A stretch of DNA of 64,000 nt from Sulfurimonas aquatica (GTDB taxonomy: Bacteria > Campylobacterota > Campylobacteria > Campylobacterales > Sulfurimonadaceae), in contig NZ_CP046072.1 in assembly GCF_017357825.1 (NCBI RefSeq), positions 806,001-870,000 of the forward strand, in the 5' to 3' direction. Positions 1-64,000 of this stretch are shown here, piece by piece. The translations under genes and the position numbers were made by a program. Positions within the stretch are counted from its first letter, which is position 1. Every line of letters starts with the position of its first letter. A model generated the notes under the pieces. The model was given only the letters and a program-made list of their open reading frames with translations, had not been told where the DNA came from and did no database searches.

Positions 1-19
1 TTAAATACAGGAATATTTT

Positions 20-1018
20 TTGCAATTAAGTAACGATGAATTAAAAATAAAAATCAACGAATTAAAAGAGAAATTGGATGTTACAGTTGTAGCTCATTTT
101 TATCAACGCGATGAAGTTTTTGAAATGGCAGACATAACTGGAGATTCATTGGAACTTGCAATGAGAACACAGGCCGATGATGCAGAGTTTGTACTCTTTT
201 GTGGTGTTGGTTTTATGGGCCAAAGTGTAAAAGTACTCTCTCCTGAAAAACGTGTAGTTATGCCAAAAATAGCTTGCTGTGCGATGGCTCGTATGATAGA
301 CTCACTTTACTTTGATGACTCAGTAAAGTATCTTAACGATAACGGCATATCAAATGAAAATATACTTCCTATCACATACATTAACTCTAACGCAGATGTG
401 AAAGCTAAAGTTGGCGAGATGGGTGGAATGGTTTGTACTAGTTCAAACGCAAAAAAAATTATTACTAAAGCCTTAGAAGAGGGTAAAAAAATTCTTTTTG
501 TTCCAGATAGATGTTTAGGTCAAAATATAGCAAACCAAATGGGCTTAAAATCTATGGTTATAGGTCAAGAAGGAAACCCTATGGAGTGTGATATCTTATG
601 TTACGATGGTTTTTGTTCGGTGCACCAACTCTTCACTGTAGATGATATAGAGTTCTATAGAAATAAGTTTCCAGGTATCTTAATAGCTACACACCCTGAG
701 TGTGATCCAGCTATTTGTGATGCAAGTGATTTTGTAGGTTCTACCTCTCAACTTATTAAGTATATACAAGAACAGCCAGAAGATCAAAAGATAGCAGTTG
801 GTACAGAGTTTAATATGGTTAACCGTCTTCGTCCTAAAAATACATATGTACTTAGCTCAACTAAACCAGAGTGTCCAACAATGAATGAGACCACTTTAGA
901 AGATCTTTATGTAACACTCAAAGCTATAGATGATGGTGAACCTATTAATGAAATAGAAGTAGATAAGCAAACGCAGAAGTGGGCAAAAATTGCGCTAGAG
1001 AGAATGTTGGCGTTATGA
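20..1018 (+). CDS. nadA: Quinolinate synthase NadA
   Basis: Condenses iminoaspartate with dihydroxyacetone phosphate to quinolinate in de novo NAD synthesis, using a [4Fe-4S] cluster in the cytosol. The 332-residue protein shows the family signatures in order: HFYQRDEV near residue 26, a Cys-Cys pair near 86, PDRCLGQNIA near 160, DGFCSVHQLF near 199, THPECDP, GTEFNMVNRL and a C-terminal CPTMNETTLEDLY. Three well-separated cysteines in these motifs are the expected cluster ligands. The start is TTG, preceded by an AGGA-type ribosome site at about 9-13; a further upstream start cannot be excluded because the window begins here. The stop overlaps the nadC start (ATGA), so the two are translationally coupled and successive in the pathway. 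Confidence 0.96.
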   Translation: MQLSNDELKIKINELKEKLDVTVVAHFYQRDEVFEMADITGDSLELAMRTQADDAEFVLFCGVGFMGQSVKVLSPEKRVVMPKIACCAMARMIDSLYFDDSVKYLNDNGISNENILPITYINSNADVKAKVGEMGGMVCTSSNAKKIITKALEEGKKILFVPDRCLGQNIANQMGLKSMVIGQEGNPMECDILCYDGFCSVHQLFTVDDIEFYRNKFPGILIATHPECDPAICDASDFVGSTSQLIKYIQEQPEDQKIAVGTEFNMVNRLRPKNTYVLSSTKPECPTMNETTLEDLYVTLKAIDDGEPINEIEVDKQTQKWAKIALERMLAL

Positions 1019-1830
1019 TAAAGAAATTTGTAAAAAAAACGCTTGATGAAGACGTAGGTCGCGGAGATCTATATGCTCTTGTTGAGCCTGCAGTAAACGC
1101 GAGTGCAAAAATTATAGCAAAGAGTGACGGCGTTGTAGCAGGAGTTGTATATATAGATGTATTGGCTGAGCTTGAAGCATTTGAACTTAGATGGAATAAA
1201 GTTGATGGAGAAAGTTTTGTAAAAGGTGATATCATCGCTACTATTAGTGGTGATTCACATACCCTTTTACGAATTGAGCGGACTCTTTTAAATATACTTT
1301 TACATGCAAGTTCCATAGCTACGCTTACAAAGCAGTACAGAGATATTGTCGAACCTTATGGTGTGAAACTTCTAGATACACGAAAAACACGACCAATGTT
1401 AAGAAATTTTGAAAAATACGCAACGCGAATAGGTGGCGCAGTGAACCACAGAATGGGACTTGATGACTCATTGATGATAAAAGACACACATCTTAGAACT
1501 ATCAAAAACTTAAAAGAGTATATTAAAAAAGCTAGAAAAGAGATACCCTTTACTACTAAAATAGAAGTGGAAGCTGAAACATTCGAGATGGCTAAGGAAG
1601 CATTTTATGCAGGATGCGACATAGTAATGTGTGATAATATGAGACCTGAACAAGTTAGAGAAATTGTTGAATATAGAAATGAAAACTATGGACATATTCT
1701 TTTAGAAGCAAGCGGAAACATTTCTCTAGAAACAATTGAGTCTTATGCTAGAAGTGGTGTAGATGCAATTAGTACAGGGGCATTGACTCATCAATCAAAA
1801 TGGATTGACCTCTCTATGAAAATGGATTAG
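1015..1830 (+). CDS. nadC: Nicotinate-nucleotide pyrophosphorylase NadC
   Basis: Converts quinolinate and PRPP to nicotinate mononucleotide with loss of CO2, the step after NadA. At 271 residues it has the usual family length. The signature DTRKTRPMLRNFEKYA followed by GGAVNHRMGL near residue 120-145 supplies the phosphate- and carboxylate-binding Arg, Lys and His residues; a later EVEAE segment and the C-terminal SGNISLETIESYARSGVD loop are also typical. The reading frame is open back to 979, but the ATG at 1015, overlapping the nadA stop as ATGA, gives the expected N terminus. Its TAG stop at 1828-1830 lies in a short segment that is imperfectly repeated before flhB. Confidence 0.96.
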   Translation: MIKKFVKKTLDEDVGRGDLYALVEPAVNASAKIIAKSDGVVAGVVYIDVLAELEAFELRWNKVDGESFVKGDIIATISGDSHTLLRIERTLLNILLHASSIATLTKQYRDIVEPYGVKLLDTRKTRPMLRNFEKYATRIGGAVNHRMGLDDSLMIKDTHLRTIKNLKEYIKKARKEIPFTTKIEVEAETFEMAKEAFYAGCDIVMCDNMRPEQVREIVEYRNENYGHILLEASGNISLETIESYARSGVDAISTGALTHQSKWIDLSMKMD

Positions 1831-1843
1831 GAAATTTTAACTT

Positions 1844-1873
1844 AAATGGCTGATGATCAGGAAAAGACAGAAG
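1844..1873 (+). repeat. Direct repeat copy 1 (flhB start duplicate)
   Basis: Thirty bases from 1844 to 1873 are identical to 1982-2011, the AAA before the flhB ATG plus its first nine codons. The offset is 138 bp. The match continues less perfectly upstream: both copies are preceded by TAGGAA (1828-1833 and 1972-1977), which in each case is a stop codon followed by a ribosome-site-like sequence. Confidence 0.95.
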
Positions 1874-1974
1874 TGTTTTTTTATTTAAAAGATAAAGGAA
1901 CAAGTACCTTAATCTTGGCTCGCCGCTTAGGCACTAAAGAAAAATCTATAACAGATTTTTGTCGACTCTTCTAG
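1846..1974 (+). CDS. Small ORF created by a partial flhB 5' duplication
   Basis: An open frame of 42 codons lies between nadC and flhB. Its first nine codons (MADDQEKTE) are identical to the start of flhB at 1984, after which the sequence diverges into an unrelated 33-residue tail (beginning VFFYLKDKGTSTLILA) that I do not recognise. It ends at a TAG at 1972-1974, directly followed by the flhB ribosome site and start. The AGGA before this ORF sits 12 bases from its ATG, a poor spacing. It could be a translated leader peptide, or a remnant of a gene that once stood between nadC and flhB. Existence of the frame is seen directly; expression is not. Confidence 0.3.
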   Translation: MADDQEKTEVFFYLKDKGTSTLILARRLGTKEKSITDFCRLF

Positions 1975-1981
1975 GAATTTA

Positions 1982-2011
1982 AAATGGCTGATGATCAGGA
2001 AAAGACAGAAG
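1982..2011 (+). repeat. Direct repeat copy 2 (authentic flhB start)
   Basis: Second copy of the 30-bp direct repeat, containing the real flhB start. Here the AGGA at 1973-1976 stands seven bases from the ATG at 1984, a better spacing than in copy 1, which supports this copy as the functional start. Confidence 0.95.
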
Positions 2012-3036
2012 AACCGACCGACAAAAAGATAGAAGATGCCAGGAAAGAGGGAAATGTCCCTAAGTCACAAGACGCTTCTGGTGTTATAACTCTTTTTGTA
2101 GCTATACTAGCTGTGTTAATGCTTTTCCCTTTTATGGCTGATCACATGTTCCAGCTCTTTAAGTACTACTTCTCTTTAGTTGGAACCCCATTAGACAAAG
2201 TTTTTATGATTGATATTGCGATTGTTTCCATTAGAGAAATATTGCTTATGGTCCTACCTCTTGCAATAGCTGTAGCCGTTGCCGGTGTAGTTGCCGCACT
2301 TGCTCAGTTTGGCTTTCTTTTTACAACAAAGGCAATTATGCCTGACTTTAAAAAGATAGATCCAATAAAGGGGGCAAAAAATCTTTTTTCTGTTAAAAAG
2401 ATGATTGAGGGTGTGAAGATCACCTTTAAAGCTTTTACTACTCTAGGTGTTGGCTTTATCTTTTTCTTTTTCTTCATTAAAGAGCTACCTACTGTTACCC
2501 TTTTTGCATTGGCAGATCAGCTTGATTGGTTGAAAGATAAAATGATTATTATCGCACTTGTTATGCTTCTTATTATATTTATATTTGCTGTTATTGATGT
2601 GATTATTGTTAGAAAACAGTACTTTGATGGCTTAAAAATGAGCAAGCAAGAGATAAAAGATGAAATGAAAAATATGGAGGGTGATCCTCTTATAAAGTCT
2701 AAAATAAAACAAAAACAGATGGAAATATCAAGGCAGAGAATGATGTCCGAAGTTCCAAATGCAGATGTAGTTATTACCAATCCAACACATTACGCCGTAG
2801 CAATTAAGTATGATGAAGAGAAGACTAGAGCTCCTATAGTAGTAGCAAAAGGGATGGATAATATGGCACAACAGATTAAAAAAGTAGCTCGTGAAAATGG
2901 GGTGCATATCATTCAAAACCCTCCACTTGCTCGGAGCCTTTATGCTGAGGTTGAGCTTGAAAAACCGATTCCAGAAGAACTTTTTGGCGCAGTTGCTGAG
3001 GTTTTAGCATATGTGTATAAGATGAATAAGAAATAG
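1984..3036 (+). CDS. flhB: Flagellar type III export protein FlhB
   Basis: Inner-membrane component of the flagellar export gate that switches substrate class from rod/hook to filament subunits. The 350-residue protein has a charged N terminus (EEPTDKKIEDARKEGNVPKSQ is split here as EEPTDKKIED then ARKEGNVPKSQ), four hydrophobic segments between about residues 30 and 210, and a cytoplasmic C-terminal domain with the autocleavage motif NPTH at about residues 266-269. Length and motif place it as full FlhB rather than the short FlhX paralogue. The 5' end of the gene is duplicated 138 bp upstream. It precedes a DHH-like gene and an M23 peptidase rather than other flagellar genes, as flagellar genes in this phylum are scattered. 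Confidence 0.97.
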   Translation: MADDQEKTEEPTDKKIEDARKEGNVPKSQDASGVITLFVAILAVLMLFPFMADHMFQLFKYYFSLVGTPLDKVFMIDIAIVSIREILLMVLPLAIAVAVAGVVAALAQFGFLFTTKAIMPDFKKIDPIKGAKNLFSVKKMIEGVKITFKAFTTLGVGFIFFFFFIKELPTVTLFALADQLDWLKDKMIIIALVMLLIIFIFAVIDVIIVRKQYFDGLKMSKQEIKDEMKNMEGDPLIKSKIKQKQMEISRQRMMSEVPNADVVITNPTHYAVAIKYDEEKTRAPIVVAKGMDNMAQQIKKVARENGVHIIQNPPLARSLYAEVELEKPIPEELFGAVAEVLAYVYKMNKK

Positions 3037-3065
3037 TATATAATTTCAAAAAAGTAGATGTTCTT

Positions 3066-3731
3066 ATGAATTTAAAAGAGATTAATGAAGCTAAGCATAT
3101 AGTTATAGAGACTGATAGTGACTCATTTGCTAATGCAACTGCCATTTACTCTTATATTTTAACTCTGCATAAAAAAGTTTCACTACGAAAAACTACAGAT
3201 ATAGATGTGAATCTCTCTTTTTTACCTTGGTATGATAAGGTAAGAGATACTATCGCTTCTTCTGCTGACTTGAAGATAGTCGCAACTAGTGATAGTCGTA
3301 GTCTGTTTGAGCTTTTTAAGAGCAATAATATCAGTATTAATAAAAAGATGGCTACATCTCTTTATACTGGAATAATGCTAAGGTATAAAAACTTTTTAAG
3401 TGACGATTGTGATGGTACAATTTTTGCTATTTCTAGTGAACTTATAAGCCTTAATGCTGAGTACAAAACATGTACTAACTTTTTGACTAAAAGAGTTCCA
3501 TTAAGCCTTTTTAGGCTCAAAGCTATAATGTTTAAAAACTTATTACTTAAAGAAGATGCAAAAGAGGCACATGTTTATGTAGCTGAGAGTGATTTAAGAG
3601 CTAGCGGGACTAGCCTTAAAGATGCGATAAGTATTGCAAATGAGATTTCAAATCTTGTAAATGTTGAAAAAGTTATTCTCTATGAGAGAGATGAAAACAA
3701 AAATATTATTAAAATTTTAAAGGAAATATAA
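3066..3731 (+). CDS. Degenerate DHH/NrnA-like protein
   Basis: A 221-residue soluble protein without a clear full-family signature. The N terminus (HIVIETDSDSFANATAIYSY) has the strand-loop-helix shape of RecJ/NrnA-type DHH phosphoesterases, where the family normally has a His-x-x-Pro-Asp-x-Asp metal motif; here only two Asp residues remain, and no DHH triad is visible. The C terminus (AESDLRASGTSLKDAISIAN, then a beta strand) resembles a DHHA1 substrate-binding end. I infer a catalytically weakened or regulatory member. A TATAAT at 3039-3044 could provide a local promoter. It ends two bases before the TTG of the M23 peptidase gene, suggesting co-transcription. Confidence 0.5.
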   Translation: MNLKEINEAKHIVIETDSDSFANATAIYSYILTLHKKVSLRKTTDIDVNLSFLPWYDKVRDTIASSADLKIVATSDSRSLFELFKSNNISINKKMATSLYTGIMLRYKNFLSDDCDGTIFAISSELISLNAEYKTCTNFLTKRVPLSLFRLKAIMFKNLLLKEDAKEAHVYVAESDLRASGTSLKDAISIANEISNLVNVEKVILYERDENKNIIKILKEI

Positions 3732-3733
3732 TT

Positions 3734-5101
3734 TTGAAAAGCAATAAAAATGGTTCTTCGTTCGTCTTGTTATTTATAGTACTTCTAGTTATTGGTGGAG
3801 GACTTTTTGTCTACTTTTCATCAATGTTTGAGAGAAACGTACCAAATATTACAATGCAAAGTAATGGATATTGGAATCTGAAAACACCGATTGAACTTAC
3901 TATAGATGACGAGAGTGGCGTTAAGTCGTATAAAATAATGCTAAAAACCGATAAAGAAGAAAAAACTCTTGAGTATGAACAGCTAATTAACCCTCAAACA
4001 TCATTGAATCTTAAAGTTGAGCCACCAAGATCTGCTTACGCTATGAAGGATAAAACGATTGATATTGTAGTAGAAGCCGTAGACGTAAGTAAGTGGAACT
4101 TTTTTAAAGGAAATGCAACTTCTAAAGTTTTCAAACTTATAATCGATAAAAAAAGACCCAAGTTAAATATAATAAGCAACTCTTATAAAATTTCTCGTGG
4201 TGGATCGGCTCTTGTAATATTTAAAGCTGAAGATGAAAATATTAAAGAACTTTATATAGAATCAAATGATGAAAAAAAGTTTATTCCTCAACCGTTTTAT
4301 AAAGATGGCTATTTTATCTCACTTTTAGCATGGCATATAAATAATAAAGATTTCAAAACAACCGTCATTGCAAAAGATAGCGCGGGAAATGTTGCCAAGG
4401 CGTATATTCCTCTGTATTTAAAACAAAAAAATTATAGAGTGTCAAATATCAAACTAAGTGATAGATTCTTAAAAGGAAAAATTGCCGAACTAGCTGAAGA
4501 GTTTGTTGAAACACAAGGCATAGAAGGCTCACTTGAGCAGTTTAAAATTATAAATGAAGATGTAAGAGCTAAAAATGAAAAGCTAATTCATGAGTTAACT
4601 TCAAAAGTTGCAGAAGATAAAGTGGATAGTTTTAATATAAATAAGATGTACCCACTTAAAAACGCTCAAGTAGTTGCAACATTTGGCGACCATAGAAAGT
4701 ACTCATATGATGGCGTGTATATTAGTGAGTCCTACCATTTAGGACTTGACTTAGCAAGTAACGCCATGGCTAGCATTAAACCTCAAAATGGGGGTAAAGT
4801 TGTATTTAGTGACTATAATGGACTTTATGGAAATATGCCTGCAATTGACCATGGTTTAGGTCTTTTCACTATATATGGCCACTGCTCAACTGTAAAAGTT
4901 GGAGCTGGTGATTTAATAACTAAGAAAGAGCCTATAGCTAACACAGGTAAAAGTGGTTATGCTATGGGCGATCACTTACACTTTGGAGTACTTGTTCAGG
5001 GTATAGAAGTTAGGCCTCAGGAGTGGATGGACACTCAGTGGATAAAGCTAAATATTAATGATGTTATTAAAAGCGCTAAAAAAATTATAGATAGAGGGTA
5101 A
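3734..5101 (+). CDS. M23 family metallopeptidase (LytM-like), membrane anchored
   Basis: Probable peptidoglycan endopeptidase cutting cross-linking peptides in the periplasm, or a shape-determining relative. Residues about 9-28 form a single N-terminal transmembrane segment; a long beta-rich linker follows, then a short helical region and a C-terminal M23 domain. Zinc ligands are visible as the His and Asp of SYHLGLDLAS near residue 335 and the His-x-His of GDHLHFGVL near 415, with YGHCSTVKVGAGDLI between them. The start is TTG, with an AAGGA-type ribosome site overlapping the end of the preceding gene. In Campylobacterota, M23 peptidases such as Csd/Pgp proteins set helical cell shape; which one this equals cannot be told here. 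It leads directly into lpxC. Confidence 0.88.
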   Translation: MKSNKNGSSFVLLFIVLLVIGGGLFVYFSSMFERNVPNITMQSNGYWNLKTPIELTIDDESGVKSYKIMLKTDKEEKTLEYEQLINPQTSLNLKVEPPRSAYAMKDKTIDIVVEAVDVSKWNFFKGNATSKVFKLIIDKKRPKLNIISNSYKISRGGSALVIFKAEDENIKELYIESNDEKKFIPQPFYKDGYFISLLAWHINNKDFKTTVIAKDSAGNVAKAYIPLYLKQKNYRVSNIKLSDRFLKGKIAELAEEFVETQGIEGSLEQFKIINEDVRAKNEKLIHELTSKVAEDKVDSFNINKMYPLKNAQVVATFGDHRKYSYDGVYISESYHLGLDLASNAMASIKPQNGGKVVFSDYNGLYGNMPAIDHGLGLFTIYGHCSTVKVGAGDLITKKEPIANTGKSGYAMGDHLHFGVLVQGIEVRPQEWMDTQWIKLNINDVIKSAKKIIDRG

Positions 5102-5111
5102 GGGATAGGAT

Positions 5112-5996
5112 ATGTATCAAACAACTATTAAAAAGCCTGTTGAACTTGTAGGAATTGGTCTACATAAGGGTTCCCCAGTAAGATTAAAGCTAGAACCTTT
5201 AGAATCAAATAGCGGCATTGTTTTTTATAGAAGCGACGTTGATGTTTCTATCCCGCTTATTCCAGAAAATGTTGTTGATACAAAGATGGCAACAGTTATC
5301 GGTAAAGATGGGCATGTGATTTCAACCATTGAGCATATGCTCTCTGCAGTATATGCTTATGGGATTGACAATCTTAGAGTTATAGTCGATGCTGACGAGA
5401 TACCTGTAATGGATGGCAGTAGTGCAAGCTTTTGTATGCTTTTGGATGAAGCTGGCATTGTTGAACTTGATATGCCTAAAAAAATTATGCGTATAAAAAA
5501 GGAGATTGAAGTTAAAGAGGGAGAGAAGTATGTGAAACTCTCTCCATCACCTGATCTTCAATATGACTTTACCATTAAGTTTCCTCATCCAGTGATTCAA
5601 AAACAAGAGTATGTTTTAAAGTTTACCAAAGAGAGTTATAAAAAAGAGATATCTCGCGCGCGTACGTTTGGGTTTTTACATGAGGTTCAATACCTGCGTT
5701 CAAAAGGTCTAGCACTTGGCGGTTCACTTGAAAATGCAATTGTTTTAGATGATAAGAAGATTTTAAATCCAGAAGGGTTGCGTTTTAGCGATGAGTTTGT
5801 AAGACATAAAATTTTAGATGCTATTGGAGATATGTCTTTGATTGGTATGAATTTTATAGGAAACTATGAAGCGATGGCTGGAAGTCATGACTTAAATCAT
5901 AAACTTACTCTAGAGCTTCTAAAAGATGCAGATAACTATGAGGTGGTTGAATTAGTTGGAGAGACTACCAAAGAGTTAGCAAAAGCATATGCTTAA
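5112..5996 (+). CDS. lpxC: UDP-3-O-acyl-N-acetylglucosamine deacetylase LpxC
   Basis: Zinc enzyme for the committed step of lipid A synthesis: removes acetate from UDP-3-O-acyl-GlcNAc in the cytosol. The 294-residue length is normal. Visible motifs are [10 protein letters not shown] at the N terminus, [17 protein letters not shown] (first zinc His) near residue 77, [13 protein letters not shown], and the second metal cluster [15 protein letters not shown] near 238 with His and Asp ligands, followed by GSHDLNH near 265 that carries the general-acid His. It overlaps the following tsaB by eight bases. Presence of LpxC fits the extensive LPS locus later in the window. Confidence 0.97.
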
Positions 5997-6450
5997 AAAA
6001 GTCGACGTTCTTTTAATTACACTCACTTCACCAATTAAAGTTGGCATTTATGAAAGAAACACACTTATTGAGACCATAGAGTCAGATGAAAGAAGCTCCG
6101 ATATCTTACCCCTTATTTTTGATGATATTTTTAAAAAATATGAAGTGCAAAAACTCTTTTATGCAAATGGTCCAGGAAGCTTTATGGCTATAAAAGTAGC
6201 TTACATATTTTTAAAATCATTGAGTATTTTAAAGAAAATACCACTTTTTGCTACAGATGCATTTTATTTTAATAAAAATGAGCCTATAAAAGCGATTGGA
6301 AAGCTATATTTTGTTAAAATTTCATCAGAAATAAAAACTCAAAAGTTAGAAATAGCACCCGAAGTGGTTTTTACACTTCCAAATGAGCTTGATTATAATG
6401 AGTTTAGTAACATTACAACACCACTCTATATGATAGGTGCTGTTGGATAA
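5989..6450 (+). CDS. tsaB: TsaB-like tRNA t6A biosynthesis protein (short form)
   Basis: TsaB is the non-catalytic partner of TsaD in making threonylcarbamoyl-adenosine at tRNA position 37. The protein has an actin-fold start ([19 protein letters not shown]) and the loop [20 protein letters not shown] near residue 62-80, which matches the family GPGSFTGLRIG loop with substitutions. It is only 153 residues, well short of the roughly 230 of enterobacterial TsaB; the second actin-like lobe is reduced. Short TsaB proteins at this place between lpxC and thrB are, from memory, usual in Campylobacterota. Assignment rests on the single loop and context. Confidence 0.72.
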
Positions 6451-6462
6451 TAGGAAGTATAA

Positions 6463-7344
6463 TTGACAGTAAGCGTACCCGCAACAAGTGCTAATCTTGG
6501 ACCTGGATTTGACTCTTTAGGTTTAGCAGTAGATTTAAGAAATGTAGTAGAGTTTCATCCATCAAAGTTTTTTAGCGTTAGCATAAAAGGTGAGGGTGAG
6601 AATAACCCTCGTTTAAAAGGCAATAACCTTTTTGTTAGTATCTTTAACGACCACTATGCGCGTTTAACAAAAAAGACGCAAAATTTTAAGTTTACTTTTC
6701 ACAATCAGATACCTATGTCTAGAGGGCTTGGAAGTTCATCTGCCGTAATAGTTAGCGCTATAGCTTCTGCGCATGAAGCTGCGGGGATTAGAGTTTCTAA
6801 ACGCCGTATTTTAAATCATGCCCTTGTATATGAATCACATCCGGATAATATAACGCCAGCGGTAATGGGTGGCTTCAATGCTGCAACAATAGAGAAAAAT
6901 AAAGTTTTTTCACAAAGAAAACATCTTCCGGATTATCTGAAAGCAGTTGTTGTTATCCCAAACAAACAGATGAACACGTCAAAGTCACGTACTGTATTAC
7001 CAAAGTCTTACTCAAAAGAGAATGCAATTTATAATCTTTCTCATACAGCGTTGACGGTTGCTGCCTTTTTTAATGAAGATTGGGAGATGTTGAAACTTGC
7101 TGCACAAGATAGGTTTCATCAAAAAGCAAGAATGAAGACGCTGCCTGAACTTTTTGCTGTGCAAAAAGTTGCTTACGAGTCTGGAGCGCTTATGAGTACG
7201 CTTTCTGGAAGTGGTAGTACCTTCTTTTCACTCGTGTATGACGATGATGCCTCAATGATAGCAAACAAGTTTACTCAGAAATTTCCAGACTTTATTGTTA
7301 AAACTTTGGATTTTGATAACAATGGGCTTATAATAGAGCGATAA
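6463..7344 (+). CDS. thrB: Homoserine kinase ThrB
   Basis: GHMP-superfamily kinase phosphorylating L-homoserine with ATP in threonine synthesis. The 293-residue protein begins [20 protein letters not shown], the substrate-binding start of ThrB, has the ATP loop [16 protein letters not shown] near residue 87, and the C-terminal GHMP motif [14 protein letters not shown] near 246. The start is TTG, with an AGGAAG ribosome site at 6452-6457. It follows tsaB by 12 bases and is followed by ylxR after 31 bases. Confidence 0.95.
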
Positions 7345-7375
7345 TGCCTATTAATTAAAGTAAGATTTAGATATA

Positions 7376-7639
7376 ATGGCGAAAAATTTACATCATCCAA
7401 CTAGAATGTGTGTATCTTGTAGACAAAGAGATAATCAGTCTACTCTATTTAGATTCAGGTGTATTGATAGTGAATTGGTTACATTTGAAGGAGTTGGTCG
7501 AAGTATTTACTTATGCCAACTTTGTCTAGAAGATGAAAAGAAACTTTCTAAGTCACTTATGCGACAATGCAGAAGTGGAGATAAAGAAAAACTTATGAAC
7601 AAACTAAAGGAGATCATCGCTGATGATAGAAAAAGTTAG
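7376..7639 (+). CDS. ylxR: YlxR family RNA-binding protein (DUF448)
   Basis: Small 87-residue protein at the usual place before infB. It contains the family signature [18 protein letters not shown] near residue 9 and [13 protein letters not shown] near 43, corresponding to the conserved GRGAYVC segment, plus a basic C terminus. YlxR proteins bind RNA and have been linked to RNase P and to transcriptional modulation in Gram-positive species; the role in this phylum is not established. The gene overlaps infB by 17 bases, so translation is coupled. Confidence 0.88.
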
Positions 7640-10259
7640 AGTACACGAAATTGCAAAAGAACTGGGTATAGCTTCAAAAGACGTTTTAGATAAAGCAAAA
7701 AAAATGGGTCTTGAAGTTAAGTCTGCGCAAAGTGTAGTTACAATGGAACAAGCTGAAGGGATAGCAAACTATATAATGAATGGTGATGATGAGCCAGAAG
7801 TTGCACCTGCAAAGCCAACAGTAAAAAAAGTTAAAAGTGAAACTTCTAACGCAGCTGTTGAAACTCCTAAAGAAGATACAAAAAAAATCGTTGAAGAGAA
7901 AGTAGAAGAGACTCCTCCCGTAAAAGCTGTAGAAAAGACCCAAGAAGCAAAAGTTGAAGTAGTCGAAGCTGTAGAAGCTACAGAAAAAGTTGAAGCTAAA
8001 GCTGAAATTAAAGAGAAAGAGGAAGCTCCTAAGAGTGCTACATCTGGTATAAAAGTTGTTACCCCAACTATTAGACCAGGACTTAAGAAAAGTGGTTTAA
8101 AGATTGTTAAAAAGAAAAAGCCAAAAGTAGAAGAGAACTTTTCATTACCTCAAAAACAAGCCTCAGTATCATCATATGGAAAGATGAGTGCTGAAGTTTT
8201 AGAGGAACTTGCTCAAAAGAAAAAGAATAAATCATCATCAAGTAATGCTAGAAAGCAAGAACAAGGTAAGAGAATTGACATTTTTGGTGGGACAATGAGC
8301 GATGTTTCCATGGATATGGATGATCAAGTAGTACTACTTGATTTAAACTCTACAGAACGTGCTCCACTTCCTGCTGAAGAGCAAAGAAAGCCTCGTGCAC
8401 CTAAGCCAGCTGGAAGAAATGCAAATAAAAAAGCAGCTCCACGTGGTAGAAAAGTTCGTAAAGATAAGCGTAAAAAATATGCAAAAGCAACTCAAGAAGA
8501 TGAGATCATCACTCATGTAGAGATTCCTGAAGATATTCGCGTTTACGAATTTGCAGAAGCTCTTAATCGCCCAATATCTGACATCATCAAAGTTCTTTTT
8601 GATCTTGGTATGATGATGACTAAAAATGATTTCCTTGGAAATGATGAAATTGAAATTCTTTCTGAAGAGTTTGAAGTTGAAGTAACTATTATTGACCCTA
8701 AAGATGAGTTTACTCATGATGAAGAGGATATAGAAGAAGATCCAGATGCAACAGAACGTGCTCCTGTTATTACGATAATGGGTCATGTTGACCATGGTAA
8801 AACATCACTTCTTGATGCAATCCGTAAAGCAAAAGTAACAGATGGCGAAGCTGGTGGGATTACTCAACATATTGGTGCATATACAATTGAACAACATGGC
8901 AAAGCAATTACGTTTATAGATACACCGGGACATGCCGCGTTTAGTCACATGCGTCAAAAAGGTACAGATATAACAGATATTATTATCATTGTTGTTGCTG
9001 CTGATGATGGTGTGAAGCCACAAACTCTTGAAGTTATAAAAATGGCTCAAGAATCTGGTGCTCCTATAATTGTGGCGCTTAACAAAATGGATAAAGAGAC
9101 TGCACAACCAGATATGGTTAAAGGCCAGATGGCTGAACATGGAATCTCTCCAGTTGATTGGGGTGGAGATATAGAATTTGTGCCAGTTTCTGCTAAATCA
9201 GGAATGGGTATTGATGATCTACTTGAAAACATCCTTACAACAGCTGAGATACTAGAGCTTAAAGCAAATGAAAATGCACTTGCAAAAGCAGCTGTTATAG
9301 AGTCTTCTCTTGAAAAAGGTCGTGGTCCAGTTGCAACTGTAATAGTTCAAAATGGTACTCTTAGAGTTGGAGATTATGTTGTTTGTGGTGCAGCTTATGG
9401 TCGCGTTAAAGCGATGATGGATGAGCATAATAAGCAAGTTAAAACTCTTTTACCATCTCATACTGCAGTAATCGCAGGTCTGAACGAAGTTCCAGCTTCT
9501 GGTGAAGTTATGACTGTTATGCAAAATGAAAAAGAGGCAAAAGAGTTTGCTCTTAAACGCCACGAATACGACAGACATAAAGAACTTTCAATTAGTACGA
9601 AATCTTCATTAGAAGATATGACTGCTATGATTGCAGAGGGTAAACTGAAATCTCTTAAAGTTGTTCTTAAAACAGATGTTCATGGTACGCTTGAAGCTAT
9701 TAAATCATCTATTACAGCACTTAGAAATGATGAAGTAAAAGTAAACATCATCTCTAGCGGTGTTGGTGGAATTACTGAAAATGACGTTGAACTTGTTAAT
9801 AACTCCGAAAACTGTGTACTTCTAGGATTTAATGTTCGTCCTACTGGTGCAGTTAAAGCATCTGCTAAGCAAAAAGGTGTTGAGATTAAAACATACTCAA
9901 TTATCTACCAACTAATAGATGATATTACTGGTATGCTTACTGGAATGATGTCTCCAAAATATACTGAAGAAAATACTGGTCAAGCAGAAGTTAGAGAAGT
10001 GTTTAAAATTCCTAAAGGACTTGTTGCCGGATCTGTCGTTGTTGAAGGACGTCTTATCCGTGGTGGTATGGTTCGTGTTATTCGTGATGGAGTTGTACAT
10101 TACGAAGGTGAACTTACTTCACTTAAACGTTTTAAAGATGATGTAGAAGAGATTGGTAATGGTTATGAGTGTGGTGTTGTCATTAGTGGATATGATGACG
10201 TTGTACCTGGAGATATACTTGAAACTTTCAAAAAAGTTGAGCAAAAAGTTAGTTTATAA
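7623..10259 (+). CDS. infB: Translation initiation factor IF-2
   Basis: GTPase that delivers initiator fMet-tRNA to the 30S subunit and promotes subunit joining. The 878-residue protein begins with an IF2-N type domain ([20 protein letters not shown]), then a long Lys/Glu/Ala-rich low-complexity linker to about residue 280, a second IF2-N domain near 300-350, and the G domain from about 380 with GHVDHGKTS (G1), a [12 protein letters not shown]3 element and NKMD (G4). The C-terminal domains II to IV follow. The low-complexity linker is biased to charged residues, as usual in IF-2. The start lies inside ylxR; rbfA and rimP follow after a structured 76-bp gap. Confidence 0.98.
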
Positions 10260-10274
10260 TAAACTATTCCCATT

Positions 10275-10317
10275 GTAGCAGTGAGGACGTCTTGTCCTCG
10301 AAGCTTGCTAAATCTAC
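10275..10317 (+). other. Hairpin between infB and rbfA
   Basis: The gap contains a strong stem-loop: GAGGAC at 10283-10288 pairs with GTCCTC at 10294-10299 around a five-base loop, and TAGCA at 10276-10280 pairs with TGCTA at 10306-10310 outside it. GTAG (10275-10278) and CTAC (10314-10317) offer an alternative closing pair. No T run follows, so it is not a typical Rho-independent terminator. It is more GC-rich than its surroundings and could be an mRNA processing or stability element. Confidence 0.55.
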
Positions 10318-10335
10318 CAAGATAAAAGGTGCATA

Positions 10336-10704
10336 ATGACAGAAGCACAAATAAAGCTAAAACGTACAGAATCTGTTCTTTTAGAACTAATCCCCCAAGC
10401 ACTTGGCTCTATGAATGATAAACGACTTCATGAACTTAATGTTGTAGAAGTTGTATGTTCTCGTGGTAAAAGTGACGCAAAAGTTTATATAAATCCGTAT
10501 GAATATACAGAACAAGAAAAACGAGACTATCTTAAGCTGTTAAGAAATGCCCGACCTATTGTTGAAACCTATTGTCTTAAAGATCAAGGTTGGTATCGCT
10601 GTCCAAAATTCACATTTGAATTTGACGAACAACTTAAAAAATCACAAAATCTTGAAGAACTGTTTAAACGCATAGCAAAAGATACTAAAGAGGAAGAGTC
10701 ATGA
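10336..10704 (+). CDS. rbfA: Ribosome-binding factor A
   Basis: KH-fold factor needed for 16S rRNA 5'-end maturation and cold adaptation. The 122-residue protein has the family pattern of an N-terminal helix (LKRTESVLLELIPQALGSM), a central strand with VVEVVCSRGKSDAKVYINP and a C-terminal PKFTFEFDEQLKKSQNLEEL element matching the RbfA 'L.F..D...' motif before the final helix. The assignment is strengthened by its place between infB and rimP. An AAAGGTG ribosome site precedes the ATG. The stop overlaps the rimP start (ATGA). Confidence 0.92.
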   Translation: MTEAQIKLKRTESVLLELIPQALGSMNDKRLHELNVVEVVCSRGKSDAKVYINPYEYTEQEKRDYLKLLRNARPIVETYCLKDQGWYRCPKFTFEFDEQLKKSQNLEELFKRIAKDTKEEES

Positions 10705-11150
10705 GTTTACAAAGCGATATAGAGTCGGTAATAAAATCTGTAGGACTAGAGCTATATGACGCTGTAGTTGTAAGTGAAAATGATGAAACAATATACCGCA
10801 TAAGTGTTATATCAACTGACATTGAAGATGGCAAACGTAAGGGAGTTAGTCTTGATACATGTGTTGACTTAACACATCTTATCTCTCCTCTACTTGACGT
10901 AACACCTCCAGTTTCAGGTGAATACAGACTTGAAGTTGGAACTGCTGGTATTGAGAGAAAGCTCTCATCAATAGCTCATTACAAAAAAAGTATAGGTGAA
11001 AAGGTCTCTTTAGTGCACTCTGGTAAAGAAAAAACTAGAGGTACTCTAAGTAAAGTAGAAGGCTCTAAAGTTTTCGTAGAGAGTGAAGGTGAAATTACTG
11101 AAATAGAGTTCAATGATATTACTAAAGCTAAAACTTACTTTGAATGGTAA
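10701..11150 (+). CDS. rimP: Ribosome maturation factor RimP
   Basis: Assembly factor for the 30S subunit. The 149-residue protein follows the family layout: an N-terminal alpha/beta domain (QSDIESVIKSVGLELYDAVV), the conserved VSLDTCVDLTHLISPLLDV segment near 50, SGEYRLEVGTAGIERKLSS near 72 (the family SPGl.RPL motif is altered here to TAGIERKL) and a C-terminal SH3-like domain. It overlaps rbfA by four bases, completing the ylxR-infB-rbfA-rimP translation operon. Confidence 0.93.
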   Translation: MSLQSDIESVIKSVGLELYDAVVVSENDETIYRISVISTDIEDGKRKGVSLDTCVDLTHLISPLLDVTPPVSGEYRLEVGTAGIERKLSSIAHYKKSIGEKVSLVHSGKEKTRGTLSKVEGSKVFVESEGEITEIEFNDITKAKTYFEW

Positions 11151-11165
11151 ACTAACAAAACAATA

Positions 11166-12173
11166 ATGATAATAAATCATAACTTTTATATGAAATTAGC
11201 CTTAGATGAGGCTTGGAAGTATCAAGGTTTTACCTATCCTAATCCAGCCGTTGGCTGCGCTATTCTTTCTCCAAGTAGAGAGATTTTAGCAGTCGAAGCA
11301 CATCACCGCTCAGGTGAAGCGCATGCTGAAGTAAACGCTCTAAAATCCGCTTATTATAAACTCACAAATGACGCATATATTTTATCACTAGAAACTTCAG
11401 CGGATATACACGCTTACCTTATAAATAATCATAATAATATGTTTAACAACTGCTCACTATATACAACTCTTGAACCTTGTTCTCATTATGGCAAAACGCC
11501 ATCATGCGCTTCATTAATTAGTGAGTTAAGCTTTAAAGATGTATATGTTGGAAGTTATGATACAAATAAAAAAGCTCAAAATGGAAATACAATTTTACAA
11601 AAAAATGGTGTTAAAGTAGTAAGTGAAATATTACACAATGAATGTGAAAACCTACTATTTCCTTTTAAAAAGTTCTTAGAGGGCAGATTCGTTTTTTTTA
11701 AATGGGCGCAGCGTTTAAACGCAACGACTGATGATGGAATCATTAGCTCACATGAATCAAGAGTTGACGTACATAAAATGAGGGATGTATGTGACTTACT
11801 TGTTATTGGTGGGAATAGCGTACGAGTTGATAGACCAACACTTGATGCTAGATTAGTGGATGGTAAAGCTCCTGACATATTAATAATTTCAAGAGATAAA
11901 GAGTTTGACAGAAATATTCCTCTTTTTAATGTCAAAAATAGAAAGGTATTTGTAGAAGATAACTTTTCAAAACTTAGCGAATATAAAAACATAATGATTG
12001 AGGGTACTTCAAAAATGTATGAGCTTTCACGTGAGTATGTTGATCTATACTTATGTTATTTAGCGCCTACTTTTGGTGGAAGTAGTGGATTTGATAATAT
12101 TAACGATAAGTTTGATATTTTAAATGTTAGACAAGCGGATGAAGATATAATTATGTGGATGAAAAGGATATAA
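11166..12173 (+). CDS. ribD: Riboflavin biosynthesis deaminase/reductase RibD
   Basis: Bifunctional enzyme for the second and third steps of riboflavin synthesis. The N-terminal deaminase shows ALDEAWKYQGFTYPNPAVGC, the zinc motif HAEVNAL near residue 56 and TLEPCSHYGKTPSC near 101-114. The C-terminal reductase shows LVIGGNSVRVDRPTLDARLV near 217-236. The gap between HAEV and the PC pair is about 25 residues longer than in the E. coli enzyme, giving an insertion (about residues 68-92). Total length, 335, is slightly short. The gene lies 15 bases after rimP and two bases before ubiE. Confidence 0.94.
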   Translation: MIINHNFYMKLALDEAWKYQGFTYPNPAVGCAILSPSREILAVEAHHRSGEAHAEVNALKSAYYKLTNDAYILSLETSADIHAYLINNHNNMFNNCSLYTTLEPCSHYGKTPSCASLISELSFKDVYVGSYDTNKKAQNGNTILQKNGVKVVSEILHNECENLLFPFKKFLEGRFVFFKWAQRLNATTDDGIISSHESRVDVHKMRDVCDLLVIGGNSVRVDRPTLDARLVDGKAPDILIISRDKEFDRNIPLFNVKNRKVFVEDNFSKLSEYKNIMIEGTSKMYELSREYVDLYLCYLAPTFGGSSGFDNINDKFDILNVRQADEDIIMWMKRI

Positions 12174-12175
12174 AT

Positions 12176-12910
12176 ATGAGTTCTCACGGAAAACAAAATA
12201 AGCAAAAACAAGAGAAAATTGTCTCAATGTTTGATGATATCGCTCCAACGTACGATACAGCAAATCGCGTTATGAGTATGGGCGTTGACAAGTCCTGGAG
12301 ACGAAAGGCTTGTGATTTGGCTTATGAATTTTCTGCTAAAGATTCATTAGATAAAATTGTTGACGTAGCTTGTGGAACTGGTGATATGATGGATTTTTGG
12401 CGAGATCGCGCTGAAAAATCGGGTATCGTTATTGGTGAGATAGTAGGGGTTGATCCATCAAATGGCATGGTGGACGTAGCTCGTAAAAAATATCCAAAAT
12501 TTCATTATCATATATCAAAAGCGACAGAAATTCCACTTGAAGATGAGAGTTCAGACATATTAAGCATAACGTACGGTATACGTAACGTTGTTGAACGCGA
12601 AGAGGCTTTGGTTGAATTTAATCGTGTACTTAAAAAAGACGGACTTGTCGTAATCTTAGAGTTTATGAAAAATGAAAACCCATCTTTTCTTGGAAAAATT
12701 AGAGATTTCTATATGAATAAGATACTTCCAAAAGTTGGTGGTTTTATCTCTAAAAACTTAGAAGCTTATGAGTATCTTCCTAACTCTATAGAAGATTTCT
12801 CTACGGTTGAAAATATGCAAAATGAGCTAAAAAGTGCTGGTTTTGATATACTATACACAAAAAGTTTTTCTATGGACATATCTACTCTTATAATCGCTAA
12901 GAAAAGATAA
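12176..12910 (+). CDS. ubiE: Demethylmenaquinone methyltransferase (UbiE/MenG)
   Basis: SAM-dependent C-methylation that turns demethylmenaquinone into menaquinone, the respiratory quinone of this phylum. After a short hydrophilic lead (MSSHGKQNKQKQEKIVSMFD) come IAPTYDTANRVMSMGVDKSW, the SAM loop VDVACGTGDMMDF near residue 60 and the UbiE signature SDILSITYGIRNVVEREEAL near 124, ending with a STVENMQNEL helix. The ATG at 12176 is chosen; the frame is open to 12155 inside ribD, but the first ATG after the ribD stop gives the normal length of about 244 residues. The futalosine-type deaminase encoded nearby on the other strand belongs to the same quinone pathway. Confidence 0.92.
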   Translation: MSSHGKQNKQKQEKIVSMFDDIAPTYDTANRVMSMGVDKSWRRKACDLAYEFSAKDSLDKIVDVACGTGDMMDFWRDRAEKSGIVIGEIVGVDPSNGMVDVARKKYPKFHYHISKATEIPLEDESSDILSITYGIRNVVEREEALVEFNRVLKKDGLVVILEFMKNENPSFLGKIRDFYMNKILPKVGGFISKNLEAYEYLPNSIEDFSTVENMQNELKSAGFDILYTKSFSMDISTLIIAKKR

Positions 12911-12918
12911 CTCCTTTA

Positions 12919-14172
12919 ATGAATACACTTAGCGTCTCAGCGCTTAATGAGCAGATTAAGGGTTTACTAGAAGAGAGTTTTAGTCGTATTTTTGTAGAGG
13001 GTGAACTCTCTCGCATTACGTTTCACAACTCTGGCCATGTATACTTTACTTTAAAAGACTCCTCTTCAACTTTAAGTGCCGTAATGTTTCGAGGAAATGC
13101 TTCAAAGCTCAAGTTCCAGCTTAAAGAGGGACTTAAAGTTGTAGTTGATGGAGCTATTACTCTATATAAACCTCGTGGAAGCTATCAAATTAACTGTTTT
13201 TCAATTGAACCCGCTGGTCATGGAGCGTTAGCGCTAGCCTTTGAGCAGTTAAAAGAAAAGCTTGCGTTAAAGGGTTACTTTTCTAGCGACTTAAAAAAAC
13301 AACTTCCAAAATTTCCTTCGCGTTTAGCTTTAATCACGTCAGCGACGGGGGCTGCGCTTCAAGATATGCTTAGAGTCGCTAACGGTCGATATAGACTACT
13401 AGAGATAGATATATATGATGTATTAGTTCAGGGTCAAAACGCCGCATTGGAAATATCAAACGCCATTAGAAATGCTGATAATAAAAATTATGACCTTATG
13501 GTTATAGGGCGTGGTGGAGGAAGCATAGAAGATCTCTGGGCGTTTAATGAAGAGATAGTCGCAGACACTATCTTTAATGCTGCTACTCCTATAGTATCCG
13601 CTGTTGGACATGAGATAGACTGGGTTATAAGTGACTTTGTATCTGATGTAAGAGCCCCAACGCCAAGTGCCGCGATGGAGATTGTGCTTCCTGATACTAA
13701 CGAGCTTTACCAATACTTAGATTCCATATCTTCTCAGATGACACAGATTTTAAAGCAAAAGATATACAATAAAAACCAAGAGTTAGAACATCTAAGAAAA
13801 TCTTACGCTCAGCACTCTGTTGAGAAAAAAATGATGAATAAAAAAGAAGAGATAACTAAATTAACTGAGGCATACTCTCAAGCAGTATCTTATAAGTTTC
13901 AAAATTTTGCACGTGAAGTTGAGTATATAAAATCAAACTATCCTCAAGCTATTAATTCAAAACTGACACAAGCTAAAAGTCAAATAGAACATATAAGAAA
14001 AATGTTTGAGTCTAATCATCCTAAACTCAAAAGCAAGAGAGGCTTTGCTCAAGTCTCTAAAGATGAAAAGGTAATAGATATAGCTGATTTAAAAGTTGAT
14101 GAGATATTTGAAGTGCAAAGCGATACAATAGCTATAAGTGCTAAGGTTATCAAAAAGGAAAAAATTATATGA
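12919..14172 (+). CDS. xseA: Exodeoxyribonuclease VII large subunit
   Basis: Large subunit of the ATP-independent single-strand exonuclease ExoVII. The 417-residue protein has an N-terminal OB-fold (LSVSALNEQIKGLLEESFSR, then VEGELSRITFHNSGHVYFTL), the catalytic domain with ALITSATGAALQDML near residue 138, VIGRGGGSIEDLWAFNEE near 196 and VSAVGHEIDWVISDFVSDVR, then long C-terminal coiled-coil helices. No xseB is visible beside it. The stop overlaps the start of the FmdE-like gene as ATGA. Confidence 0.96.
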   Translation: MNTLSVSALNEQIKGLLEESFSRIFVEGELSRITFHNSGHVYFTLKDSSSTLSAVMFRGNASKLKFQLKEGLKVVVDGAITLYKPRGSYQINCFSIEPAGHGALALAFEQLKEKLALKGYFSSDLKKQLPKFPSRLALITSATGAALQDMLRVANGRYRLLEIDIYDVLVQGQNAALEISNAIRNADNKNYDLMVIGRGGGSIEDLWAFNEEIVADTIFNAATPIVSAVGHEIDWVISDFVSDVRAPTPSAAMEIVLPDTNELYQYLDSISSQMTQILKQKIYNKNQELEHLRKSYAQHSVEKKMMNKKEEITKLTEAYSQAVSYKFQNFAREVEYIKSNYPQAINSKLTQAKSQIEHIRKMFESNHPKLKSKRGFAQVSKDEKVIDIADLKVDEIFEVQSDTIAISAKVIKKEKII

Positions 14173-14768
14173 ATTATCCAGAGTTTTTTAAAACTATAAA
14201 GCCTATAAAAGTAAAAGATCCTCTCTCGCAAGTTTTAGGCGCTTTTGAAGCAGGTGAGTATGAGTTTTCTTATCTTGATGTTGTAAAATCTGCAGGACAT
14301 TCATGTCCAACTGTTGCAGGTGCTTATATAATAACTCAAGAGGCACTTAAAGTTCTCTTCTTTGAGCAAAGAGCAGTTCGTGGCAATATAAAAGTTGAAT
14401 TTGAAGAGTCGCTAGAAGAGGGGGTGGCAGGCGTTGTGGGCAACGTTATCTCTCAGATTACAGGTGCGACTGATAAGAGTGGCTTCAAAGGACTACAAGG
14501 TCAATTTGCTCGTCATTCACTAATGGCCTTTAATGCTGATATAGACGCATCGGCGAGATTTACAAGGGTAGACACAGGTAAAAGGGTTGACGTTACTTAT
14601 AACCCAGAAGCAATAAAGCCAAACCCAAATATGATGAAGTTAATGAAAAAGCTTAGTTCAGGTGAATCAACGCCCGAAGAGGTAAAAGAGTTTGGAGAAC
14701 TTTGGCAAGAGAGAGTTCAAAGAATCTTTGAAAACTTGGATGCCGTTGTGGAAGTTAACGAACTCTAA
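14169..14768 (+). CDS. FmdE-like protein
   Basis: A 199-residue protein with the pattern SAGHSCPTVAGAYIITQEAL near residue 40, which resembles the conserved N-terminal helix of FmdE, a protein first seen in operons for molybdenum formylmethanofuran dehydrogenase. The remainder has a VGNVISQITGATDKSGFKGL segment, also FmdE-like, and a charged helical C terminus. No methanofuran enzyme is expected in this lineage, so the role is unknown; a metal- or molybdopterin-linked function is only a guess. It is coupled to xseA by a four-base overlap and ends one base from the convergent sppA stop. Confidence 0.6.
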   Translation: MNYPEFFKTIKPIKVKDPLSQVLGAFEAGEYEFSYLDVVKSAGHSCPTVAGAYIITQEALKVLFFEQRAVRGNIKVEFEESLEEGVAGVVGNVISQITGATDKSGFKGLQGQFARHSLMAFNADIDASARFTRVDTGKRVDVTYNPEAIKPNPNMMKLMKKLSSGESTPEEVKEFGELWQERVQRIFENLDAVVEVNEL

Positions 14769-14769
14769 A

Positions 14770-15639
14770 TTATTTTAAGCTTATTGATGGAAAGTATGTG
14801 TGAAGAGTTACTGCAGTAGATGCAGAGAGCTTTTTCATGATAAGGTCAAACTTATCTTCTTTATTCCAAACGGCTTCTTTAACGCCACTCAAGGCTACGA
14901 CCTCCGCTTTAGCGTCATAAGCCACGCCAATGGAGTCCACTAAACCAACTTCCATCGCTTGAGCGGCTGTGAAAATATGCGCATTTGCAAAGAAGTCGCG
15001 TTTATCAAACTCTAAATTTCTTGCATCAGCCACATCTTTTGTAAACATATTATATGTTCCATGTATTACTTTATTTAGCTCATTTACCTCATAGGCCTCC
15101 CAAGCTCTATCTGGAGTACCTACTTTTTTATATTTTCCTGCTTGAACACTTTGAGATTTAACACCAATTTTTTCCATTACTTCACTCAGGTCAGCCCCTT
15201 GCATTATAACGCCAATGCTTCCTATCATACTCCCAGGATTTGCTATAATTTTGTCAGCCCAGATACTTGCATAGTAGCTTCCGCTAGCCATTGTCCCCTT
15301 CGCATATGCAACAACTGGTTTTTTCTCTTTTAAACGTTTAATGGCATACGCTATCTCAACAGAGGGCGCTACAGCTCCACCAGGTGAGTTTATACTGAGT
15401 AGAACGCCTTTTATCGATTCTTTCTCTGCTGCTTCATCTATTTGCTTTACAATTGCCGTCGCGTCCATTATGGGACCGACTAAAGAGATCTCTTGAAGGT
15501 TGTTGGTAGTTAAGTCGCTTTCACTTTGTGGAGCAAAAAGTAAAAACAGTATGAGAAGAAATATCATAGCTTTGAAATGTTCTTGAATAAACTTCATCGG
15601 TATCGTGATTGGTAAAAATAACTTTTTTATAAATTCCAT
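14770..15639 (-). CDS. sppA: Signal peptide peptidase SppA (short form)
   Basis: Membrane-bound serine protease that degrades cleaved signal peptides. The 289-residue protein has one N-terminal transmembrane segment (about residues 24-38), then the ClpP/crotonase-like fold with INSPGGAVAPSVEIAYAI near 84, the nucleophile Ser in KGTMASGSYYAS near 116, and the probable catalytic Lys in QAGKYKKVGTPDRAW near 168. It matches the single-domain SppA of Gram-positives and Campylobacterota rather than the tandem 618-residue E. coli form. Its 3' end abuts the FmdE-like gene with a single base between the stops. Confidence 0.93.
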   Translation of the reverse strand: MEFIKKLFLPITIPMKFIQEHFKAMIFLLILFLLFAPQSESDLTTNNLQEISLVGPIMDATAIVKQIDEAAEKESIKGVLLSINSPGGAVAPSVEIAYAIKRLKEKKPVVAYAKGTMASGSYYASIWADKIIANPGSMIGSIGVIMQGADLSEVMEKIGVKSQSVQAGKYKKVGTPDRAWEAYEVNELNKVIHGTYNMFTKDVADARNLEFDKRDFFANAHIFTAAQAMEVGLVDSIGVAYDAKAEVVALSGVKEAVWNKEDKFDLIMKKLSASTAVTLHTYFPSISLK

Positions 15640-15683
15640 AAATAATCCTAGTTTTAAGTTTTGTAAATATATCTAGCAGTTGA

Positions 15684-16913
15684 CTAAAGGGTATCTGTAT
15701 CTTTTTCAAGTTTACCATTTATATAAACTTTTGAGATGTTATAACGATGCAAGATAAGGTGCACTGCTAACTCTTGCGTAGGTGGCGAGTCTAAATCTAA
15801 AACAATCATATCTGCATTTCTCCCCTCAGAAATCTCTCCCGTATTTAAGCCAAGCGCGTCAGCAGCATTTATTGTCACTGCTTTAATAAGTGAATTTGCA
15901 AAATCTACAAGAGGCGCATTTGCATGTGTAAATAGAGATATTTTCATCTCTTCAAAGAGATCAAGTTTATAGTTTGAACTTAGTCCATCTGTTGCAACTA
16001 TCCAGCGAATATTTTTATCATTGAGAGTTTTAATATTTAATATCCCATTACCTAATAGTCTGTTAGAAATAGGGCAATGAATGATAGTATGCTTCTCTTT
16101 TGCAATATGACTTAGTTCACTATCATCTGCCTGTACTCCATGCGTTAACAGCGTTTCGTAGCCATTAAAGTACTCTAGAAACTCTTTAGAATCAGATACT
16201 TTAGTGTTTTGTTTAAGAAGTTTTTGAAAAAAATCTTTAAAATCACCCTGGCTTTTATCTAGCCAGTCCCTCTCTGCTTCACTTTCCATAAAGTGAGCAG
16301 TAAGTTTTAACTTTTCATTTTTTACTATTTCAAGCGCTTTTTTAATAAGTACTGGATGAACGGAATAGGGAGAGTGAATCGCAACTGCTGGGTGAAAACC
16401 TTCGCGTTTAACAGTTTTTGAAGCGTCTAAACGCGAGAGAAAGTCTGTAAAAAGTGCATCTGCCATTGTTGCTTGAGAACCTATAAGCTCATTAAAGTAT
16501 ACAACATTCTGTTTTGCATTTGCACATACGTCTAGGTCCATCCCATGTGAACTTATCGCACCAAATGTTGTAATTCCAGAATTTAGCATGTCATCACATG
16601 CCTTACTCATACAGTTTGAATCACATCCACCTATTAAATCTTCACGGTTTTCTATTACGCTATAAAGCCATCCCATAAAGTCACCATAACTAAGTTCTGT
16701 TGTATTTCCTGAGAACTCTATATGTACATGAGCGTTAATAAGTCCTGGCATAAGTAGAGAGTTTTCTCTCAAAGTTGTGATTGAAGCATCAGGGTACTCA
16801 TCTAAGAGCTCGTCTAAGGGAGCTATTTTATGTATTTTTTTCTCAAATGCTATAGAGAGGTTAGATGTTACTCTATCATTCATAAGTATGAAGTGAGGTG
16901 TTATTATTTGCAT
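15684..16913 (-). CDS. mqnX: Amidohydrolase, probable aminodeoxyfutalosine deaminase
   Basis: A 409-residue cytosolic metal-dependent hydrolase of the ATZ/TRZ (chlorohydrolase) type. Metal ligands are seen as HAHVEFSGN near residue 61, AIHSPYSVHP near 178, AHFMESEAERDWL near 206 and VATDGLSSNYKLDL near 307. In Campylobacterota this family includes the deaminase that converts aminodeoxyfutalosine to futalosine for menaquinone synthesis; HAHVEFSGN and ELSYGDFMGWLYSVIENRE look like that subgroup. The specific function is inference from family and from the nearby menaquinone methyltransferase; another adenosine-like substrate is possible. Confidence 0.75.
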   Translation of the reverse strand: MQIITPHFILMNDRVTSNLSIAFEKKIHKIAPLDELLDEYPDASITTLRENSLLMPGLINAHVHIEFSGNTTELSYGDFMGWLYSVIENREDLIGGCDSNCMSKACDDMLNSGITTFGAISSHGMDLDVCANAKQNVVYFNELIGSQATMADALFTDFLSRLDASKTVKREGFHPAVAIHSPYSVHPVLIKKALEIVKNEKLKLTAHFMESEAERDWLDKSQGDFKDFFQKLLKQNTKVSDSKEFLEYFNGYETLLTHGVQADDSELSHIAKEKHTIIHCPISNRLLGNGILNIKTLNDKNIRWIVATDGLSSNYKLDLFEEMKISLFTHANAPLVDFANSLIKAVTINAADALGLNTGEISEGRNADMIVLDLDSPPTQELAVHLILHRYNISKVYINGKLEKDTDTL

Positions 16914-16957
16914 AGTTTCTCTTTTAGTAGTTTTTATTTATCTATAAAGTATTCAAA

Positions 16958-19099
16958 TTAAATTACAAAGTTTTTTGTATTTTCTATTATTTGTTGAGAG
17001 TGTTTTATTATATACTCTCTCATCTCTTTTTGTGGCAGTGGTTTAGAGAAGTAATACCCTTGTATGTAGTCACATCCATGATTCATAAGAAAATTAACTT
17101 GCTCAATAGTCTCAGCACCCTCTGCTATAAGATGTAAATCTAATGTCTTGGCAAGTGCAATTATAGCTTTACTTATGGCAACATCCTCTTCATCATTTGG
17201 CAGTTCTTTTACAAAAGATCTATCAATTTTAAGCTTGTCAATTGGGAGTCTTTTTAGCTGAGAAAGGGAAGAAAAGCCTGTACCAAAATCATCAATAGCC
17301 AAAGTAATACCTAGGGCACTTACTTGATTTAATATACTTATCGCCTCTTCAGGTTTTTTCATAATCTGACTCTCGGTTATCTCTATCTGTATCCACTCGG
17401 GATTACAATTTGTACTTTTGAGTAAATCTTCTATAAAAGGTATAAACTCATCACCTTTTAGCTGTAGTGAGCTCATATTTAATGAGAGAAGTCCTGGGTT
17501 TAGACCCTCTTTATACCAATCTACAACTTGTAGCATTGCTTGTTTCATAACCCATTGGTCTATGGGAATAATAAGCCCTGTCTCTTCAGCAAGAGGAATA
17601 AATTTATCTGGTGGAATCAGCCCTTTTTCGGGATGCATCCAACGTATAAGTGACTCCAAACCAACAAGCCTGTTTGTTTTGGCATTTGTTATCGGCTGGA
17701 AGTAAATAATAAACTCATTTTTTTCAAGTGCTTGTCGAAGATTCGCTTCCATAAGAATAAGTTCTAATGCTTTGTCCGTCATATCCGAAGAGTAAAACTG
17801 AAAATTATCACGTCCTTCATCTTTAGCTTTATACATTGCTGAATCTGCAAACTTAAGTAAGTTTCTTGCAACTCTGTTATCTTCAGGATATAGACTTATT
17901 CCTATGCTACTTGATAGATAGAGTTCATGATTAAATATATGTATAGGTTTACGTATAACCTTTAATATCTTTTTCGCTATTAAAGAAGCATCAGTGGCTT
18001 TGCTTATACTTTCTAAAATAATGGTAAACTCGTCCCCTCCAAGTCTCGAGAGTGTATCTCCCTCTCTAATTACTTTTTTAATTCGCTCTGCAGTGATTTG
18101 AAGTACGTAGTCACCAATATCATGACCTAGAGAGTCATTAATATGTTTAAATCTATCCAAATCAAGAAATAAAAGTGCAAATATATCCTCATTGCGTTGA
18201 GCCTTCTCAATAGCATGGTCTAGCCTATCGCTAAAAAGGATTCTATTTGGAAGCTTAGTTAGTACATCATGGTGTGCTTGATGATTAAGTTTATCATTAA
18301 GTTGTTGCTCTTTTGTAAGATCAACAGCATTTCCTACTAGACCTATAATATTTCCATTTTCATCATAAAATGGTGATGTGGTAGTATGAAGATAAACCTC
18401 TTGCCCATTTGGGTAAGTTACCCACTGAGAGTTAAAGACTGCTTCCTTATTTTCAAATATTTTTTCATCTAAGTCTCGAAAGTGCTCAGCAACTTCTTGG
18501 GGAAAAAAGCTAAAATCATCTTTACCAATTATCTCTTCTCTTGAATGGCCTAAAAATTTTTCAAAAGAGCTATTACATCCCATGTAAACAAAGTTTGTAT
18601 CTTTATAAAAGATGAGATTATTTACATTATCTATGACACTATTAAGTATATTCATACTCTTTTTTGTCTCTTCTTGAAGTTTAATATGAGTGCTAATATC
18701 TAGAACAGTGCCAATTATCTTTATAGGTACATTATTCTCATCAAAAAATAGTTCAGCCCTTGCATGGACATTTCTTACTCTACCATCTTTTGTTTTGACA
18801 TTATGATATATATCAAACTCTTCTACACCAGCAATTAGGTTCTGCATTGCGGTTTGAACTTTTATCTGATCAGGTTCATCTAAGTAACTCATAAAAGCTT
18901 CTACACTTGGTGCAGTACTTTGAGGTTCTTCACCTAAAATAGCATAAACACCATCACTCCAGATTTGAGTGTGATCCACTAGATTTAGTTCCCAACTTCC
19001 AAGCTTTGCTAGTTTTTGCGCTGCAGTAAATTGTTTTTGTATGATTATATTAGAATTATTTTTTTCTATATTCATATTATTCATTGATGAATTATACAT
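16958..19099 (-). CDS. PAS-PAS-GGDEF-EAL cyclic-di-GMP enzyme
   Basis: A 713-residue soluble sensor with both cyclase and phosphodiesterase domains for cyclic di-GMP. Order: PAS about 20-135 (ending in a PAC-type strand, VLDISTHIKL), PAS about 145-265, GGDEF about 275-430 and EAL about 445-700. The cyclase signature RLGGDEF is intact. The EAL motif appears as ESLIRW, keeping the Glu and Leu, and DDFGTGFSSLSQLKRLP plus a C-terminal QGYYFSKPLP are canonical. Both activities may therefore be retained. No membrane segment is visible, so the stimulus is probably cytosolic, such as redox or a ligand. Its start region is divergent from aroQ. Confidence 0.93.
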   Translation of the reverse strand: MYNSSMNNMNIEKNNSNIIIQKQFTAAQKLAKLGSWELNLVDHTQIWSDGVYAILGEEPQSTAPSVEAFMSYLDEPDQIKVQTAMQNLIAGVEEFDIYHNVKTKDGRVRNVHARAELFFDENNVPIKIIGTVLDISTHIKLQEETKKSMNILNSVIDNVNNLIFYKDTNFVYMGCNSSFEKFLGHSREEIIGKDDFSFFPQEVAEHFRDLDEKIFENKEAVFNSQWVTYPNGQEVYLHTTTSPFYDENGNIIGLVGNAVDLTKEQQLNDKLNHQAHHDVLTKLPNRILFSDRLDHAIEKAQRNEDIFALLFLDLDRFKHINDSLGHDIGDYVLQITAERIKKVIREGDTLSRLGGDEFTIILESISKATDASLIAKKILKVIRKPIHIFNHELYLSSSIGISLYPEDNRVARNLLKFADSAMYKAKDEGRDNFQFYSSDMTDKALELILMEANLRQALEKNEFIIYFQPITNAKTNRLVGLESLIRWMHPEKGLIPPDKFIPLAEETGLIIPIDQWVMKQAMLQVVDWYKEGLNPGLLSLNMSSLQLKGDEFIPFIEDLLKSTNCNPEWIQIEITESQIMKKPEEAISILNQVSALGITLAIDDFGTGFSSLSQLKRLPIDKLKIDRSFVKELPNDEEDVAISKAIIALAKTLDLHLIAEGAETIEQVNFLMNHGCDYIQGYYFSKPLPQKEMREYIIKHSQQIIENTKNFVI

Positions 19100-19103
19100 T
19101 AAA

Positions 19104-19125
19104 AGTATAAATTTAGATTTATACT
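19104..19125. promoter_or_regulatory. Inverted repeat between divergent genes
   Basis: The 93-bp gap between the PAS-GGDEF-EAL gene and aroQ holds an exact inverted repeat: AGTATAAA at 19104-19111 and TTTATACT at 19118-19125 with a six-base spacer. The size is typical of a dimeric repressor site, and each arm could equally serve as a -10 element for opposite directions (TATACT-like). Which one applies cannot be decided by eye. Confidence 0.4.
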
Positions 19126-19192
19126 AGTGACCAACTCTTTTTAATGTTGTTTTTGTTAAAATAACTAACTGAAATATTTAAAAAGGAAAAGA

Positions 19193-19666
19193 ATGAAGAT
19201 AGTAGTGATCCAAGGGCCAAACTTAAACATGTTAGGTGTTCGTGAACAAAATATATATGGTCCAATGAAATTAGAGCAAATCCATGCTCAAATGAAAGAA
19301 GTAGCAACACAAAATGGTGTTGAGATAGAGTTTTTTCAAAGTAATTTAGAAGGCGAAATTGTAGATAAAGTTCAAGAGTGTTATGGTGAGGCACATGGTA
19401 TTATTATTAATGCTGCTGCATATACACACACATCTATTGCTATTCGTGATGCAATCTCCGCTGTTTCAATTCCTACTATTGAAGTTCACATTAGTAACAT
19501 TCATAGACGTGAAGATTTTAGAAAAGAGAATATGATAGCTCCAGTCTGTTCTTCTTCTATTGTTGGTTTTGGACCTTTTGGCTATCATCTTGCAATGATG
19601 GGTATGCTTCAAATAATGAACGAAATAAAAGTAGCTCAAGAGGCTCAACAAGCACAACAAGCTTAA
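19193..19666 (+). CDS. aroQ: 3-dehydroquinate dehydratase, type II
   Basis: Dehydrates 3-dehydroquinate to 3-dehydroshikimate in the shikimate pathway. The 157-residue protein shows the type II signature [16 protein letters not shown] with the catalytic Tyr at its end, [16 protein letters not shown] near residue 45, [17 protein letters not shown] near 75, and [14 protein letters not shown] near 98 with the catalytic His. A GGAAAAG ribosome site precedes the ATG. A short Gln/Ala-rich tail (QEAQQAQQA) ends the protein. It begins a run with folK and the flagellar genes. Confidence 0.97.
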
Positions 19667-19669
19667 TTC

Positions 19670-20161
19670 ATGTATTTAAAACACTCTCTTAGTGATAGGC
19701 TTGTTATTTTTAAGAGTAGGTGTTTTCCGTATAAAAGTGTAACAAATAGCAAATACCTTAGATACGAAGCTATTATTGGTATTGGTGGTAATGTAGGTGA
19801 TGTGAAACGCCGTTTCAATCATCTACTTATTGTGATTAAACGCCATGTAAAAGTGGAACTACTTGAGACTTCGTTGATTTTGAAAAATCCTCCTTTTGGA
19901 TACAAAGAACAGGATGATTTTTTTAATTCAATTATTGTTTTAAAAACCTCAATGGAACCTAAAATATTTTTAGATTACTTAATGAGACTTGAGAAAAGAT
20001 TTGCAAGAAAGAGAAGTTTTGAAAATGCACCAAGGACATTAGATTTGGATATTATTTTTTTTGATGATAGAATTATTAACAGTAAAAAATTAACAGTTCC
20101 GCATCCTCACTGGTTTAAACGAGAGAGCGTAGTGATTCCATTATCAGGAATAAGAGTATGA
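19670..20161 (+). CDS. folK: HPPK, 2-amino-4-hydroxy-6-hydroxymethyldihydropteridine diphosphokinase
   Basis: Transfers pyrophosphate from ATP to the pterin in folate synthesis. The core starts at EAIIGIGGNVGDVKRRFNHL near residue 34, contains NPPFGYKEQDDFFNSIIVLK near 70, and the signature PRTLDLDIIFFD near 123 followed by PHPHWFKRESVVIPL. About 30 extra N-terminal residues precede the core, or the true start is internal. It overlaps flhF by four bases, an arrangement that couples folate synthesis to flagellar genes as seen in relatives. Confidence 0.9.
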   Translation: MYLKHSLSDRLVIFKSRCFPYKSVTNSKYLRYEAIIGIGGNVGDVKRRFNHLLIVIKRHVKVELLETSLILKNPPFGYKEQDDFFNSIIVLKTSMEPKIFLDYLMRLEKRFARKRSFENAPRTLDLDIIFFDDRIINSKKLTVPHPHWFKRESVVIPLSGIRV

Positions 20162-21444
20162 AAATATTAACTTTTATGGGTAGAACACCATCAGAAGCTC
20201 TTAAAAAAGCAAAACTTGAGATTGGTGATGAGGGTATGCTCATTGAGACTAAAGAGATCCGTAAAAAAGCTTTAGGTAAGGAAGCACTCTATGAAATAGT
20301 AATCGGAATAGATGAAGAGTCTCTTCCGGATAGCTATAAAAAAACTACAAAACCACTTTCAAAACAGCAACCCGTTAAACAACAGAGTCAAGAAATTCTG
20401 TTTGATATTTCCAACGCAGCACAGCAAATTGCTAAAATATCTAATGTCACAGATCCACTAGAACAGTATATGACACCTACTCAGCATAGGGAATCCCCAA
20501 GTATAAAAGTTACTGAACCATTAGAGTTAAAAGAGATAAAAACAGAGATAAACAAGCTTACCGATAAAGTAAAGATTATTCAAAATATGTTCTGGAATGA
20601 AAAGTCTCCTGATATTCAAACGCAGATACCATCAGAGTTTTCAGAAATCTATAGACTGGCGTCTCAAAGTGGTATGAATAAGGATCATTTAGATGCTTTA
20701 ATGCAGATAACCCTTGAGCATATGCCTTTTAAAATGAGAGAAAATTCAGCGACAGTTAAACGCTACTTCCAGACAATACTTCGTAAGATGGTTCCAATAA
20801 GAAGAGAGAGCACTCTTGAAGTAGGATCTAAAAAAGTAATAATGCTTGTAGGACCAACCGGAGTGGGGAAGACTACTTCTATCGCTAAGTTAGCGGCAAG
20901 ATACTCATTTTTGATGCAGAAAAAATACAAAGTAGGTCTGGTAGTTCTTGACACATATCGAATTGGTGCAGTTGAACAACTAATGCAGTATGCAAGAATG
21001 ATGAAACTTGGTATAGAGACTGTTGTTGATCCACCAGAGTTTACAAGCGCGCTTGAGTCTTTAAAATATTGTGATTATATTCTTATCGATACCATGGGCT
21101 CTAGCCCTTACGATAAAGGAAAAATTGAAAAAATATATGAGTGTCTAGAGTCTAATGGTACTGGATATGAAGTAGATGTCGTCTTAGTAATGCCAAGTTC
21201 AATAAAGTATGAAGATTTAAAAGTAACATATGATAATTTTTCCACATTAGGCGTCGATACGCTTATGTTTACAAAGTTAGATGAGACAAAAGGCTTTGGA
21301 AATATTTTTTCTCTTGCATATGAGACAAAAAAACCTATCAGTTACTTCTCCGTTGGGCAAGAAGTTCCAGAAGATTTAGTCTGTGCCAGTAGTGATTTTC
21401 TAATAGACTGTCTACTTAGTGGCTTCAATAGGAGTAAGGTATGA
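20158..21444 (+). CDS. flhF: Flagellar SRP-like GTPase FlhF
   Basis: GTPase placing the flagellum at the cell pole and needed for sigma-54 flagellar gene expression in this phylum. The 428-residue protein begins with a B-domain (KILTFMGRTPSEALKKAKLE), a low-complexity middle to about residue 130, then the NG domain: LVGPTGVGKTTSIAKLAARY near 230, VVLDTYRIGAVEQL near 262, DTMGSSPYD near 312 and FTKLDETKGFGNIFSL near 371. It overlaps both folK and flhG by four bases. Confidence 0.97.
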   Translation: MKILTFMGRTPSEALKKAKLEIGDEGMLIETKEIRKKALGKEALYEIVIGIDEESLPDSYKKTTKPLSKQQPVKQQSQEILFDISNAAQQIAKISNVTDPLEQYMTPTQHRESPSIKVTEPLELKEIKTEINKLTDKVKIIQNMFWNEKSPDIQTQIPSEFSEIYRLASQSGMNKDHLDALMQITLEHMPFKMRENSATVKRYFQTILRKMVPIRRESTLEVGSKKVIMLVGPTGVGKTTSIAKLAARYSFLMQKKYKVGLVVLDTYRIGAVEQLMQYARMMKLGIETVVDPPEFTSALESLKYCDYILIDTMGSSPYDKGKIEKIYECLESNGTGYEVDVVLVMPSSIKYEDLKVTYDNFSTLGVDTLMFTKLDETKGFGNIFSLAYETKKPISYFSVGQEVPEDLVCASSDFLIDCLLSGFNRSKV

Positions 21445-22316
21445 TAGGTAATCAAGCCAAAAAACTCGAAGAACTTGTTTCATCAAATGCAAGTAAAAAG
21501 TCTAAAAAGACAAGGTTTATCGCTATTACAAGTGGAAAGGGTGGAGTTGGAAAGAGTACTATAAGTTCGAATTTAGCATATGCCCTTTCACAAAAAGGTC
21601 TCAATGTTGGAATATTTGATGCAGATATTGGCTTAGCCAACCTTGACGTTATGTTTAATGTAAAAATTAAAAAGAATATTTTACATGTTCTCAAAGGTGA
21701 AGCGACTGTTTCCGATATTTTAATTCCCATCACAAGAAACCTTATTCTAATCCCTGGTGAGAGTGGCGATGAGATACTGAAGTACTCAGATATGGCACTA
21801 TTTGAGCGTTTTATGGAAGAAGCACAGGTCCTTGATAAACTAGATGTTATGATAATTGATACGGGTGCAGGAATAGGAGAACATATTCAAATGTTTTTAA
21901 ATGCAGCTGATGATGTTATTGTTGTAACGGTCCCAGACCCAGCTGCAATTACAGATGCTTATGCTACAATTAAAACTATTGCAACGCTCAGAGATGATGT
22001 AAGTATGATTATGAACCAGGTAAAAGGTGAAAAAGAGGCATTTGGTGTTTTTGAAAAGATTAAAAAAGTTGCCAGTGCAAATATTAATACTAAGCTGAAC
22101 TTACAGTTAATGGGGAAGATAAATAGTGATATTAAAGTCTCTTCTTGCGTGAAACAAAGGGCACTTTTTACCGCACAATACCCATCTTCACAACCTAGTA
22201 AAGATATTGGGGCGATAGTTGTTAAGATTATCTCTAAGCTGGAACGAAATATGCTGGTTACATCAAATGAAAGTGGTCTATCAGGGCTATTTAAGCGATT
22301 AATGGAACATTTCTAA
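21441..22316 (+). CDS. flhG: MinD-like ATPase FlhG (FleN/YlxH)
   Basis: ParA/MinD-type ATPase controlling flagellar number together with FlhF, and in Campylobacter also division. After a lead of about 25 residues the deviant Walker A is seen as ITSGKGGVGKSTISSNLAYA, followed by FDADIGLANLDVMF near 54 and IIDTGAGIGEH near 138, with VVTVPDPAAITDAYA near 162. The C terminus carries a hydrophobic helix (SGLSGLFKRLMEHF) able to act as a membrane-targeting sequence. It is translationally coupled to flhF. Confidence 0.96.
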   Translation: MIGNQAKKLEELVSSNASKKSKKTRFIAITSGKGGVGKSTISSNLAYALSQKGLNVGIFDADIGLANLDVMFNVKIKKNILHVLKGEATVSDILIPITRNLILIPGESGDEILKYSDMALFERFMEEAQVLDKLDVMIIDTGAGIGEHIQMFLNAADDVIVVTVPDPAAITDAYATIKTIATLRDDVSMIMNQVKGEKEAFGVFEKIKKVASANINTKLNLQLMGKINSDIKVSSCVKQRALFTAQYPSSQPSKDIGAIVVKIISKLERNMLVTSNESGLSGLFKRLMEHF

Positions 22317-22336
22317 GTTGATATTTGGGGTAAAAG

Positions 22337-22672
22337 ATGTTAGGTGAAAATTTTGTTTATTTCTTTACTGTTCAAGGTTTTTTTGTCGGAATTATTTTTG
22401 GCATTCTAAAATCTCTTGATGCAAATGGACTCTTTATGTACACATTTGTAATTACTGCATTTTTTTATCTATTTTCACATGTTATTATTGCTCTTTACTA
22501 TAGAACAATGACTGTAAGATCATCTTTCTTTCCAAAAGATGCTCATGAAAAGGATTTAGACTTCTTTGTTAAAGAGATAAATAAACGCGAAAAGATAATA
22601 GATGCCGCGAGCAAAATCACCGACATTGCAGTTAAAATGAATTCTGAAGCTATAAGCGAAAAAGATTCGTAA
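22337..22672 (+). CDS. Small membrane protein of the flhG-fliA operon
   Basis: A 111-residue protein with two hydrophobic segments, about residues 8-24 and 34-56, then a charged cytoplasmic tail. I recognise no domain. Its place between flhG and fliA matches the uncharacterised integral membrane gene found at the same position in Campylobacter jejuni, so a flagellar or division-linked role is plausible but unproven. An AGGTG-like ribosome site is not obvious; a GGGG stretch at 22327-22330 lies seven bases before the ATG. Its stop overlaps the fliA start as TAATG. Confidence 0.75.
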   Translation: MLGENFVYFFTVQGFFVGIIFGILKSLDANGLFMYTFVITAFFYLFSHVIIALYYRTMTVRSSFFPKDAHEKDLDFFVKEINKREKIIDAASKITDIAVKMNSEAISEKDS

Positions 22673-23355
22673 TGCAAAATGTATACCAAAACGAATTAAA
22701 ACATAAAGAAGATGAGCTTGCTATTCAGTACCTACCTGCTGTTAAAGCAATGGCATTTAGACTTAAAGAGAGACTCCCAAGTTCTATTGATTTTGCAGAT
22801 CTTTCAGCTATAGGAACAGAAGAACTTATAAAGCTAGCACGAAGGTATGATGAATCACTTAATGATTCTTTTTGGGGATATGCAAAAAAAAGAGTTTATG
22901 GGGCTATGCTAGACTACTTAAGAAGTTTGGATATCTTAAGTCGTGCAAGCAGAAAATTAGTAAAAGCTATAGATTATGCTGTTGAAGAATATTTGCTTAC
23001 TCATGATGAAGAGCCAACAGATGAAGAACTTGCTAAAATACTAGATGAGTCAGTAGAAAAAGTACACGATGCAAGAATTGCATCAACTATTTATACGGTT
23101 ATGCCTCTTCACGATCAGCTACAAGTAGGTGATGAGGGTGCCGCGTTAGTAAAGGTAGAAAAAGATGAACTTATTGATGTTATTAAAAAGGTTCTCTCAT
23201 CATTTAAAGAGAGAGAACAGATGATAATTCAACTCTATTACTTTGAAGAGCTTACTCTAAAAGAAATTAGCTCCATATTAGATATAACAGAATCAAGAAT
23301 TTCCCAAATACATAAATCTGTAATACAAAAAATTAAAGAGAGTATAGGAGCTTAA
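22672..23355 (+). CDS. fliA: Flagellar sigma factor FliA (sigma-28)
   Basis: Alternative sigma factor for late flagellar genes such as flagellin. The 227-residue protein contains region 2 (LAIQYLPAVKAMAFRLKERL, then DFADLSAIGTEELIKLARRY and WGYAKKRVYGAMLDYLRSLD), region 3 (DEEPTDEELAKILDESVEKV) and region 4 near residue 195 (EELTLKEISSILDITESRIS). Length and regions fit FliA. It is the fourth gene of the flhF-fliY operon and lies directly before fliM. Confidence 0.96.
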   Translation: MQNVYQNELKHKEDELAIQYLPAVKAMAFRLKERLPSSIDFADLSAIGTEELIKLARRYDESLNDSFWGYAKKRVYGAMLDYLRSLDILSRASRKLVKAIDYAVEEYLLTHDEEPTDEELAKILDESVEKVHDARIASTIYTVMPLHDQLQVGDEGAALVKVEKDELIDVIKKVLSSFKEREQMIIQLYYFEELTLKEISSILDITESRISQIHKSVIQKIKESIGA

Positions 23356-23356
23356 A

Positions 23357-24448
23357 ATGGCAGACATACTTTCACAAGAAGAAATTGATGCCCTCTTAGA
23401 TGTTGTTGAAGATGAGGGTGATGATGTCCTAGAAGGTGCTGGAGATGAAGGCTTACTTCCTCAAAGACAAGTAACACTATATGACTTTAAACGCCCAAAC
23501 AGAGTCTCTAAAGAGCAACTCCGTGCCTTTCGTGGTGTACATGATAAAATGGCTCGTTCATTAGCATCCCAGATATCTTCAATTATGCGCTCTATTGTTG
23601 AGATACAGCTTCATTCAGTTGACCAGATGACATATGGTGAATTTTTAATGTCTCTACCAAATCCTACAAGTTTTAATGTTTTTTCAGTTAAACCGTTAGA
23701 AGGGAGTGGCGTTATAGAGATAAATCCTTCTATAGCCTTTCCTATGCTTGATCGTCTTCTTGGTGGAAAAGGTGAGCCTTTTGATGCAAGTCGTGAGTTC
23801 TCTGACATAGAATTAAGTCTATTTGAAACTATCTTGCGTGTTATGATGAGTACACTAAAAGAGGCTTGGGGCCCAGTAATGGATATTTATCCAACTGTAG
23901 AGTCAAAAGAGTCAAGTCCAAACGTTGTTCAGATTGTTGCACAAAATGAGATTGTTGTAATGGTAGTTATGGAAATCATTATTGGACATAGCTCGGGAAT
24001 GATGAATATCTGTTATCCCGTTATTGCACTTGAACCAGTTCTACCAAAACTCGCAAGTCGTGACTTGATGCTTAATGAGACAAGTTCAAAAAAGAGTAGA
24101 AATACTGAACTACAAGTACTACTTGGTGGTGCAAAAGTAGATATTGACGCAAACTTAGGAAACGCGGACTTAAGTATGTCAGATGTTCTTGACATCAAGG
24201 TTGGAGATATCTTAAGACTCTCTAGTGCTGCTGATGATATCGTAACAGTATCAGTTGATGGAAAAGAGAGATTTAAAGGTGAGATAGGTCTTAGGCGTTT
24301 TAGAAAGTCAATACAAATCACTGAGATAATAGACACTGAAAAAGATGCGGTTAAACGTGCACTAGAGAGCTTTGAAGAGCAAAGAAAAAGTAAAATCTCA
24401 GGCGTGAAAGAGATAATTTACGAGAAAGTAGAGGATGATGATGAGTGA
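23357..24448 (+). CDS. fliM: Flagellar motor switch protein FliM
   Basis: C-ring protein that binds phospho-CheY and changes motor direction. The 363-residue protein begins with the CheY-binding peptide ADILSQEEIDALLDVVED, has the middle CheC-like domain with YGEFLMSLPNPTSFNVF and LDRLLGGKG near residue 130, and ends in a FliN-like domain (LQVLLGGAKVDIDANLG, then IKVGDILRLSS). It overlaps fliY by about ten bases. Confidence 0.97.
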   Translation: MADILSQEEIDALLDVVEDEGDDVLEGAGDEGLLPQRQVTLYDFKRPNRVSKEQLRAFRGVHDKMARSLASQISSIMRSIVEIQLHSVDQMTYGEFLMSLPNPTSFNVFSVKPLEGSGVIEINPSIAFPMLDRLLGGKGEPFDASREFSDIELSLFETILRVMMSTLKEAWGPVMDIYPTVESKESSPNVVQIVAQNEIVVMVVMEIIIGHSSGMMNICYPVIALEPVLPKLASRDLMLNETSSKKSRNTELQVLLGGAKVDIDANLGNADLSMSDVLDIKVGDILRLSSAADDIVTVSVDGKERFKGEIGLRRFRKSIQITEIIDTEKDAVKRALESFEEQRKSKISGVKEIIYEKVEDDDE

Positions 24449-25310
24449 TTTCATAAAATTATTTGAGAGTGAAACTATTGGCACTATTGAAGCATTAGTT
24501 GGTGCTGCTCCTGTATTAGATCTAAAAGAAGAGCAAGAATTAAGTATTATTTCAAATATTATTCCTCCTATAGTACTTGTTAAAGTAACAGTCTCTGGCG
24601 ATGTTGATGCTGATGTCATGGTAGCACTTCCTCCTAATTTAGCGGCATCTTTATCCGATATGATGATGGGTGAAGAGGCAAGTGATAGAGAGGATGTTAG
24701 TGAAGACGATATAGATGCGACTAAAGAGATAGTCTCAAACATATTTGGAGCTATCGCTAATACACTTTCTGCTCAAAAAGAGTTGCCAGTTCTTTCATTT
24801 AGTGTTAATAGTGTAGAGAATATTGATGCTGATAATGAGGTCAGTTTAGAAGATTTTTCTAAAATGTATATATATAATTTTTCAATGGATCCTCTTCAAT
24901 CACTTATTATGCTTATAATAGATGAAAAATTAAGTAATGCTCTTTTTGGAAGTGTAAATAGTACACCAGACAATGATCTTGATCTCCATAGTAGCGACTC
25001 AGACTCACAAGAGCAGTCTCATAGTGGAAGTTTATCTAACGAAGAGATGGGTAATATCGGTTTAATCATGGATGTTAAACTTCCTGTTAGAGTTAGAATT
25101 GGTAAAAAGAGAATGCTCTTAAAAGATGTTCTGAATATGGATATTGGTTCTGTCATAGAACTTAACCAGTTAGCAAATGATCCACTTGAAATATTAGTTG
25201 ACAATCATGTGATAGCACAAGGCGAAGTTGTAATTGTAGATGGTAACTTTGGAGTTCAAATAACTACTATTGGGACTAAAAAAGAGCGATTAACGCAACT
25301 TAAAGGGTAG
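24441..25310 (+). CDS. fliY: Flagellar switch/phosphatase protein FliY
   Basis: Switch protein combining a CheC-like domain with a C-terminal FliN domain. The central segment DIDATKEIVSNIFGAIANTLS near residue 92 is a CheC/FliY-type helix that in CheY phosphatases carries the active-site Glu and Asn. The last 80 residues (IMDVKLPVRVRIGKKRML, LNMDIGSVIELNQLANDPLE, VDNHVIAQGEVVIVDGNFGV) are a full FliN domain. Three in-frame ATGs lie at 24435, 24438 and 24441; the third is chosen because an AGAGG ribosome site at 24430-24434 then has good spacing. Confidence 0.92.
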   Translation: MSDFIKLFESETIGTIEALVGAAPVLDLKEEQELSIISNIIPPIVLVKVTVSGDVDADVMVALPPNLAASLSDMMMGEEASDREDVSEDDIDATKEIVSNIFGAIANTLSAQKELPVLSFSVNSVENIDADNEVSLEDFSKMYIYNFSMDPLQSLIMLIIDEKLSNALFGSVNSTPDNDLDLHSSDSDSQEQSHSGSLSNEEMGNIGLIMDVKLPVRVRIGKKRMLLKDVLNMDIGSVIELNQLANDPLEILVDNHVIAQGEVVIVDGNFGVQITTIGTKKERLTQLKG

Positions 25311-25312
25311 AA

Positions 25313-26053
25313 ATGAAACCTAAAAATGATGAGTTAACAAAAAAGTATATTAAAGATATAAAGTCTGCAGATGTCTGGAGTGTATTTAAAATTATTGCTG
25401 ACTTTGTAAAAGGTTTTGATGAATTAGGTGATTTGGGTCCAACCGTAACAATTTTTGGAAGCGCTAGAACTAAAGAAAATAGTAAGTATTACAATCAGGC
25501 CCATTTTCTTGCTGGAGAGCTAGCTAAAGAGGGTTATAATGTAATGACGGGTGGTGGTCCAGGAATTATGGAAGCTGCTAACAGAGGTGCTTTCAACCAT
25601 GAAGTTGAATCTATTGGTTTAAACATTGATTTACCTTTTGAGCAGACATTAAATCCTTATACGACTAAGGAACTTAGTTTTGATTATTTCTTTTCACGAA
25701 AGGTTATGCTTGTAAAATACTCAATGGCATATGTAATTTTTCCTGGTGGGTTTGGAACTCTTGATGAACTATTTGAATCATTAACACTAGTTCAGACGAG
25801 AAAAATTACAGGAGTGAAAATTTTTGTTATAGGAACTGAATTTTATCAGCCACTTATAAACTTTATTAAAGATAAATTAGTAGAAGAGAAGATGATTGAT
25901 AAAGAGGATTTAGATATGATAATATTAACTGATGATTTAGCATCCGTTGTAGATGAAATAGGAGTTTCTTTGATGAAACAGATAGATGTACTTGAAGATG
26001 TTGGATTAAAAGACACTACTTACTATAAATCATTGTCAAGTTTGAGTAAATAA
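25313..26053 (+). CDS. LOG family protein (cytokinin phosphoribohydrolase-like)
   Basis: A 246-residue member of the LOG/TIGR00730 family, often mislabelled lysine decarboxylase. The Rossmann-type core shows VTIFGSARTKENSKYY near residue 44, the nucleotide motif VMTGGGPGIMEAANRGAF near 78 and PGGFGTLDELFESLTLVQTR near 144. Both family signatures, GGGxGxM and PGGxGTxxE, are intact, so it probably hydrolyses a nucleoside monophosphate to base and ribose phosphate. The physiological substrate in bacteria is uncertain. The gene follows fliY by two bases and shares TAATG with mnmA. Confidence 0.9.
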   Translation: MKPKNDELTKKYIKDIKSADVWSVFKIIADFVKGFDELGDLGPTVTIFGSARTKENSKYYNQAHFLAGELAKEGYNVMTGGGPGIMEAANRGAFNHEVESIGLNIDLPFEQTLNPYTTKELSFDYFFSRKVMLVKYSMAYVIFPGGFGTLDELFESLTLVQTRKITGVKIFVIGTEFYQPLINFIKDKLVEEKMIDKEDLDMIILTDDLASVVDEIGVSLMKQIDVLEDVGLKDTTYYKSLSSLSK

Positions 26054-27075
26054 TGGCAAAGGTTCTTATCGGAATGAGCGGCGGAGTTGACTCTACTGTT
26101 ACTACATTAATGTTAAAAGAAGAGGGTTATGAAGTAGAAGGTTTATATATGAAGCTTCATTCAAAACCCGGATACCATGAGATACATCAAGCTCGTGCTC
26201 AAAAAGCTGCTGACTTTGTTGGTATTAAACTTCATGTATTAGATTTACAAGAGAATTTTAAAAAAGAAGTCTTTCAACCTTTTATAGATACATATGAAAA
26301 AGGTGAAACTCCAAATCCTTGTGCACTATGTAATAGGGAGATGAAGTTTGGGGAAATGATTAATTTCGCAGATAAAGTTGGTGCTGAATATTTAGCTACA
26401 GGACACTATATAAAAACGGATGGAGAATACTTCTATCAAGCCGAAGATGATACTAAGGATCAAAGCTATTTTTTATTTTATGTTGATAAAAAAGTACTTC
26501 CAAGATTACTTTTTCCTTTAGGAAGTAGAAAAAAGAAAGATATTAAAGAGATTGCAGCTTCTGTGAAAGGTTTGGAATCATTCTCTTCTCAAGCAGAATC
26601 AAGTGAGATATGTTTTGTTGAAACTACATATACAAACTTATTAAAAGATTATGTACAGGTAGATAATCCAGGAGACGTTTTAGATAAAGATGGAAATGTA
26701 GTAGGTGAGCATAAGGGTTATATGCACTACACAATTGGTAAACGTAAAGGTTTTACAGTAAAAGGTGCTCATGAGCCACATTTTGTATTAAGCATAGACC
26801 CTAAAAAAAATCAAATTGTTGTTGGTAAAAAAGAAGACCTAGAATGTAGCAGTGTTGTACTTGATAATTTAAATATGTTTAATGAAGAAAAAGAGTTTGA
26901 TACAACAGTAAAACTGAGATATAGGACAAAAGCAGTGCCTTGTCATGTGAAAATTGAAGATGATAGAGCATATGTAACTCTAAAAGAGGGTGTCTTTGGG
27001 GTGGCAATCGGCCAAGCAGCAGTCTTCTACAGCCAAGACAAACTAATAGGCGGGGGATGGATCACAAAAGTATAA
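26053..27075 (+). CDS. mnmA: tRNA-specific 2-thiouridylase MnmA
   Basis: Makes 2-thiouridine at wobble position 34 of Lys, Glu and Gln tRNAs. The 340-residue protein has the PP-loop IGMSGGVDSTVTTLMLKEEG at the N terminus, the first catalytic Cys in NPCALCNREMKFG near residue 91, TGHYIKT near 117, DQSYFLFYV near 139, the second Cys in SSEICFVE near 188, and a C-terminal beta-barrel ending AIGQAAVFY near 323. Its stop lies about 165 bp before the second rRNA promoter candidate. Confidence 0.97.
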   Translation: MAKVLIGMSGGVDSTVTTLMLKEEGYEVEGLYMKLHSKPGYHEIHQARAQKAADFVGIKLHVLDLQENFKKEVFQPFIDTYEKGETPNPCALCNREMKFGEMINFADKVGAEYLATGHYIKTDGEYFYQAEDDTKDQSYFLFYVDKKVLPRLLFPLGSRKKKDIKEIAASVKGLESFSSQAESSEICFVETTYTNLLKDYVQVDNPGDVLDKDGNVVGEHKGYMHYTIGKRKGFTVKGAHEPHFVLSIDPKKNQIVVGKKEDLECSSVVLDNLNMFNEEKEFDTTVKLRYRTKAVPCHVKIEDDRAYVTLKEGVFGVAIGQAAVFYSQDKLIGGGWITKV

Positions 27076-27184
27076 GTAACTTTTAACTGCTATCTAAAGC
27101 CCTAAAGCCATACCAGACTATAAGATATAATAATAAGAGAAAAAGAACTAAATTAGACAAACAAATCCCCACAAAAAACAATCT

Positions 27185-27190
27185 TATAAT
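27185..27190 (+). promoter_or_regulatory. Candidate rRNA promoter P1 (-10 box)
   Basis: A consensus TATAAT at 27185-27190 follows an AT-rich stretch. As expected for Campylobacterota housekeeping promoters, no good -35 hexamer is present. It lies 55 bp upstream of the second candidate, giving a tandem arrangement as in many rRNA operons. Confidence 0.4.
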
Positions 27191-27239
27191 TCTTTTTCTC
27201 AACCCATTCATATTAAGCAATCTCTAAGCAACATCCTCC

Positions 27240-27245
27240 TATAAT
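27240..27245 (+). promoter_or_regulatory. Candidate rRNA promoter P2 (-10 box)
   Basis: A consensus TATAAT at 27240-27245 is followed by TCCCATCC, so a start site near 27252 would give a leader of about 380 bases before mature 16S. The lack of a -35 box is normal for this phylum. It is the better placed of the two candidates. Confidence 0.5.
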
Positions 27246-27323
27246 TCCCATCCACAAACAGAGACACCTTGTTTAAAACGAGGATACGAACACTTCATGT
27301 TGAAGAGTTAAGAGATTGTTTGA

Positions 27324-27353
27324 AGATCATTGAAAACTAAGCAAGTAAGAAGA
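27324..27353 (+). repeat. Pre-16S processing stem, 5' arm
   Basis: The 30 bases here are almost the exact reverse complement of 29224-29252, after the 16S gene; only a wobble-compatible change and one extra base differ. The two arms enclose 16S, so they should form the double-stranded stem cut by RNase III. Confidence 0.85.
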
Positions 27354-27632
27354 CTAGATTTTAACGAATCAGTTGGTATTACTTAGAAATAACTAATATA
27401 ACAACAACCGTCTATTCTATTTTGAAATCCACATTAGTTTTATAGCTTTTATGGTTTCCCAATAGTGTAGATAACTATACTTTAATACTTTAACTAGTAT
27501 TAGAAGCTCTGACTAATTCTTTAAGCAGATTAGTACGAGTAAAAACAAAGCCAATGAATTTAATTCTTGGGCAAAAGATCAGTAAATAATCACAGCAATG
27601 TGATCTTTACATAATCAAGTCTTCGGACAACA

Positions 27633-29146
<1,514 letters not shown>

Positions 29147-29223
29147 CTAGAGTAAAGAGTAAACATTCGATTGTTTATCTTACAAAGAAAATCTCACAAG
29201 AGATAAGTTTGTTATTATTTAGT

Positions 29224-29252
29224 TCTTCTACTTGCTTAGTTTTCAGTGATCT
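29224..29252 (+). repeat. Pre-16S processing stem, 3' arm
   Basis: Reverse complement of 27324-27353, located 78 bases after the mature 16S 3' end. Forms the outer stem around 16S together with the leader arm. Confidence 0.85.
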
Positions 29253-29289
29253 ATTTTTATAAATCACAATAGATTTAAAGTGTATAAAT

Positions 29290-29365
29290 GGGGGGTTAGC
29301 TCAGCTGGGAGAGCGTCTGCCTTGCACGTAGAAGGTCAGCGGTTCGATCCCGCTACTCTCCACCA
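29290..29365 (+). tRNA. tRNA-Ala (UGC)
   Basis: A 76-nt tRNA with an encoded CCA end at 29363-29365. The acceptor GGGGGGT pairs with ACTCTCC (two G-U pairs), the D arm reads GCTC...GAGC, the anticodon loop is CTTGCAC giving UGC for alanine, and the T loop is GTTCGATCC-like. It is the only tRNA in the 16S-23S spacer; no tRNA-Ile is present in either half of the spacer. Confidence 0.98.
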
Positions 29366-29391
29366 TTAATCTTTAAATCAATTTTTAAAAA

Positions 29392-29437
29392 TCTAATTTA
29401 AGTTCTTAATTTTAAAGAATTTAAATTAGACTTTTAT
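29392..29437 (+). terminator. Terminator-like hairpin inside the rRNA spacer
   Basis: Bases 29392-29407 pair with 29415-29430 to form a 16-bp stem (one G-U pair) with a seven-base loop, followed at once by CTTTTATTT. The shape matches an intrinsic terminator, although the stem is AT-rich and sits between tRNA-Ala and 23S, where termination would be harmful. It may instead mark a processing site for the tRNA 3' trailer. Confidence 0.45.
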
Positions 29438-29554
29438 TTATAATCGTCTTGTTCATTAAATTACAATTGTTAAAGTCAACAACTTAATTATAGAAATATA
29501 ATTAAACTAAATAACTACAATAAACAGATCATTCATCTTATTGAAGTGTAGAGA

Positions 29555-29577
29555 TACATTAAATAAGGTAGTGAACG
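29555..29577 (+). repeat. Pre-23S processing stem, 5' arm
   Basis: Twenty-three bases complementary to 32498-32520 with one wobble-compatible difference. A second, more distant pair exists at 29465-29480 with 32570-32585, 16 bases exact, and a third at 29506-29516 with 32556-32566, so the 23S flanks form a long nested stem. Confidence 0.88.
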
Positions 29578-29587
29578 CAAATTAGAA

Positions 29588-32474
<2,887 letters not shown>

Positions 32475-32497
32475 TAAGTTCTTAAATGAACACAATT

Positions 32498-32520
32498 CGT
32501 TCACTACCTTATTTAGTGTA
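32498..32520 (+). repeat. Pre-23S processing stem, 3' arm
   Basis: Reverse complement of 29555-29577 with one G-U-type change. Located 24 bases after the mature 23S end; the additional arm at 32570-32585 extends the stem outward. Confidence 0.88.
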
Positions 32521-32717
32521 AACAATTACATTAATAAGCAGAAATGTTTAAAACAAGTTATTTAGTTATGTTGACTTTAACAATTATACTTTAATGAGTA
32601 CAACTCATTAACCCTTTTAACTGACTTTTACAGTCAAAGTTAAGAACATCTGGCACTAAATGCCGATACTCCCGTCGCTAAAGCGTAAGTGGAGTGCAGA
32701 TGATGTCTTTAGCTTTG

Positions 32718-32840
32718 ATTGTCTAGGTGGCTATAGAGAGGGGGAAACGCCTGGCTCCATTCCGAACCCAGAAGCTAAGCCCCTCATCGCTGATAATACT
32801 TATCCTTTCAGGATTGGAAACGTAGGTCGCTGCCTAGTTA
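32718..32840 (+). rRNA. rrf: 5S ribosomal RNA
   Basis: About 120 nt, recognised by GGAAACGCCTGGCTCCATTC and CCGAACCCAGAAGCTAAGCC, which match the conserved 5S loops B-C region, and by terminal complementarity between TGTCTAGG near 32720 and CCTAGTTA near 32833. Ends are approximate. The 243-bp gap from 23S holds the 23S stem arms and small hairpins (for example ACTCC/GGAGT near 32664-32694) probably used for 5S maturation; no tRNA lies there. A T-rich run at 32848-32862 may contribute to termination. Confidence 0.93.
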
Positions 32841-32947
32841 ATCGTTATTTCTTCTTTTTTACTTCTAATCATTACTTTATTTATTGGCTTTAACCTTTTT
32901 TATTCGATTAATTTTACTTTTTATTTATAACCTATACTTTACTAACT

Positions 32948-32964
32948 AATAATATGATATTATT
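32948..32964. promoter_or_regulatory. 17-bp palindrome before gmhA
   Basis: AATAATAT at 32948-32955 and ATATTATT at 32957-32964 form a perfect palindrome around one base, 25 bp before the gmhA start. It overlaps the likely promoter area, with TATACT at 32968-32973 beyond it. In sequence this AT-rich such a palindrome may arise by chance. Confidence 0.3.
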
Positions 32965-32988
32965 TTATATACTATTTTAGGATGATAT

Positions 32989-33579
32989 ATGAAAGAATAT
33001 ATAAAAGATCAAATCAAAAAATCATATGAAACAAAACAAAAAATTTATGAGAATGAAGAATTATTAAACAATATAGTGGATGTTGCAAAAAAATGTGTGA
33101 AACTTTATCAAGGTGATAAAAAAACTATTTTAGCAGGTAATGGTGGAAGTGCTGCTGATGCTCAACATATAGCTGCTGAACTTGTTGGTCGTTACGGTTT
33201 TGATAGACCTTCGATACCTTCTCTTGCATTAACTACAGATACATCTAATTTAACTGCAATTGGGAATGACTATGGGTATGATCATGTTTTTTCTCGTCAG
33301 TTAGAAGGCATGGGGCAAAAAGGTGACATATTTATTGGTATATCTACATCTGGTAACTCTATTAATATAATCAAAGCATTTCAAAGTGCTAAATTAAAAG
33401 GTATTACAACAGTAGCATTAGTTGGTAGAGATGGTGGAGAGATGGCTAAGATTGCTGATATTTCTTTAATAGTACCATCAGATTCAACACCTCGTATTCA
33501 AGAGTCTCATATTTTAATCGGTCATATTTTATGTGACATTATAGAAAAAGAGATCTTTGCTGATGGTGTTAGTTTATAG
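32989..33579 (+). CDS. gmhA: Sedoheptulose 7-phosphate isomerase GmhA
   Basis: Converts sedoheptulose 7-phosphate to D-glycero-D-manno-heptose 7-phosphate, the first step to ADP-heptose for the LPS inner core. The 196-residue SIS-domain protein has AGNGGSAADAQHIAAELVGR near residue 48 with the metal His, ISTSGNSINIIKAFQSAK near 118 and a C-terminal IQESHILIGHILCDIIE with the catalytic His and Glu. An AGGATG ribosome site precedes the ATG. The gmhB gene follows after three bases. Confidence 0.97.
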   Translation: MKEYIKDQIKKSYETKQKIYENEELLNNIVDVAKKCVKLYQGDKKTILAGNGGSAADAQHIAAELVGRYGFDRPSIPSLALTTDTSNLTAIGNDYGYDHVFSRQLEGMGQKGDIFIGISTSGNSINIIKAFQSAKLKGITTVALVGRDGGEMAKIADISLIVPSDSTPRIQESHILIGHILCDIIEKEIFADGVSL

Positions 33580-33582
33580 TGC

Positions 33583-34095
33583 ATGAATAAAACTCTTTTC
33601 TTAGATCGTGACGGTGTCATTAATACTGAAAAAGATTATCTATATAAAGTTGAAGATTTTGATTTTATAAATGGTATTTTTGACTTATGTAGATATTATC
33701 AAGATTTAGGTTATTTAATTGTTGTTGTGACTAATCAATCTGGTATTGCTAGAGGATACTACTCTGAAGATGATTTCAATATTTTAACAAATTGGATGCT
33801 TGAAGAGTTTTTTAATAATGATGTAATTATAAGCGGTGTCTATTTTTGTCCACATCATCCTGATATTTCAGGTGAATGTGAATGTAGGAAGCCTAGTCCT
33901 GGAATGCTATTTGATGCTAAAAATGATTTAGACATTGATTTAGAAAACTCTATTATTATAGGTGATAAAGAGAGAGATATAGAAGCTGGAATTAATGCTG
34001 GTCTAAAATTAACTTACCTATTTGATGAGAGTAATAAAGTAACTAATTCTAAAGCTACATATATACTCAATAAGTTTGCTGATATACGGGAGTAA
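33583..34095 (+). CDS. gmhB: D-glycero-beta-D-manno-heptose 1,7-bisphosphate phosphatase GmhB
   Basis: HAD-superfamily phosphatase removing the C7 phosphate in ADP-heptose synthesis. The 170-residue protein starts MNKTLFLDRDGVINTE with the nucleophile Asp pair, has VVTNQSGIARGYY near residue 48, the zinc loop CPHHPDISGECECRKPSPGM near 87-106 with Cys and His ligands, and IIGDKERDIEAGINAGLK near 125. Length is close to other GmhB proteins. It is coupled with gmhA. Confidence 0.95.
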   Translation: MNKTLFLDRDGVINTEKDYLYKVEDFDFINGIFDLCRYYQDLGYLIVVVTNQSGIARGYYSEDDFNILTNWMLEEFFNNDVIISGVYFCPHHPDISGECECRKPSPGMLFDAKNDLDIDLENSIIIGDKERDIEAGINAGLKLTYLFDESNKVTNSKATYILNKFADIRE

Positions 34096-34099
34096 ATAG

Positions 34100-34585
34100 A
34101 TGTTTATCTTAAATTGTGGTGGAACTTTTAATAAAAGATATAATAAATTAAATGGGGAGTTAGAGGTACCATTTGATAATAATGCAATTGAGAAGATATT
34201 AGATAGTTCAACAGAAAATAATACTATATCTGGAGCTATTTATAAAGATAGTATTGATATGCTCAGTAGTGATAGAAAGGCTATCGCAGATATAATATTG
34301 CACTCTGTCGAAGATAAATTTATTGTTATTCATGGAACAGATACTATGAGCCTAACAGCTGAATTTTTAGCAGAAGTTATAAAAAATAAAACTGTTGTTT
34401 TAACTGGTGCTATGAAACCTTTTGAAATAGACAATATTGAATCTACTTTAAACCTTGGGATATCTATAGGGTTTGTAAATGGAAATAATAAACACGGGAT
34501 ATTTATAGCTATGAATGGTTTTGTTGAACCTTGGAACAATGTAGTAAAGAATAAAGTATTAGGAAAGTTTGAACTTGTCAGATAA
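34100..34585 (+). CDS. Single-domain asparaginase-like protein
   Basis: A 161-residue protein equal to the N-terminal domain of L-asparaginase only. Catalytic positions of the family are present: Thr9 in NCGGTFNKRYN, Thr80-Asp81 in HGTDTM and Lys106 in LTGAMKPFEID, with Asp58 in the substrate loop. The C-terminal domain of about 150 residues that completes the fold in full-length enzymes is absent; the frame ends normally inside ccoI, so this is not an obvious recent truncation. It may be a binding protein or an unusual hydrolase. It lies between gmhB and ccoI, overlapping the latter by 17 bases. Confidence 0.8.
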   Translation: MFILNCGGTFNKRYNKLNGELEVPFDNNAIEKILDSSTENNTISGAIYKDSIDMLSSDRKAIADIILHSVEDKFIVIHGTDTMSLTAEFLAEVIKNKTVVLTGAMKPFEIDNIESTLNLGISIGFVNGNNKHGIFIAMNGFVEPWNNVVKNKVLGKFELVR

Positions 34586-36977
34586 GGTAGCCTGTTCGCA
34601 CTGTCATTTAGAGTTTTCTACAGATATTATGATCAAAGAAAATGAGCTTTACTTTTGCTGTAAAGGATGCCAGGGTGTTTATCATCTTTTATGTGATGAA
34701 GGACTTGATACTTTTTATGATAAAGCTGGCGATTCTAAGCTAGCACCTCCTAAACTACAATATGAAAACTCATCTAATTTTAATACAAAATCTTTTTATG
34801 AAAAGTTTGTTTCAAAAAACTCTGATGGGTTTAGTGAGGTCTCTTTAATAATAGAGGGTATTCATTGCTCAGCCTGTGTATGGTTAAATGAAAAAGCTTT
34901 ACATAAAATGGATGGTGTCGTTGAGGCCAATATTAACTTTACAAACAATAAGGCGTCGATTGTTTGGGTAGATGATATTCTTAAACTATCACAAATTATT
35001 GATATGATTAGAGCTATAGGTTACAATGCTTACCCTTATGACGCGTCACTGCAAGAAGTTCATGCAAATGAAGAACGCAAAGAGTATTACCTTAGAATGG
35101 CCGTTGCTATTTTTGCTTCTATGAATATTATGTGGATAGCAGTTGCACAGTATGCTGGATATTTTACTGGTATAACACAAGAGACAAAAACTACACTAAA
35201 CATTGCTGAATGGGTTCTCTCAACTCCTGTACTTTTTTATAGTGGATGGGTCTTTTTTCGGGGTTCATATTATGGACTAAAGAATAAAGTAGTGAATATG
35301 GATTTACTCGTGGCTACCGGAGCTTTATTAACATATATTTACTCTATATATATTACTTTAACAGAATATGGTGAAGCATATTTTGACTCTGTTAGTATGA
35401 TTGTTACATTTGTTTTAATTGGTAAGTTCTTAGAAGTTCTTAGTAAAAAAAATGCAGCAGATGCTTTGGACATTATCTCTCAGCAAATGCCAAATGAAGT
35501 AAATGTGGTTCGTAACGAAAAAATAGTGCCTTTAAAGCTTGATGATGTTGCTATTGGAGATGTTGTTGTTTTAGTATCGGGAGAAAGAGTACTTTTAGAC
35601 GGTGAAATTCTAAAGGGTGAAGGCTCATTTGATGAATCAAGTTTAACAGGCGAGAGTAAACCAATATACAAAAAACATTTAGATAGCGTTATAAGTGGGA
35701 CGCTTAGCATTGATGCAGATATACATTTTAAAGTATTAAAAGATTTTAAGCACTCAACACTCTCCAACTTAGTAACATTATTAGAAAATGCAATTCAAAA
35801 AAAGCCTAAGATTGAACAGTTGGCAAATAAGCTATCTGAACATTTTTCAACTACAATACTTGTTTTATCAATTATTACTTTTTTTGTATGGTTTTTTTGG
35901 CCTCATAGTTTTGAAGAGTCCCTAATGGTTAGCATTTCTGTAATAGTTATAGCTTGTCCATGTGCCCTTGGACTAGCAACACCAGTTGCTACTTTAGTTG
36001 GGCTTAGTCTTGGAGCCTCGAGAAGAGTTTTATTTAAAGAAGCGGCTCAACTTGAAACAATGGCAAAAAGCAATGTGTTAGTTGTAGATAAAACAGGAAC
36101 ATTAACATTTGGGAAGCCAGAAGTTGTTCATGAGCATATATTAAGTGATTTTGAGCATAAATACCTTTACTCATTGGTAAAACCTTCTCATCATCCAGTT
36201 GCACAAGGAATACAAAATTTTTTATTGGGAAAAAATGAAGCAGTAGAAGAGTTAATATTTGACACTTATACTCAAGTGCCAGGCAAGGGGATTATAGCAA
36301 ATATTGCAGAGAATGAAGTTATTGGTGGAAATCTTTCATTTATGCTTGAACATGGAGTTATGAGCGAATATGAGAGTAAAAATACACTCTTTTACTTTGC
36401 AATCAATAAAAGCATTGTCTCTATATATGAGTTGAGTGATAAGATAAAAGATGGCGCTAAAGAGTTAGTTAAAAACTTAAACGCTAAAGATATTGAAGTT
36501 GTCATGCTAACAGGTGATCATAAGCATAGTGCTATGCATGTGGCTAATGAAATTGGAATTACAAATATTCATCATGAATGCTCACCTAAAGATAAGTTAG
36601 AATATATTGATGAGTTACATACTCAAAACAAGAGAGTTGTTATGGTGGGAGATGGAATCAATGATATTTTGGCACTTGCTAAAGCAGACATAGGAATCGT
36701 TATGGGAAGTGGTAATGACATTGCAGTAGAAATAAGCGATGTAGTTTTACTTGATAGTACTTTAGGTGCCTTATTGGATGCTTTTAATATTTCAAGAATT
36801 ACATTCAATCTTATTAAGCAAAATTTTGTAATATCACTTCTATACAATGCCATTACAATACCATTAGCTATGGCAGGATATGTTATTCCTCTAATAGCAG
36901 CACTCTCTATGAGTTTTAGTTCTCTTTTAGTCGTTGGAAACTCATTAAGAATAAAATATAAATTTAATAGGAGTTGA
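34569..36977 (+). CDS. ccoI: Copper-translocating P-type ATPase CcoI (FixI)
   Basis: P1B-type ATPase that exports copper for assembly of cbb3 cytochrome oxidase. The 802-residue protein has an N-terminal Cys-rich metal domain (ACSHCHLEF and YFCCKGCQGVYHLL), an HMA domain with GIHCSACVWL near residue 96, several membrane helices, the ion site IACPCALGLATPVA near 462, the phosphorylation site DKTGTLTFGKP near 512 and GDGINDILALAKADIGI near 695. The N-terminal Cys-rich domain and the adjacent ccoS identify CcoI rather than CopA. The start is TTG, inside the asparaginase-like gene, after AGGAAAG. Confidence 0.95.
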   Translation: MNLSDKVACSHCHLEFSTDIMIKENELYFCCKGCQGVYHLLCDEGLDTFYDKAGDSKLAPPKLQYENSSNFNTKSFYEKFVSKNSDGFSEVSLIIEGIHCSACVWLNEKALHKMDGVVEANINFTNNKASIVWVDDILKLSQIIDMIRAIGYNAYPYDASLQEVHANEERKEYYLRMAVAIFASMNIMWIAVAQYAGYFTGITQETKTTLNIAEWVLSTPVLFYSGWVFFRGSYYGLKNKVVNMDLLVATGALLTYIYSIYITLTEYGEAYFDSVSMIVTFVLIGKFLEVLSKKNAADALDIISQQMPNEVNVVRNEKIVPLKLDDVAIGDVVVLVSGERVLLDGEILKGEGSFDESSLTGESKPIYKKHLDSVISGTLSIDADIHFKVLKDFKHSTLSNLVTLLENAIQKKPKIEQLANKLSEHFSTTILVLSIITFFVWFFWPHSFEESLMVSISVIVIACPCALGLATPVATLVGLSLGASRRVLFKEAAQLETMAKSNVLVVDKTGTLTFGKPEVVHEHILSDFEHKYLYSLVKPSHHPVAQGIQNFLLGKNEAVEELIFDTYTQVPGKGIIANIAENEVIGGNLSFMLEHGVMSEYESKNTLFYFAINKSIVSIYELSDKIKDGAKELVKNLNAKDIEVVMLTGDHKHSAMHVANEIGITNIHHECSPKDKLEYIDELHTQNKRVVMVGDGINDILALAKADIGIVMGSGNDIAVEISDVVLLDSTLGALLDAFNISRITFNLIKQNFVISLLYNAITIPLAMAGYVIPLIAALSMSFSSLLVVGNSLRIKYKFNRS

Positions 36978-36981
36978 TTGT

Positions 36982-37185
36982 ATGGATAATGGAATAATAA
37001 TAATGATGTTAATTGGTTCTTTAATCTTGGGAGGAATAGCACTCTTTGCATTTCTTTGGGCTGTTAAAAATGGCCAGTTTGATGATGAAGAGAGATTTTT
37101 AAATGCTGTTAAGTTTGATAGTGAAGAGGATTTAAATGATGCTGTTCAAAGAGAAAAAAAGTTAAAAGAGTTGAAGAAAAAGTAG
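36982..37185 (+). CDS. ccoS: cbb3-type oxidase assembly protein CcoS
   Basis: Small 67-residue protein with one N-terminal membrane helix (about residues 4-27) followed by WAVKNGQFDDEERFLNAVKF, the CcoS signature, and a charged Lys-rich tail. CcoS is required for cofactor insertion into cbb3 oxidase. It follows ccoI by four bases. The oxidase structural genes ccoNOQP are not in this window. Confidence 0.93.
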   Translation: MDNGIIIMMLIGSLILGGIALFAFLWAVKNGQFDDEERFLNAVKFDSEEDLNDAVQREKKLKELKKK

Positions 37186-37210
37186 AGAAGTTACCAAAAA
37201 AGTAACTTCT
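37186..37210. terminator. Bidirectional terminator between ccoS and cytochrome c gene
   Basis: A perfect nine-base stem, AGAAGTTAC at 37186-37194 with GTAACTTCT at 37202-37210, encloses a seven-base loop in the gap between two convergent genes. A T-rich stretch follows on the minus-strand side (CTACTTTTTC); the plus side is A-rich. It most likely ends transcription of the cytochrome gene and may also serve ccoS. Confidence 0.65.
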
Positions 37211-37218
37211 AAAAGAGA

Positions 37219-37509
37219 TTATTTACCGATAGTTTGTGCAAATGCATCTAACTCAGCATCAGAAAATCTTCCAACCTGACCTTTCATGATACCTTTCATT
37301 GGTCCACCATAAGTTCCATTTTTGTAACCTTTAAGTGAAGCAGCAATGTCAGCATGAGTCATTTCAGATACTACTTTAGATTTACCCATAGCTTTTTTAG
37401 ACCAATCTGCACCATGACAAGCTAAACATGCTTTACCATTTACAGCTGCTGCCATAGAAGATGTTGCTAGTGCTAAAGTAGCTATTGAAGCGATAACGAT
37501 TTTTTTCAT
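37219..37509 (-). CDS. Periplasmic c-type cytochrome (c553-like)
   Basis: Small 96-residue monohaem cytochrome. A signal peptide (MKKIVIASIATLALATSSMA) is followed by the haem site ACLACHGADW near residue 27 and the axial Met region GGPMKGIMKGQVGRFSDAEL near 67. Such cytochromes carry electrons between bc1 complex and cbb3 oxidase in Campylobacterota, which agrees with ccoI and ccoS next door. The start at 37509 is chosen because it begins the signal peptide and has AAGGAATT upstream; a longer frame to 37536 lacks support. Confidence 0.92.
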   Translation of the reverse strand: MKKIVIASIATLALATSSMAAAVNGKACLACHGADWSKKAMGKSKVVSEMTHADIAASLKGYKNGTYGGPMKGIMKGQVGRFSDAELDAFAQTIGK

Positions 37510-37541
37510 TATTAATTCCTTGAGTTTATATTTCAATTCGT

Positions 37542-37547
37542 ATTATA
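37542..37547 (-). promoter_or_regulatory. Candidate promoter of the cytochrome c gene
   Basis: On the minus strand a TATAAT (plus-strand ATTATA at 37542-37547) lies 33 bases before the cytochrome start, which would give a leader of about 26 bases. No -35 box is seen, as usual for the phylum. Confidence 0.45.
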
Positions 37548-37625
37548 TTGCTTTGTGTCTTAAATACTTGTTAATGAATTTAAAGGTATTATTTTATTCA
37601 AATAACTTTACTATGGGTGTTACAA

Positions 37626-38633
37626 ATGAGATATATAGAAGATGATTTAACAAATAAGACAATCCTTATAACAGGTGGTGCAGGATTTATAGGTTCTAAC
37701 TTGGCATTATACTTTCAAGAGAACCATCCTGCTGCAAAAATTGTAGTATTGGATAGTTTTAGAAGTGGAGAAACACTTTCCAATGGTAACCTCAAAAGTT
37801 TTGGTCACTTTAAAAACCTTATAGGCTTTAGGGGTGAAATCATTAGTGGTGATATAAATGATAAAGATTTATTGCTAGACTTAGAAATAAACTATAAATT
37901 TGATTATATTTTTCATGAAGCAGCGATTTCAGATACAACTGCTTTAGAGCAAGACCTAATGATAAAAACAAATGTTAATGCATATAAAGATCTTCTTGAT
38001 TTAGCGGTAGCGCATGATGCGAATATGATTTATGCCTCTTCAGCAGCTACATACGGGAATGCAGAGTCCCCACAAAGAGTTGGGAGAGAAGCTCCAAATA
38101 ATGTGTACGGATTTTCTAAACTAAGCATGGATAATTTAAGCCGTCAATATATGGAAACTTCAGATATCAGTATTGTAGGTCTACGTTATTTCAACGTATA
38201 TGGTGCCGGAGAATACTTTAAAAATAGTACCGCTTCAATGATTTTACAATTTGGACATCAGTTGTTAAGTGGGAAAAATCCCCGCCTTTTTGAAAACAGT
38301 GATAAGATACTTCGCGATTTTATATATGTAGGCGATATCATTCAGGCAAATATTAAAGCGATGAAGCCAAAAGAGAGTGGTATCTATAATGTAGGGACTG
38401 GTAAGGCGCGAAGTTTTCAAGATATTGTAGATATTCTACAAAAAGAACTAGGTACTTCATTTGAGTGTGAATATATACCTAACCCATTCATAGGCTCTTA
38501 TCAGTTTCACACAGAAGCTGATATTACTACAACAAAAGAGGCCCTGGGATATGAACCAGCATATGAGATGGAAGATGGAATAAAAGCTTATGTAGGTGAA
38601 ATTAAACGCATTTATGAGAGTGAAGTTAAATAA
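37626..38633 (+). CDS. hldD: ADP-L-glycero-D-manno-heptose 6-epimerase HldD
   Basis: Last step of ADP-heptose synthesis, inverting C6. The protein of about 335 residues is a short-chain dehydrogenase/reductase type epimerase with the NAD(P) motif ILITGGAGFIGSNLALYFQE near residue 14, a serine pair in MIYASSAATYGN near 136, the catalytic Tyr-x-x-x-Lys in NVYGFSKLSMDN near 160 and LRYFNVYGAGEYFKNSTASM near 185, characteristic for HldD. The ATG at 37626 is preferred; an in-frame GTG at 37617 would add three residues and neither has a strong ribosome site. It precedes hldE by one base. Confidence 0.95.
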   Translation: MRYIEDDLTNKTILITGGAGFIGSNLALYFQENHPAAKIVVLDSFRSGETLSNGNLKSFGHFKNLIGFRGEIISGDINDKDLLLDLEINYKFDYIFHEAAISDTTALEQDLMIKTNVNAYKDLLDLAVAHDANMIYASSAATYGNAESPQRVGREAPNNVYGFSKLSMDNLSRQYMETSDISIVGLRYFNVYGAGEYFKNSTASMILQFGHQLLSGKNPRLFENSDKILRDFIYVGDIIQANIKAMKPKESGIYNVGTGKARSFQDIVDILQKELGTSFECEYIPNPFIGSYQFHTEADITTTKEALGYEPAYEMEDGIKAYVGEIKRIYESEVK

Positions 38634-40064
38634 ATGCATATACTTAAAAAAGCTAAACCAAACATACTTGTGATTGGTGATTTAATGATAGACCATTATT
38701 TGTGGGGAAGCTGTGAAAGGATCTCCCCTGAAGCACCTGTTCAAGTTGTAGATATAGCAAAAGAGACAACAGTGCTTGGTGGAGCGGGAAATGTAATTAA
38801 TAACTTAAATGCACTTGGTTCTCAAGTAAGTGTCTGCAGTGTTATAGGTAGTGATGATAATGGAGATGAACTTATATCGATGCTTCAATCGATAGGAGTA
38901 GATAGTAGTAATATAATTACTCAAAAGGGAAGAAAGACATCTAAAAAAAGTCGTGTAATAGCTGTTTCGCAGCAGATTCTGAGATATGATAAAGAGAGTA
39001 AAGATGATATTTCTATAGAGTCTGTAGAAAAAATATTGCAATCTATTAAAAAATCTGTATCATCATATGACATGATTATTTTATCTGATTATGGCAAAGG
39101 TGTTTTAAGGGATGAACTATGTAGAGGAGTTATAGAATTAGCTAATGAATCAAATGTTAAAGTATTAGTTGATCCAAAAGGGAGTGATTTTTCTAAATAT
39201 CGCGGAGCTTATCTTTTAACACCAAACAAAAAAGAAGCGATACTAGCAACAGGAATAGATATAAAAGATGAGGAGAGTCTAACAAAGGCACTTCTTAAAC
39301 TCAAAGACGAGTGTGACTTAGGCATATCTTTAATTACTCTCTCAGAAGATGGAATAGCAACTTATGATGATAAGCTAGAACTTTTTCCAACTGTAGCCAA
39401 AGAAGTCTTTGATGTAACGGGAGCTGGAGATACAGTTATAGCTTCTATTGCATTTGCCCTGTCTGCTGGTAAAAGTATACAAGAAACAGCTGCATTTGCA
39501 AATCTTGCTGCTGGAGTAGTCGTTGGAAAGATAGGCTCTGCAACTGTAACCCTAAATGAGATTGAAGAGTATGAGGCATCTCTGCATAAAAGTACATCTG
39601 ATGCACATATTAAAAGTTTTAGTGAAATAGACGCTATAGTAAAAAGGTCGCGTTTAAATGGAAAAAAAGTTGTCTTTACAAATGGCTGTTTTGATATCTT
39701 ACATGTTGGTCATGTGAAGTATCTTCAAATCGCAAAAAGTTTTGGAGATATCTTGATAGTTGGACTTAACTCTGATGAATCAGTCTCGCGTTTAAAAGGC
39801 CCAACTCGTCCTGTAAATATTGCAGAAGATAGAGCTTATCTTTTAGCGGCTCTTGAAGCTGTTGATTTTGTAGTTCCATTTAGTGAAGATACACCTTATG
39901 AGCTGATAAAAATGATAGCTCCGGATGTTCTAGTTAAAGGCGGTGACTACGAAGGTAAAGAAGTCATCGGAACGGAATTTGCTAGTAAATTAAAACTTGT
40001 TGATTTTGTCGATGGCAAGAGCACAACAAAAACTATAGAAAAAATACAAGGAAGTACATGTTAA
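38634..40064 (+). CDS. hldE: Bifunctional heptose 7-phosphate kinase / heptose 1-phosphate adenylyltransferase HldE
   Basis: Carries out two steps of ADP-heptose synthesis. Residues 1 to about 310 are a PfkB-type kinase (VIGDLMIDHYLWGSCERISP, VVDIAKETTVLGGAGNV, then FDVTGAGDTVIASIAFALS near 260). Residues about 335-476 are a nucleotidyltransferase with VVFTNGCFDILHVGHVKYLQ near 343, containing the HxGH motif, and LNSDESVSRLKGPTRPVN. Total length, 476, matches E. coli HldE. The last codons overlap the YfaZ-like gene. Confidence 0.97.
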   Translation: MHILKKAKPNILVIGDLMIDHYLWGSCERISPEAPVQVVDIAKETTVLGGAGNVINNLNALGSQVSVCSVIGSDDNGDELISMLQSIGVDSSNIITQKGRKTSKKSRVIAVSQQILRYDKESKDDISIESVEKILQSIKKSVSSYDMIILSDYGKGVLRDELCRGVIELANESNVKVLVDPKGSDFSKYRGAYLLTPNKKEAILATGIDIKDEESLTKALLKLKDECDLGISLITLSEDGIATYDDKLELFPTVAKEVFDVTGAGDTVIASIAFALSAGKSIQETAAFANLAAGVVVGKIGSATVTLNEIEEYEASLHKSTSDAHIKSFSEIDAIVKRSRLNGKKVVFTNGCFDILHVGHVKYLQIAKSFGDILIVGLNSDESVSRLKGPTRPVNIAEDRAYLLAALEAVDFVVPFSEDTPYELIKMIAPDVLVKGGDYEGKEVIGTEFASKLKLVDFVDGKSTTKTIEKIQGSTC

Positions 40065-40642
40065 AAGTAGTAAGTACAATAGCATTTTTAGCTGTTTCAG
40101 CATTTGCAATTCATACTGGTGAGTTAAATATAAATGATACTGATTTAGAAGTTGGTGTAAAGTTAGATGTAGGTCAGTTTAACGATGCAACTGAGCCAAA
40201 CACAATGTTCATTGGGGCTAAATATTTAGGTGCTGATAAGGGTCATTCTGATAACACAAATACAGAATTGGATCCTATGTTTGAAGGAAATTTCTTAGTA
40301 ATGAGAGAGATCGGAGATAAAGGTCTAAGTCTAGGAATGGGTGCAAAGTATAAGTATACTAAAGATTTTTCTGCACTTCCATTAGGTTTAGAATTAGGAT
40401 ATAAAATTCCTGCTACAGATTTAGTTCCTATGTCAATAAATGGAGCACTCTATTATGCACCAAAAGTGCTATGTTTTGAAAATGGCAAAGATTTTACATC
40501 TTATAGAATTTATTATGATGTAGAACCTATTGAAAATGCTATTATCACTTTAGGATATAGAAGTCTTAACTTAACTCAAAATACTGGAGGTAGTTTTAAC
40601 TATAACTCTTCATGGTACTTTGGATTTAAAGTAAACTTTTAG
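40058..40642 (+). CDS. YfaZ-family outer-membrane protein
   Basis: A 194-residue protein with a signal peptide (about residues 1-17, MLKVVSTIAFLAVSAFA) and alternating beta strands ending in an aromatic terminal strand (SSWYFGFKVNF), the usual outer-membrane barrel ending. GALYYAPKVLCFENGKDFTS and YRIYYDVEPIENAIITLGYR recall YfaZ proteins, a family of unknown function. It overlaps hldE by seven bases and its stop interlocks with that of the convergent waaF. Confidence 0.75.
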   Translation: MLKVVSTIAFLAVSAFAIHTGELNINDTDLEVGVKLDVGQFNDATEPNTMFIGAKYLGADKGHSDNTNTELDPMFEGNFLVMREIGDKGLSLGMGAKYKYTKDFSALPLGLELGYKIPATDLVPMSINGALYYAPKVLCFENGKDFTSYRIYYDVEPIENAIITLGYRSLNLTQNTGGSFNYNSSWYFGFKVNF

Positions 40643-41619
40643 TCTTTTAAATCTAACTCTTTTACAGCTTCTATAACTTCAGAAGCTGTTATCTCTTTCA
40701 TACAATTATGATGCTTTAGAGGGCATTCTCGTTTCATACATGGACTACACTCCATCTCATGTCTTACAATCAAACCTTTTTCATTTTTCCACTGAGAAGT
40801 CTCTTTATATCTTGTTGGTCCAAATATTGAAACGGTTGGTACATTGTATGCAGCTGCTACATGCATGGGACCGCTATCGTTTGTAATAAAAAGAGAACAT
40901 CCAGCAATGAAAGAGCAGAGCTCATTAATAGATGTTTTTCCTGCTAAATTTGTGTAGTTTTTTATCTGTAGGGCTTTAAGATTATCTTCTATCTCTTCTG
41001 CCATCTCAACTTCGTTTGGTCCACCAAAAATTATTATGTCATACTTATCGCTGTAAGAGGATGCTACTTCTGCAAAGCGTTCTGGATACCAGCGTTTAGC
41101 ACTACCATAAGTTGCCCCGGCATTTATGCCTAGTGTTGGTCTATCAAACTTTTTTCTTTGTATGTATAGTTTTAGATTTGGACTTTCACCATTAAAATGA
41201 TCTGTATTTATCATTGCAAGTTCTGAGTACTGCTCTACTAAGTGCTTATCTGTTTTAATTTTTGGCGTATGTGAAAGTAGAAGCTTAGAGTGCCAAGAAG
41301 ATCTTGCAATGCAAATAACCGTTGATGTGAAACGCAGTAGCAGTGACGAGTGTATTTGGTTCCTAAAACTAACTGCAAGTGAAAATTCATCGAGTTCTTT
41401 TGCTAGTTTATATGTTGCAAATAGGCGCGAGGATGATTTCTTTGTCTCATCTACAATTGCTCTCTCACATAGTGGATGATGTTTAAGTGCTTCTATGCTT
41501 ACATAACTTCCAATAAAGGTAAATCTAGCATGAGGGTAATGCAATGATAAGAGTTCTATCGCTGGAGTAGCCATTACAGCATCACCTAGCCAGTTTGGTA
41601 GTATTACTAAAATTTTCAT
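40639..41619 (-). CDS. waaF: LPS heptosyltransferase II (WaaF), GT9
   Basis: Transfers the second heptose to the LPS inner core from ADP-heptose at the cytoplasmic face. The 326-residue GT9 protein starts MKILVILPNWLGDAVMATPA, typical of WaaF, and has GINAGATYGSAKRWYPERFA near residue 168 plus the donor site LFITNDSGPMHVAAAYNVPT near 245 and SIFGPTRYKETSQW. The CSPCMKRECPLKHHNCMKEI segment near the C terminus is a WaaF-type Cys cluster. It overlaps the PAP2 gene upstream by four bases. Confidence 0.94.
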   Translation of the reverse strand: MKILVILPNWLGDAVMATPAIELLSLHYPHARFTFIGSYVSIEALKHHPLCERAIVDETKKSSSRLFATYKLAKELDEFSLAVSFRNQIHSSLLLRFTSTVICIARSSWHSKLLLSHTPKIKTDKHLVEQYSELAMINTDHFNGESPNLKLYIQRKKFDRPTLGINAGATYGSAKRWYPERFAEVASSYSDKYDIIIFGGPNEVEMAEEIEDNLKALQIKNYTNLAGKTSINELCSFIAGCSLFITNDSGPMHVAAAYNVPTVSIFGPTRYKETSQWKNEKGLIVRHEMECSPCMKRECPLKHHNCMKEITASEVIEAVKELDLKD

Positions 41620-42284
41620 GTACGCTTCTCTATAATATAATAGTGAAGAATATAGGTGCTTATATATACTATAAAAAATGAAGTAACATTATCACTAAAG
41701 AAATGTCCACCTGCTATTATACGAGCAAAACTTACAGCTACTCCATAACCCAGAGCAAGCGTTATCCAAACTCTCTTGCGTTTACGAGATAAAAGCGCAA
41801 AGCCTAAAAGACTAAACGCTGCCGCGCCATGCCCACTACTAAATGAGTTGCCACCTTGATCAGAAATTATAAACGCAGGAGTGAAAACTTTATCTCCTCC
41901 AAACTCTTTTATCTCTCCTGGTCTAGCTCTCTGCCAATTTTGTTTAAATGTTGAGTTAACAATGAGTCCAGGTGCTAATGATAGAACAAGAATTATATAA
42001 ATAATCGTTCTTCTATCAATATGGAGAAAATTTTTGTGTGTGAATATATTGTAAAAGAAAATTCCAATGCTTCCAATAGCAAGCGTAGAAATAAGAGGGG
42101 GAACAGATTTATAAAAAAAGACTTCATAAAAGGAGCCTTTTAGATAAAAACCATCATTATAAAAGAGTGATGAAATATATAAATCTATTTGTGGATAGAG
42201 TACAAAAGTTATAGAACAGAGTATAAACAGCGTCCAAATAATAATATTTACGTTTAATATTTTTTTGTTCATTATATCTTTCAT
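41616..42284 (-). CDS. PAP2-family membrane phosphatase
   Basis: A 222-residue integral membrane protein with about six hydrophobic segments. All three PAP2 motifs are present: KQNWQRARP near residue 118, SFSSGHGAAAF near 151 and SFARIIAGGHFFSDN near 187. In an LPS locus it could dephosphorylate lipid A (LpxE/LpxF type) or undecaprenyl pyrophosphate; the family signature does not decide. The ATG at 42284 has AGGATAT upstream; an internal ATG at 42272 is an alternative. Overlaps waaF by four bases. Confidence 0.88.
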   Translation of the reverse strand: MKDIMNKKILNVNIIIWTLFILCSITFVLYPQIDLYISSLFYNDGFYLKGSFYEVFFYKSVPPLISTLAIGSIGIFFYNIFTHKNFLHIDRRTIIYIILVLSLAPGLIVNSTFKQNWQRARPGEIKEFGGDKVFTPAFIISDQGGNSFSSGHGAAAFSLLGFALLSRKRKRVWITLALGYGVAVSFARIIAGGHFFSDNVTSFFIVYISTYILHYYIIEKRT

Positions 42285-42293
42285 ATATCCTCG

Positions 42294-43574
42294 TTATAGG
42301 CAGTTTACTTTTTGCGATACTTCTTTGATGATATATAAATATATCGGTGATGAGCCAATATTTAATGTTTCATCTTTTATTAACTCTCCATCTCTTGAAT
42401 AAGCTTCAAAGAAATCTTCATTTTTTAGCGTTGTTGATTTAGTCGACCAGTGAATTTGTAAAAGCTGATCATTTACCAGACACTGAAGTATATAATAGTC
42501 GCGTTTAATATCAAGTCTTAAAAATTGCGCATTTTTTAGATTTTTAATCATGAACTTATATGTCTTAAATGCTGAGCGTTTACATAAACCATCTCTATTA
42601 TCAATGAGTCCATATCCTGGAGCAATGAGTTGGTGCCAGGAGACACTCTCTACTTGTTGTGACGCAAAGGCAAGCATGTAGTAACGCAACATGAAGTCTG
42701 CGTAAGACTCTTCATCTATGCACTCAAATTCACTAGTGGGAGCATATGGCGTAGTTCCAGAAATTGGCCAGTTGGTCTCAGTAATATGTAACTCTTGTGT
42801 AGTTTTTGGACTAAGCCATATCATAGTACTTAGCCATGCTATTTTATCAGTTAAGGCAAATATAAATTGGATATTTTCAGGGGCACCACGTCTATCTACA
42901 TATAAAAGTGATGATATACCATCATATTTGTACTTATAAAAGTTAAAAAGCGTATGAGCGGTAAAGTGATACTCAAAATCTATAACGCCACTTCCGATAA
43001 GTTTGATATTTGGAAAAGAAGTAGTTTTCAAATCATAAGCCACCTGATAAAATTTTGAGTACTCATCTACTGAGAAAAATCCCCATTTAGCGCGATTTAT
43101 AGTTGAACCTATCTCATATATGTCAACTGAATAACCTAAGGTCTCAAATATAGTTGAGAGATTATTTTTAAGAAGTCCTAAGTCCTCGATATTTTCTCTA
43201 TCTTGGAGTATTTTTAAAATTATTTTTTTATTTTCTAGTTTTTGTATAAACTCTTTTAATTCATTTAGAGAGTTCATCTCCCATAGCTTAAAACGCAGGA
43301 GAATACGATCTATGTTTAACTCTTCGATAAACTCAATAGTTTTCTCAGGCTCTCTTTGAAAATCAACTCCCATTGAGAAGAACTCGTTAGAGTTTATTTG
43401 CTTGCGTTTAACAAATGGCATCAATACTAAAGATATTGGAAGGACAATGAGCGCAGTAAGAATTGTTTTTAAAAGCGATAATGACTCATTTTTTCGCATC
43501 TTTTTTTTAAAAGATTTATCTTTGAGCTGAAGAGGTTGATCGGAATACGTATCCCATTTAAAAGGTGCTTTCAT
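42294..43574 (-). CDS. Membrane-anchored glycoside-hydrolase-like protein
   Basis: A 426-residue protein with a basic cytoplasmic N terminus, one transmembrane helix (about 34-55) and a large outer domain resembling a clan GH-A barrel. ELHITETNWPISG near residue 261-273 looks like the strand-7 nucleophile segment with Glu266. The strand-4 position, where the family usually has an Asn-Glu pair, reads YEIGSTINRAKWG (153-165), so the acid/base Glu seems absent. It may bind rather than cut glycan. It lies nine bases before the PAP2 gene in the waaF operon. Fold assignment is inference from these two motifs. Confidence 0.5.
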   Translation of the reverse strand: MKAPFKWDTYSDQPLQLKDKSFKKKMRKNESLSLLKTILTALIVLPISLVLMPFVKRKQINSNEFFSMGVDFQREPEKTIEFIEELNIDRILLRFKLWEMNSLNELKEFIQKLENKKIILKILQDRENIEDLGLLKNNLSTIFETLGYSVDIYEIGSTINRAKWGFFSVDEYSKFYQVAYDLKTTSFPNIKLIGSGVIDFEYHFTAHTLFNFYKYKYDGISSLLYVDRRGAPENIQFIFALTDKIAWLSTMIWLSPKTTQELHITETNWPISGTTPYAPTSEFECIDEESYADFMLRYYMLAFASQQVESVSWHQLIAPGYGLIDNRDGLCKRSAFKTYKFMIKNLKNAQFLRLDIKRDYYILQCLVNDQLLQIHWSTKSTTLKNEDFFEAYSRDGELIKDETLNIGSSPIYLYIIKEVSQKVNCL

Positions 43575-43636
43575 AAGTGCAATTATATCGGTTTTAGGAT
43601 AAAATCAGCTTATTAAAATTATGTGAGAAGATAAAT

Positions 43637-44602
43637 ATGAACATACTCGTAGTGCGGACTGATAAGTTAGGTGATTTTATTACAGCTCTTCCCGCAATGT
43701 ATGTACTTAAAAAGCATGATGAGAAAAATAGAATTATCGCATGCGTCTCTGCAATGAATGAAGTCTTAGCTAGAAAGTGCGACTTTATTGATGAGGTGAT
43801 AGTAGATAATCCACATAGTTCCGTTGAGGAGTTATCTACTAAAATTAAAAAACAAAATATAGACGCTTCTATAACGCTTTTTTCAAGCACGAGAGTGGCC
43901 TTTGCTCAGTTTTTAGCGAGAATTCCCATTAGAATCGCTCCTGCGACCAAGTTAGCGCAAGTTTTTTATACTCATAGAGTGAAGCAGAGACGAAGTCAAG
44001 TCAAAATGGCTGAGTTTGAATACAACTTAGAACTAACGCGAGAACTCTATAGTGAAATTAACTTGGAGTATAAGAAGCCACTCTTAGTGTTAGACGATAC
44101 AAAAAACGTTTATGACGTATTTTGTATGAATAACGACATACGAAGAGACATTATGGCTTTTCATGTAGGGTTTGGAGGCTCTTCCGACGCTAACTGGAGC
44201 ACTACAGAATACGAGCAACTTATCCGTGGAGTACTTAAAAAGAAGAAGTACCAGGTAGTAATGACATTTGGTCCTGATGAGAAAAAACTCTATGAAGAGA
44301 TGCAAATAAGACTTCGTGGAGAAGACGTTGTTTTTTACTTCTCTTTAGATGGACTTACCTACTTTGCTAAGCTCATAAGTAGTTTTAAACTTTTTGTGAG
44401 CACGTCAACGGGAACATACCACCTTGCTTCTTTAGTTGGCTGTCCTACTATGACATTTTTTGGAGATTCACTTTTTGCGAGCTCTTCGCGTTGGAAATCA
44501 GTAGGCGATATAAAACTTCAAAAGCATTTTATGTTGTCTGTTGATGAGATTAAACGCCAAGAGATGTTTGATGAGGTAAAAAAGGAACTTATAGATTACT
44601 AA
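43637..44602 (+). CDS. GT9 heptosyltransferase-family glycosyltransferase
   Basis: A 321-residue GT9 protein likely adding heptose or a related sugar to LPS core. The start MNILVVRTDKLGDFITALPA matches the acceptor-side loop of heptosyltransferases (RxDxxGD), and FVSTSTGTYHLASLVGCPTM near residue 253 is the donor-binding site with Thr-Gly-Thr in place of Asp-Ser-Gly; FFGDSLFASSSRW follows. Divergence from WaaF and WaaC means the exact linkage is unknown. Divergent from the glycosidase-like gene; its stop interlocks with the convergent GT39 gene. Confidence 0.87.
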   Translation: MNILVVRTDKLGDFITALPAMYVLKKHDEKNRIIACVSAMNEVLARKCDFIDEVIVDNPHSSVEELSTKIKKQNIDASITLFSSTRVAFAQFLARIPIRIAPATKLAQVFYTHRVKQRRSQVKMAEFEYNLELTRELYSEINLEYKKPLLVLDDTKNVYDVFCMNNDIRRDIMAFHVGFGGSSDANWSTTEYEQLIRGVLKKKKYQVVMTFGPDEKKLYEEMQIRLRGEDVVFYFSLDGLTYFAKLISSFKLFVSTSTGTYHLASLVGCPTMTFFGDSLFASSSRWKSVGDIKLQKHFMLSVDEIKRQEMFDEVKKELIDY

Positions 44603-46026
44603 TTATTTTCTCTCTCATAGAGTAAGTAGTGGTTTGCTTCGTTTGGACCTATGTACTTATACTTTAATTGACTTACATTGCAGTCTTGAAATGAGTCTTT
44701 AGTAGTTAAATAGTATTTTATATCTGCTTGAGTGTCAGTTAATTCAGCTCTGTAATAGCGTTTTAGATTTGCCGTTAGTCCAATATTATTATAGAATTCA
44801 TCTTTATCTTCAGGAGTATTAACACATGTTTTAACTTTACTATAGTGATCTATTTGTACTTTAGCGTTGACAAAGTCACTATAGAAGTTTTTATATCGAC
44901 TATTTGTGTTATATTTTTCATAACTTATAAAGAGAACAACAACAATTAAAATTGTATTTAACATTGTAAGGACTTTATTAGAAAAAAACTTTTTTAAAAG
45001 AGTTGTAATAGGTTCAAGAAATAAAATAGCTAATGCTATTGCAAAAAAAGCAAGAGATGGGAAAATATAGTAGTCATGTTGTCTAGGACTTATTTCCAAT
45101 GGTAAGCTTCCACTGAGGCCTATGAGAATAAAAAGCCAAAATAGTCTTGAAAAATTTATCTTTAAAATCTTTTTATATCCTATTAAAATGAAAATATACG
45201 AGATTATAAATATAGAACTAAAGTCTATTAGTAATTGTTTTATAAGTTTAAAGTGTCCATTCCCACCACGTGAACCATCTATAGAACTTATAATCTGATT
45301 TTCAAAATATATATGAAGGTAATTATTGGATGGAGGGTAGGCATAAAGTAATGAAAATAAACCTAAAGAAATAATAACTATAAGAAAATAGAATTTCAAC
45401 ATCTCTTTAAGCGAATAAGTTTTTGAAAATAGTAAAAAGTAGAAAAATGGTAGAGCAAAAGGAAAAATTGTTACTGGCCCTTTAACTAGAAAGGCACTAA
45501 AAAGTGCAAAAGTGAAACCAAGTGCATATAACAATATATTTTCTAAAGATAATACATATTTCAAGAAAAAATAAACACTTAAAAGAATGAAAAAAGTAGC
45601 CGGAACCTCCAGTAGGTTGTTTTCAAGAGTATTGCTTGTAATTGGAAAAGCTAAAAAATAAAATAGAGAAAGCAATAGAACATTTCGTCTTTGCTTTTTG
45701 AAAAATAGGCCTATTATCGCAGATATTAAAAATGATATTAGAACACCAAGACTGATTCCATAAAGTTTATCAACCAGTATTGAATCTCCAAATATATTAA
45801 ATGGTAGTGACATAGTATATATTCCAAGTGGAGGGTGCTCATAAAATTTATTAAATATAGAATCAGTAAAATGGAGATTCCAAAAAGTTGAGCTTCCCTC
45901 AACTAAATCAATGGCCATACTCATATAGACGAGACTGTCAGGATGAAAACCTTGGGGTATTACTCTAGTTATAGTTGTGAGGAAAAAAAGAAGAAATATT
46001 AAAATAGAAAGATTAAAGTTTTTCAT
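44599..46026 (-). CDS. GT39/ArnT-like membrane glycosyltransferase
   Basis: A 475-residue protein with about ten to twelve membrane helices. The N-terminal loop VIPQGFHPDSLVYMSMAIDL near residue 23 carries an Asp in the first periplasmic loop as in PMT/ArnT enzymes, followed by FYEHPPLGIYTM, the family EHPPL-type motif. Such enzymes transfer a sugar from a polyprenyl phosphate donor in the periplasm to lipid A, core or protein. The acceptor here is unknown. It overlaps the downstream end of the GT2 gene by 14 bases, so they form one transcription unit with the kinase gene. Confidence 0.82.
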   Translation of the reverse strand: MKNFNLSILIFLLFFLTTITRVIPQGFHPDSLVYMSMAIDLVEGSSTFWNLHFTDSIFNKFYEHPPLGIYTMSLPFNIFGDSILVDKLYGISLGVLISFLISAIIGLFFKKQRRNVLLLSLFYFLAFPITSNTLENNLLEVPATFFILLSVYFFLKYVLSLENILLYALGFTFALFSAFLVKGPVTIFPFALPFFYFLLFSKTYSLKEMLKFYFLIVIISLGLFSLLYAYPPSNNYLHIYFENQIISSIDGSRGGNGHFKLIKQLLIDFSSIFIISYIFILIGYKKILKINFSRLFWLFILIGLSGSLPLEISPRQHDYYIFPSLAFFAIALAILFLEPITTLLKKFFSNKVLTMLNTILIVVVLFISYEKYNTNSRYKNFYSDFVNAKVQIDHYSKVKTCVNTPEDKDEFYNNIGLTANLKRYYRAELTDTQADIKYYLTTKDSFQDCNVSQLKYKYIGPNEANHYLLYERENN

Positions 46027-46780
46027 TGAGTTGTAAGTTCCTTTCGTATAATTTTATATACTTGTAAAAGTTTGTTGCCATATGAGAAAATGCTATTATA
46101 AGTCCTGCATAACCATCCAAAAAACCTCTTTTTATAAAGTAAGTTTTAAAAAATGAAAATTGTGCATTTAGAATTGCTTTAAGCGGTGAGGATGATTTTT
46201 TTCCAACATTGTCTTCTGCATAAATAGTTGAGTATCTGTCAAGTTTAACTATGAAGTCAGTTACAGTTGCATAAGGGTAATGTTTTACTATTCCAGTAAG
46301 TTTTTCAATACCAAAGTTCTCAGTAATGATTTTTTCGTGGACTTTCTTAGCTGTAAAAGAGGTCATGTTTTTATTGTAAAGTCTTACAATAATATCGTTG
46401 CCCCAACAATATTTTATCTGCGTTTGTTTATAATAATTGACTCTTAACATAGAGTAAACTTTTTTTTCATCTAAAGATATATTTTGTAGGGTTGCTGCAA
46501 ACTCATGAGAAACAATTTCATCTGCATCTAAAGAGAGTACCCAGTCATTTTTTGCATAAGTAGCGGCTATATTTTTGGTTTCACCAAATCCTAGAAAATC
46601 ACCTTGAATAAGATTTACATTTGAGAATTCACGAGCTATTTCATCTGTTTTATCTGTTGAATTATTACTATATAGCACTATGTCTTCAAAGTCATTGAGT
46701 GAACTGAGAACTTCTTTAAGAGTGGATTCGCCATTTTTTACGATTATAACGCAAGAAATATTTGTAATAGTACTAGTCAT
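46013..46780 (-). CDS. GT2 glycosyltransferase, WaaE/KdtX-like
   Basis: A 255-residue cytosolic GT-A enzyme. It begins ISCVIIVKNGESTLKEVLSS, with VLYSNNSTDKTDEIAREF near residue 34, and the metal site VLSLDADEIVSHEF near 76 with Asp-x-Asp. The order and GFGETKNIAATYAKNDW agree with the LPS core beta-1,4-glucosyltransferase group (WaaE/LgtF). In that group glucose is added to the first heptose; the substrate here is inferred. It overlaps the kinase gene by eight bases and the GT39 gene by 14. Confidence 0.85.
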   Translation of the reverse strand: MTSTITNISCVIIVKNGESTLKEVLSSLNDFEDIVLYSNNSTDKTDEIAREFSNVNLIQGDFLGFGETKNIAATYAKNDWVLSLDADEIVSHEFAATLQNISLDEKKVYSMLRVNYYKQTQIKYCWGNDIIVRLYNKNMTSFTAKKVHEKIITENFGIEKLTGIVKHYPYATVTDFIVKLDRYSTIYAEDNVGKKSSSPLKAILNAQFSFFKTYFIKRGFLDGYAGLIIAFSHMATNFYKYIKLYERNLQLNEKL

Positions 46781-47516
46781 TTACCGGTTTACCTTTTAAT
46801 CGCTTTTTAAAGTTTTTTATTTTTTTATTTTGGTTTGAGTGGTATAAAACTCGTGAAGTAAAGTCATTGTTACAACCATGATGAGTCATATACTCTTGTG
46901 CCATAATTGTTAAGATTTCGTCACTAGCCCATAATTTTGAGAAGTTTAACGCTCTATCTTCATCACTTAAATTATAGAACTTCATCCTATTTACATCTAC
47001 AATTTTAAATATATAATCAGAGTTTTCTTTTTTTATGAGAATGTTTCCGGGAGAGTAATCATTATGAAAAATATTATTATTATGAAGTTCAAGTGTAAAT
47101 CTGGCAAATGCTTTGAAGACTTCATCTCTATCTGTAAAGTCTGTATCAAGCATAGGCTCTCTAATTGTAAAGTCATATTTAAACTCTTCACTCACGTAGT
47201 AGCTATCAAGGAGTAATCCAAATTTGTAGAATTCTATGTAGCCAATGGGAATTGGGGAGAAACTTCCTAGTCTAAGTGAATATTGATACGATTTTTTTGC
47301 TTTTGAATCACGAAAAAATGAGTAAGCTATTTTATTAATTATATTTGGTACTTTAAAAGACTTTACAACTGTATCTATGTTTTGGAAACTGATTATTTTT
47401 AATTCGTTTCTTGCTTTATGAATTGTTGATGTATTTGAATAAAAATATGATTTGATATTGAATAAAAATTTTTGAAATTTATTGTATTTTTCATTTAGTT
47501 CATATTTATGGATCAT
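46773..47516 (-). CDS. LPS core kinase-like protein (WaaP/InaA/Kdo-kinase type)
   Basis: A 247-residue protein kinase-like enzyme. The catalytic loop HNDYSPGNILIKK near residue 149 and the metal-binding segment KIVDVNRMKFY near 168 are clear, matching the RIO/LPS kinase group that phosphorylates heptose or Kdo of the inner core. The N-terminal Lys in SFQNIDTVVKSFKVP near 52 may be the ATP-binding Lys. First gene of the minus-strand kinase-GT2-GT39 unit. Which sugar is phosphorylated cannot be told. Confidence 0.82.
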   Translation of the reverse strand: MIHKYELNEKYNKFQKFLFNIKSYFYSNTSTIHKARNELKIISFQNIDTVVKSFKVPNIINKIAYSFFRDSKAKKSYQYSLRLGSFSPIPIGYIEFYKFGLLLDSYYVSEEFKYDFTIREPMLDTDFTDRDEVFKAFARFTLELHNNNIFHNDYSPGNILIKKENSDYIFKIVDVNRMKFYNLSDEDRALNFSKLWASDEILTIMAQEYMTHHGCNNDFTSRVLYHSNQNKKIKNFKKRLKGKPVND

Positions 47517-47614
47517 TCAGTATACCTAGATTAAATAGATGTTTATATATTTTTAGATAAAATAAAGATTGATTGTATCGTAAGATAGCTTATAAATGAA
47601 ACAGTGGAGATATT

Positions 47615-48265
47615 GTGAAAATAAAGTTTGCTAGAAACATTGAAAAGTATATTAAAAGTAAAATTAACCGTTTATTTATAAATAAAGATGACTTTACAAT
47701 TATTTCTAATAATTGCTGGGGGACATTTATTTATAAAAAATATGCAATACCATATCAATCCCCTTTTGTAAATTTAGTAGTGTTTGCACCTGATTATATC
47801 GAACTATTAGAAAACTTTTCATTAGAAGTTTTGCATAAACTTTCTTTTATTGAACATAAAGATTCAAAACATAAAGATGAATTAATAAATATTGGGATTT
47901 ATGAAACTAATTATCCAATTGGTATATTAGACAATAAATATGAATTGCATTTTATACATTATGAATCAAAAGAAGATGCAGAAAATAAATGGCGTAAACG
48001 CATAGAAAGAATAAATCTAAATAAATTAATATTTAAATTTAGTGATGGTGATAAGTTTGAGAGTAGTATGGCAGCAAGATTCGACAAGTTGAAATTTAGA
48101 AATAAAGTCTGTTTTACCTCAGAAGAGTATAAAGGCTTAAATAGTGTGATTACTTTAAAAAAGTTTAAGAATAAAGGTAGAGTAAGAGATGAATGGAAAA
48201 ATTCTAGAAAAGAATTTAATCCAACAGTGTTTATTAATAATATTATAGTTAATGATGATTTGTAA
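47615..48265 (+). CDS. DUF1919 family protein
   Basis: A 216-residue soluble protein with the segment DDFTIISNNCWGTFIYKKYA near residue 24 and PYQSPFVNLVVFAPDYIELL near 46, which I recognise as DUF1919, a family found in capsule and exopolysaccharide loci and suspected to be glycosyltransferases. No verified activity is known to me. The start is GTG at 47615 after GTGGAGA. The gene is more AT-rich than its neighbours and stands alone between oppositely oriented operons, suggesting separate acquisition. Confidence 0.72.
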   Translation: MKIKFARNIEKYIKSKINRLFINKDDFTIISNNCWGTFIYKKYAIPYQSPFVNLVVFAPDYIELLENFSLEVLHKLSFIEHKDSKHKDELINIGIYETNYPIGILDNKYELHFIHYESKEDAENKWRKRIERINLNKLIFKFSDGDKFESSMAARFDKLKFRNKVCFTSEEYKGLNSVITLKKFKNKGRVRDEWKNSRKEFNPTVFINNIIVNDDL

Positions 48266-48291
48266 AATATGAAAAAAAATATTTTAGAATT
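48263..48291 (+). terminator. Candidate terminator of the DUF1919 gene
   Basis: TAAAATAT at 48263-48270, overlapping the stop codon, pairs with ATATTTTA at 48279-48286 around an eight-base loop, followed by T-rich sequence. The stem has no GC pair, so strength is doubtful. Confidence 0.3.
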
Positions 48292-48362
48292 TTGTTTATT
48301 TTGTAGTTATTTATTAACTTAAATTTTAATCAATATAAAATATTATATTTAAAAGATGGTCT

Positions 48363-49421
48363 ATGATTGAGTATAAAAAAAATGTAAATTTGCAAGGAAT
48401 TCATAAAGTCGGCATCATAATGTTCGGACTTATGGGTGATGTTTTAATGAGAACTACTGTTATTGACGCCGTTAGAGATATCTATCCTGATTGTGAGATA
48501 ACGGCAATCTGTGACTATAATACTAAAAATATTTTATCTGGAAATAAAAACGTAAATCAGATTATAGAATTTAAGAGAAATCATAAAAGTAAATTTCGAA
48601 AAAATATAAATAAAATTAAAAGTGCTCTAAGGGTTAGAAAAGAGAGACTTGACCTGTTAATTGATTTATATGGTGGAGGGTCGAGTCCATTTATTACTTA
48701 CATGTCATCAGCTAGATATAGACTAGGTTATGCACATCAGAAAAAAAGATATGCATATAATCTTTTGAGTGATTATATTCCCTACGAAAATGCAACAATT
48801 GACTCATTTAATAAACAATTACTAGCTATATTAAAACCCATATCAAATTCTAATTTTCCCCTAAAACCTATTTTTAGCATTTCAGACGAGGCTAAGCAAA
48901 ATGTGAATGATTACATTAGTACACTTAAGATGGATAAAGATAAAGTCTATACAATTAACCTTGGTTCTGGTGGTGAGGAGAAGCTACTAAGTAATGAACT
49001 TTATTTCAAAGCGATAGATTACATATTTAATAAGTATAGCTTCTATCCAGCGATAGTACAAAATCCAAATCAAGAGTATTTACAAAATAGTCTAATTAAT
49101 GATTTTCTGATTGACTCAACTATTCCGTATATTAAATTAAAATTATTATCTATCGATGAAGTTGCAGCGTTTATAAAAGAGACAAGATTCATAGTGACTC
49201 CCGATACGGGTTTAATGCATCTCTCTTTTGCCATAGATAGTTACGTATTGAGCATTTTTACTTATACTAATCCAAAATTAGTTGACATAGACAATATGAA
49301 GTTTATTCCAGTTTATGAGGAATTTCAAGATAACATTTTATATAAAACACAAAAAATAGAGTTTGGAATGATTCAAAAGAAAATTGATATGCTATTTAAA
49401 AGACTTAATAGTGAAAAATAA
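48363..49421 (+). CDS. GT9 heptosyltransferase-family glycosyltransferase
   Basis: A 352-residue GT9 protein, the third in the locus. After a short lead, HKVGIIMFGLMGDVLMRTTV near residue 14-33 is the acceptor loop, DLLIDLYGGGSSPFITYMSS near 98, TINLGSGGEEKLLSNELYFK near 198 and the donor site FIVTPDTGLMHLSFAIDSYV near 279. Use of ADP-heptose is inferred from family only. The gene is AT-rich. Its end overlaps the GT4 gene start by 11 bases. Confidence 0.86.
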   Translation: MIEYKKNVNLQGIHKVGIIMFGLMGDVLMRTTVIDAVRDIYPDCEITAICDYNTKNILSGNKNVNQIIEFKRNHKSKFRKNINKIKSALRVRKERLDLLIDLYGGGSSPFITYMSSARYRLGYAHQKKRYAYNLLSDYIPYENATIDSFNKQLLAILKPISNSNFPLKPIFSISDEAKQNVNDYISTLKMDKDKVYTINLGSGGEEKLLSNELYFKAIDYIFNKYSFYPAIVQNPNQEYLQNSLINDFLIDSTIPYIKLKLLSIDEVAAFIKETRFIVTPDTGLMHLSFAIDSYVLSIFTYTNPKLVDIDNMKFIPVYEEFQDNILYKTQKIEFGMIQKKIDMLFKRLNSEK

Positions 49422-50511
49422 AAGGATACTAGAACTCTGCTTGTCTCCAGATGCTGGAGGACTTGAGTTGTACATGCTTAGAGCTTCAGAGTATTTAGCA
49501 GATAAGCATGATGTAACTTGCATTATAAACGCAAATGGCAAACTCAAAGAACATTTCAAAGAAACGGACTTAAATTACTTCGAAGTAAAGAGACCTTCAT
49601 TTTTTGAGACATTTATTATTGCTAGCAAGATAGCAAAGATAATAGATGATAATAAAATTGATGTTCTTCATTTTCATTGGACAAAAGATATCTTAACTGC
49701 AGTGTTAGCTAAGAAGATTTCTAAAAATAGACCTAAACTTGTTCAGTCGCGACATATGACTATGACAAGGTTTAAAGACGACTTTTATCATAAATTTTTA
49801 TATAAAAATATTGATCAGATACTAGCGGTAACACTACAAGTTAAAGAGCAGTTACAAAAGTTTATACCATCTAGCATACAACCAAGAATTGACCTTCTTT
49901 ATCCGGGCACTATTATTCCTGAACCTATCGCTTCTCAAGAGGTGCAGACTTACAAGGAAGAGTATAAATTAGGTGACTCTTTTATAGTTAGTATTGTTGG
50001 ACGGATAGAAGAAGCAAAGGGACAGCATATTCTTGTAAAGGCGGTAGAAACGCTTTTAAAGCAAGGTTTAAATATTAAGATAGTAATAATTGGACATGCT
50101 ATGAGTGAAGAGTATTTAAAAAACTTTAAAAGTGATATCGAAAAAAGAAATATGACAGAGAGCGTTGTCTTTACTGGTTTTACAAATAAAGTCCACTCTT
50201 TAATGCAATTGAGTGACTCTCTTGTATTAGCAACTAAAAAAGAGACTTTTGGCTTAGTCTTGATTGAAGCTATGGCATCAAATATTGCAGTTATTGCTAG
50301 CAATAATGGCGGACCATTGGAAATTGTAGACAATGAGAAAACAGGTTTGCATTTTGAATCTGATAGTTATGAAGATTTAGCAAAAAAGATAAAATTACTT
50401 TTTAATGAAGAATTTAAAAAGGAAATAGCAACCGCAGGAAGAGAAAAAGTCTTGAAAGTATTTAATAGCAATAAGCAATTTACAAAACTTTATGAACTTT
50501 TAGTGAATTAA
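49411..50511 (+). CDS. GT4 glycosyltransferase
   Basis: A 366-residue GT-B enzyme. The start RILELCLSPDAGGLELYMLR is a GT4 acceptor-side loop; the donor site is VSIVGRIEEAKGQHILVKAV near residue 192 and KETFGLVLIEAMASNIAVIA near 278 with the Glu-x7-Glu pattern, followed by SNNGGPLEIVDNEKTGLHF. The GTG at 49411 is chosen because it overlaps the previous stop and begins the natural N terminus; the frame extends to 49384. Sugar and acceptor unknown. Its stop interlocks with the convergent ligase gene. Confidence 0.88.
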   Translation: MKNKRILELCLSPDAGGLELYMLRASEYLADKHDVTCIINANGKLKEHFKETDLNYFEVKRPSFFETFIIASKIAKIIDDNKIDVLHFHWTKDILTAVLAKKISKNRPKLVQSRHMTMTRFKDDFYHKFLYKNIDQILAVTLQVKEQLQKFIPSSIQPRIDLLYPGTIIPEPIASQEVQTYKEEYKLGDSFIVSIVGRIEEAKGQHILVKAVETLLKQGLNIKIVIIGHAMSEEYLKNFKSDIEKRNMTESVVFTGFTNKVHSLMQLSDSLVLATKKETFGLVLIEAMASNIAVIASNNGGPLEIVDNEKTGLHFESDSYEDLAKKIKLLFNEEFKKEIATAGREKVLKVFNSNKQFTKLYELLVN

Positions 50512-51749
50512 GTTTTTATAGTAGTCTGATTTTTATCTACAGCGATGAATATGCCAACGAAAAGTACAAAAAGTGCCGCTGTAAATTGTTTCATCCAGAG
50601 AGGCTCCGCTATAAACGCAACTAAAAAAATTGTTAAGAAGAGTATTTTGATATTTCGGAGCTCATCTTCTTCTATTTTTATTTTATATATTTGATAGAGT
50701 AGATAGAGCATAAGCATTAAACCTATAATTCCAGACTGAACTAAAACCATTAGGTATTGATTATGATAATGGGTTGTACTGCAGTGCTCAATAGTGTTTT
50801 TGTCAAAATTTAGATTTAGATTTTCAAGCATAACCCTTTTTGCTTCTATTTTATGGTCGCCAATTCCAACGCCAAGAAAAAAATTATCCTGCATGGACTT
50901 ATATGTAATTATCCAAAATGCAGCCCTTAATCCCCATGAAGTATTAAAGTCTTGTTGCTTAAGCTTTATTATATCTGATTTAGCAAAGTCGACTCTCTCT
51001 TGAAAAATAGGAAGTGCCTTATAAGCTCCAAAAAATATGCTAAAAGAGAGTAATGAAAAAATTATTAAAGATTTTAGTGAAACTCTATATTTAATAATCA
51101 TTAATACAAATAAAGCAACTAGGTAGGCTAACTGTCCTGTTCTTCCAGTAGATATAAATAGGTTGATTGTCACAGTTAGAAAAAATAAAAACAGTAGAAG
51201 TTTATCTCTATAGCTATAAATGGATGAAAACAATCTATTTAACAATAATATAGATGTAAAGGCTAAGTAAACACTATAATCAATATGCATCATAAAAGGA
51301 CTTGGATAGCTTGGTGGCCTACCATGAAAAGGATAAATATCAAAAAATATAATGTATGCTAAAACTTCACTAACAAACATTCCGTATAAAAAAGCAGAGA
51401 CTATGGAGCGTATATGAGTTTTTTGAATTTTACTAGCAAAGACAAAAATAAGTAGCCAGTACAAATAGTCCTGCATAATAGCTAAGGCCTCATATTTGTC
51501 TTGTGAATAAGCAAAGGTGAAAAACTGAAATACAAGAAATAAAAGTATTGCGTTTAATGGTTTGGAATGCTTTATAAATTGAAATTTTTCTTGAAATTTT
51601 CCCTCAAACAACCAAAAAAGTACAAAAAATATTTCATAAAAACTTATCATTGCTCTAGATAAAGGAAGAGTAAAAGCAAATATTATAAAAGAGTAATAAT
51701 AAGTTTTTTCATAATTTATTTTTGATTGGAGGGATGTTATGAATCTCAA
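50508..51749 (-). CDS. waaL: O-antigen ligase (WaaL-like)
   Basis: A 413-residue polytopic membrane protein with about ten to twelve helices, belonging to the WaaL/Wzy-C group. The large periplasmic loop between about residues 235 and 335 contains GVGIGDHKIEAKRVMLENLN and STTHYHNQYLMVLVQSGIIG, the conserved His-Asn segment of O-antigen ligases. It would join O-polysaccharide or a core-type oligosaccharide to lipid A-core in the periplasm. A Wzy polymerase remains possible because sequences are divergent. Confidence 0.8.
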   Translation of the reverse strand: MRFITSLQSKINYEKTYYYSFIIFAFTLPLSRAMISFYEIFFVLFWLFEGKFQEKFQFIKHSKPLNAILLFLVFQFFTFAYSQDKYEALAIMQDYLYWLLIFVFASKIQKTHIRSIVSAFLYGMFVSEVLAYIIFFDIYPFHGRPPSYPSPFMMHIDYSVYLAFTSILLLNRLFSSIYSYRDKLLLFLFFLTVTINLFISTGRTGQLAYLVALFVLMIIKYRVSLKSLIIFSLLSFSIFFGAYKALPIFQERVDFAKSDIIKLKQQDFNTSWGLRAAFWIITYKSMQDNFFLGVGIGDHKIEAKRVMLENLNLNFDKNTIEHCSTTHYHNQYLMVLVQSGIIGLMLMLYLLYQIYKIKIEEDELRNIKILFLTIFLVAFIAEPLWMKQFTAALFVLFVGIFIAVDKNQTTIKT

Positions 51750-51779
51750 TATATTTCCTAGTATAATTATTTTATAAAT

Positions 51780-52604
51780 TTAAAGCTTTTTTAGACCATT
51801 TTTACATACATAAATATCTTTTTTTGTTTCCATAAGTGCTTCTGTTTGTGAGGCTATTTCTTTGTTGAAAATACTTATATGGTGAAGGTGCACAACAGCG
51901 GCAGCGTTACGAGAAGATTTCATCCTAACCCCAAAATGTCTTAACCTTCTTTCTACATCGGTGTCTTCGCCAGTAGTAGGTAAAATAAAATCTTCATCGT
52001 ATCCATTTATCGTTACTAAGTCTTTTTTATAGCATGACCAATTGCATCCAACAATGTGAGAATCTTTGCGTCCAAACTTATTTAGAATTTTAAGTATCAA
52101 TGAGTTGGGTGAGAAAACAATTCCCTCTTCTATATGTCTAGTTTTATCTTTCATTAGTTTAAAGTAGTTTAGTAAATAGCTTTTTTCAAATTTTTTTATT
52201 GAAATTTTACCTTTTCTTAACTTTTCGCTAAATCCTTCACCAGGCTCGCTTCTTCTTCCGCAAAGAGCGGTGTTAGGCTCTGAAAGTTCAATATTTGCCT
52301 TGACAAAGTTATGGTAAGGAATACAATCGCCATCTATAAAAATTAAATAATCACTCTTTGATGTTTCAATGGCTTTATTTAATATTTTCTCTTTTCTCCA
52401 TCCAATATCTTCTTGTGAAAGGTGAATAATATTGTTATAATTTAAAGAATCAACATACTCTTTTATATTTAGGTGCTGCGCATCCTCAGCTATGATTATC
52501 TCATCTGGAATTTTAGTCTGAGACTCTAAAGACTCTATGATTAACTGGAGGGCTTTAAGATCTTTGTATATTGCAACGATTACAGCTACTGAAGGGCTTA
52601 ACAT
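51780..52604 (-). CDS. GT2 glycosyltransferase with galactosyltransferase-like C terminus
   Basis: A 274-residue GT-A enzyme. SVAVIVAIYKDLKALQLIIE opens the fold, LIFIDGDCIPYHNFVKANIE near residue 90 gives the Asp-x-Asp metal site, and GCNWSCYKKDLVTINGYDED near 188 followed by GEDTDVERRLRHFGVRM is the acceptor region of the beta-4-galactosyltransferase-like C-terminal domain. Transferred sugar unknown. It follows the GT32 gene by one base and precedes waaL by 30. Confidence 0.86.
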   Translation of the reverse strand: MLSPSVAVIVAIYKDLKALQLIIESLESQTKIPDEIIIAEDAQHLNIKEYVDSLNYNNIIHLSQEDIGWRKEKILNKAIETSKSDYLIFIDGDCIPYHNFVKANIELSEPNTALCGRRSEPGEGFSEKLRKGKISIKKFEKSYLLNYFKLMKDKTRHIEEGIVFSPNSLILKILNKFGRKDSHIVGCNWSCYKKDLVTINGYDEDFILPTTGEDTDVERRLRHFGVRMKSSRNAAAVVHLHHISIFNKEIASQTEALMETKKDIYVCKNGLKKL

Positions 52605-52605
52605 A

Positions 52606-53397
52606 TTATTCAGCTGTTTGGGTATTGGTTTTTAATAAATCTTCAGGCTTAGCATGCGTCCATTTTCCTCTAGGTTTGTCAATGTATTGGAAATATTCAT
52701 TAGTGAAACTTCCTTGAACGCATGTCAGTCTATAAAATCTGTAGTTTACTTTTTTATCTCCAATAGCATCGTTTAAAACACTTGGTCCAGTTAGCTTGTA
52801 AACACCACCGTCAATTTTTTTCTTATTAATATTATCAACAATTATCTCAAGAGTTTTTTCAATAACTGGATTGTTCTTTTGTGTAGCGATAAAGTAGTTT
52901 GTATAGTGTTCTTTGTTTAACAAAAATACTTCTGTATCATCCTCTTTGATCATTTTTGAAATAGGCCAAACTGTATGAGCATCTATATCCATATAAACGC
53001 CACCATGTAGATTTAAAGTAAAAAGTCTCCAAAAGTCGGCCTGTGAAGCTCCATCTGTAAGTTGAGTGTAGGCATGTATCATGTCCGTTGGAGCATTGGC
53101 AGTTATAAACTCAAGTCGGTCTTCTGTGCCCATATACCTATATTCATGGTCAGGTGAAATTATGCGATTGAAAAGATAGTTGATATATACAGGTAAACTT
53201 ACTTTATTTGTATAGTTTGTTTGCCAAATTATTTTTGGAATTTTGCTTGATTTACTTGATTTTATAAGGGGATCGCTCTGCTTTGGTATAGTAAAACGTA
53301 AGTTTGGAAAAATGAAATGAAATGGATAGCTAATAAGCTTAACAACGGCACCTAACAACTTTATTACTCTATTACTTACAACAATGGCTAGACTCAT
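52606..53397 (-). CDS. GT32 glycosyltransferase (OCH1-like)
   Basis: A 263-residue enzyme with an N-terminal hydrophobic stretch and IPKIIWQTNYTNKVSLPVYI near residue 53, the Gly-Ile-Trp-type start of GT32. The metal site is seen in GASQADFWRLFTLNLHGGVY then MDIDAHTVWP near 137 (Asp-x-Asp). The family adds mannose, galactose or related sugars in many LPS and capsule loci. The gene starts the minus-strand GT32-GT2-waaL unit and diverges from msbA across a 115-bp gap that holds a TATACT-like element for msbA near 53490. Confidence 0.84.
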   Translation of the reverse strand: MSLAIVVSNRVIKLLGAVVKLISYPFHFIFPNLRFTIPKQSDPLIKSSKSSKIPKIIWQTNYTNKVSLPVYINYLFNRIISPDHEYRYMGTEDRLEFITANAPTDMIHAYTQLTDGASQADFWRLFTLNLHGGVYMDIDAHTVWPISKMIKEDDTEVFLLNKEHYTNYFIATQKNNPVIEKTLEIIVDNINKKKIDGGVYKLTGPSVLNDAIGDKKVNYRFYRLTCVQGSFTNEYFQYIDKPRGKWTHAKPEDLLKTNTQTAE

Positions 53398-53512
53398 TAA
53401 ATCTCCTATATTTATACTTACGAATAATAACTGAATTATATTTTCATCTATATAAAAGTTCTGTATTTGTCTATTCTATCAGTAAAGTTATACTAAAATA
53501 AATAATAATTTT

Positions 53513-55231
53513 ATGGAGAGATATTTGAAAAAAGTACTAAAAAGATTTTTGCCTTATATAAAAGAGTATAAACTACAATACATATTAGTTCTTTTTGGGA
53601 TAATTTTAACAGTGTCTGCAACTACTGCAACGGCACAAATTATGAAGCCTCTTATGGATGAGATGTTCATAAACAAGCAAGAAAATATGCTTTTTTTGAT
53701 TCCAATATCACTAATTGCTATATATTTTATAAAAGCGATAGGGCGTTATATCCAATCTGTATATATGTTATATATCGGACACCATATAGTGACTCGTTTT
53801 CGAGAAATTTTACTCAGTAAAATTATCAGCTTGGATATGACTTTTTTATATTTAAACCGTAGTGGAGAGTTGATTTCACGTGTTACAAACGATATTAGCC
53901 GTATACAATACTTTGTATCAAATATGCTTCCTGAGCTTTTTCGTGAAACTTTGACCGTTTTTGCACTCGTAGCTTATGTCATCTATTTAAACACTCACTT
54001 GGCCTTTTACTCTTTAGTCGTTACCCCCTTAATTATCTATCCCCTAATACTCATTGCAAAAAAATTAAAAAAATATTCTCATCGTTCACAATCAAAAAAC
54101 GCAGATGTTGTTACGAGGCTGACAGAGGTGTTTAATAATAGTGAAATTATTAAAGCAAACGCCACTGAGAAATATGAAACAGATAGATTTGCAGTCCAAA
54201 ATTGGCAATTTTTTAAGATAAATATGAAGTCGGTTTATGTGGGTGAAATAGTTTCTCCTTTTATGGAAATAATTGGAGCCTTAGGTTTAGCTGCAGTTAT
54301 ATTTATTGGTGGTAGAGAGGTTTATGATAACAAGATGAGTGTAGGGGAGTTTACCGCATTCTTAACAGCGGTTGGCCTTGTATTCCAACCAATCCGTCGT
54401 ATAGGTTCTATCTACTCAAGAATTCAAGATGCTGTAGCTGCGAGTGAGAGAGTTTTTGAAATACTAGATACACAAAGCAGAATTCTTGATGGGAAAAAAG
54501 AGCTAAGTAGTGATATAAAAAGTATAGAGTTTAAAAATGTAGTACTTAAATATGAAGATGCTTTTGCCCTAGATAGTGTTAATATAACTATTAAACAGGG
54601 AGAGAATATCGCTCTTGTTGGAGATAGTGGAGGTGGAAAATCTACCTTTATAAACATGCTGCTGCGTTTTTATGATCCTGATAGTGGAGAGATAAAAGTC
54701 AACGGCGTTAACATAAAAGAGTTTACTCAAGAGTCTCTTAAACACCATATATCACTTGTTTCTCAGCGCATATATATTTTTCAAGATACTTTGGCAGCAA
54801 ATGTGGCTTATGGACAAGAGATAAATGAGCAAAAAGTATATGAGGCGTTAAATCTTGCTGATGCAAGTCAATTTGTCTCTTCAATGGATGAGGGGATATA
54901 TACAATGATGGAAGAGTTTGGCTCAAACCTCTCTGGTGGTCAACGCCAGCGTGTTGCAATTGCAAGAGCAATTTACAAACACTCATCACTTTTACTTTTT
55001 GATGAGGCAACTTCAGCTTTAGATAATGAAAGTGAAAAACGTATTCAGTCTGCACTTAATGAGTATACAAAAGATAAAATAACGATTACAATCGCACATA
55101 GATTAAGCACGATTGAGCACGCTGATAAGATACTTGTGATGCAAAAAGGGGCTATAGTGGCAAGTGGCACACATGATGAGTTATTAAGCACTTCAGATGT
55201 ATACAAAAAGTTAGCAGGAAAATTTGAGTAA
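53513..55231 (+). CDS. msbA: ABC transporter, MsbA-like lipid A flippase
   Basis: A 572-residue half-transporter: six membrane helices up to about residue 320, then an ATPase domain with Walker A VGDSGGGKSTFINMLLRFYD near 374, signature LSGGQRQRVAIARAI near 475 and Walker B LLLFDEATSALDN near 495. Such proteins homodimerise and flip lipid A-core or glycan lipids across the inner membrane; position beside the LPS locus supports MsbA. The ATG at 53513 contains GGAGAG, which could itself be a ribosome site for the in-frame TTG at 53525, so the true start may be four codons later. Confidence 0.87.
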   Translation: MERYLKKVLKRFLPYIKEYKLQYILVLFGIILTVSATTATAQIMKPLMDEMFINKQENMLFLIPISLIAIYFIKAIGRYIQSVYMLYIGHHIVTRFREILLSKIISLDMTFLYLNRSGELISRVTNDISRIQYFVSNMLPELFRETLTVFALVAYVIYLNTHLAFYSLVVTPLIIYPLILIAKKLKKYSHRSQSKNADVVTRLTEVFNNSEIIKANATEKYETDRFAVQNWQFFKINMKSVYVGEIVSPFMEIIGALGLAAVIFIGGREVYDNKMSVGEFTAFLTAVGLVFQPIRRIGSIYSRIQDAVAASERVFEILDTQSRILDGKKELSSDIKSIEFKNVVLKYEDAFALDSVNITIKQGENIALVGDSGGGKSTFINMLLRFYDPDSGEIKVNGVNIKEFTQESLKHHISLVSQRIYIFQDTLAANVAYGQEINEQKVYEALNLADASQFVSSMDEGIYTMMEEFGSNLSGGQRQRVAIARAIYKHSSLLLFDEATSALDNESEKRIQSALNEYTKDKITITIAHRLSTIEHADKILVMQKGAIVASGTHDELLSTSDVYKKLAGKFE

Positions 55232-55239
55232 GTAGAGTT

Positions 55240-56229
55240 ATGAGAAAAATTAAACGAATAAAAATCACAAGTACATTTAAGCCGATGGATATGAGTCAGG
55301 TTAAAGTTGGCGATGTTATTGACTTTGATTGTTATATTCAGCGTTTTGATGATATGGTGATTATTATTACTGCTGGAACTAAGATAACAGACAAGGAAAT
55401 AACTCTGCTATCCAAGTCCGATAAGCATTTTGTAGAGTATAAAGAGTATAAAAGGCTGTTTCCAGATGCCCAGAAAGAAGAGAGCATGGTCTCTTGTTAT
55501 AGTTTAAAAGATAAACTACAAGACAAACAGATAGATTATACAAGTGAATCAAAAAAAGTTTATGATAGTATTGTGCATTACATGGAAGGACACTTTACTA
55601 AAAAACATAAACTAAAATTAGAGTGCATCGATGAGTATATACATTTTTTAGTTTCGAGTATTCATAAAAAGGACTTGATTTTTAAGCTCTTATTAGAGCA
55701 TATGTCACATGAAAACAGGCACTCTGTACACTCAACGAACGTAATGGTATTGGCATTAGCGTTAGCTAACTATCTCAACTACTCTTTTTCGCAAATTAAA
55801 TTATTGGCAAAAGCGGCAATTTTACATGATTTAGGAAAGGCTGACATCGATAAGAGTCTTTATGAGAAAAAAGGCAAGTTAAATGAAAAAGAGTTTAGCG
55901 AGATGAAGAAGCATCCATTTTATTCTTATCAAGAAGCACAAAAATTAGGAGTAGATGATTCACAAATCTTAAATATAATATTGCATCATCATGAATTTTT
56001 AGATGGCTCAGGGTATCCAAATGGACTTCAAGGGTCTAACATTAGTCCCTTTACAAGAATAGTTACAGTATGTGATATGTTTGATGCAATGACAAGTGAA
56101 AGAAATTTTAGAGATAAAAAAACAGCTCTTGAGAGTTTGAAAATTATGAAAATAGAGTATAAGCATAAATTGCACGTAAAATTTATTGATGATTTTATTA
56201 AGTTAATCTCTAAAGCATATGCAGCTTAA
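55240..56229 (+). CDS. HD-GYP domain cyclic-di-GMP phosphodiesterase
   Basis: A 329-residue cytosolic protein. The N-terminal part (about 1-120) resembles the DUF3391-type domain often before HD-GYP. The catalytic domain shows HSVHSTNVMVLALALANYLN near residue 160, the HD pair in AAILHDLGKADIDKSLYEKK near 198, and the GYP segment HHHEFLDGSGYPNGLQGSNI near 250, followed by VTVCDMFDAMTSERNF. All metal and GYP residues look intact, so activity against cyclic di-GMP is likely. It follows msbA by eight bases and may share its transcript. Confidence 0.93.
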   Translation: MRKIKRIKITSTFKPMDMSQVKVGDVIDFDCYIQRFDDMVIIITAGTKITDKEITLLSKSDKHFVEYKEYKRLFPDAQKEESMVSCYSLKDKLQDKQIDYTSESKKVYDSIVHYMEGHFTKKHKLKLECIDEYIHFLVSSIHKKDLIFKLLLEHMSHENRHSVHSTNVMVLALALANYLNYSFSQIKLLAKAAILHDLGKADIDKSLYEKKGKLNEKEFSEMKKHPFYSYQEAQKLGVDDSQILNIILHHHEFLDGSGYPNGLQGSNISPFTRIVTVCDMFDAMTSERNFRDKKTALESLKIMKIEYKHKLHVKFIDDFIKLISKAYAA

Positions 56230-56249
56230 TCACTTCTTTAACACTTTTT

Positions 56250-56280
56250 AGAGATAATCGCAATCAAGATTAATATCTCT
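56250..56280. promoter_or_regulatory. Inverted repeat between HD-GYP gene and hemN
   Basis: AGAGATA at 56250-56256 and TATCTCT at 56274-56280 are exact inverted arms 17 bases apart. It might be a weak terminator for the HD-GYP gene or an operator for hemN. No T run of terminator quality follows immediately (TTTAATTAATTT). Confidence 0.3.
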
Positions 56281-56331
56281 TTAATTAATTTATTTAAAAG
56301 AGATAGACTGTAAAGGGACATAGAAAAGATA

Positions 56332-57702
56332 ATGGAATTAGACTTCGCAAAATACATAAAGTACTCAAAACCAGGACCGCGTTATACTTCTTACCCTACG
56401 GCCTTAGAGTTTAATGACACATACAAATATGAGCAGTATATTCAAAAGCTAGAGTCTCAAGACAGCTCCCGTCCTATTAGCTTGTACTTTCACCTTCCAT
56501 TTTGTAAAAATGCTTGTTATTTTTGTGGGTGTAATGTTGTATTTACTTCTAAGGAAGATAAAATGCTGCGTTATATCGAGTATCTTAAACGCGAACTAAT
56601 AATTTTATCTGGGCATGTTGATTGTAAACGCGAAGTGATTCAGATGCATTTTGGCGGAGGGACCCCTACCTTTTTTTCAGCAGAGCAACTTAAAATCATT
56701 ATCGATGAGATAAAGTCATACTTTCCAAATTTTGTTGATGATGCAGAGATATCTTGTGAAATTGATCCTCGTCATATCAATGAAGCACAAATGAAAGTAA
56801 TGAGTGAGGCTGGTTTTAATCGTGTGAGTTTTGGTATTCAAGATTTTAATGAAAAAGTACAAATAGCAGTTCACCGTGTACAGCCTTATGAGATAACAAA
56901 AAATGCGATGGATTTAGCAAGGAAATACAATATGGTTTCCGTAAATGTAGACCTTATATATGGTCTTCCTTTTCAAACACTAGAGACTTTTAAAGAGACA
57001 CTCTCTCTTGCTTTAAGTCTAAGTCCAGATAGATTTGCAGTTTTTAACTATGCACATGTCCCTTGGCTGAAAAAAACTATGAGAAAGATTGATGAGACGA
57101 CACTTCCTCTTGCTGATGAGAAACTTCAAATCATGCAGTACACTATAGACTTTTTAACAAGCAATGGTTACAAAATGGTAGGAATGGATCACTTTGCAAA
57201 ACCTGAAGATGAGCTTTTTAAGGCGATAGAAAAGGGTGAACTACATAGAAACTTCCAGGGCTACACTACTAAGGGTGGAGCAGACTTAATTGGTGTTGGC
57301 CTTACTTCAATAGGTGAAGGTGTCGATAGTTACAACCAAAATTTTAAAGATATGAAGCTTTATGAAGAGGCTATAGATGCAAATCGTTTGCCATTTGAAC
57401 GCGGAGTAGTCTTAAATGAAGATGATCAAATTCGTCAGTATGTGATTATGGAACTTATGAGTAACTTTAAAATCGATATCAATAGATTCCAAAAGCTTTT
57501 TGACATTGAGTTTAAAGTATATTTCGCAGATGCTATTAAAGAATTAGAACCTTTTGCTCTAGAAGATTTAATTATTATGAATGACGAGAAAATAGAGTGC
57601 TCCCAAACAGGAACACTCTTGGTTAGAAACATAGCAATGGCGTTTGATGCATATATGCATCAACATGCAAGTAGCACAAAAACATTTTCAAAGACGGTGT
57701 AA
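56332..57702 (+). CDS. hemN: Oxygen-independent coproporphyrinogen III oxidase HemN
   Basis: Radical SAM enzyme that converts coproporphyrinogen III to protoporphyrinogen IX without oxygen, for haem synthesis. The 456-residue protein starts with KYSKPGPRYTSYPTALEFND, typical of HemN, and has the cluster site LPFCKNACYFCGCN near residue 56 (Cys-x3-Cys-x2-Cys with an extra Cys), FGGGTPTFF near 107, and VNVDLIYGLPFQTLETFKET near 205. The C-terminal domain is complete. Haem supply fits the cytochrome and cbb3 genes in the window. Three bases separate it from the next gene. Confidence 0.95.
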   Translation: MELDFAKYIKYSKPGPRYTSYPTALEFNDTYKYEQYIQKLESQDSSRPISLYFHLPFCKNACYFCGCNVVFTSKEDKMLRYIEYLKRELIILSGHVDCKREVIQMHFGGGTPTFFSAEQLKIIIDEIKSYFPNFVDDAEISCEIDPRHINEAQMKVMSEAGFNRVSFGIQDFNEKVQIAVHRVQPYEITKNAMDLARKYNMVSVNVDLIYGLPFQTLETFKETLSLALSLSPDRFAVFNYAHVPWLKKTMRKIDETTLPLADEKLQIMQYTIDFLTSNGYKMVGMDHFAKPEDELFKAIEKGELHRNFQGYTTKGGADLIGVGLTSIGEGVDSYNQNFKDMKLYEEAIDANRLPFERGVVLNEDDQIRQYVIMELMSNFKIDINRFQKLFDIEFKVYFADAIKELEPFALEDLIIMNDEKIECSQTGTLLVRNIAMAFDAYMHQHASSTKTFSKTV

Positions 57703-57704
57703 AG

Positions 57705-58988
57705 ATGGGTAAATTATTAGAAGATATTTTCAGTTTTGATGAGATACAAGATGATTGTGTCAAGTGTGGTAAGTGTATACCAGTATGTACGATTCATATC
57801 GTAAACCCAGATGAGGTGACATCTCCACGTGGTTTTATAGATCTACTTGGTGCTTATAAACGTGGTCAGTTAGACTTAGATAAAAATGCTAAAGATATAT
57901 TTGAATCATGTTTTTTATGTACTAACTGTGTTGATGTATGTCCAAAAGAGTTGCCAACAGATATGATAATTGAGCAAGTTCGTTCAGATATAGCGGATAA
58001 ATTTGGCATTGCATGGTATAAAAAAGCCTTTTTTCTACTACTACGTTATCGCTGGATGAATGATATAGCGTTTAAACTTGGTTGGGTATTTCAAACTTGT
58101 GGCTTTAAGATAAAAGCTGAAACTGACTCTATGAACTCGCGTTTTTCTATTCCAATGTTAAAAGCGGAGAGAACACTGCCTAGTTTGAGAAAAAAATCAT
58201 TTTTAAACTCTCACCCAGAAAGTATAGATAATGGCGGGAAAAGAAAAGTAGCTATCTTTATAGGGTGTCTAGCAAACTATAACTATGTAGATATTGGAAA
58301 TTCACTATTAGAAATCCTAGGAGCTTTAGAGATAGACGCTTTTTTAGCAAAATCTCAAAAGTGTTGTTCCGCTCCTGCATACTTTACAGGTGATTTTGAT
58401 ACAGTTGATAATAACGCGAAGTTTAATATCGAATACTTTGAGAGTTTTTCTAAAGACGTAGAAGCTATCATCGTTCCTGAAGCTACCTGTTCAGCAATGC
58501 TTAAAGTTGACTATGAACACTACTTTCATGACCAACCAGAGTGGAAGGCCCGTGCAAAGGCTATTATGGAAAAAGTTTATATGGCTACAGAGTGGTTGCA
58601 AAATCATACTGAGTTAGAAGCGCTTTTAGCCACTAAAAAACAAGATACGAAAATAGTTACTTATCATGACCCTTGTCATGCAAGAAAAGTTCAAGGAGTA
58701 TATGAAGCACCTAGGAACTTAGTGAGACAAAACTATAACATCGTTGAGATGAGTGACCCTAATGCTTGTTGTGGTTTTGGCGGAGTGACTATGCAGACTG
58801 AAAAGTATAGATTTGCCAAAGCGGCAGGAGTTCCTAAAGCGGCTATGATTAAAAAAACAGGTGCTGAGATAGTAAGTGCAGAGTGTTCGGCTTGTAGAAT
58901 GCAGATAAATAACTCTATGGGTTTAGCTGGAGTTGATACAGTCTTTAAGAACCCAATAGAGCTAATAGCTGAGGCACTAAAAAACTAG
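57705..58988 (+). CDS. Iron-sulfur (CCG-domain) oxidoreductase subunit, GlpC/GlcF-like
   Basis: A 427-residue protein with two ferredoxin-type clusters, CVKCGKCIPVC near residue 13 and CFLCTNCVDVCP near 66, followed by two CCG domains: KCCSAPAYFTGD near 225 and ACCGFGGVTMQ near 352, plus CSACRMQINNSMG near 390. Proteins of this type form part of glycolate, lactate or glycerol-3-phosphate dehydrogenases and heterodisulfide reductase-like complexes. No flavin subunit is encoded next to it, so the partner is unknown. The gene is placed tightly between hemN and lgt. Confidence 0.88.
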   Translation: MGKLLEDIFSFDEIQDDCVKCGKCIPVCTIHIVNPDEVTSPRGFIDLLGAYKRGQLDLDKNAKDIFESCFLCTNCVDVCPKELPTDMIIEQVRSDIADKFGIAWYKKAFFLLLRYRWMNDIAFKLGWVFQTCGFKIKAETDSMNSRFSIPMLKAERTLPSLRKKSFLNSHPESIDNGGKRKVAIFIGCLANYNYVDIGNSLLEILGALEIDAFLAKSQKCCSAPAYFTGDFDTVDNNAKFNIEYFESFSKDVEAIIVPEATCSAMLKVDYEHYFHDQPEWKARAKAIMEKVYMATEWLQNHTELEALLATKKQDTKIVTYHDPCHARKVQGVYEAPRNLVRQNYNIVEMSDPNACCGFGGVTMQTEKYRFAKAAGVPKAAMIKKTGAEIVSAECSACRMQINNSMGLAGVDTVFKNPIELIAEALKN

Positions 58989-59759
58989 ATGGAGCATTTT
59001 GTTTGGGGTACGGACCCAGTTGCACTCTCTTTTGGAAGCGTAAGAGTTTTTTGGTACGGTATTTTCTTTGCGAGCGCAATTCTCTCAGGTTTGCAGTTTA
59101 TAAAATGGGTATATAAACGCGAGGGTAAAAGTGATGAGTCTATGGATGCTCTTTTTACTTATGCTGTTATTGGCATAGTTGTAGGGGCGAGGCTTGGACA
59201 CTGTTTCTTTTATGACCCGGCATATTATTTAGCAAATCCTCTTAAAATTATTGCTGTGTGGGAGGGTGGTCTTGCCTCTCATGGCGGAGGCATCGGCTTT
59301 ATCATTGCACTTTGGTTTTATGTAAGAAAATATAAAATGAACTTTATATGGTTACTTGATCGTGCGACTATGCCTACGGCAATCTTTGCATTTTTTGTTC
59401 GAATGGGTAACTTTATGAACTCAGAAATAGTTGGAACAAAGAGTGAACTACCGTGGGCTATAGTATTTAGTAGAGTTGATGAGTTTGCTAGACATCCTGC
59501 CCAAGTGTATGAAGCTATTTCGTACTTAGCTATATTTTTTCTACTTACGTATTTATATAAAACTAGAACTTCTTTAAAACCTGGAATTCTCTTTGGAGTT
59601 TTTTTAACTACAGTTTTTTCAGCAAGATTTTTAATAGAGTTTGTAAAAACAAAGCAGGCAGCATACTCAACTGAGATAGCTCTTAGTACAGGTCAACTGT
59701 TAAGTATCCCATTTCTTATTATTGGTGTGGGATTTATCATTTGGAGTTATAAAAAGTAG
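58989..59759 (+). CDS. lgt: Prolipoprotein diacylglyceryl transferase
   Basis: Transfers diacylglycerol from phosphatidylglycerol to the lipobox Cys of prolipoproteins. The 256-residue protein has seven membrane segments, the signature IVVGARLGHCFFYDPAYYL near residue 53, WEGGLASHGGGIGFIIALW near 91 with the conserved His, and FFVRMGNFMNSEIVGTKSEL near 138 with the Arg and Asn of the Lgt motif, then HPAQVYEA near 172. It starts immediately after the preceding stop. Confidence 0.97.
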   Translation: MEHFVWGTDPVALSFGSVRVFWYGIFFASAILSGLQFIKWVYKREGKSDESMDALFTYAVIGIVVGARLGHCFFYDPAYYLANPLKIIAVWEGGLASHGGGIGFIIALWFYVRKYKMNFIWLLDRATMPTAIFAFFVRMGNFMNSEIVGTKSELPWAIVFSRVDEFARHPAQVYEAISYLAIFFLLTYLYKTRTSLKPGILFGVFLTTVFSARFLIEFVKTKQAAYSTEIALSTGQLLSIPFLIIGVGFIIWSYKK

Positions 59760-60049
59760 TGCAAACAGCTATCTTCATATACTTTATCTTTGTAAATATA
59801 GCTGCGTTTGTGGTCTATACTTTCGATAAGTTTCGCTCTCGTGTTGGAGCTTCTCGCATTTCTGAAAAAGAGTTGCATACTTTTTCACTTATAGGTGGAT
59901 TTTTAGGAGCGACGTTAAGCATGGCTCTTTTTCATCATAAAGTCTCAAAAGTCTCTTTTTTGCTAATACATATCGCTATTATGATACTTTGGATAGCTTT
60001 AATTCTTTACTATTTTACTCAAATTGATGAGCTCAACTTTATCTCTTAA
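59759..60049 (+). CDS. DUF1294 membrane protein
   Basis: A 96-residue protein with three hydrophobic segments. YTFDKFRSRVGASRISEKEL near residue 21 and FSLIGGFLGATLSMALFHHK near 47 match DUF1294, where the middle segment usually reads DK..A....RIpE..L and the second GG..Ga. Function is not known. The start is GTG and shares one base with the lgt stop (TAGTG), so translation is coupled. It converges on the DUF2062 gene four bases away. Confidence 0.8.
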   Translation: MQTAIFIYFIFVNIAAFVVYTFDKFRSRVGASRISEKELHTFSLIGGFLGATLSMALFHHKVSKVSFLLIHIAIMILWIALILYYFTQIDELNFIS

Positions 60050-60053
60050 ACTA

Positions 60054-60542
60054 TTATCTATGATGTCTATGTTTTTTCTTTGCTGAATGCACTGAAGATT
60101 TCCAAAAATGATTTACCGCCCAGTAAGCTGATAATGACCCGATAACAGAGTAAAAGAGCGTTCCTACATAGAGTGGTATAAAAATATTGTCTATATTCTC
60201 ACTAAACCAGTTAAGAGTCATCTCAACAGGAGCTATCTCAGAACCTAGAAAAAAAGCACCCGTCATATACTCCATATAGTACATTGGTGGCATTGTAAGG
60301 GGATTACTAAGCCAACACATAGCTAACGCGATGGGTACGTTAAAACGTACAAAGGGCATGAAAAGTAGTACGGCCGCCATCTGCATTGGCATAGGTATAA
60401 ACGCTATAAATATACCTATAAGAACGCCACGAGATATCATTCTTCTATTAGTAGCTAAAAACTCTGGTGGTATTTTCGACTTTTTTATAAAGGCTTTTAA
60501 TTTTTCACTTTTTGAAGTCTGTTTAAGTGTCTTTCTTATCAT
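60054..60542 (-). CDS. DUF2062 membrane protein
   Basis: A 162-residue protein with two or three membrane segments. GVLIGIFIAFIPMPMQMAAV near residue 39 and CWLSNPLTMPPMYYMEYMTG near 76 are the DUF2062 signature (conserved Asn-Pro-x-Thr). Function is unknown; members often sit near glycosyltransferase or envelope genes. The C terminus is rich in Lys and His (AKKKHRHHR). Its start overlaps the end of the PAS-GGDEF-EAL gene by 20 bases. Confidence 0.82.
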   Translation of the reverse strand: MIRKTLKQTSKSEKLKAFIKKSKIPPEFLATNRRMISRGVLIGIFIAFIPMPMQMAAVLLFMPFVRFNVPIALAMCWLSNPLTMPPMYYMEYMTGAFFLGSEIAPVEMTLNWFSENIDNIFIPLYVGTLFYSVIGSLSAYWAVNHFWKSSVHSAKKKHRHHR

Positions 60543-62649
60543 TACTTTTACCTAAAATAGCTTGAGGCTTATCAAAGTAGTATCCTTGAGATTTGTTCAC
60601 GCCTAGAGTAATGAGTTTATCATTAATCTCTTTATTCTCTACATACTCGCCTATTGTTTCTATGCCCATCTCTTTGGCAAACGCTACTATTACTGAGGTA
60701 ATAAGAGCAGAGCGTTTGTCATGGGCAATCTCTTTTATAATACTACCATCAATTTTTATGAAATCAGCTTGAAGACGCATTAGATGTTCAAAGTTTGAGT
60801 ACCCTGTACCAAAATCATCAATGGATATTCTACATCCATAAGATTTTACCTTGTTTATAAACTCTTCAATTTTGTCAAAGTTCTCTATACTTTCACTCTC
60901 TACAATTTCAAATATAACTCTATTTGATATATTATATTTTTCTAAAGTTTTAATAATAAAGGCTGTTATATCTTTATCTAAAATATCATCTATTGTAATA
61001 TTTATAGAAAATTCATAGTCTGTCTCTTTAAATACTTCAAAACTTTTTTTAATTACAATTTTTGTTAGTTGTTTATAAAGTTTTGCTTTTTTTGCAATTT
61101 CTAAAAAATGAAAAGGTATGATAGGGTTGCCATCCTTGTCAATGAGTCGTATAAGTGTTTCATATTTGTTAATTTTGTTATTTGCATTGTCAACTATGGG
61201 TTGGAAATAAATGGTGATTCTATCATCATAAATAGCATCTTTAATCTCTTTAATCCATCTTATATTATTCTCATACTCAGTTGAGAGCGATAATTCATCA
61301 CTATAAATAACTAATATTTTTGATCTTCTTTTAGCTGCAATAAGCGCCATGTGCGCCGTTTGTAAAAGAAGTTTATTTTTTTCTAATGATATACCAATCG
61401 TTACATTAAGTGATATTTTTTGATCTCTAATCGTTATAACATTCTCACTATTATGATGAATTAAGTTTGTTGCTATAGCAATGATTGTCTCGGTGTTTCT
61501 CTGTGTACATGTAATTATAAATTCATCACCACTCTGTCTATATAGATTTGCGTTATCTATATGCTCTATTTCAGACAAAAGAAAGTTGGCAAACTCTTTT
61601 AGTACTTCATTACCAAAATCCTCACCGTAGAGATTATTGATTTGACTAAAGCTGTCTATATTAATAAGCATACATGACACTCTTGGAGGATCTTTAATTT
61701 TGTCTAAAAGGGCATTTCTATTTTTTAGTTTTGTTAGACTGTCTACATATAGCATCTCTATAAGCTTGTTTTTTTGTGCTATAAGTTTACTTATATTGTG
61801 CCTGATAGCGATAAACTCTACTATCTCATTATCTTTATTAAGGATAGGCGAAATAGTAGTATCGACCCAGTAACTGCTACCGTCTTTAGCAAGGTTTTCT
61901 ATATGTCCATGCCAGGTTTTTTTTGAAAGTATTGTGTCCCAGAGCTCTACGAAAACAGACTTGTGAGTACTTGGATGGCGTACTATGTTATGGTTTTGTC
62001 CTATAACATCTGCTTGTGTATAGCCCGTTATGTTGTAAAAGTTTTGATTTGCAAAAGTAATAAAGCCATCAAGGTCCGTTCTAGTAACTATAAGGTTGTT
62101 GTCAATGTTTGATTTATAACTCTCAAGATATGAAATATTGTCACTGAGTCGCTGATATGCATTTTTGTCATTTTCATTTATAAAATACTTTATAAGATAG
62201 TATATACCCGACAAGGCAGCAGATATATTTAAAAAGATAAAAACTTCTATAGTACTTTGTGAAACTTTTTGTAGCGGAAGTTGCATCAACCACTGGTCAA
62301 TAAAAACTGAAAAAATAACTAGGGCTATAAAGGAGTAGAGCCAGTATATGGATTTTGATTTTTTTTCATGTATAAGGGATGCTATAGGAGCAAAAAAGGC
62401 CCATAGAAATATATAACCACTCTGCGCAAATCCCCCAAGAGACCACATTAGAAAAAATGGCAAGAGTAAAATTAAGAACATTTGTGTTTTTTGCATTATA
62501 AGAAGGTTTTTATTTTTACTAAAACGCCAAATCGCATAGAGAGATGAAGTTGCATAAGCTAAAGGGATAACTGAAGAGAAATTATGACCTAAAGAGAGGT
62601 AGATAACAAACCACACAAGGCAGACAGGACCAATAATAACAGGAACCAT
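60523..62649 (-). CDS. Membrane PAS-GGDEF-EAL cyclic-di-GMP protein
   Basis: A 708-residue protein with about five to six N-terminal membrane helices (residues 1-160), then PAS with a PAC end (about 180-290), GGDEF (about 300-450) and EAL (about 465-700). The cyclase signature reads RQSGDEFII, with Ser for the first Gly, which may lower but not exclude activity. The EAL motif is ETLIRL, keeping Glu and Leu, and DDFGTGYSNFEHLMRLQADF is canonical, so phosphodiesterase activity is probable. The membrane part has no recognised sensor fold. Stop lies inside the DUF2062 gene. Confidence 0.92.
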   Translation of the reverse strand: MVPVIIGPVCLVWFVIYLSLGHNFSSVIPLAYATSSLYAIWRFSKNKNLLIMQKTQMFLILLLPFFLMWSLGGFAQSGYIFLWAFFAPIASLIHEKKSKSIYWLYSFIALVIFSVFIDQWLMQLPLQKVSQSTIEVFIFLNISAALSGIYYLIKYFINENDKNAYQRLSDNISYLESYKSNIDNNLIVTRTDLDGFITFANQNFYNITGYTQADVIGQNHNIVRHPSTHKSVFVELWDTILSKKTWHGHIENLAKDGSSYWVDTTISPILNKDNEIVEFIAIRHNISKLIAQKNKLIEMLYVDSLTKLKNRNALLDKIKDPPRVSCMLINIDSFSQINNLYGEDFGNEVLKEFANFLLSEIEHIDNANLYRQSGDEFIITCTQRNTETIIAIATNLIHHNSENVITIRDQKISLNVTIGISLEKNKLLLQTAHMALIAAKRRSKILVIYSDELSLSTEYENNIRWIKEIKDAIYDDRITIYFQPIVDNANNKINKYETLIRLIDKDGNPIIPFHFLEIAKKAKLYKQLTKIVIKKSFEVFKETDYEFSINITIDDILDKDITAFIIKTLEKYNISNRVIFEIVESESIENFDKIEEFINKVKSYGCRISIDDFGTGYSNFEHLMRLQADFIKIDGSIIKEIAHDKRSALITSVIVAFAKEMGIETIGEYVENKEINDKLITLGVNKSQGYYFDKPQAILGKSNDKKDT

Positions 62650-62794
62650 TGTAATTGATATTTTTTTTAGTCTAATCTCTTCAGTATCATTGGATTCTAA
62701 GCCACTCTGTAAGGTCTTATCTAAATATTTTTTAATTATTTTAAATATAATTCGTTACCTGTTATGTGATATTTTTTTGATTATATCATAGATA

Positions 62795-62856
62795 TATGAA
62801 TATATTATGAATAAATTATGAATATATTGTGAATAATGTAAAGAGTGTGAATAATA
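62795..62856 (+). repeat. Phased 11-bp repeat array
   Basis: Four tandem 11-bp units, at 62795, 62806, 62817 and 62828, all contain TGAATA at the same place: TATGAATATAT, TATGAATAAAT, TATGAATATAT, TGTGAATAATG. A fifth unit, TGTGAATAATA, follows at 62846 after seven extra bases. Units four and five contain TGTGAATAA, whose complement TTATTCACA differs by one base from the E. coli DnaA box. Spacing equals one helical turn, so a protein would meet all copies on the same DNA face. Confidence 0.9.
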
Positions 62857-62865
62857 TGCTAAAAT
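62857..62865 (+). promoter_or_regulatory. Extended -10 promoter of the DEAD-box gene
   Basis: TGC followed by TAAAAT (62860-62865) forms an extended -10 element 26 bases before the ATG. The predicted start site is near 62872. The repeat array ends at the upstream edge of this element and occupies the place of a -35 region. Confidence 0.5.
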
Positions 62866-62890
62866 TACACATATAAATAGAAGGTAGAGA

Positions 62891-64000
62891 ATGTCATTTG
62901 AAAAACTAGGAGTGTTTAAGCCCCTGCTTGATGCTATAAAAGATTTGGGTTATGAGAATCCAACATCTATACAAACAAAGGCAATACCTTATGTCTTAGC
63001 AAAAAAAGATGTTTTTGCTACAGCACAAACAGGAACAGGAAAAACTGCTGCATTTGCACTTCCTCTGCTTCAGCGTTTACGTAAACGCCAAGAGGGTAAG
63101 GGTGTGAGAGCTGTTATACTCTCTCCAACACGAGAACTCTCTATACAGATATATGAAGATATAGAGAAGTATGCTAAAAATATGGACATCAAAACTATGA
63201 TTTTAGTGGGTGGAAAAGATTTAGACGCACAAAGAAACAAGCTTAAAGCGGGTGTTGAGATTGTTATAGCTACTCCTGGAAGATTGATGGAACATATGGA
63301 AACTGGACTTTCTTTAGTAGATGTGGAGACGTTTATACTTGATGAAGCAGATAGAATGCTTGACATGGGTTTTACTAAAGACATTAGAAAGATTCATCCA
63401 CTTTTACCTAAACGCCACCAAACGCTTCTTTTCTCAGCAACATTTAGTGATAAGGTGAGAAAGCTTTCAAAGTTGATACTGACGAAGCCTATGTTTATAG
63501 AGACTGCAAAGAAAAATACAACAGTAGATACTATAAACCAAGTTGCCTACTTAGTGGATAAAGAGAGAAAAGCGGCACTTTTGGCTTACCTCATAGGTTC
63601 AAGAAACTACCCTCAAGTCTTAGTTTTTACGCGAACTAAAAAGAGTGCTGATGAGTTAGTTATAGAGCTTAAAAAAGATGGACTTAAGTGTGGAATCATT
63701 CATGGAGATAAAACAAAGGCAAATCGTCTTAAAACTCTTACTCAGTTTAAAGAGGGGCACTATAAAGTTTTAGTGGCGACGGACATCGCTTCTCGTGGAC
63801 TAGATATTGAGCATCTTCCTTATGTTATAAACTACGAACTTCCATCTATTCCTGAGGATTACGTACATCGCGTTGGACGTACTGGTCGTGCTGGGCGTAA
63901 TGGTGAAGCAATCTCTCTTATAGATATCTATGAGAAGTATGATATGAGAGACATTGAAAAGCTTATAGGTCAAAAAATACCTCAAGATACGGTTGAAGGT
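62891..64000 (+). CDS. DEAD-box RNA helicase, RhlE-like (partial, runs off the window)
   Basis: ATP-dependent RNA helicase, cut by the window end after 370 codons without a stop. Motifs in order: Q motif (GYENPTSIQTKAIPYVLA) near residue 20, motif I ATAQTGTGKTAAFALPLLQR near 43, PTREL near 79, ATPGR near 124, DEAD near 150, the SAT motif in LLFSATFSDK near 180, and in the second domain VFTRTKKSADEL near 248, VATDIASRGLDIEHLPYVIN near 297 and HRVGRTGRAGRNGE near 327. Only the C-terminal extension is missing. An AGGTAGAG ribosome site precedes the ATG at 62891. Such helicases help ribosome assembly and cold growth. Confidence 0.95.
   Translation, partial: MSFEKLGVFKPLLDAIKDLGYENPTSIQTKAIPYVLAKKDVFATAQTGTGKTAAFALPLLQRLRKRQEGKGVRAVILSPTRELSIQIYEDIEKYAKNMDIKTMILVGGKDLDAQRNKLKAGVEIVIATPGRLMEHMETGLSLVDVETFILDEADRMLDMGFTKDIRKIHPLLPKRHQTLLFSATFSDKVRKLSKLILTKPMFIETAKKNTTVDTINQVAYLVDKERKAALLAYLIGSRNYPQVLVFTRTKKSADELVIELKKDGLKCGIIHGDKTKANRLKTLTQFKEGHYKVLVATDIASRGLDIEHLPYVINYELPSIPEDYVHRVGRTGRAGRNGEAISLIDIYEKYDMRDIEKLIGQKIPQDTVEG

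Follow-up and report, generated by a model that had tools for sequence, protein, structure and literature searches.

The sigma-70 promoters of Campylobacter jejuni combine an extended -10 element with a periodic AT signal that takes the place of a -35 box (PMC3656092, PMC3847290), and mutations in these promoters can alter transcription (PMC3656092). Regularly spaced direct repeats are also known from regulator-binding sites: E. coli ArcA sites mostly contain three to five direct repeats with an 11-bp centre spacing (PMC3798270), and PhoB sites contain two 11-bp repeats (PMC3978041). The DnaA box of Sulfurimonas denitrificans has the in vitro consensus HHATTCACA with the invariant core TTCAC (PMC5043019). 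Here we compared these systems with an array of 11-bp repeats next to an RNA helicase gene of Sulfurimonas aquatica, and we found that the array most likely reflects a local duplication of DNA inside an ordinary promoter and not a dedicated control switch.

The array lies in a window of 64,000 nucleotides (G000:C1:806001-870000), part of a 2.85-Mb genome, between two divergent genes. On the plus strand, an ORF that starts at 62891 and runs past the end of the window at 64000 encodes a DEAD-box RNA helicase (Pfam PF00270/PF00271). Read whole in another stretch (L083), this ORF has 429 aa; we call it RhlE-like, as its best NCBIfam model is RhlE, with a score below the cut-off of the model. On the minus strand, positions 60523-62649 encode a PAS-GGDEF-EAL (cyclic-di-GMP) protein of 708 aa. 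As the initial annotation had stated, an extended -10 element, TATGCTAAAAT (62855-62865, plus strand, with the hexamer TAAAAT at 62860-62865), is present upstream of the helicase ORF, 25 bp ahead of the ATG at 62891, and transcription is predicted from the sequence to start near 62872. This element is conserved in orthologs and has the form of the extended -10 TGNTANAAT found close to the gene start in Campylobacterota sigma-70 promoters. There is no -35 box, TGTAAA being found at the -35 distance, and the predicted promoter thus combines the lack of a -35 consensus with an upstream periodic AT signal. A divergent extended -10, TGATATAAT (62780-62788, minus strand), is predicted to face the PAS-GGDEF-EAL gene, which would give that gene a leader of about 124 nt. 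The gap between these two elements is taken up by the array.

All units of the array are read on the plus strand. Unit 1 (TATGAATATAT, 62795-62805; TRF period 11) is followed by unit 2 (TATGAATAAAT, 62806-62816), which has one mismatch to unit 1, by unit 3 (TATGAATATAT, 62817-62827), which is identical to unit 1, and by unit 4 (TGTGAATAATG, 62828-62838). The TGAATA words of these four contiguous units, at 62797, 62808, 62819 and 62830, are spaced by exactly 11 bp, in agreement with the earlier description. The array had a TRF score of 68 as an 11-bp unit and of 77 as a 22-bp unit, the latter formed by units 1-2 against units 3-4. A further copy, unit 5 (TGTGAATAAT, 62846-62855), had been placed on the same helix face, which proved incorrect: its TGAATA (62848) lies 18 bp past the fourth, about 1.7 turns, and because of this step unit 5 is off the 11-bp phase and does not share the face of the other units. 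The array had also been said to stop at the extended -10. This is true of unit 5, the only unit in contact with the helicase promoter, but the phased run of four units extends only to 62838, about 20 bp ahead of the TG of the -10. No Rfam match to an RNA element was found within 62500-63100, and the spacer had no plasmid relatives.

The repeat is real and, given its composition, far exceeds what chance would give. Searching the genome for other 11-bp TGAATA arrays, a check proposed by the initial annotation, revealed no second site, and TGAATA-N5-TGAATA was not found elsewhere in the whole 2.85-Mb sequence. For repeat statistics we used a 464-kb sample of the genome that included 20 stretches of 20 kb. 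In this sample, no other hexamer recurred at 11 bp to give three copies or more (words made of only one or two different bases were left out of the count), and nothing matched the four 11-bp copies. Dinucleotide shuffling of the spacer never produced a hexamer four times at 11 bp (0/5000). By the generic tandem-repeat score the array stood out less: of 60 trials with shuffled intergenic DNA, 3 reached 68 and none reached 77, and the 464 kb sampled held a few other tandem repeats of similar score outside the crude set of ORFs. The claim that the periodicity exceeds that of ordinary AT-rich DNA is upheld by hexamer counts and shuffles, and less clearly by the generic score. The simplest source of near-identical neighbouring units is duplication.

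Other repeats were seen in the course of these searches. The strongest tandem repeat of the window, at 37076-37146, has two copies of a 36-bp unit and a TRF score of 91, and lies where the crude 90-aa caller found no ORF. Another, at G000:C1:411022-411113 (L117:1022-1113), consists of 4.4 copies of a 21-bp unit (TRF 86); this length is a multiple of three, and the repeat may encode heptads within a gene that the crude caller overlooked. Among IMG/VR viral contigs, 15 stretches (L167-L181) contained TGAATA four times at 11 bp. These viral arrays may represent iterons of replication or have a regulatory role, and they have no link to the helicase locus.

To place the array among its relatives, we used 51 distinct upstream regions of orthologous helicase genes in the genus, this one included. 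The loose extended -10 pattern was present in 47 of the 51, and TATGNTANAAT was found near the start in 42 other ortholog regions. A counterpart of the divergent -10 (ATTATATC/ATTATAGC) occurred upstream of the helicase -10 in 31 of the 50 other regions, and in several relatives the neighbour of the helicase gene is a PAS-GGDEF-EAL homologue with about 52-64% identity. None of the approximately 50 ortholog upstream regions contained the array or more than one TGAATA; it is thus absent from relatives with a normal gene, an outcome that the initial annotation had named as refuting, although the nearest of the orthologs compared (L008) is only about 78% identical in DNA. An anchor, TAAAGAG..GAA.AATATG.TAAAATTACA, is largely common to the array locus and L008, which reads GGGGAAAAAT / GGGGAAAAA at the position of unit 5. 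Between ATTATATC and the end of the helicase -10 there are 86 bp at the array locus, compared with 53 bp in L008, a difference of 33 bp, or 3 x 11. Against other relatives, the difference in spacer length was 32 and about 18-22 bp. The ancestral spacer length is not certain, because this spacing is mostly 54 to 68 bp in other relatives with the divergent EAL gene. Across the genus, the two divergent -10-like elements are 24 to 111 bp apart, the helicase element being nearly constant; because of this variation, the 33-bp step rests mainly on the comparison with L008, at ~78% identity.

We consider it probable that the array is a lineage-specific tandem duplication of an 11-bp AT-rich spacer segment between two divergent extended -10 promoters of the sigma-70 type. 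Unit 3 repeats unit 1 exactly and unit 2 is one base off, as would fit recent copies, and contiguous near-identical copies occur in one lineage and not in its relatives. In the mechanism that we propose, an 11-bp segment was duplicated, probably via replication slippage, and the spacer would thereby have gained about three units, or 33 bp. The origin is probably recent and the effect on expression probably near-neutral. The helicase would be transcribed from the conserved extended -10 (TATGCTAAAAT), with no -35 box. Since the length of every inserted unit approximates one turn of DNA, the insertions would prolong, and not break, the periodic AT signal of Campylobacterota promoters, and transcription is likely to be little changed. 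The array shares with other short tandem duplications (minisatellite-like slippage) its contiguous near-identical copies, its restriction to one lineage and its location in AT-rich noncoding DNA, and differs from them in having a unit whose length coincides with about one helical turn. Against duplication, four good copies at 11 bp were unmatched in 464 kb, and two exact DnaA-box 9-mers within 18 bp, together with an ArcA-like layout, leave room for a protein that may be bound here.

Among the three readings in the initial annotation, a pronounced periodic AT signal fits best. The 42 ortholog promoters have an AT periodicity of ~9.5-10 bp upstream of the -10, and 0/500 position permutations were as strong, a result to be taken with caution as these promoters are related sequences. 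The array promoter had the highest AT power at 9.5-11.5 bp of the 43 orthologs, by a narrow lead (5.39, the next being 5.11), and the best value among 45 extended -10 sites of the same genome was 5.32. Averaging over 30 extended -10 sites of this genome, an underpowered sample, gave no clear AT periodicity. Because the lead is narrow and the orthologs are themselves periodic, we conclude that the array prolongs the ordinary AT signal rather than creating a new one. The locus thus resembles a Campylobacterota sigma-70 promoter in its extended -10, its lack of a -35 and the ~10-bp upstream AT periodicity of its ortholog set, but its period consists of near-identical 11-bp copies of one word, which the orthologs do not have. 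One could suppose that selection has favoured the array as an exaggerated periodic AT element (an UP-like or DNA-flexibility signal) that raises promoter strength, as its top rank among the 43 promoters would suggest and as would suit C. jejuni, where periodic AT replaces the -35 and mutations can change transcription (PMC3656092). However, its margin over the orthologs and over the other sites of the genome is small, its AT phase agrees weakly with the ortholog average (r=0.10), and AT periodicity needs no repetition of one TGAATA word, all of which make such selection improbable. The layout also has the form of an operator. Sites for ArcA (3-5 repeats, PMC3798270) and PhoB (two 11-bp repeats, PMC3978041) typically hold direct repeats whose centres lie about 11 bp apart, upstream of a -10, and the array is therefore compatible with a winged-helix response regulator; this genome has 20 Trans_reg_C domains. 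A cooperative regulator of the OmpR/PhoB/ArcA type might then bind the repeats and activate or repress both divergent promoters. By contrast with those operators, the array has a different repeat word and is found at one site only, with no regulon detected and a cognate regulator that is putative. At up to 2 mismatches, the two-unit motif had 36 matches in the genome, compared with 45 for the reversed control, so there was no enrichment, and there was no second phased pair. No comparable array was found upstream of any of the 20 Trans_reg_C (OmpR-type) genes: the best upstream match ranked only among the top 4% of all upstream regions and fell far short of the array, and the Trans_reg_C gene about 7 kb downstream (C1:875830) had no matching array upstream. 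We rejected an autoregulated response regulator on this count (0/20), and a regulon operator on the genome and genus searches, including the lack of enrichment over the reversed pattern in this genome; the operator for a cooperative regulator that had been proposed initially thus gained no support from the regulon search. As orthologous promoters have nothing similar and a sole, young target is unlikely in itself, we regard control by such a regulator as a poor prospect. Exact matches to the two-unit motif are rare in the genus, and several of the few others fall in one histidine-kinase gene and one upstream of dnaA. TGTGAATATTTTGTGAATA (L145:1501-1519, L137, L141, L143) was tried as a conserved operator in relatives and rejected, as the loci that we read lie inside conserved histidine-kinase coding sequence (peptide YSQNIHKIS in L145 and L137).

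The possibility that DnaA occupies the array is half borne out by the sequence. We confirmed that TGTGAATAA differs from the E. coli DnaA box at a single base, and found that units 4 and 5 both read TTATTCACA on the minus strand (the complements of 62828-62836 and 62846-62854), an exact match to HHATTCACA (PMC5043019). The same 9-mer forms a box at the dnaA gene of this genome (C1:3-11), and two of just 26 exact copies of TGTGAATAA in the genome are in the array. In 151 genomes of the family, the only other place with TGAATA three times at 11 bp was upstream of dnaA in another genome (G121), where the site is a DnaA-box cluster; phased boxes thus occur in the genus. That region (L005:240-690, G121:C92), from a sister Sulfurimonas, contains roughly a dozen HHATTCACA boxes, of which three are spaced by 11-12 bp, and has more boxes and tighter phasing than the dnaA region of S. 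aquatica. DnaA might accordingly bind units 4 and 5, with units 1-3 as weak sites, and couple transcription of the helicase gene, the GGDEF-EAL gene or both to the replication state. However, the core TTCAC of the consensus is present in 2/5 units and missing from 3/5: units 1-3 read TTCAT, which breaks the invariant core. The array is not at oriC and is not conserved, as a DnaA box occurs in the helicase promoter of 1/42 orthologs, which is the chance level, and the nearest relative has GGGGAAAAA at the position of unit 5. Same-strand TGTGAAT pairs within 40 bp were no more frequent than in the reversed control (1 versus 2). A DnaA titration cluster was rejected, as the boxes are too few and not conserved. 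Of the DnaA cluster proposed initially, the two exact Sulfurimonas-type boxes stand, without conservation or independent support. To judge by these matches, DnaA binding at the array is possible, without support as a regulatory design, and we think it unlikely that DnaA couples these genes to replication.

We therefore retain tandem duplication as the preferred explanation, and its significance is small as it stands. It is doubtful that a newborn array bound by DnaA or a response regulator, generated by tandem duplication, jointly controls the RNA helicase and the cyclic-di-GMP gene in one Sulfurimonas lineage; if true, this would be an operator caught arising through slippage. The locus shows that DnaA-box-like words can arise in promoter spacers without being conserved. 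As a tandem duplication, the array would be a clear natural case of a promoter spacer lengthened by whole helical turns, and it may serve to probe the extent to which additional phased units are tolerated or exploited by the periodic AT signal of Campylobacterota promoters.
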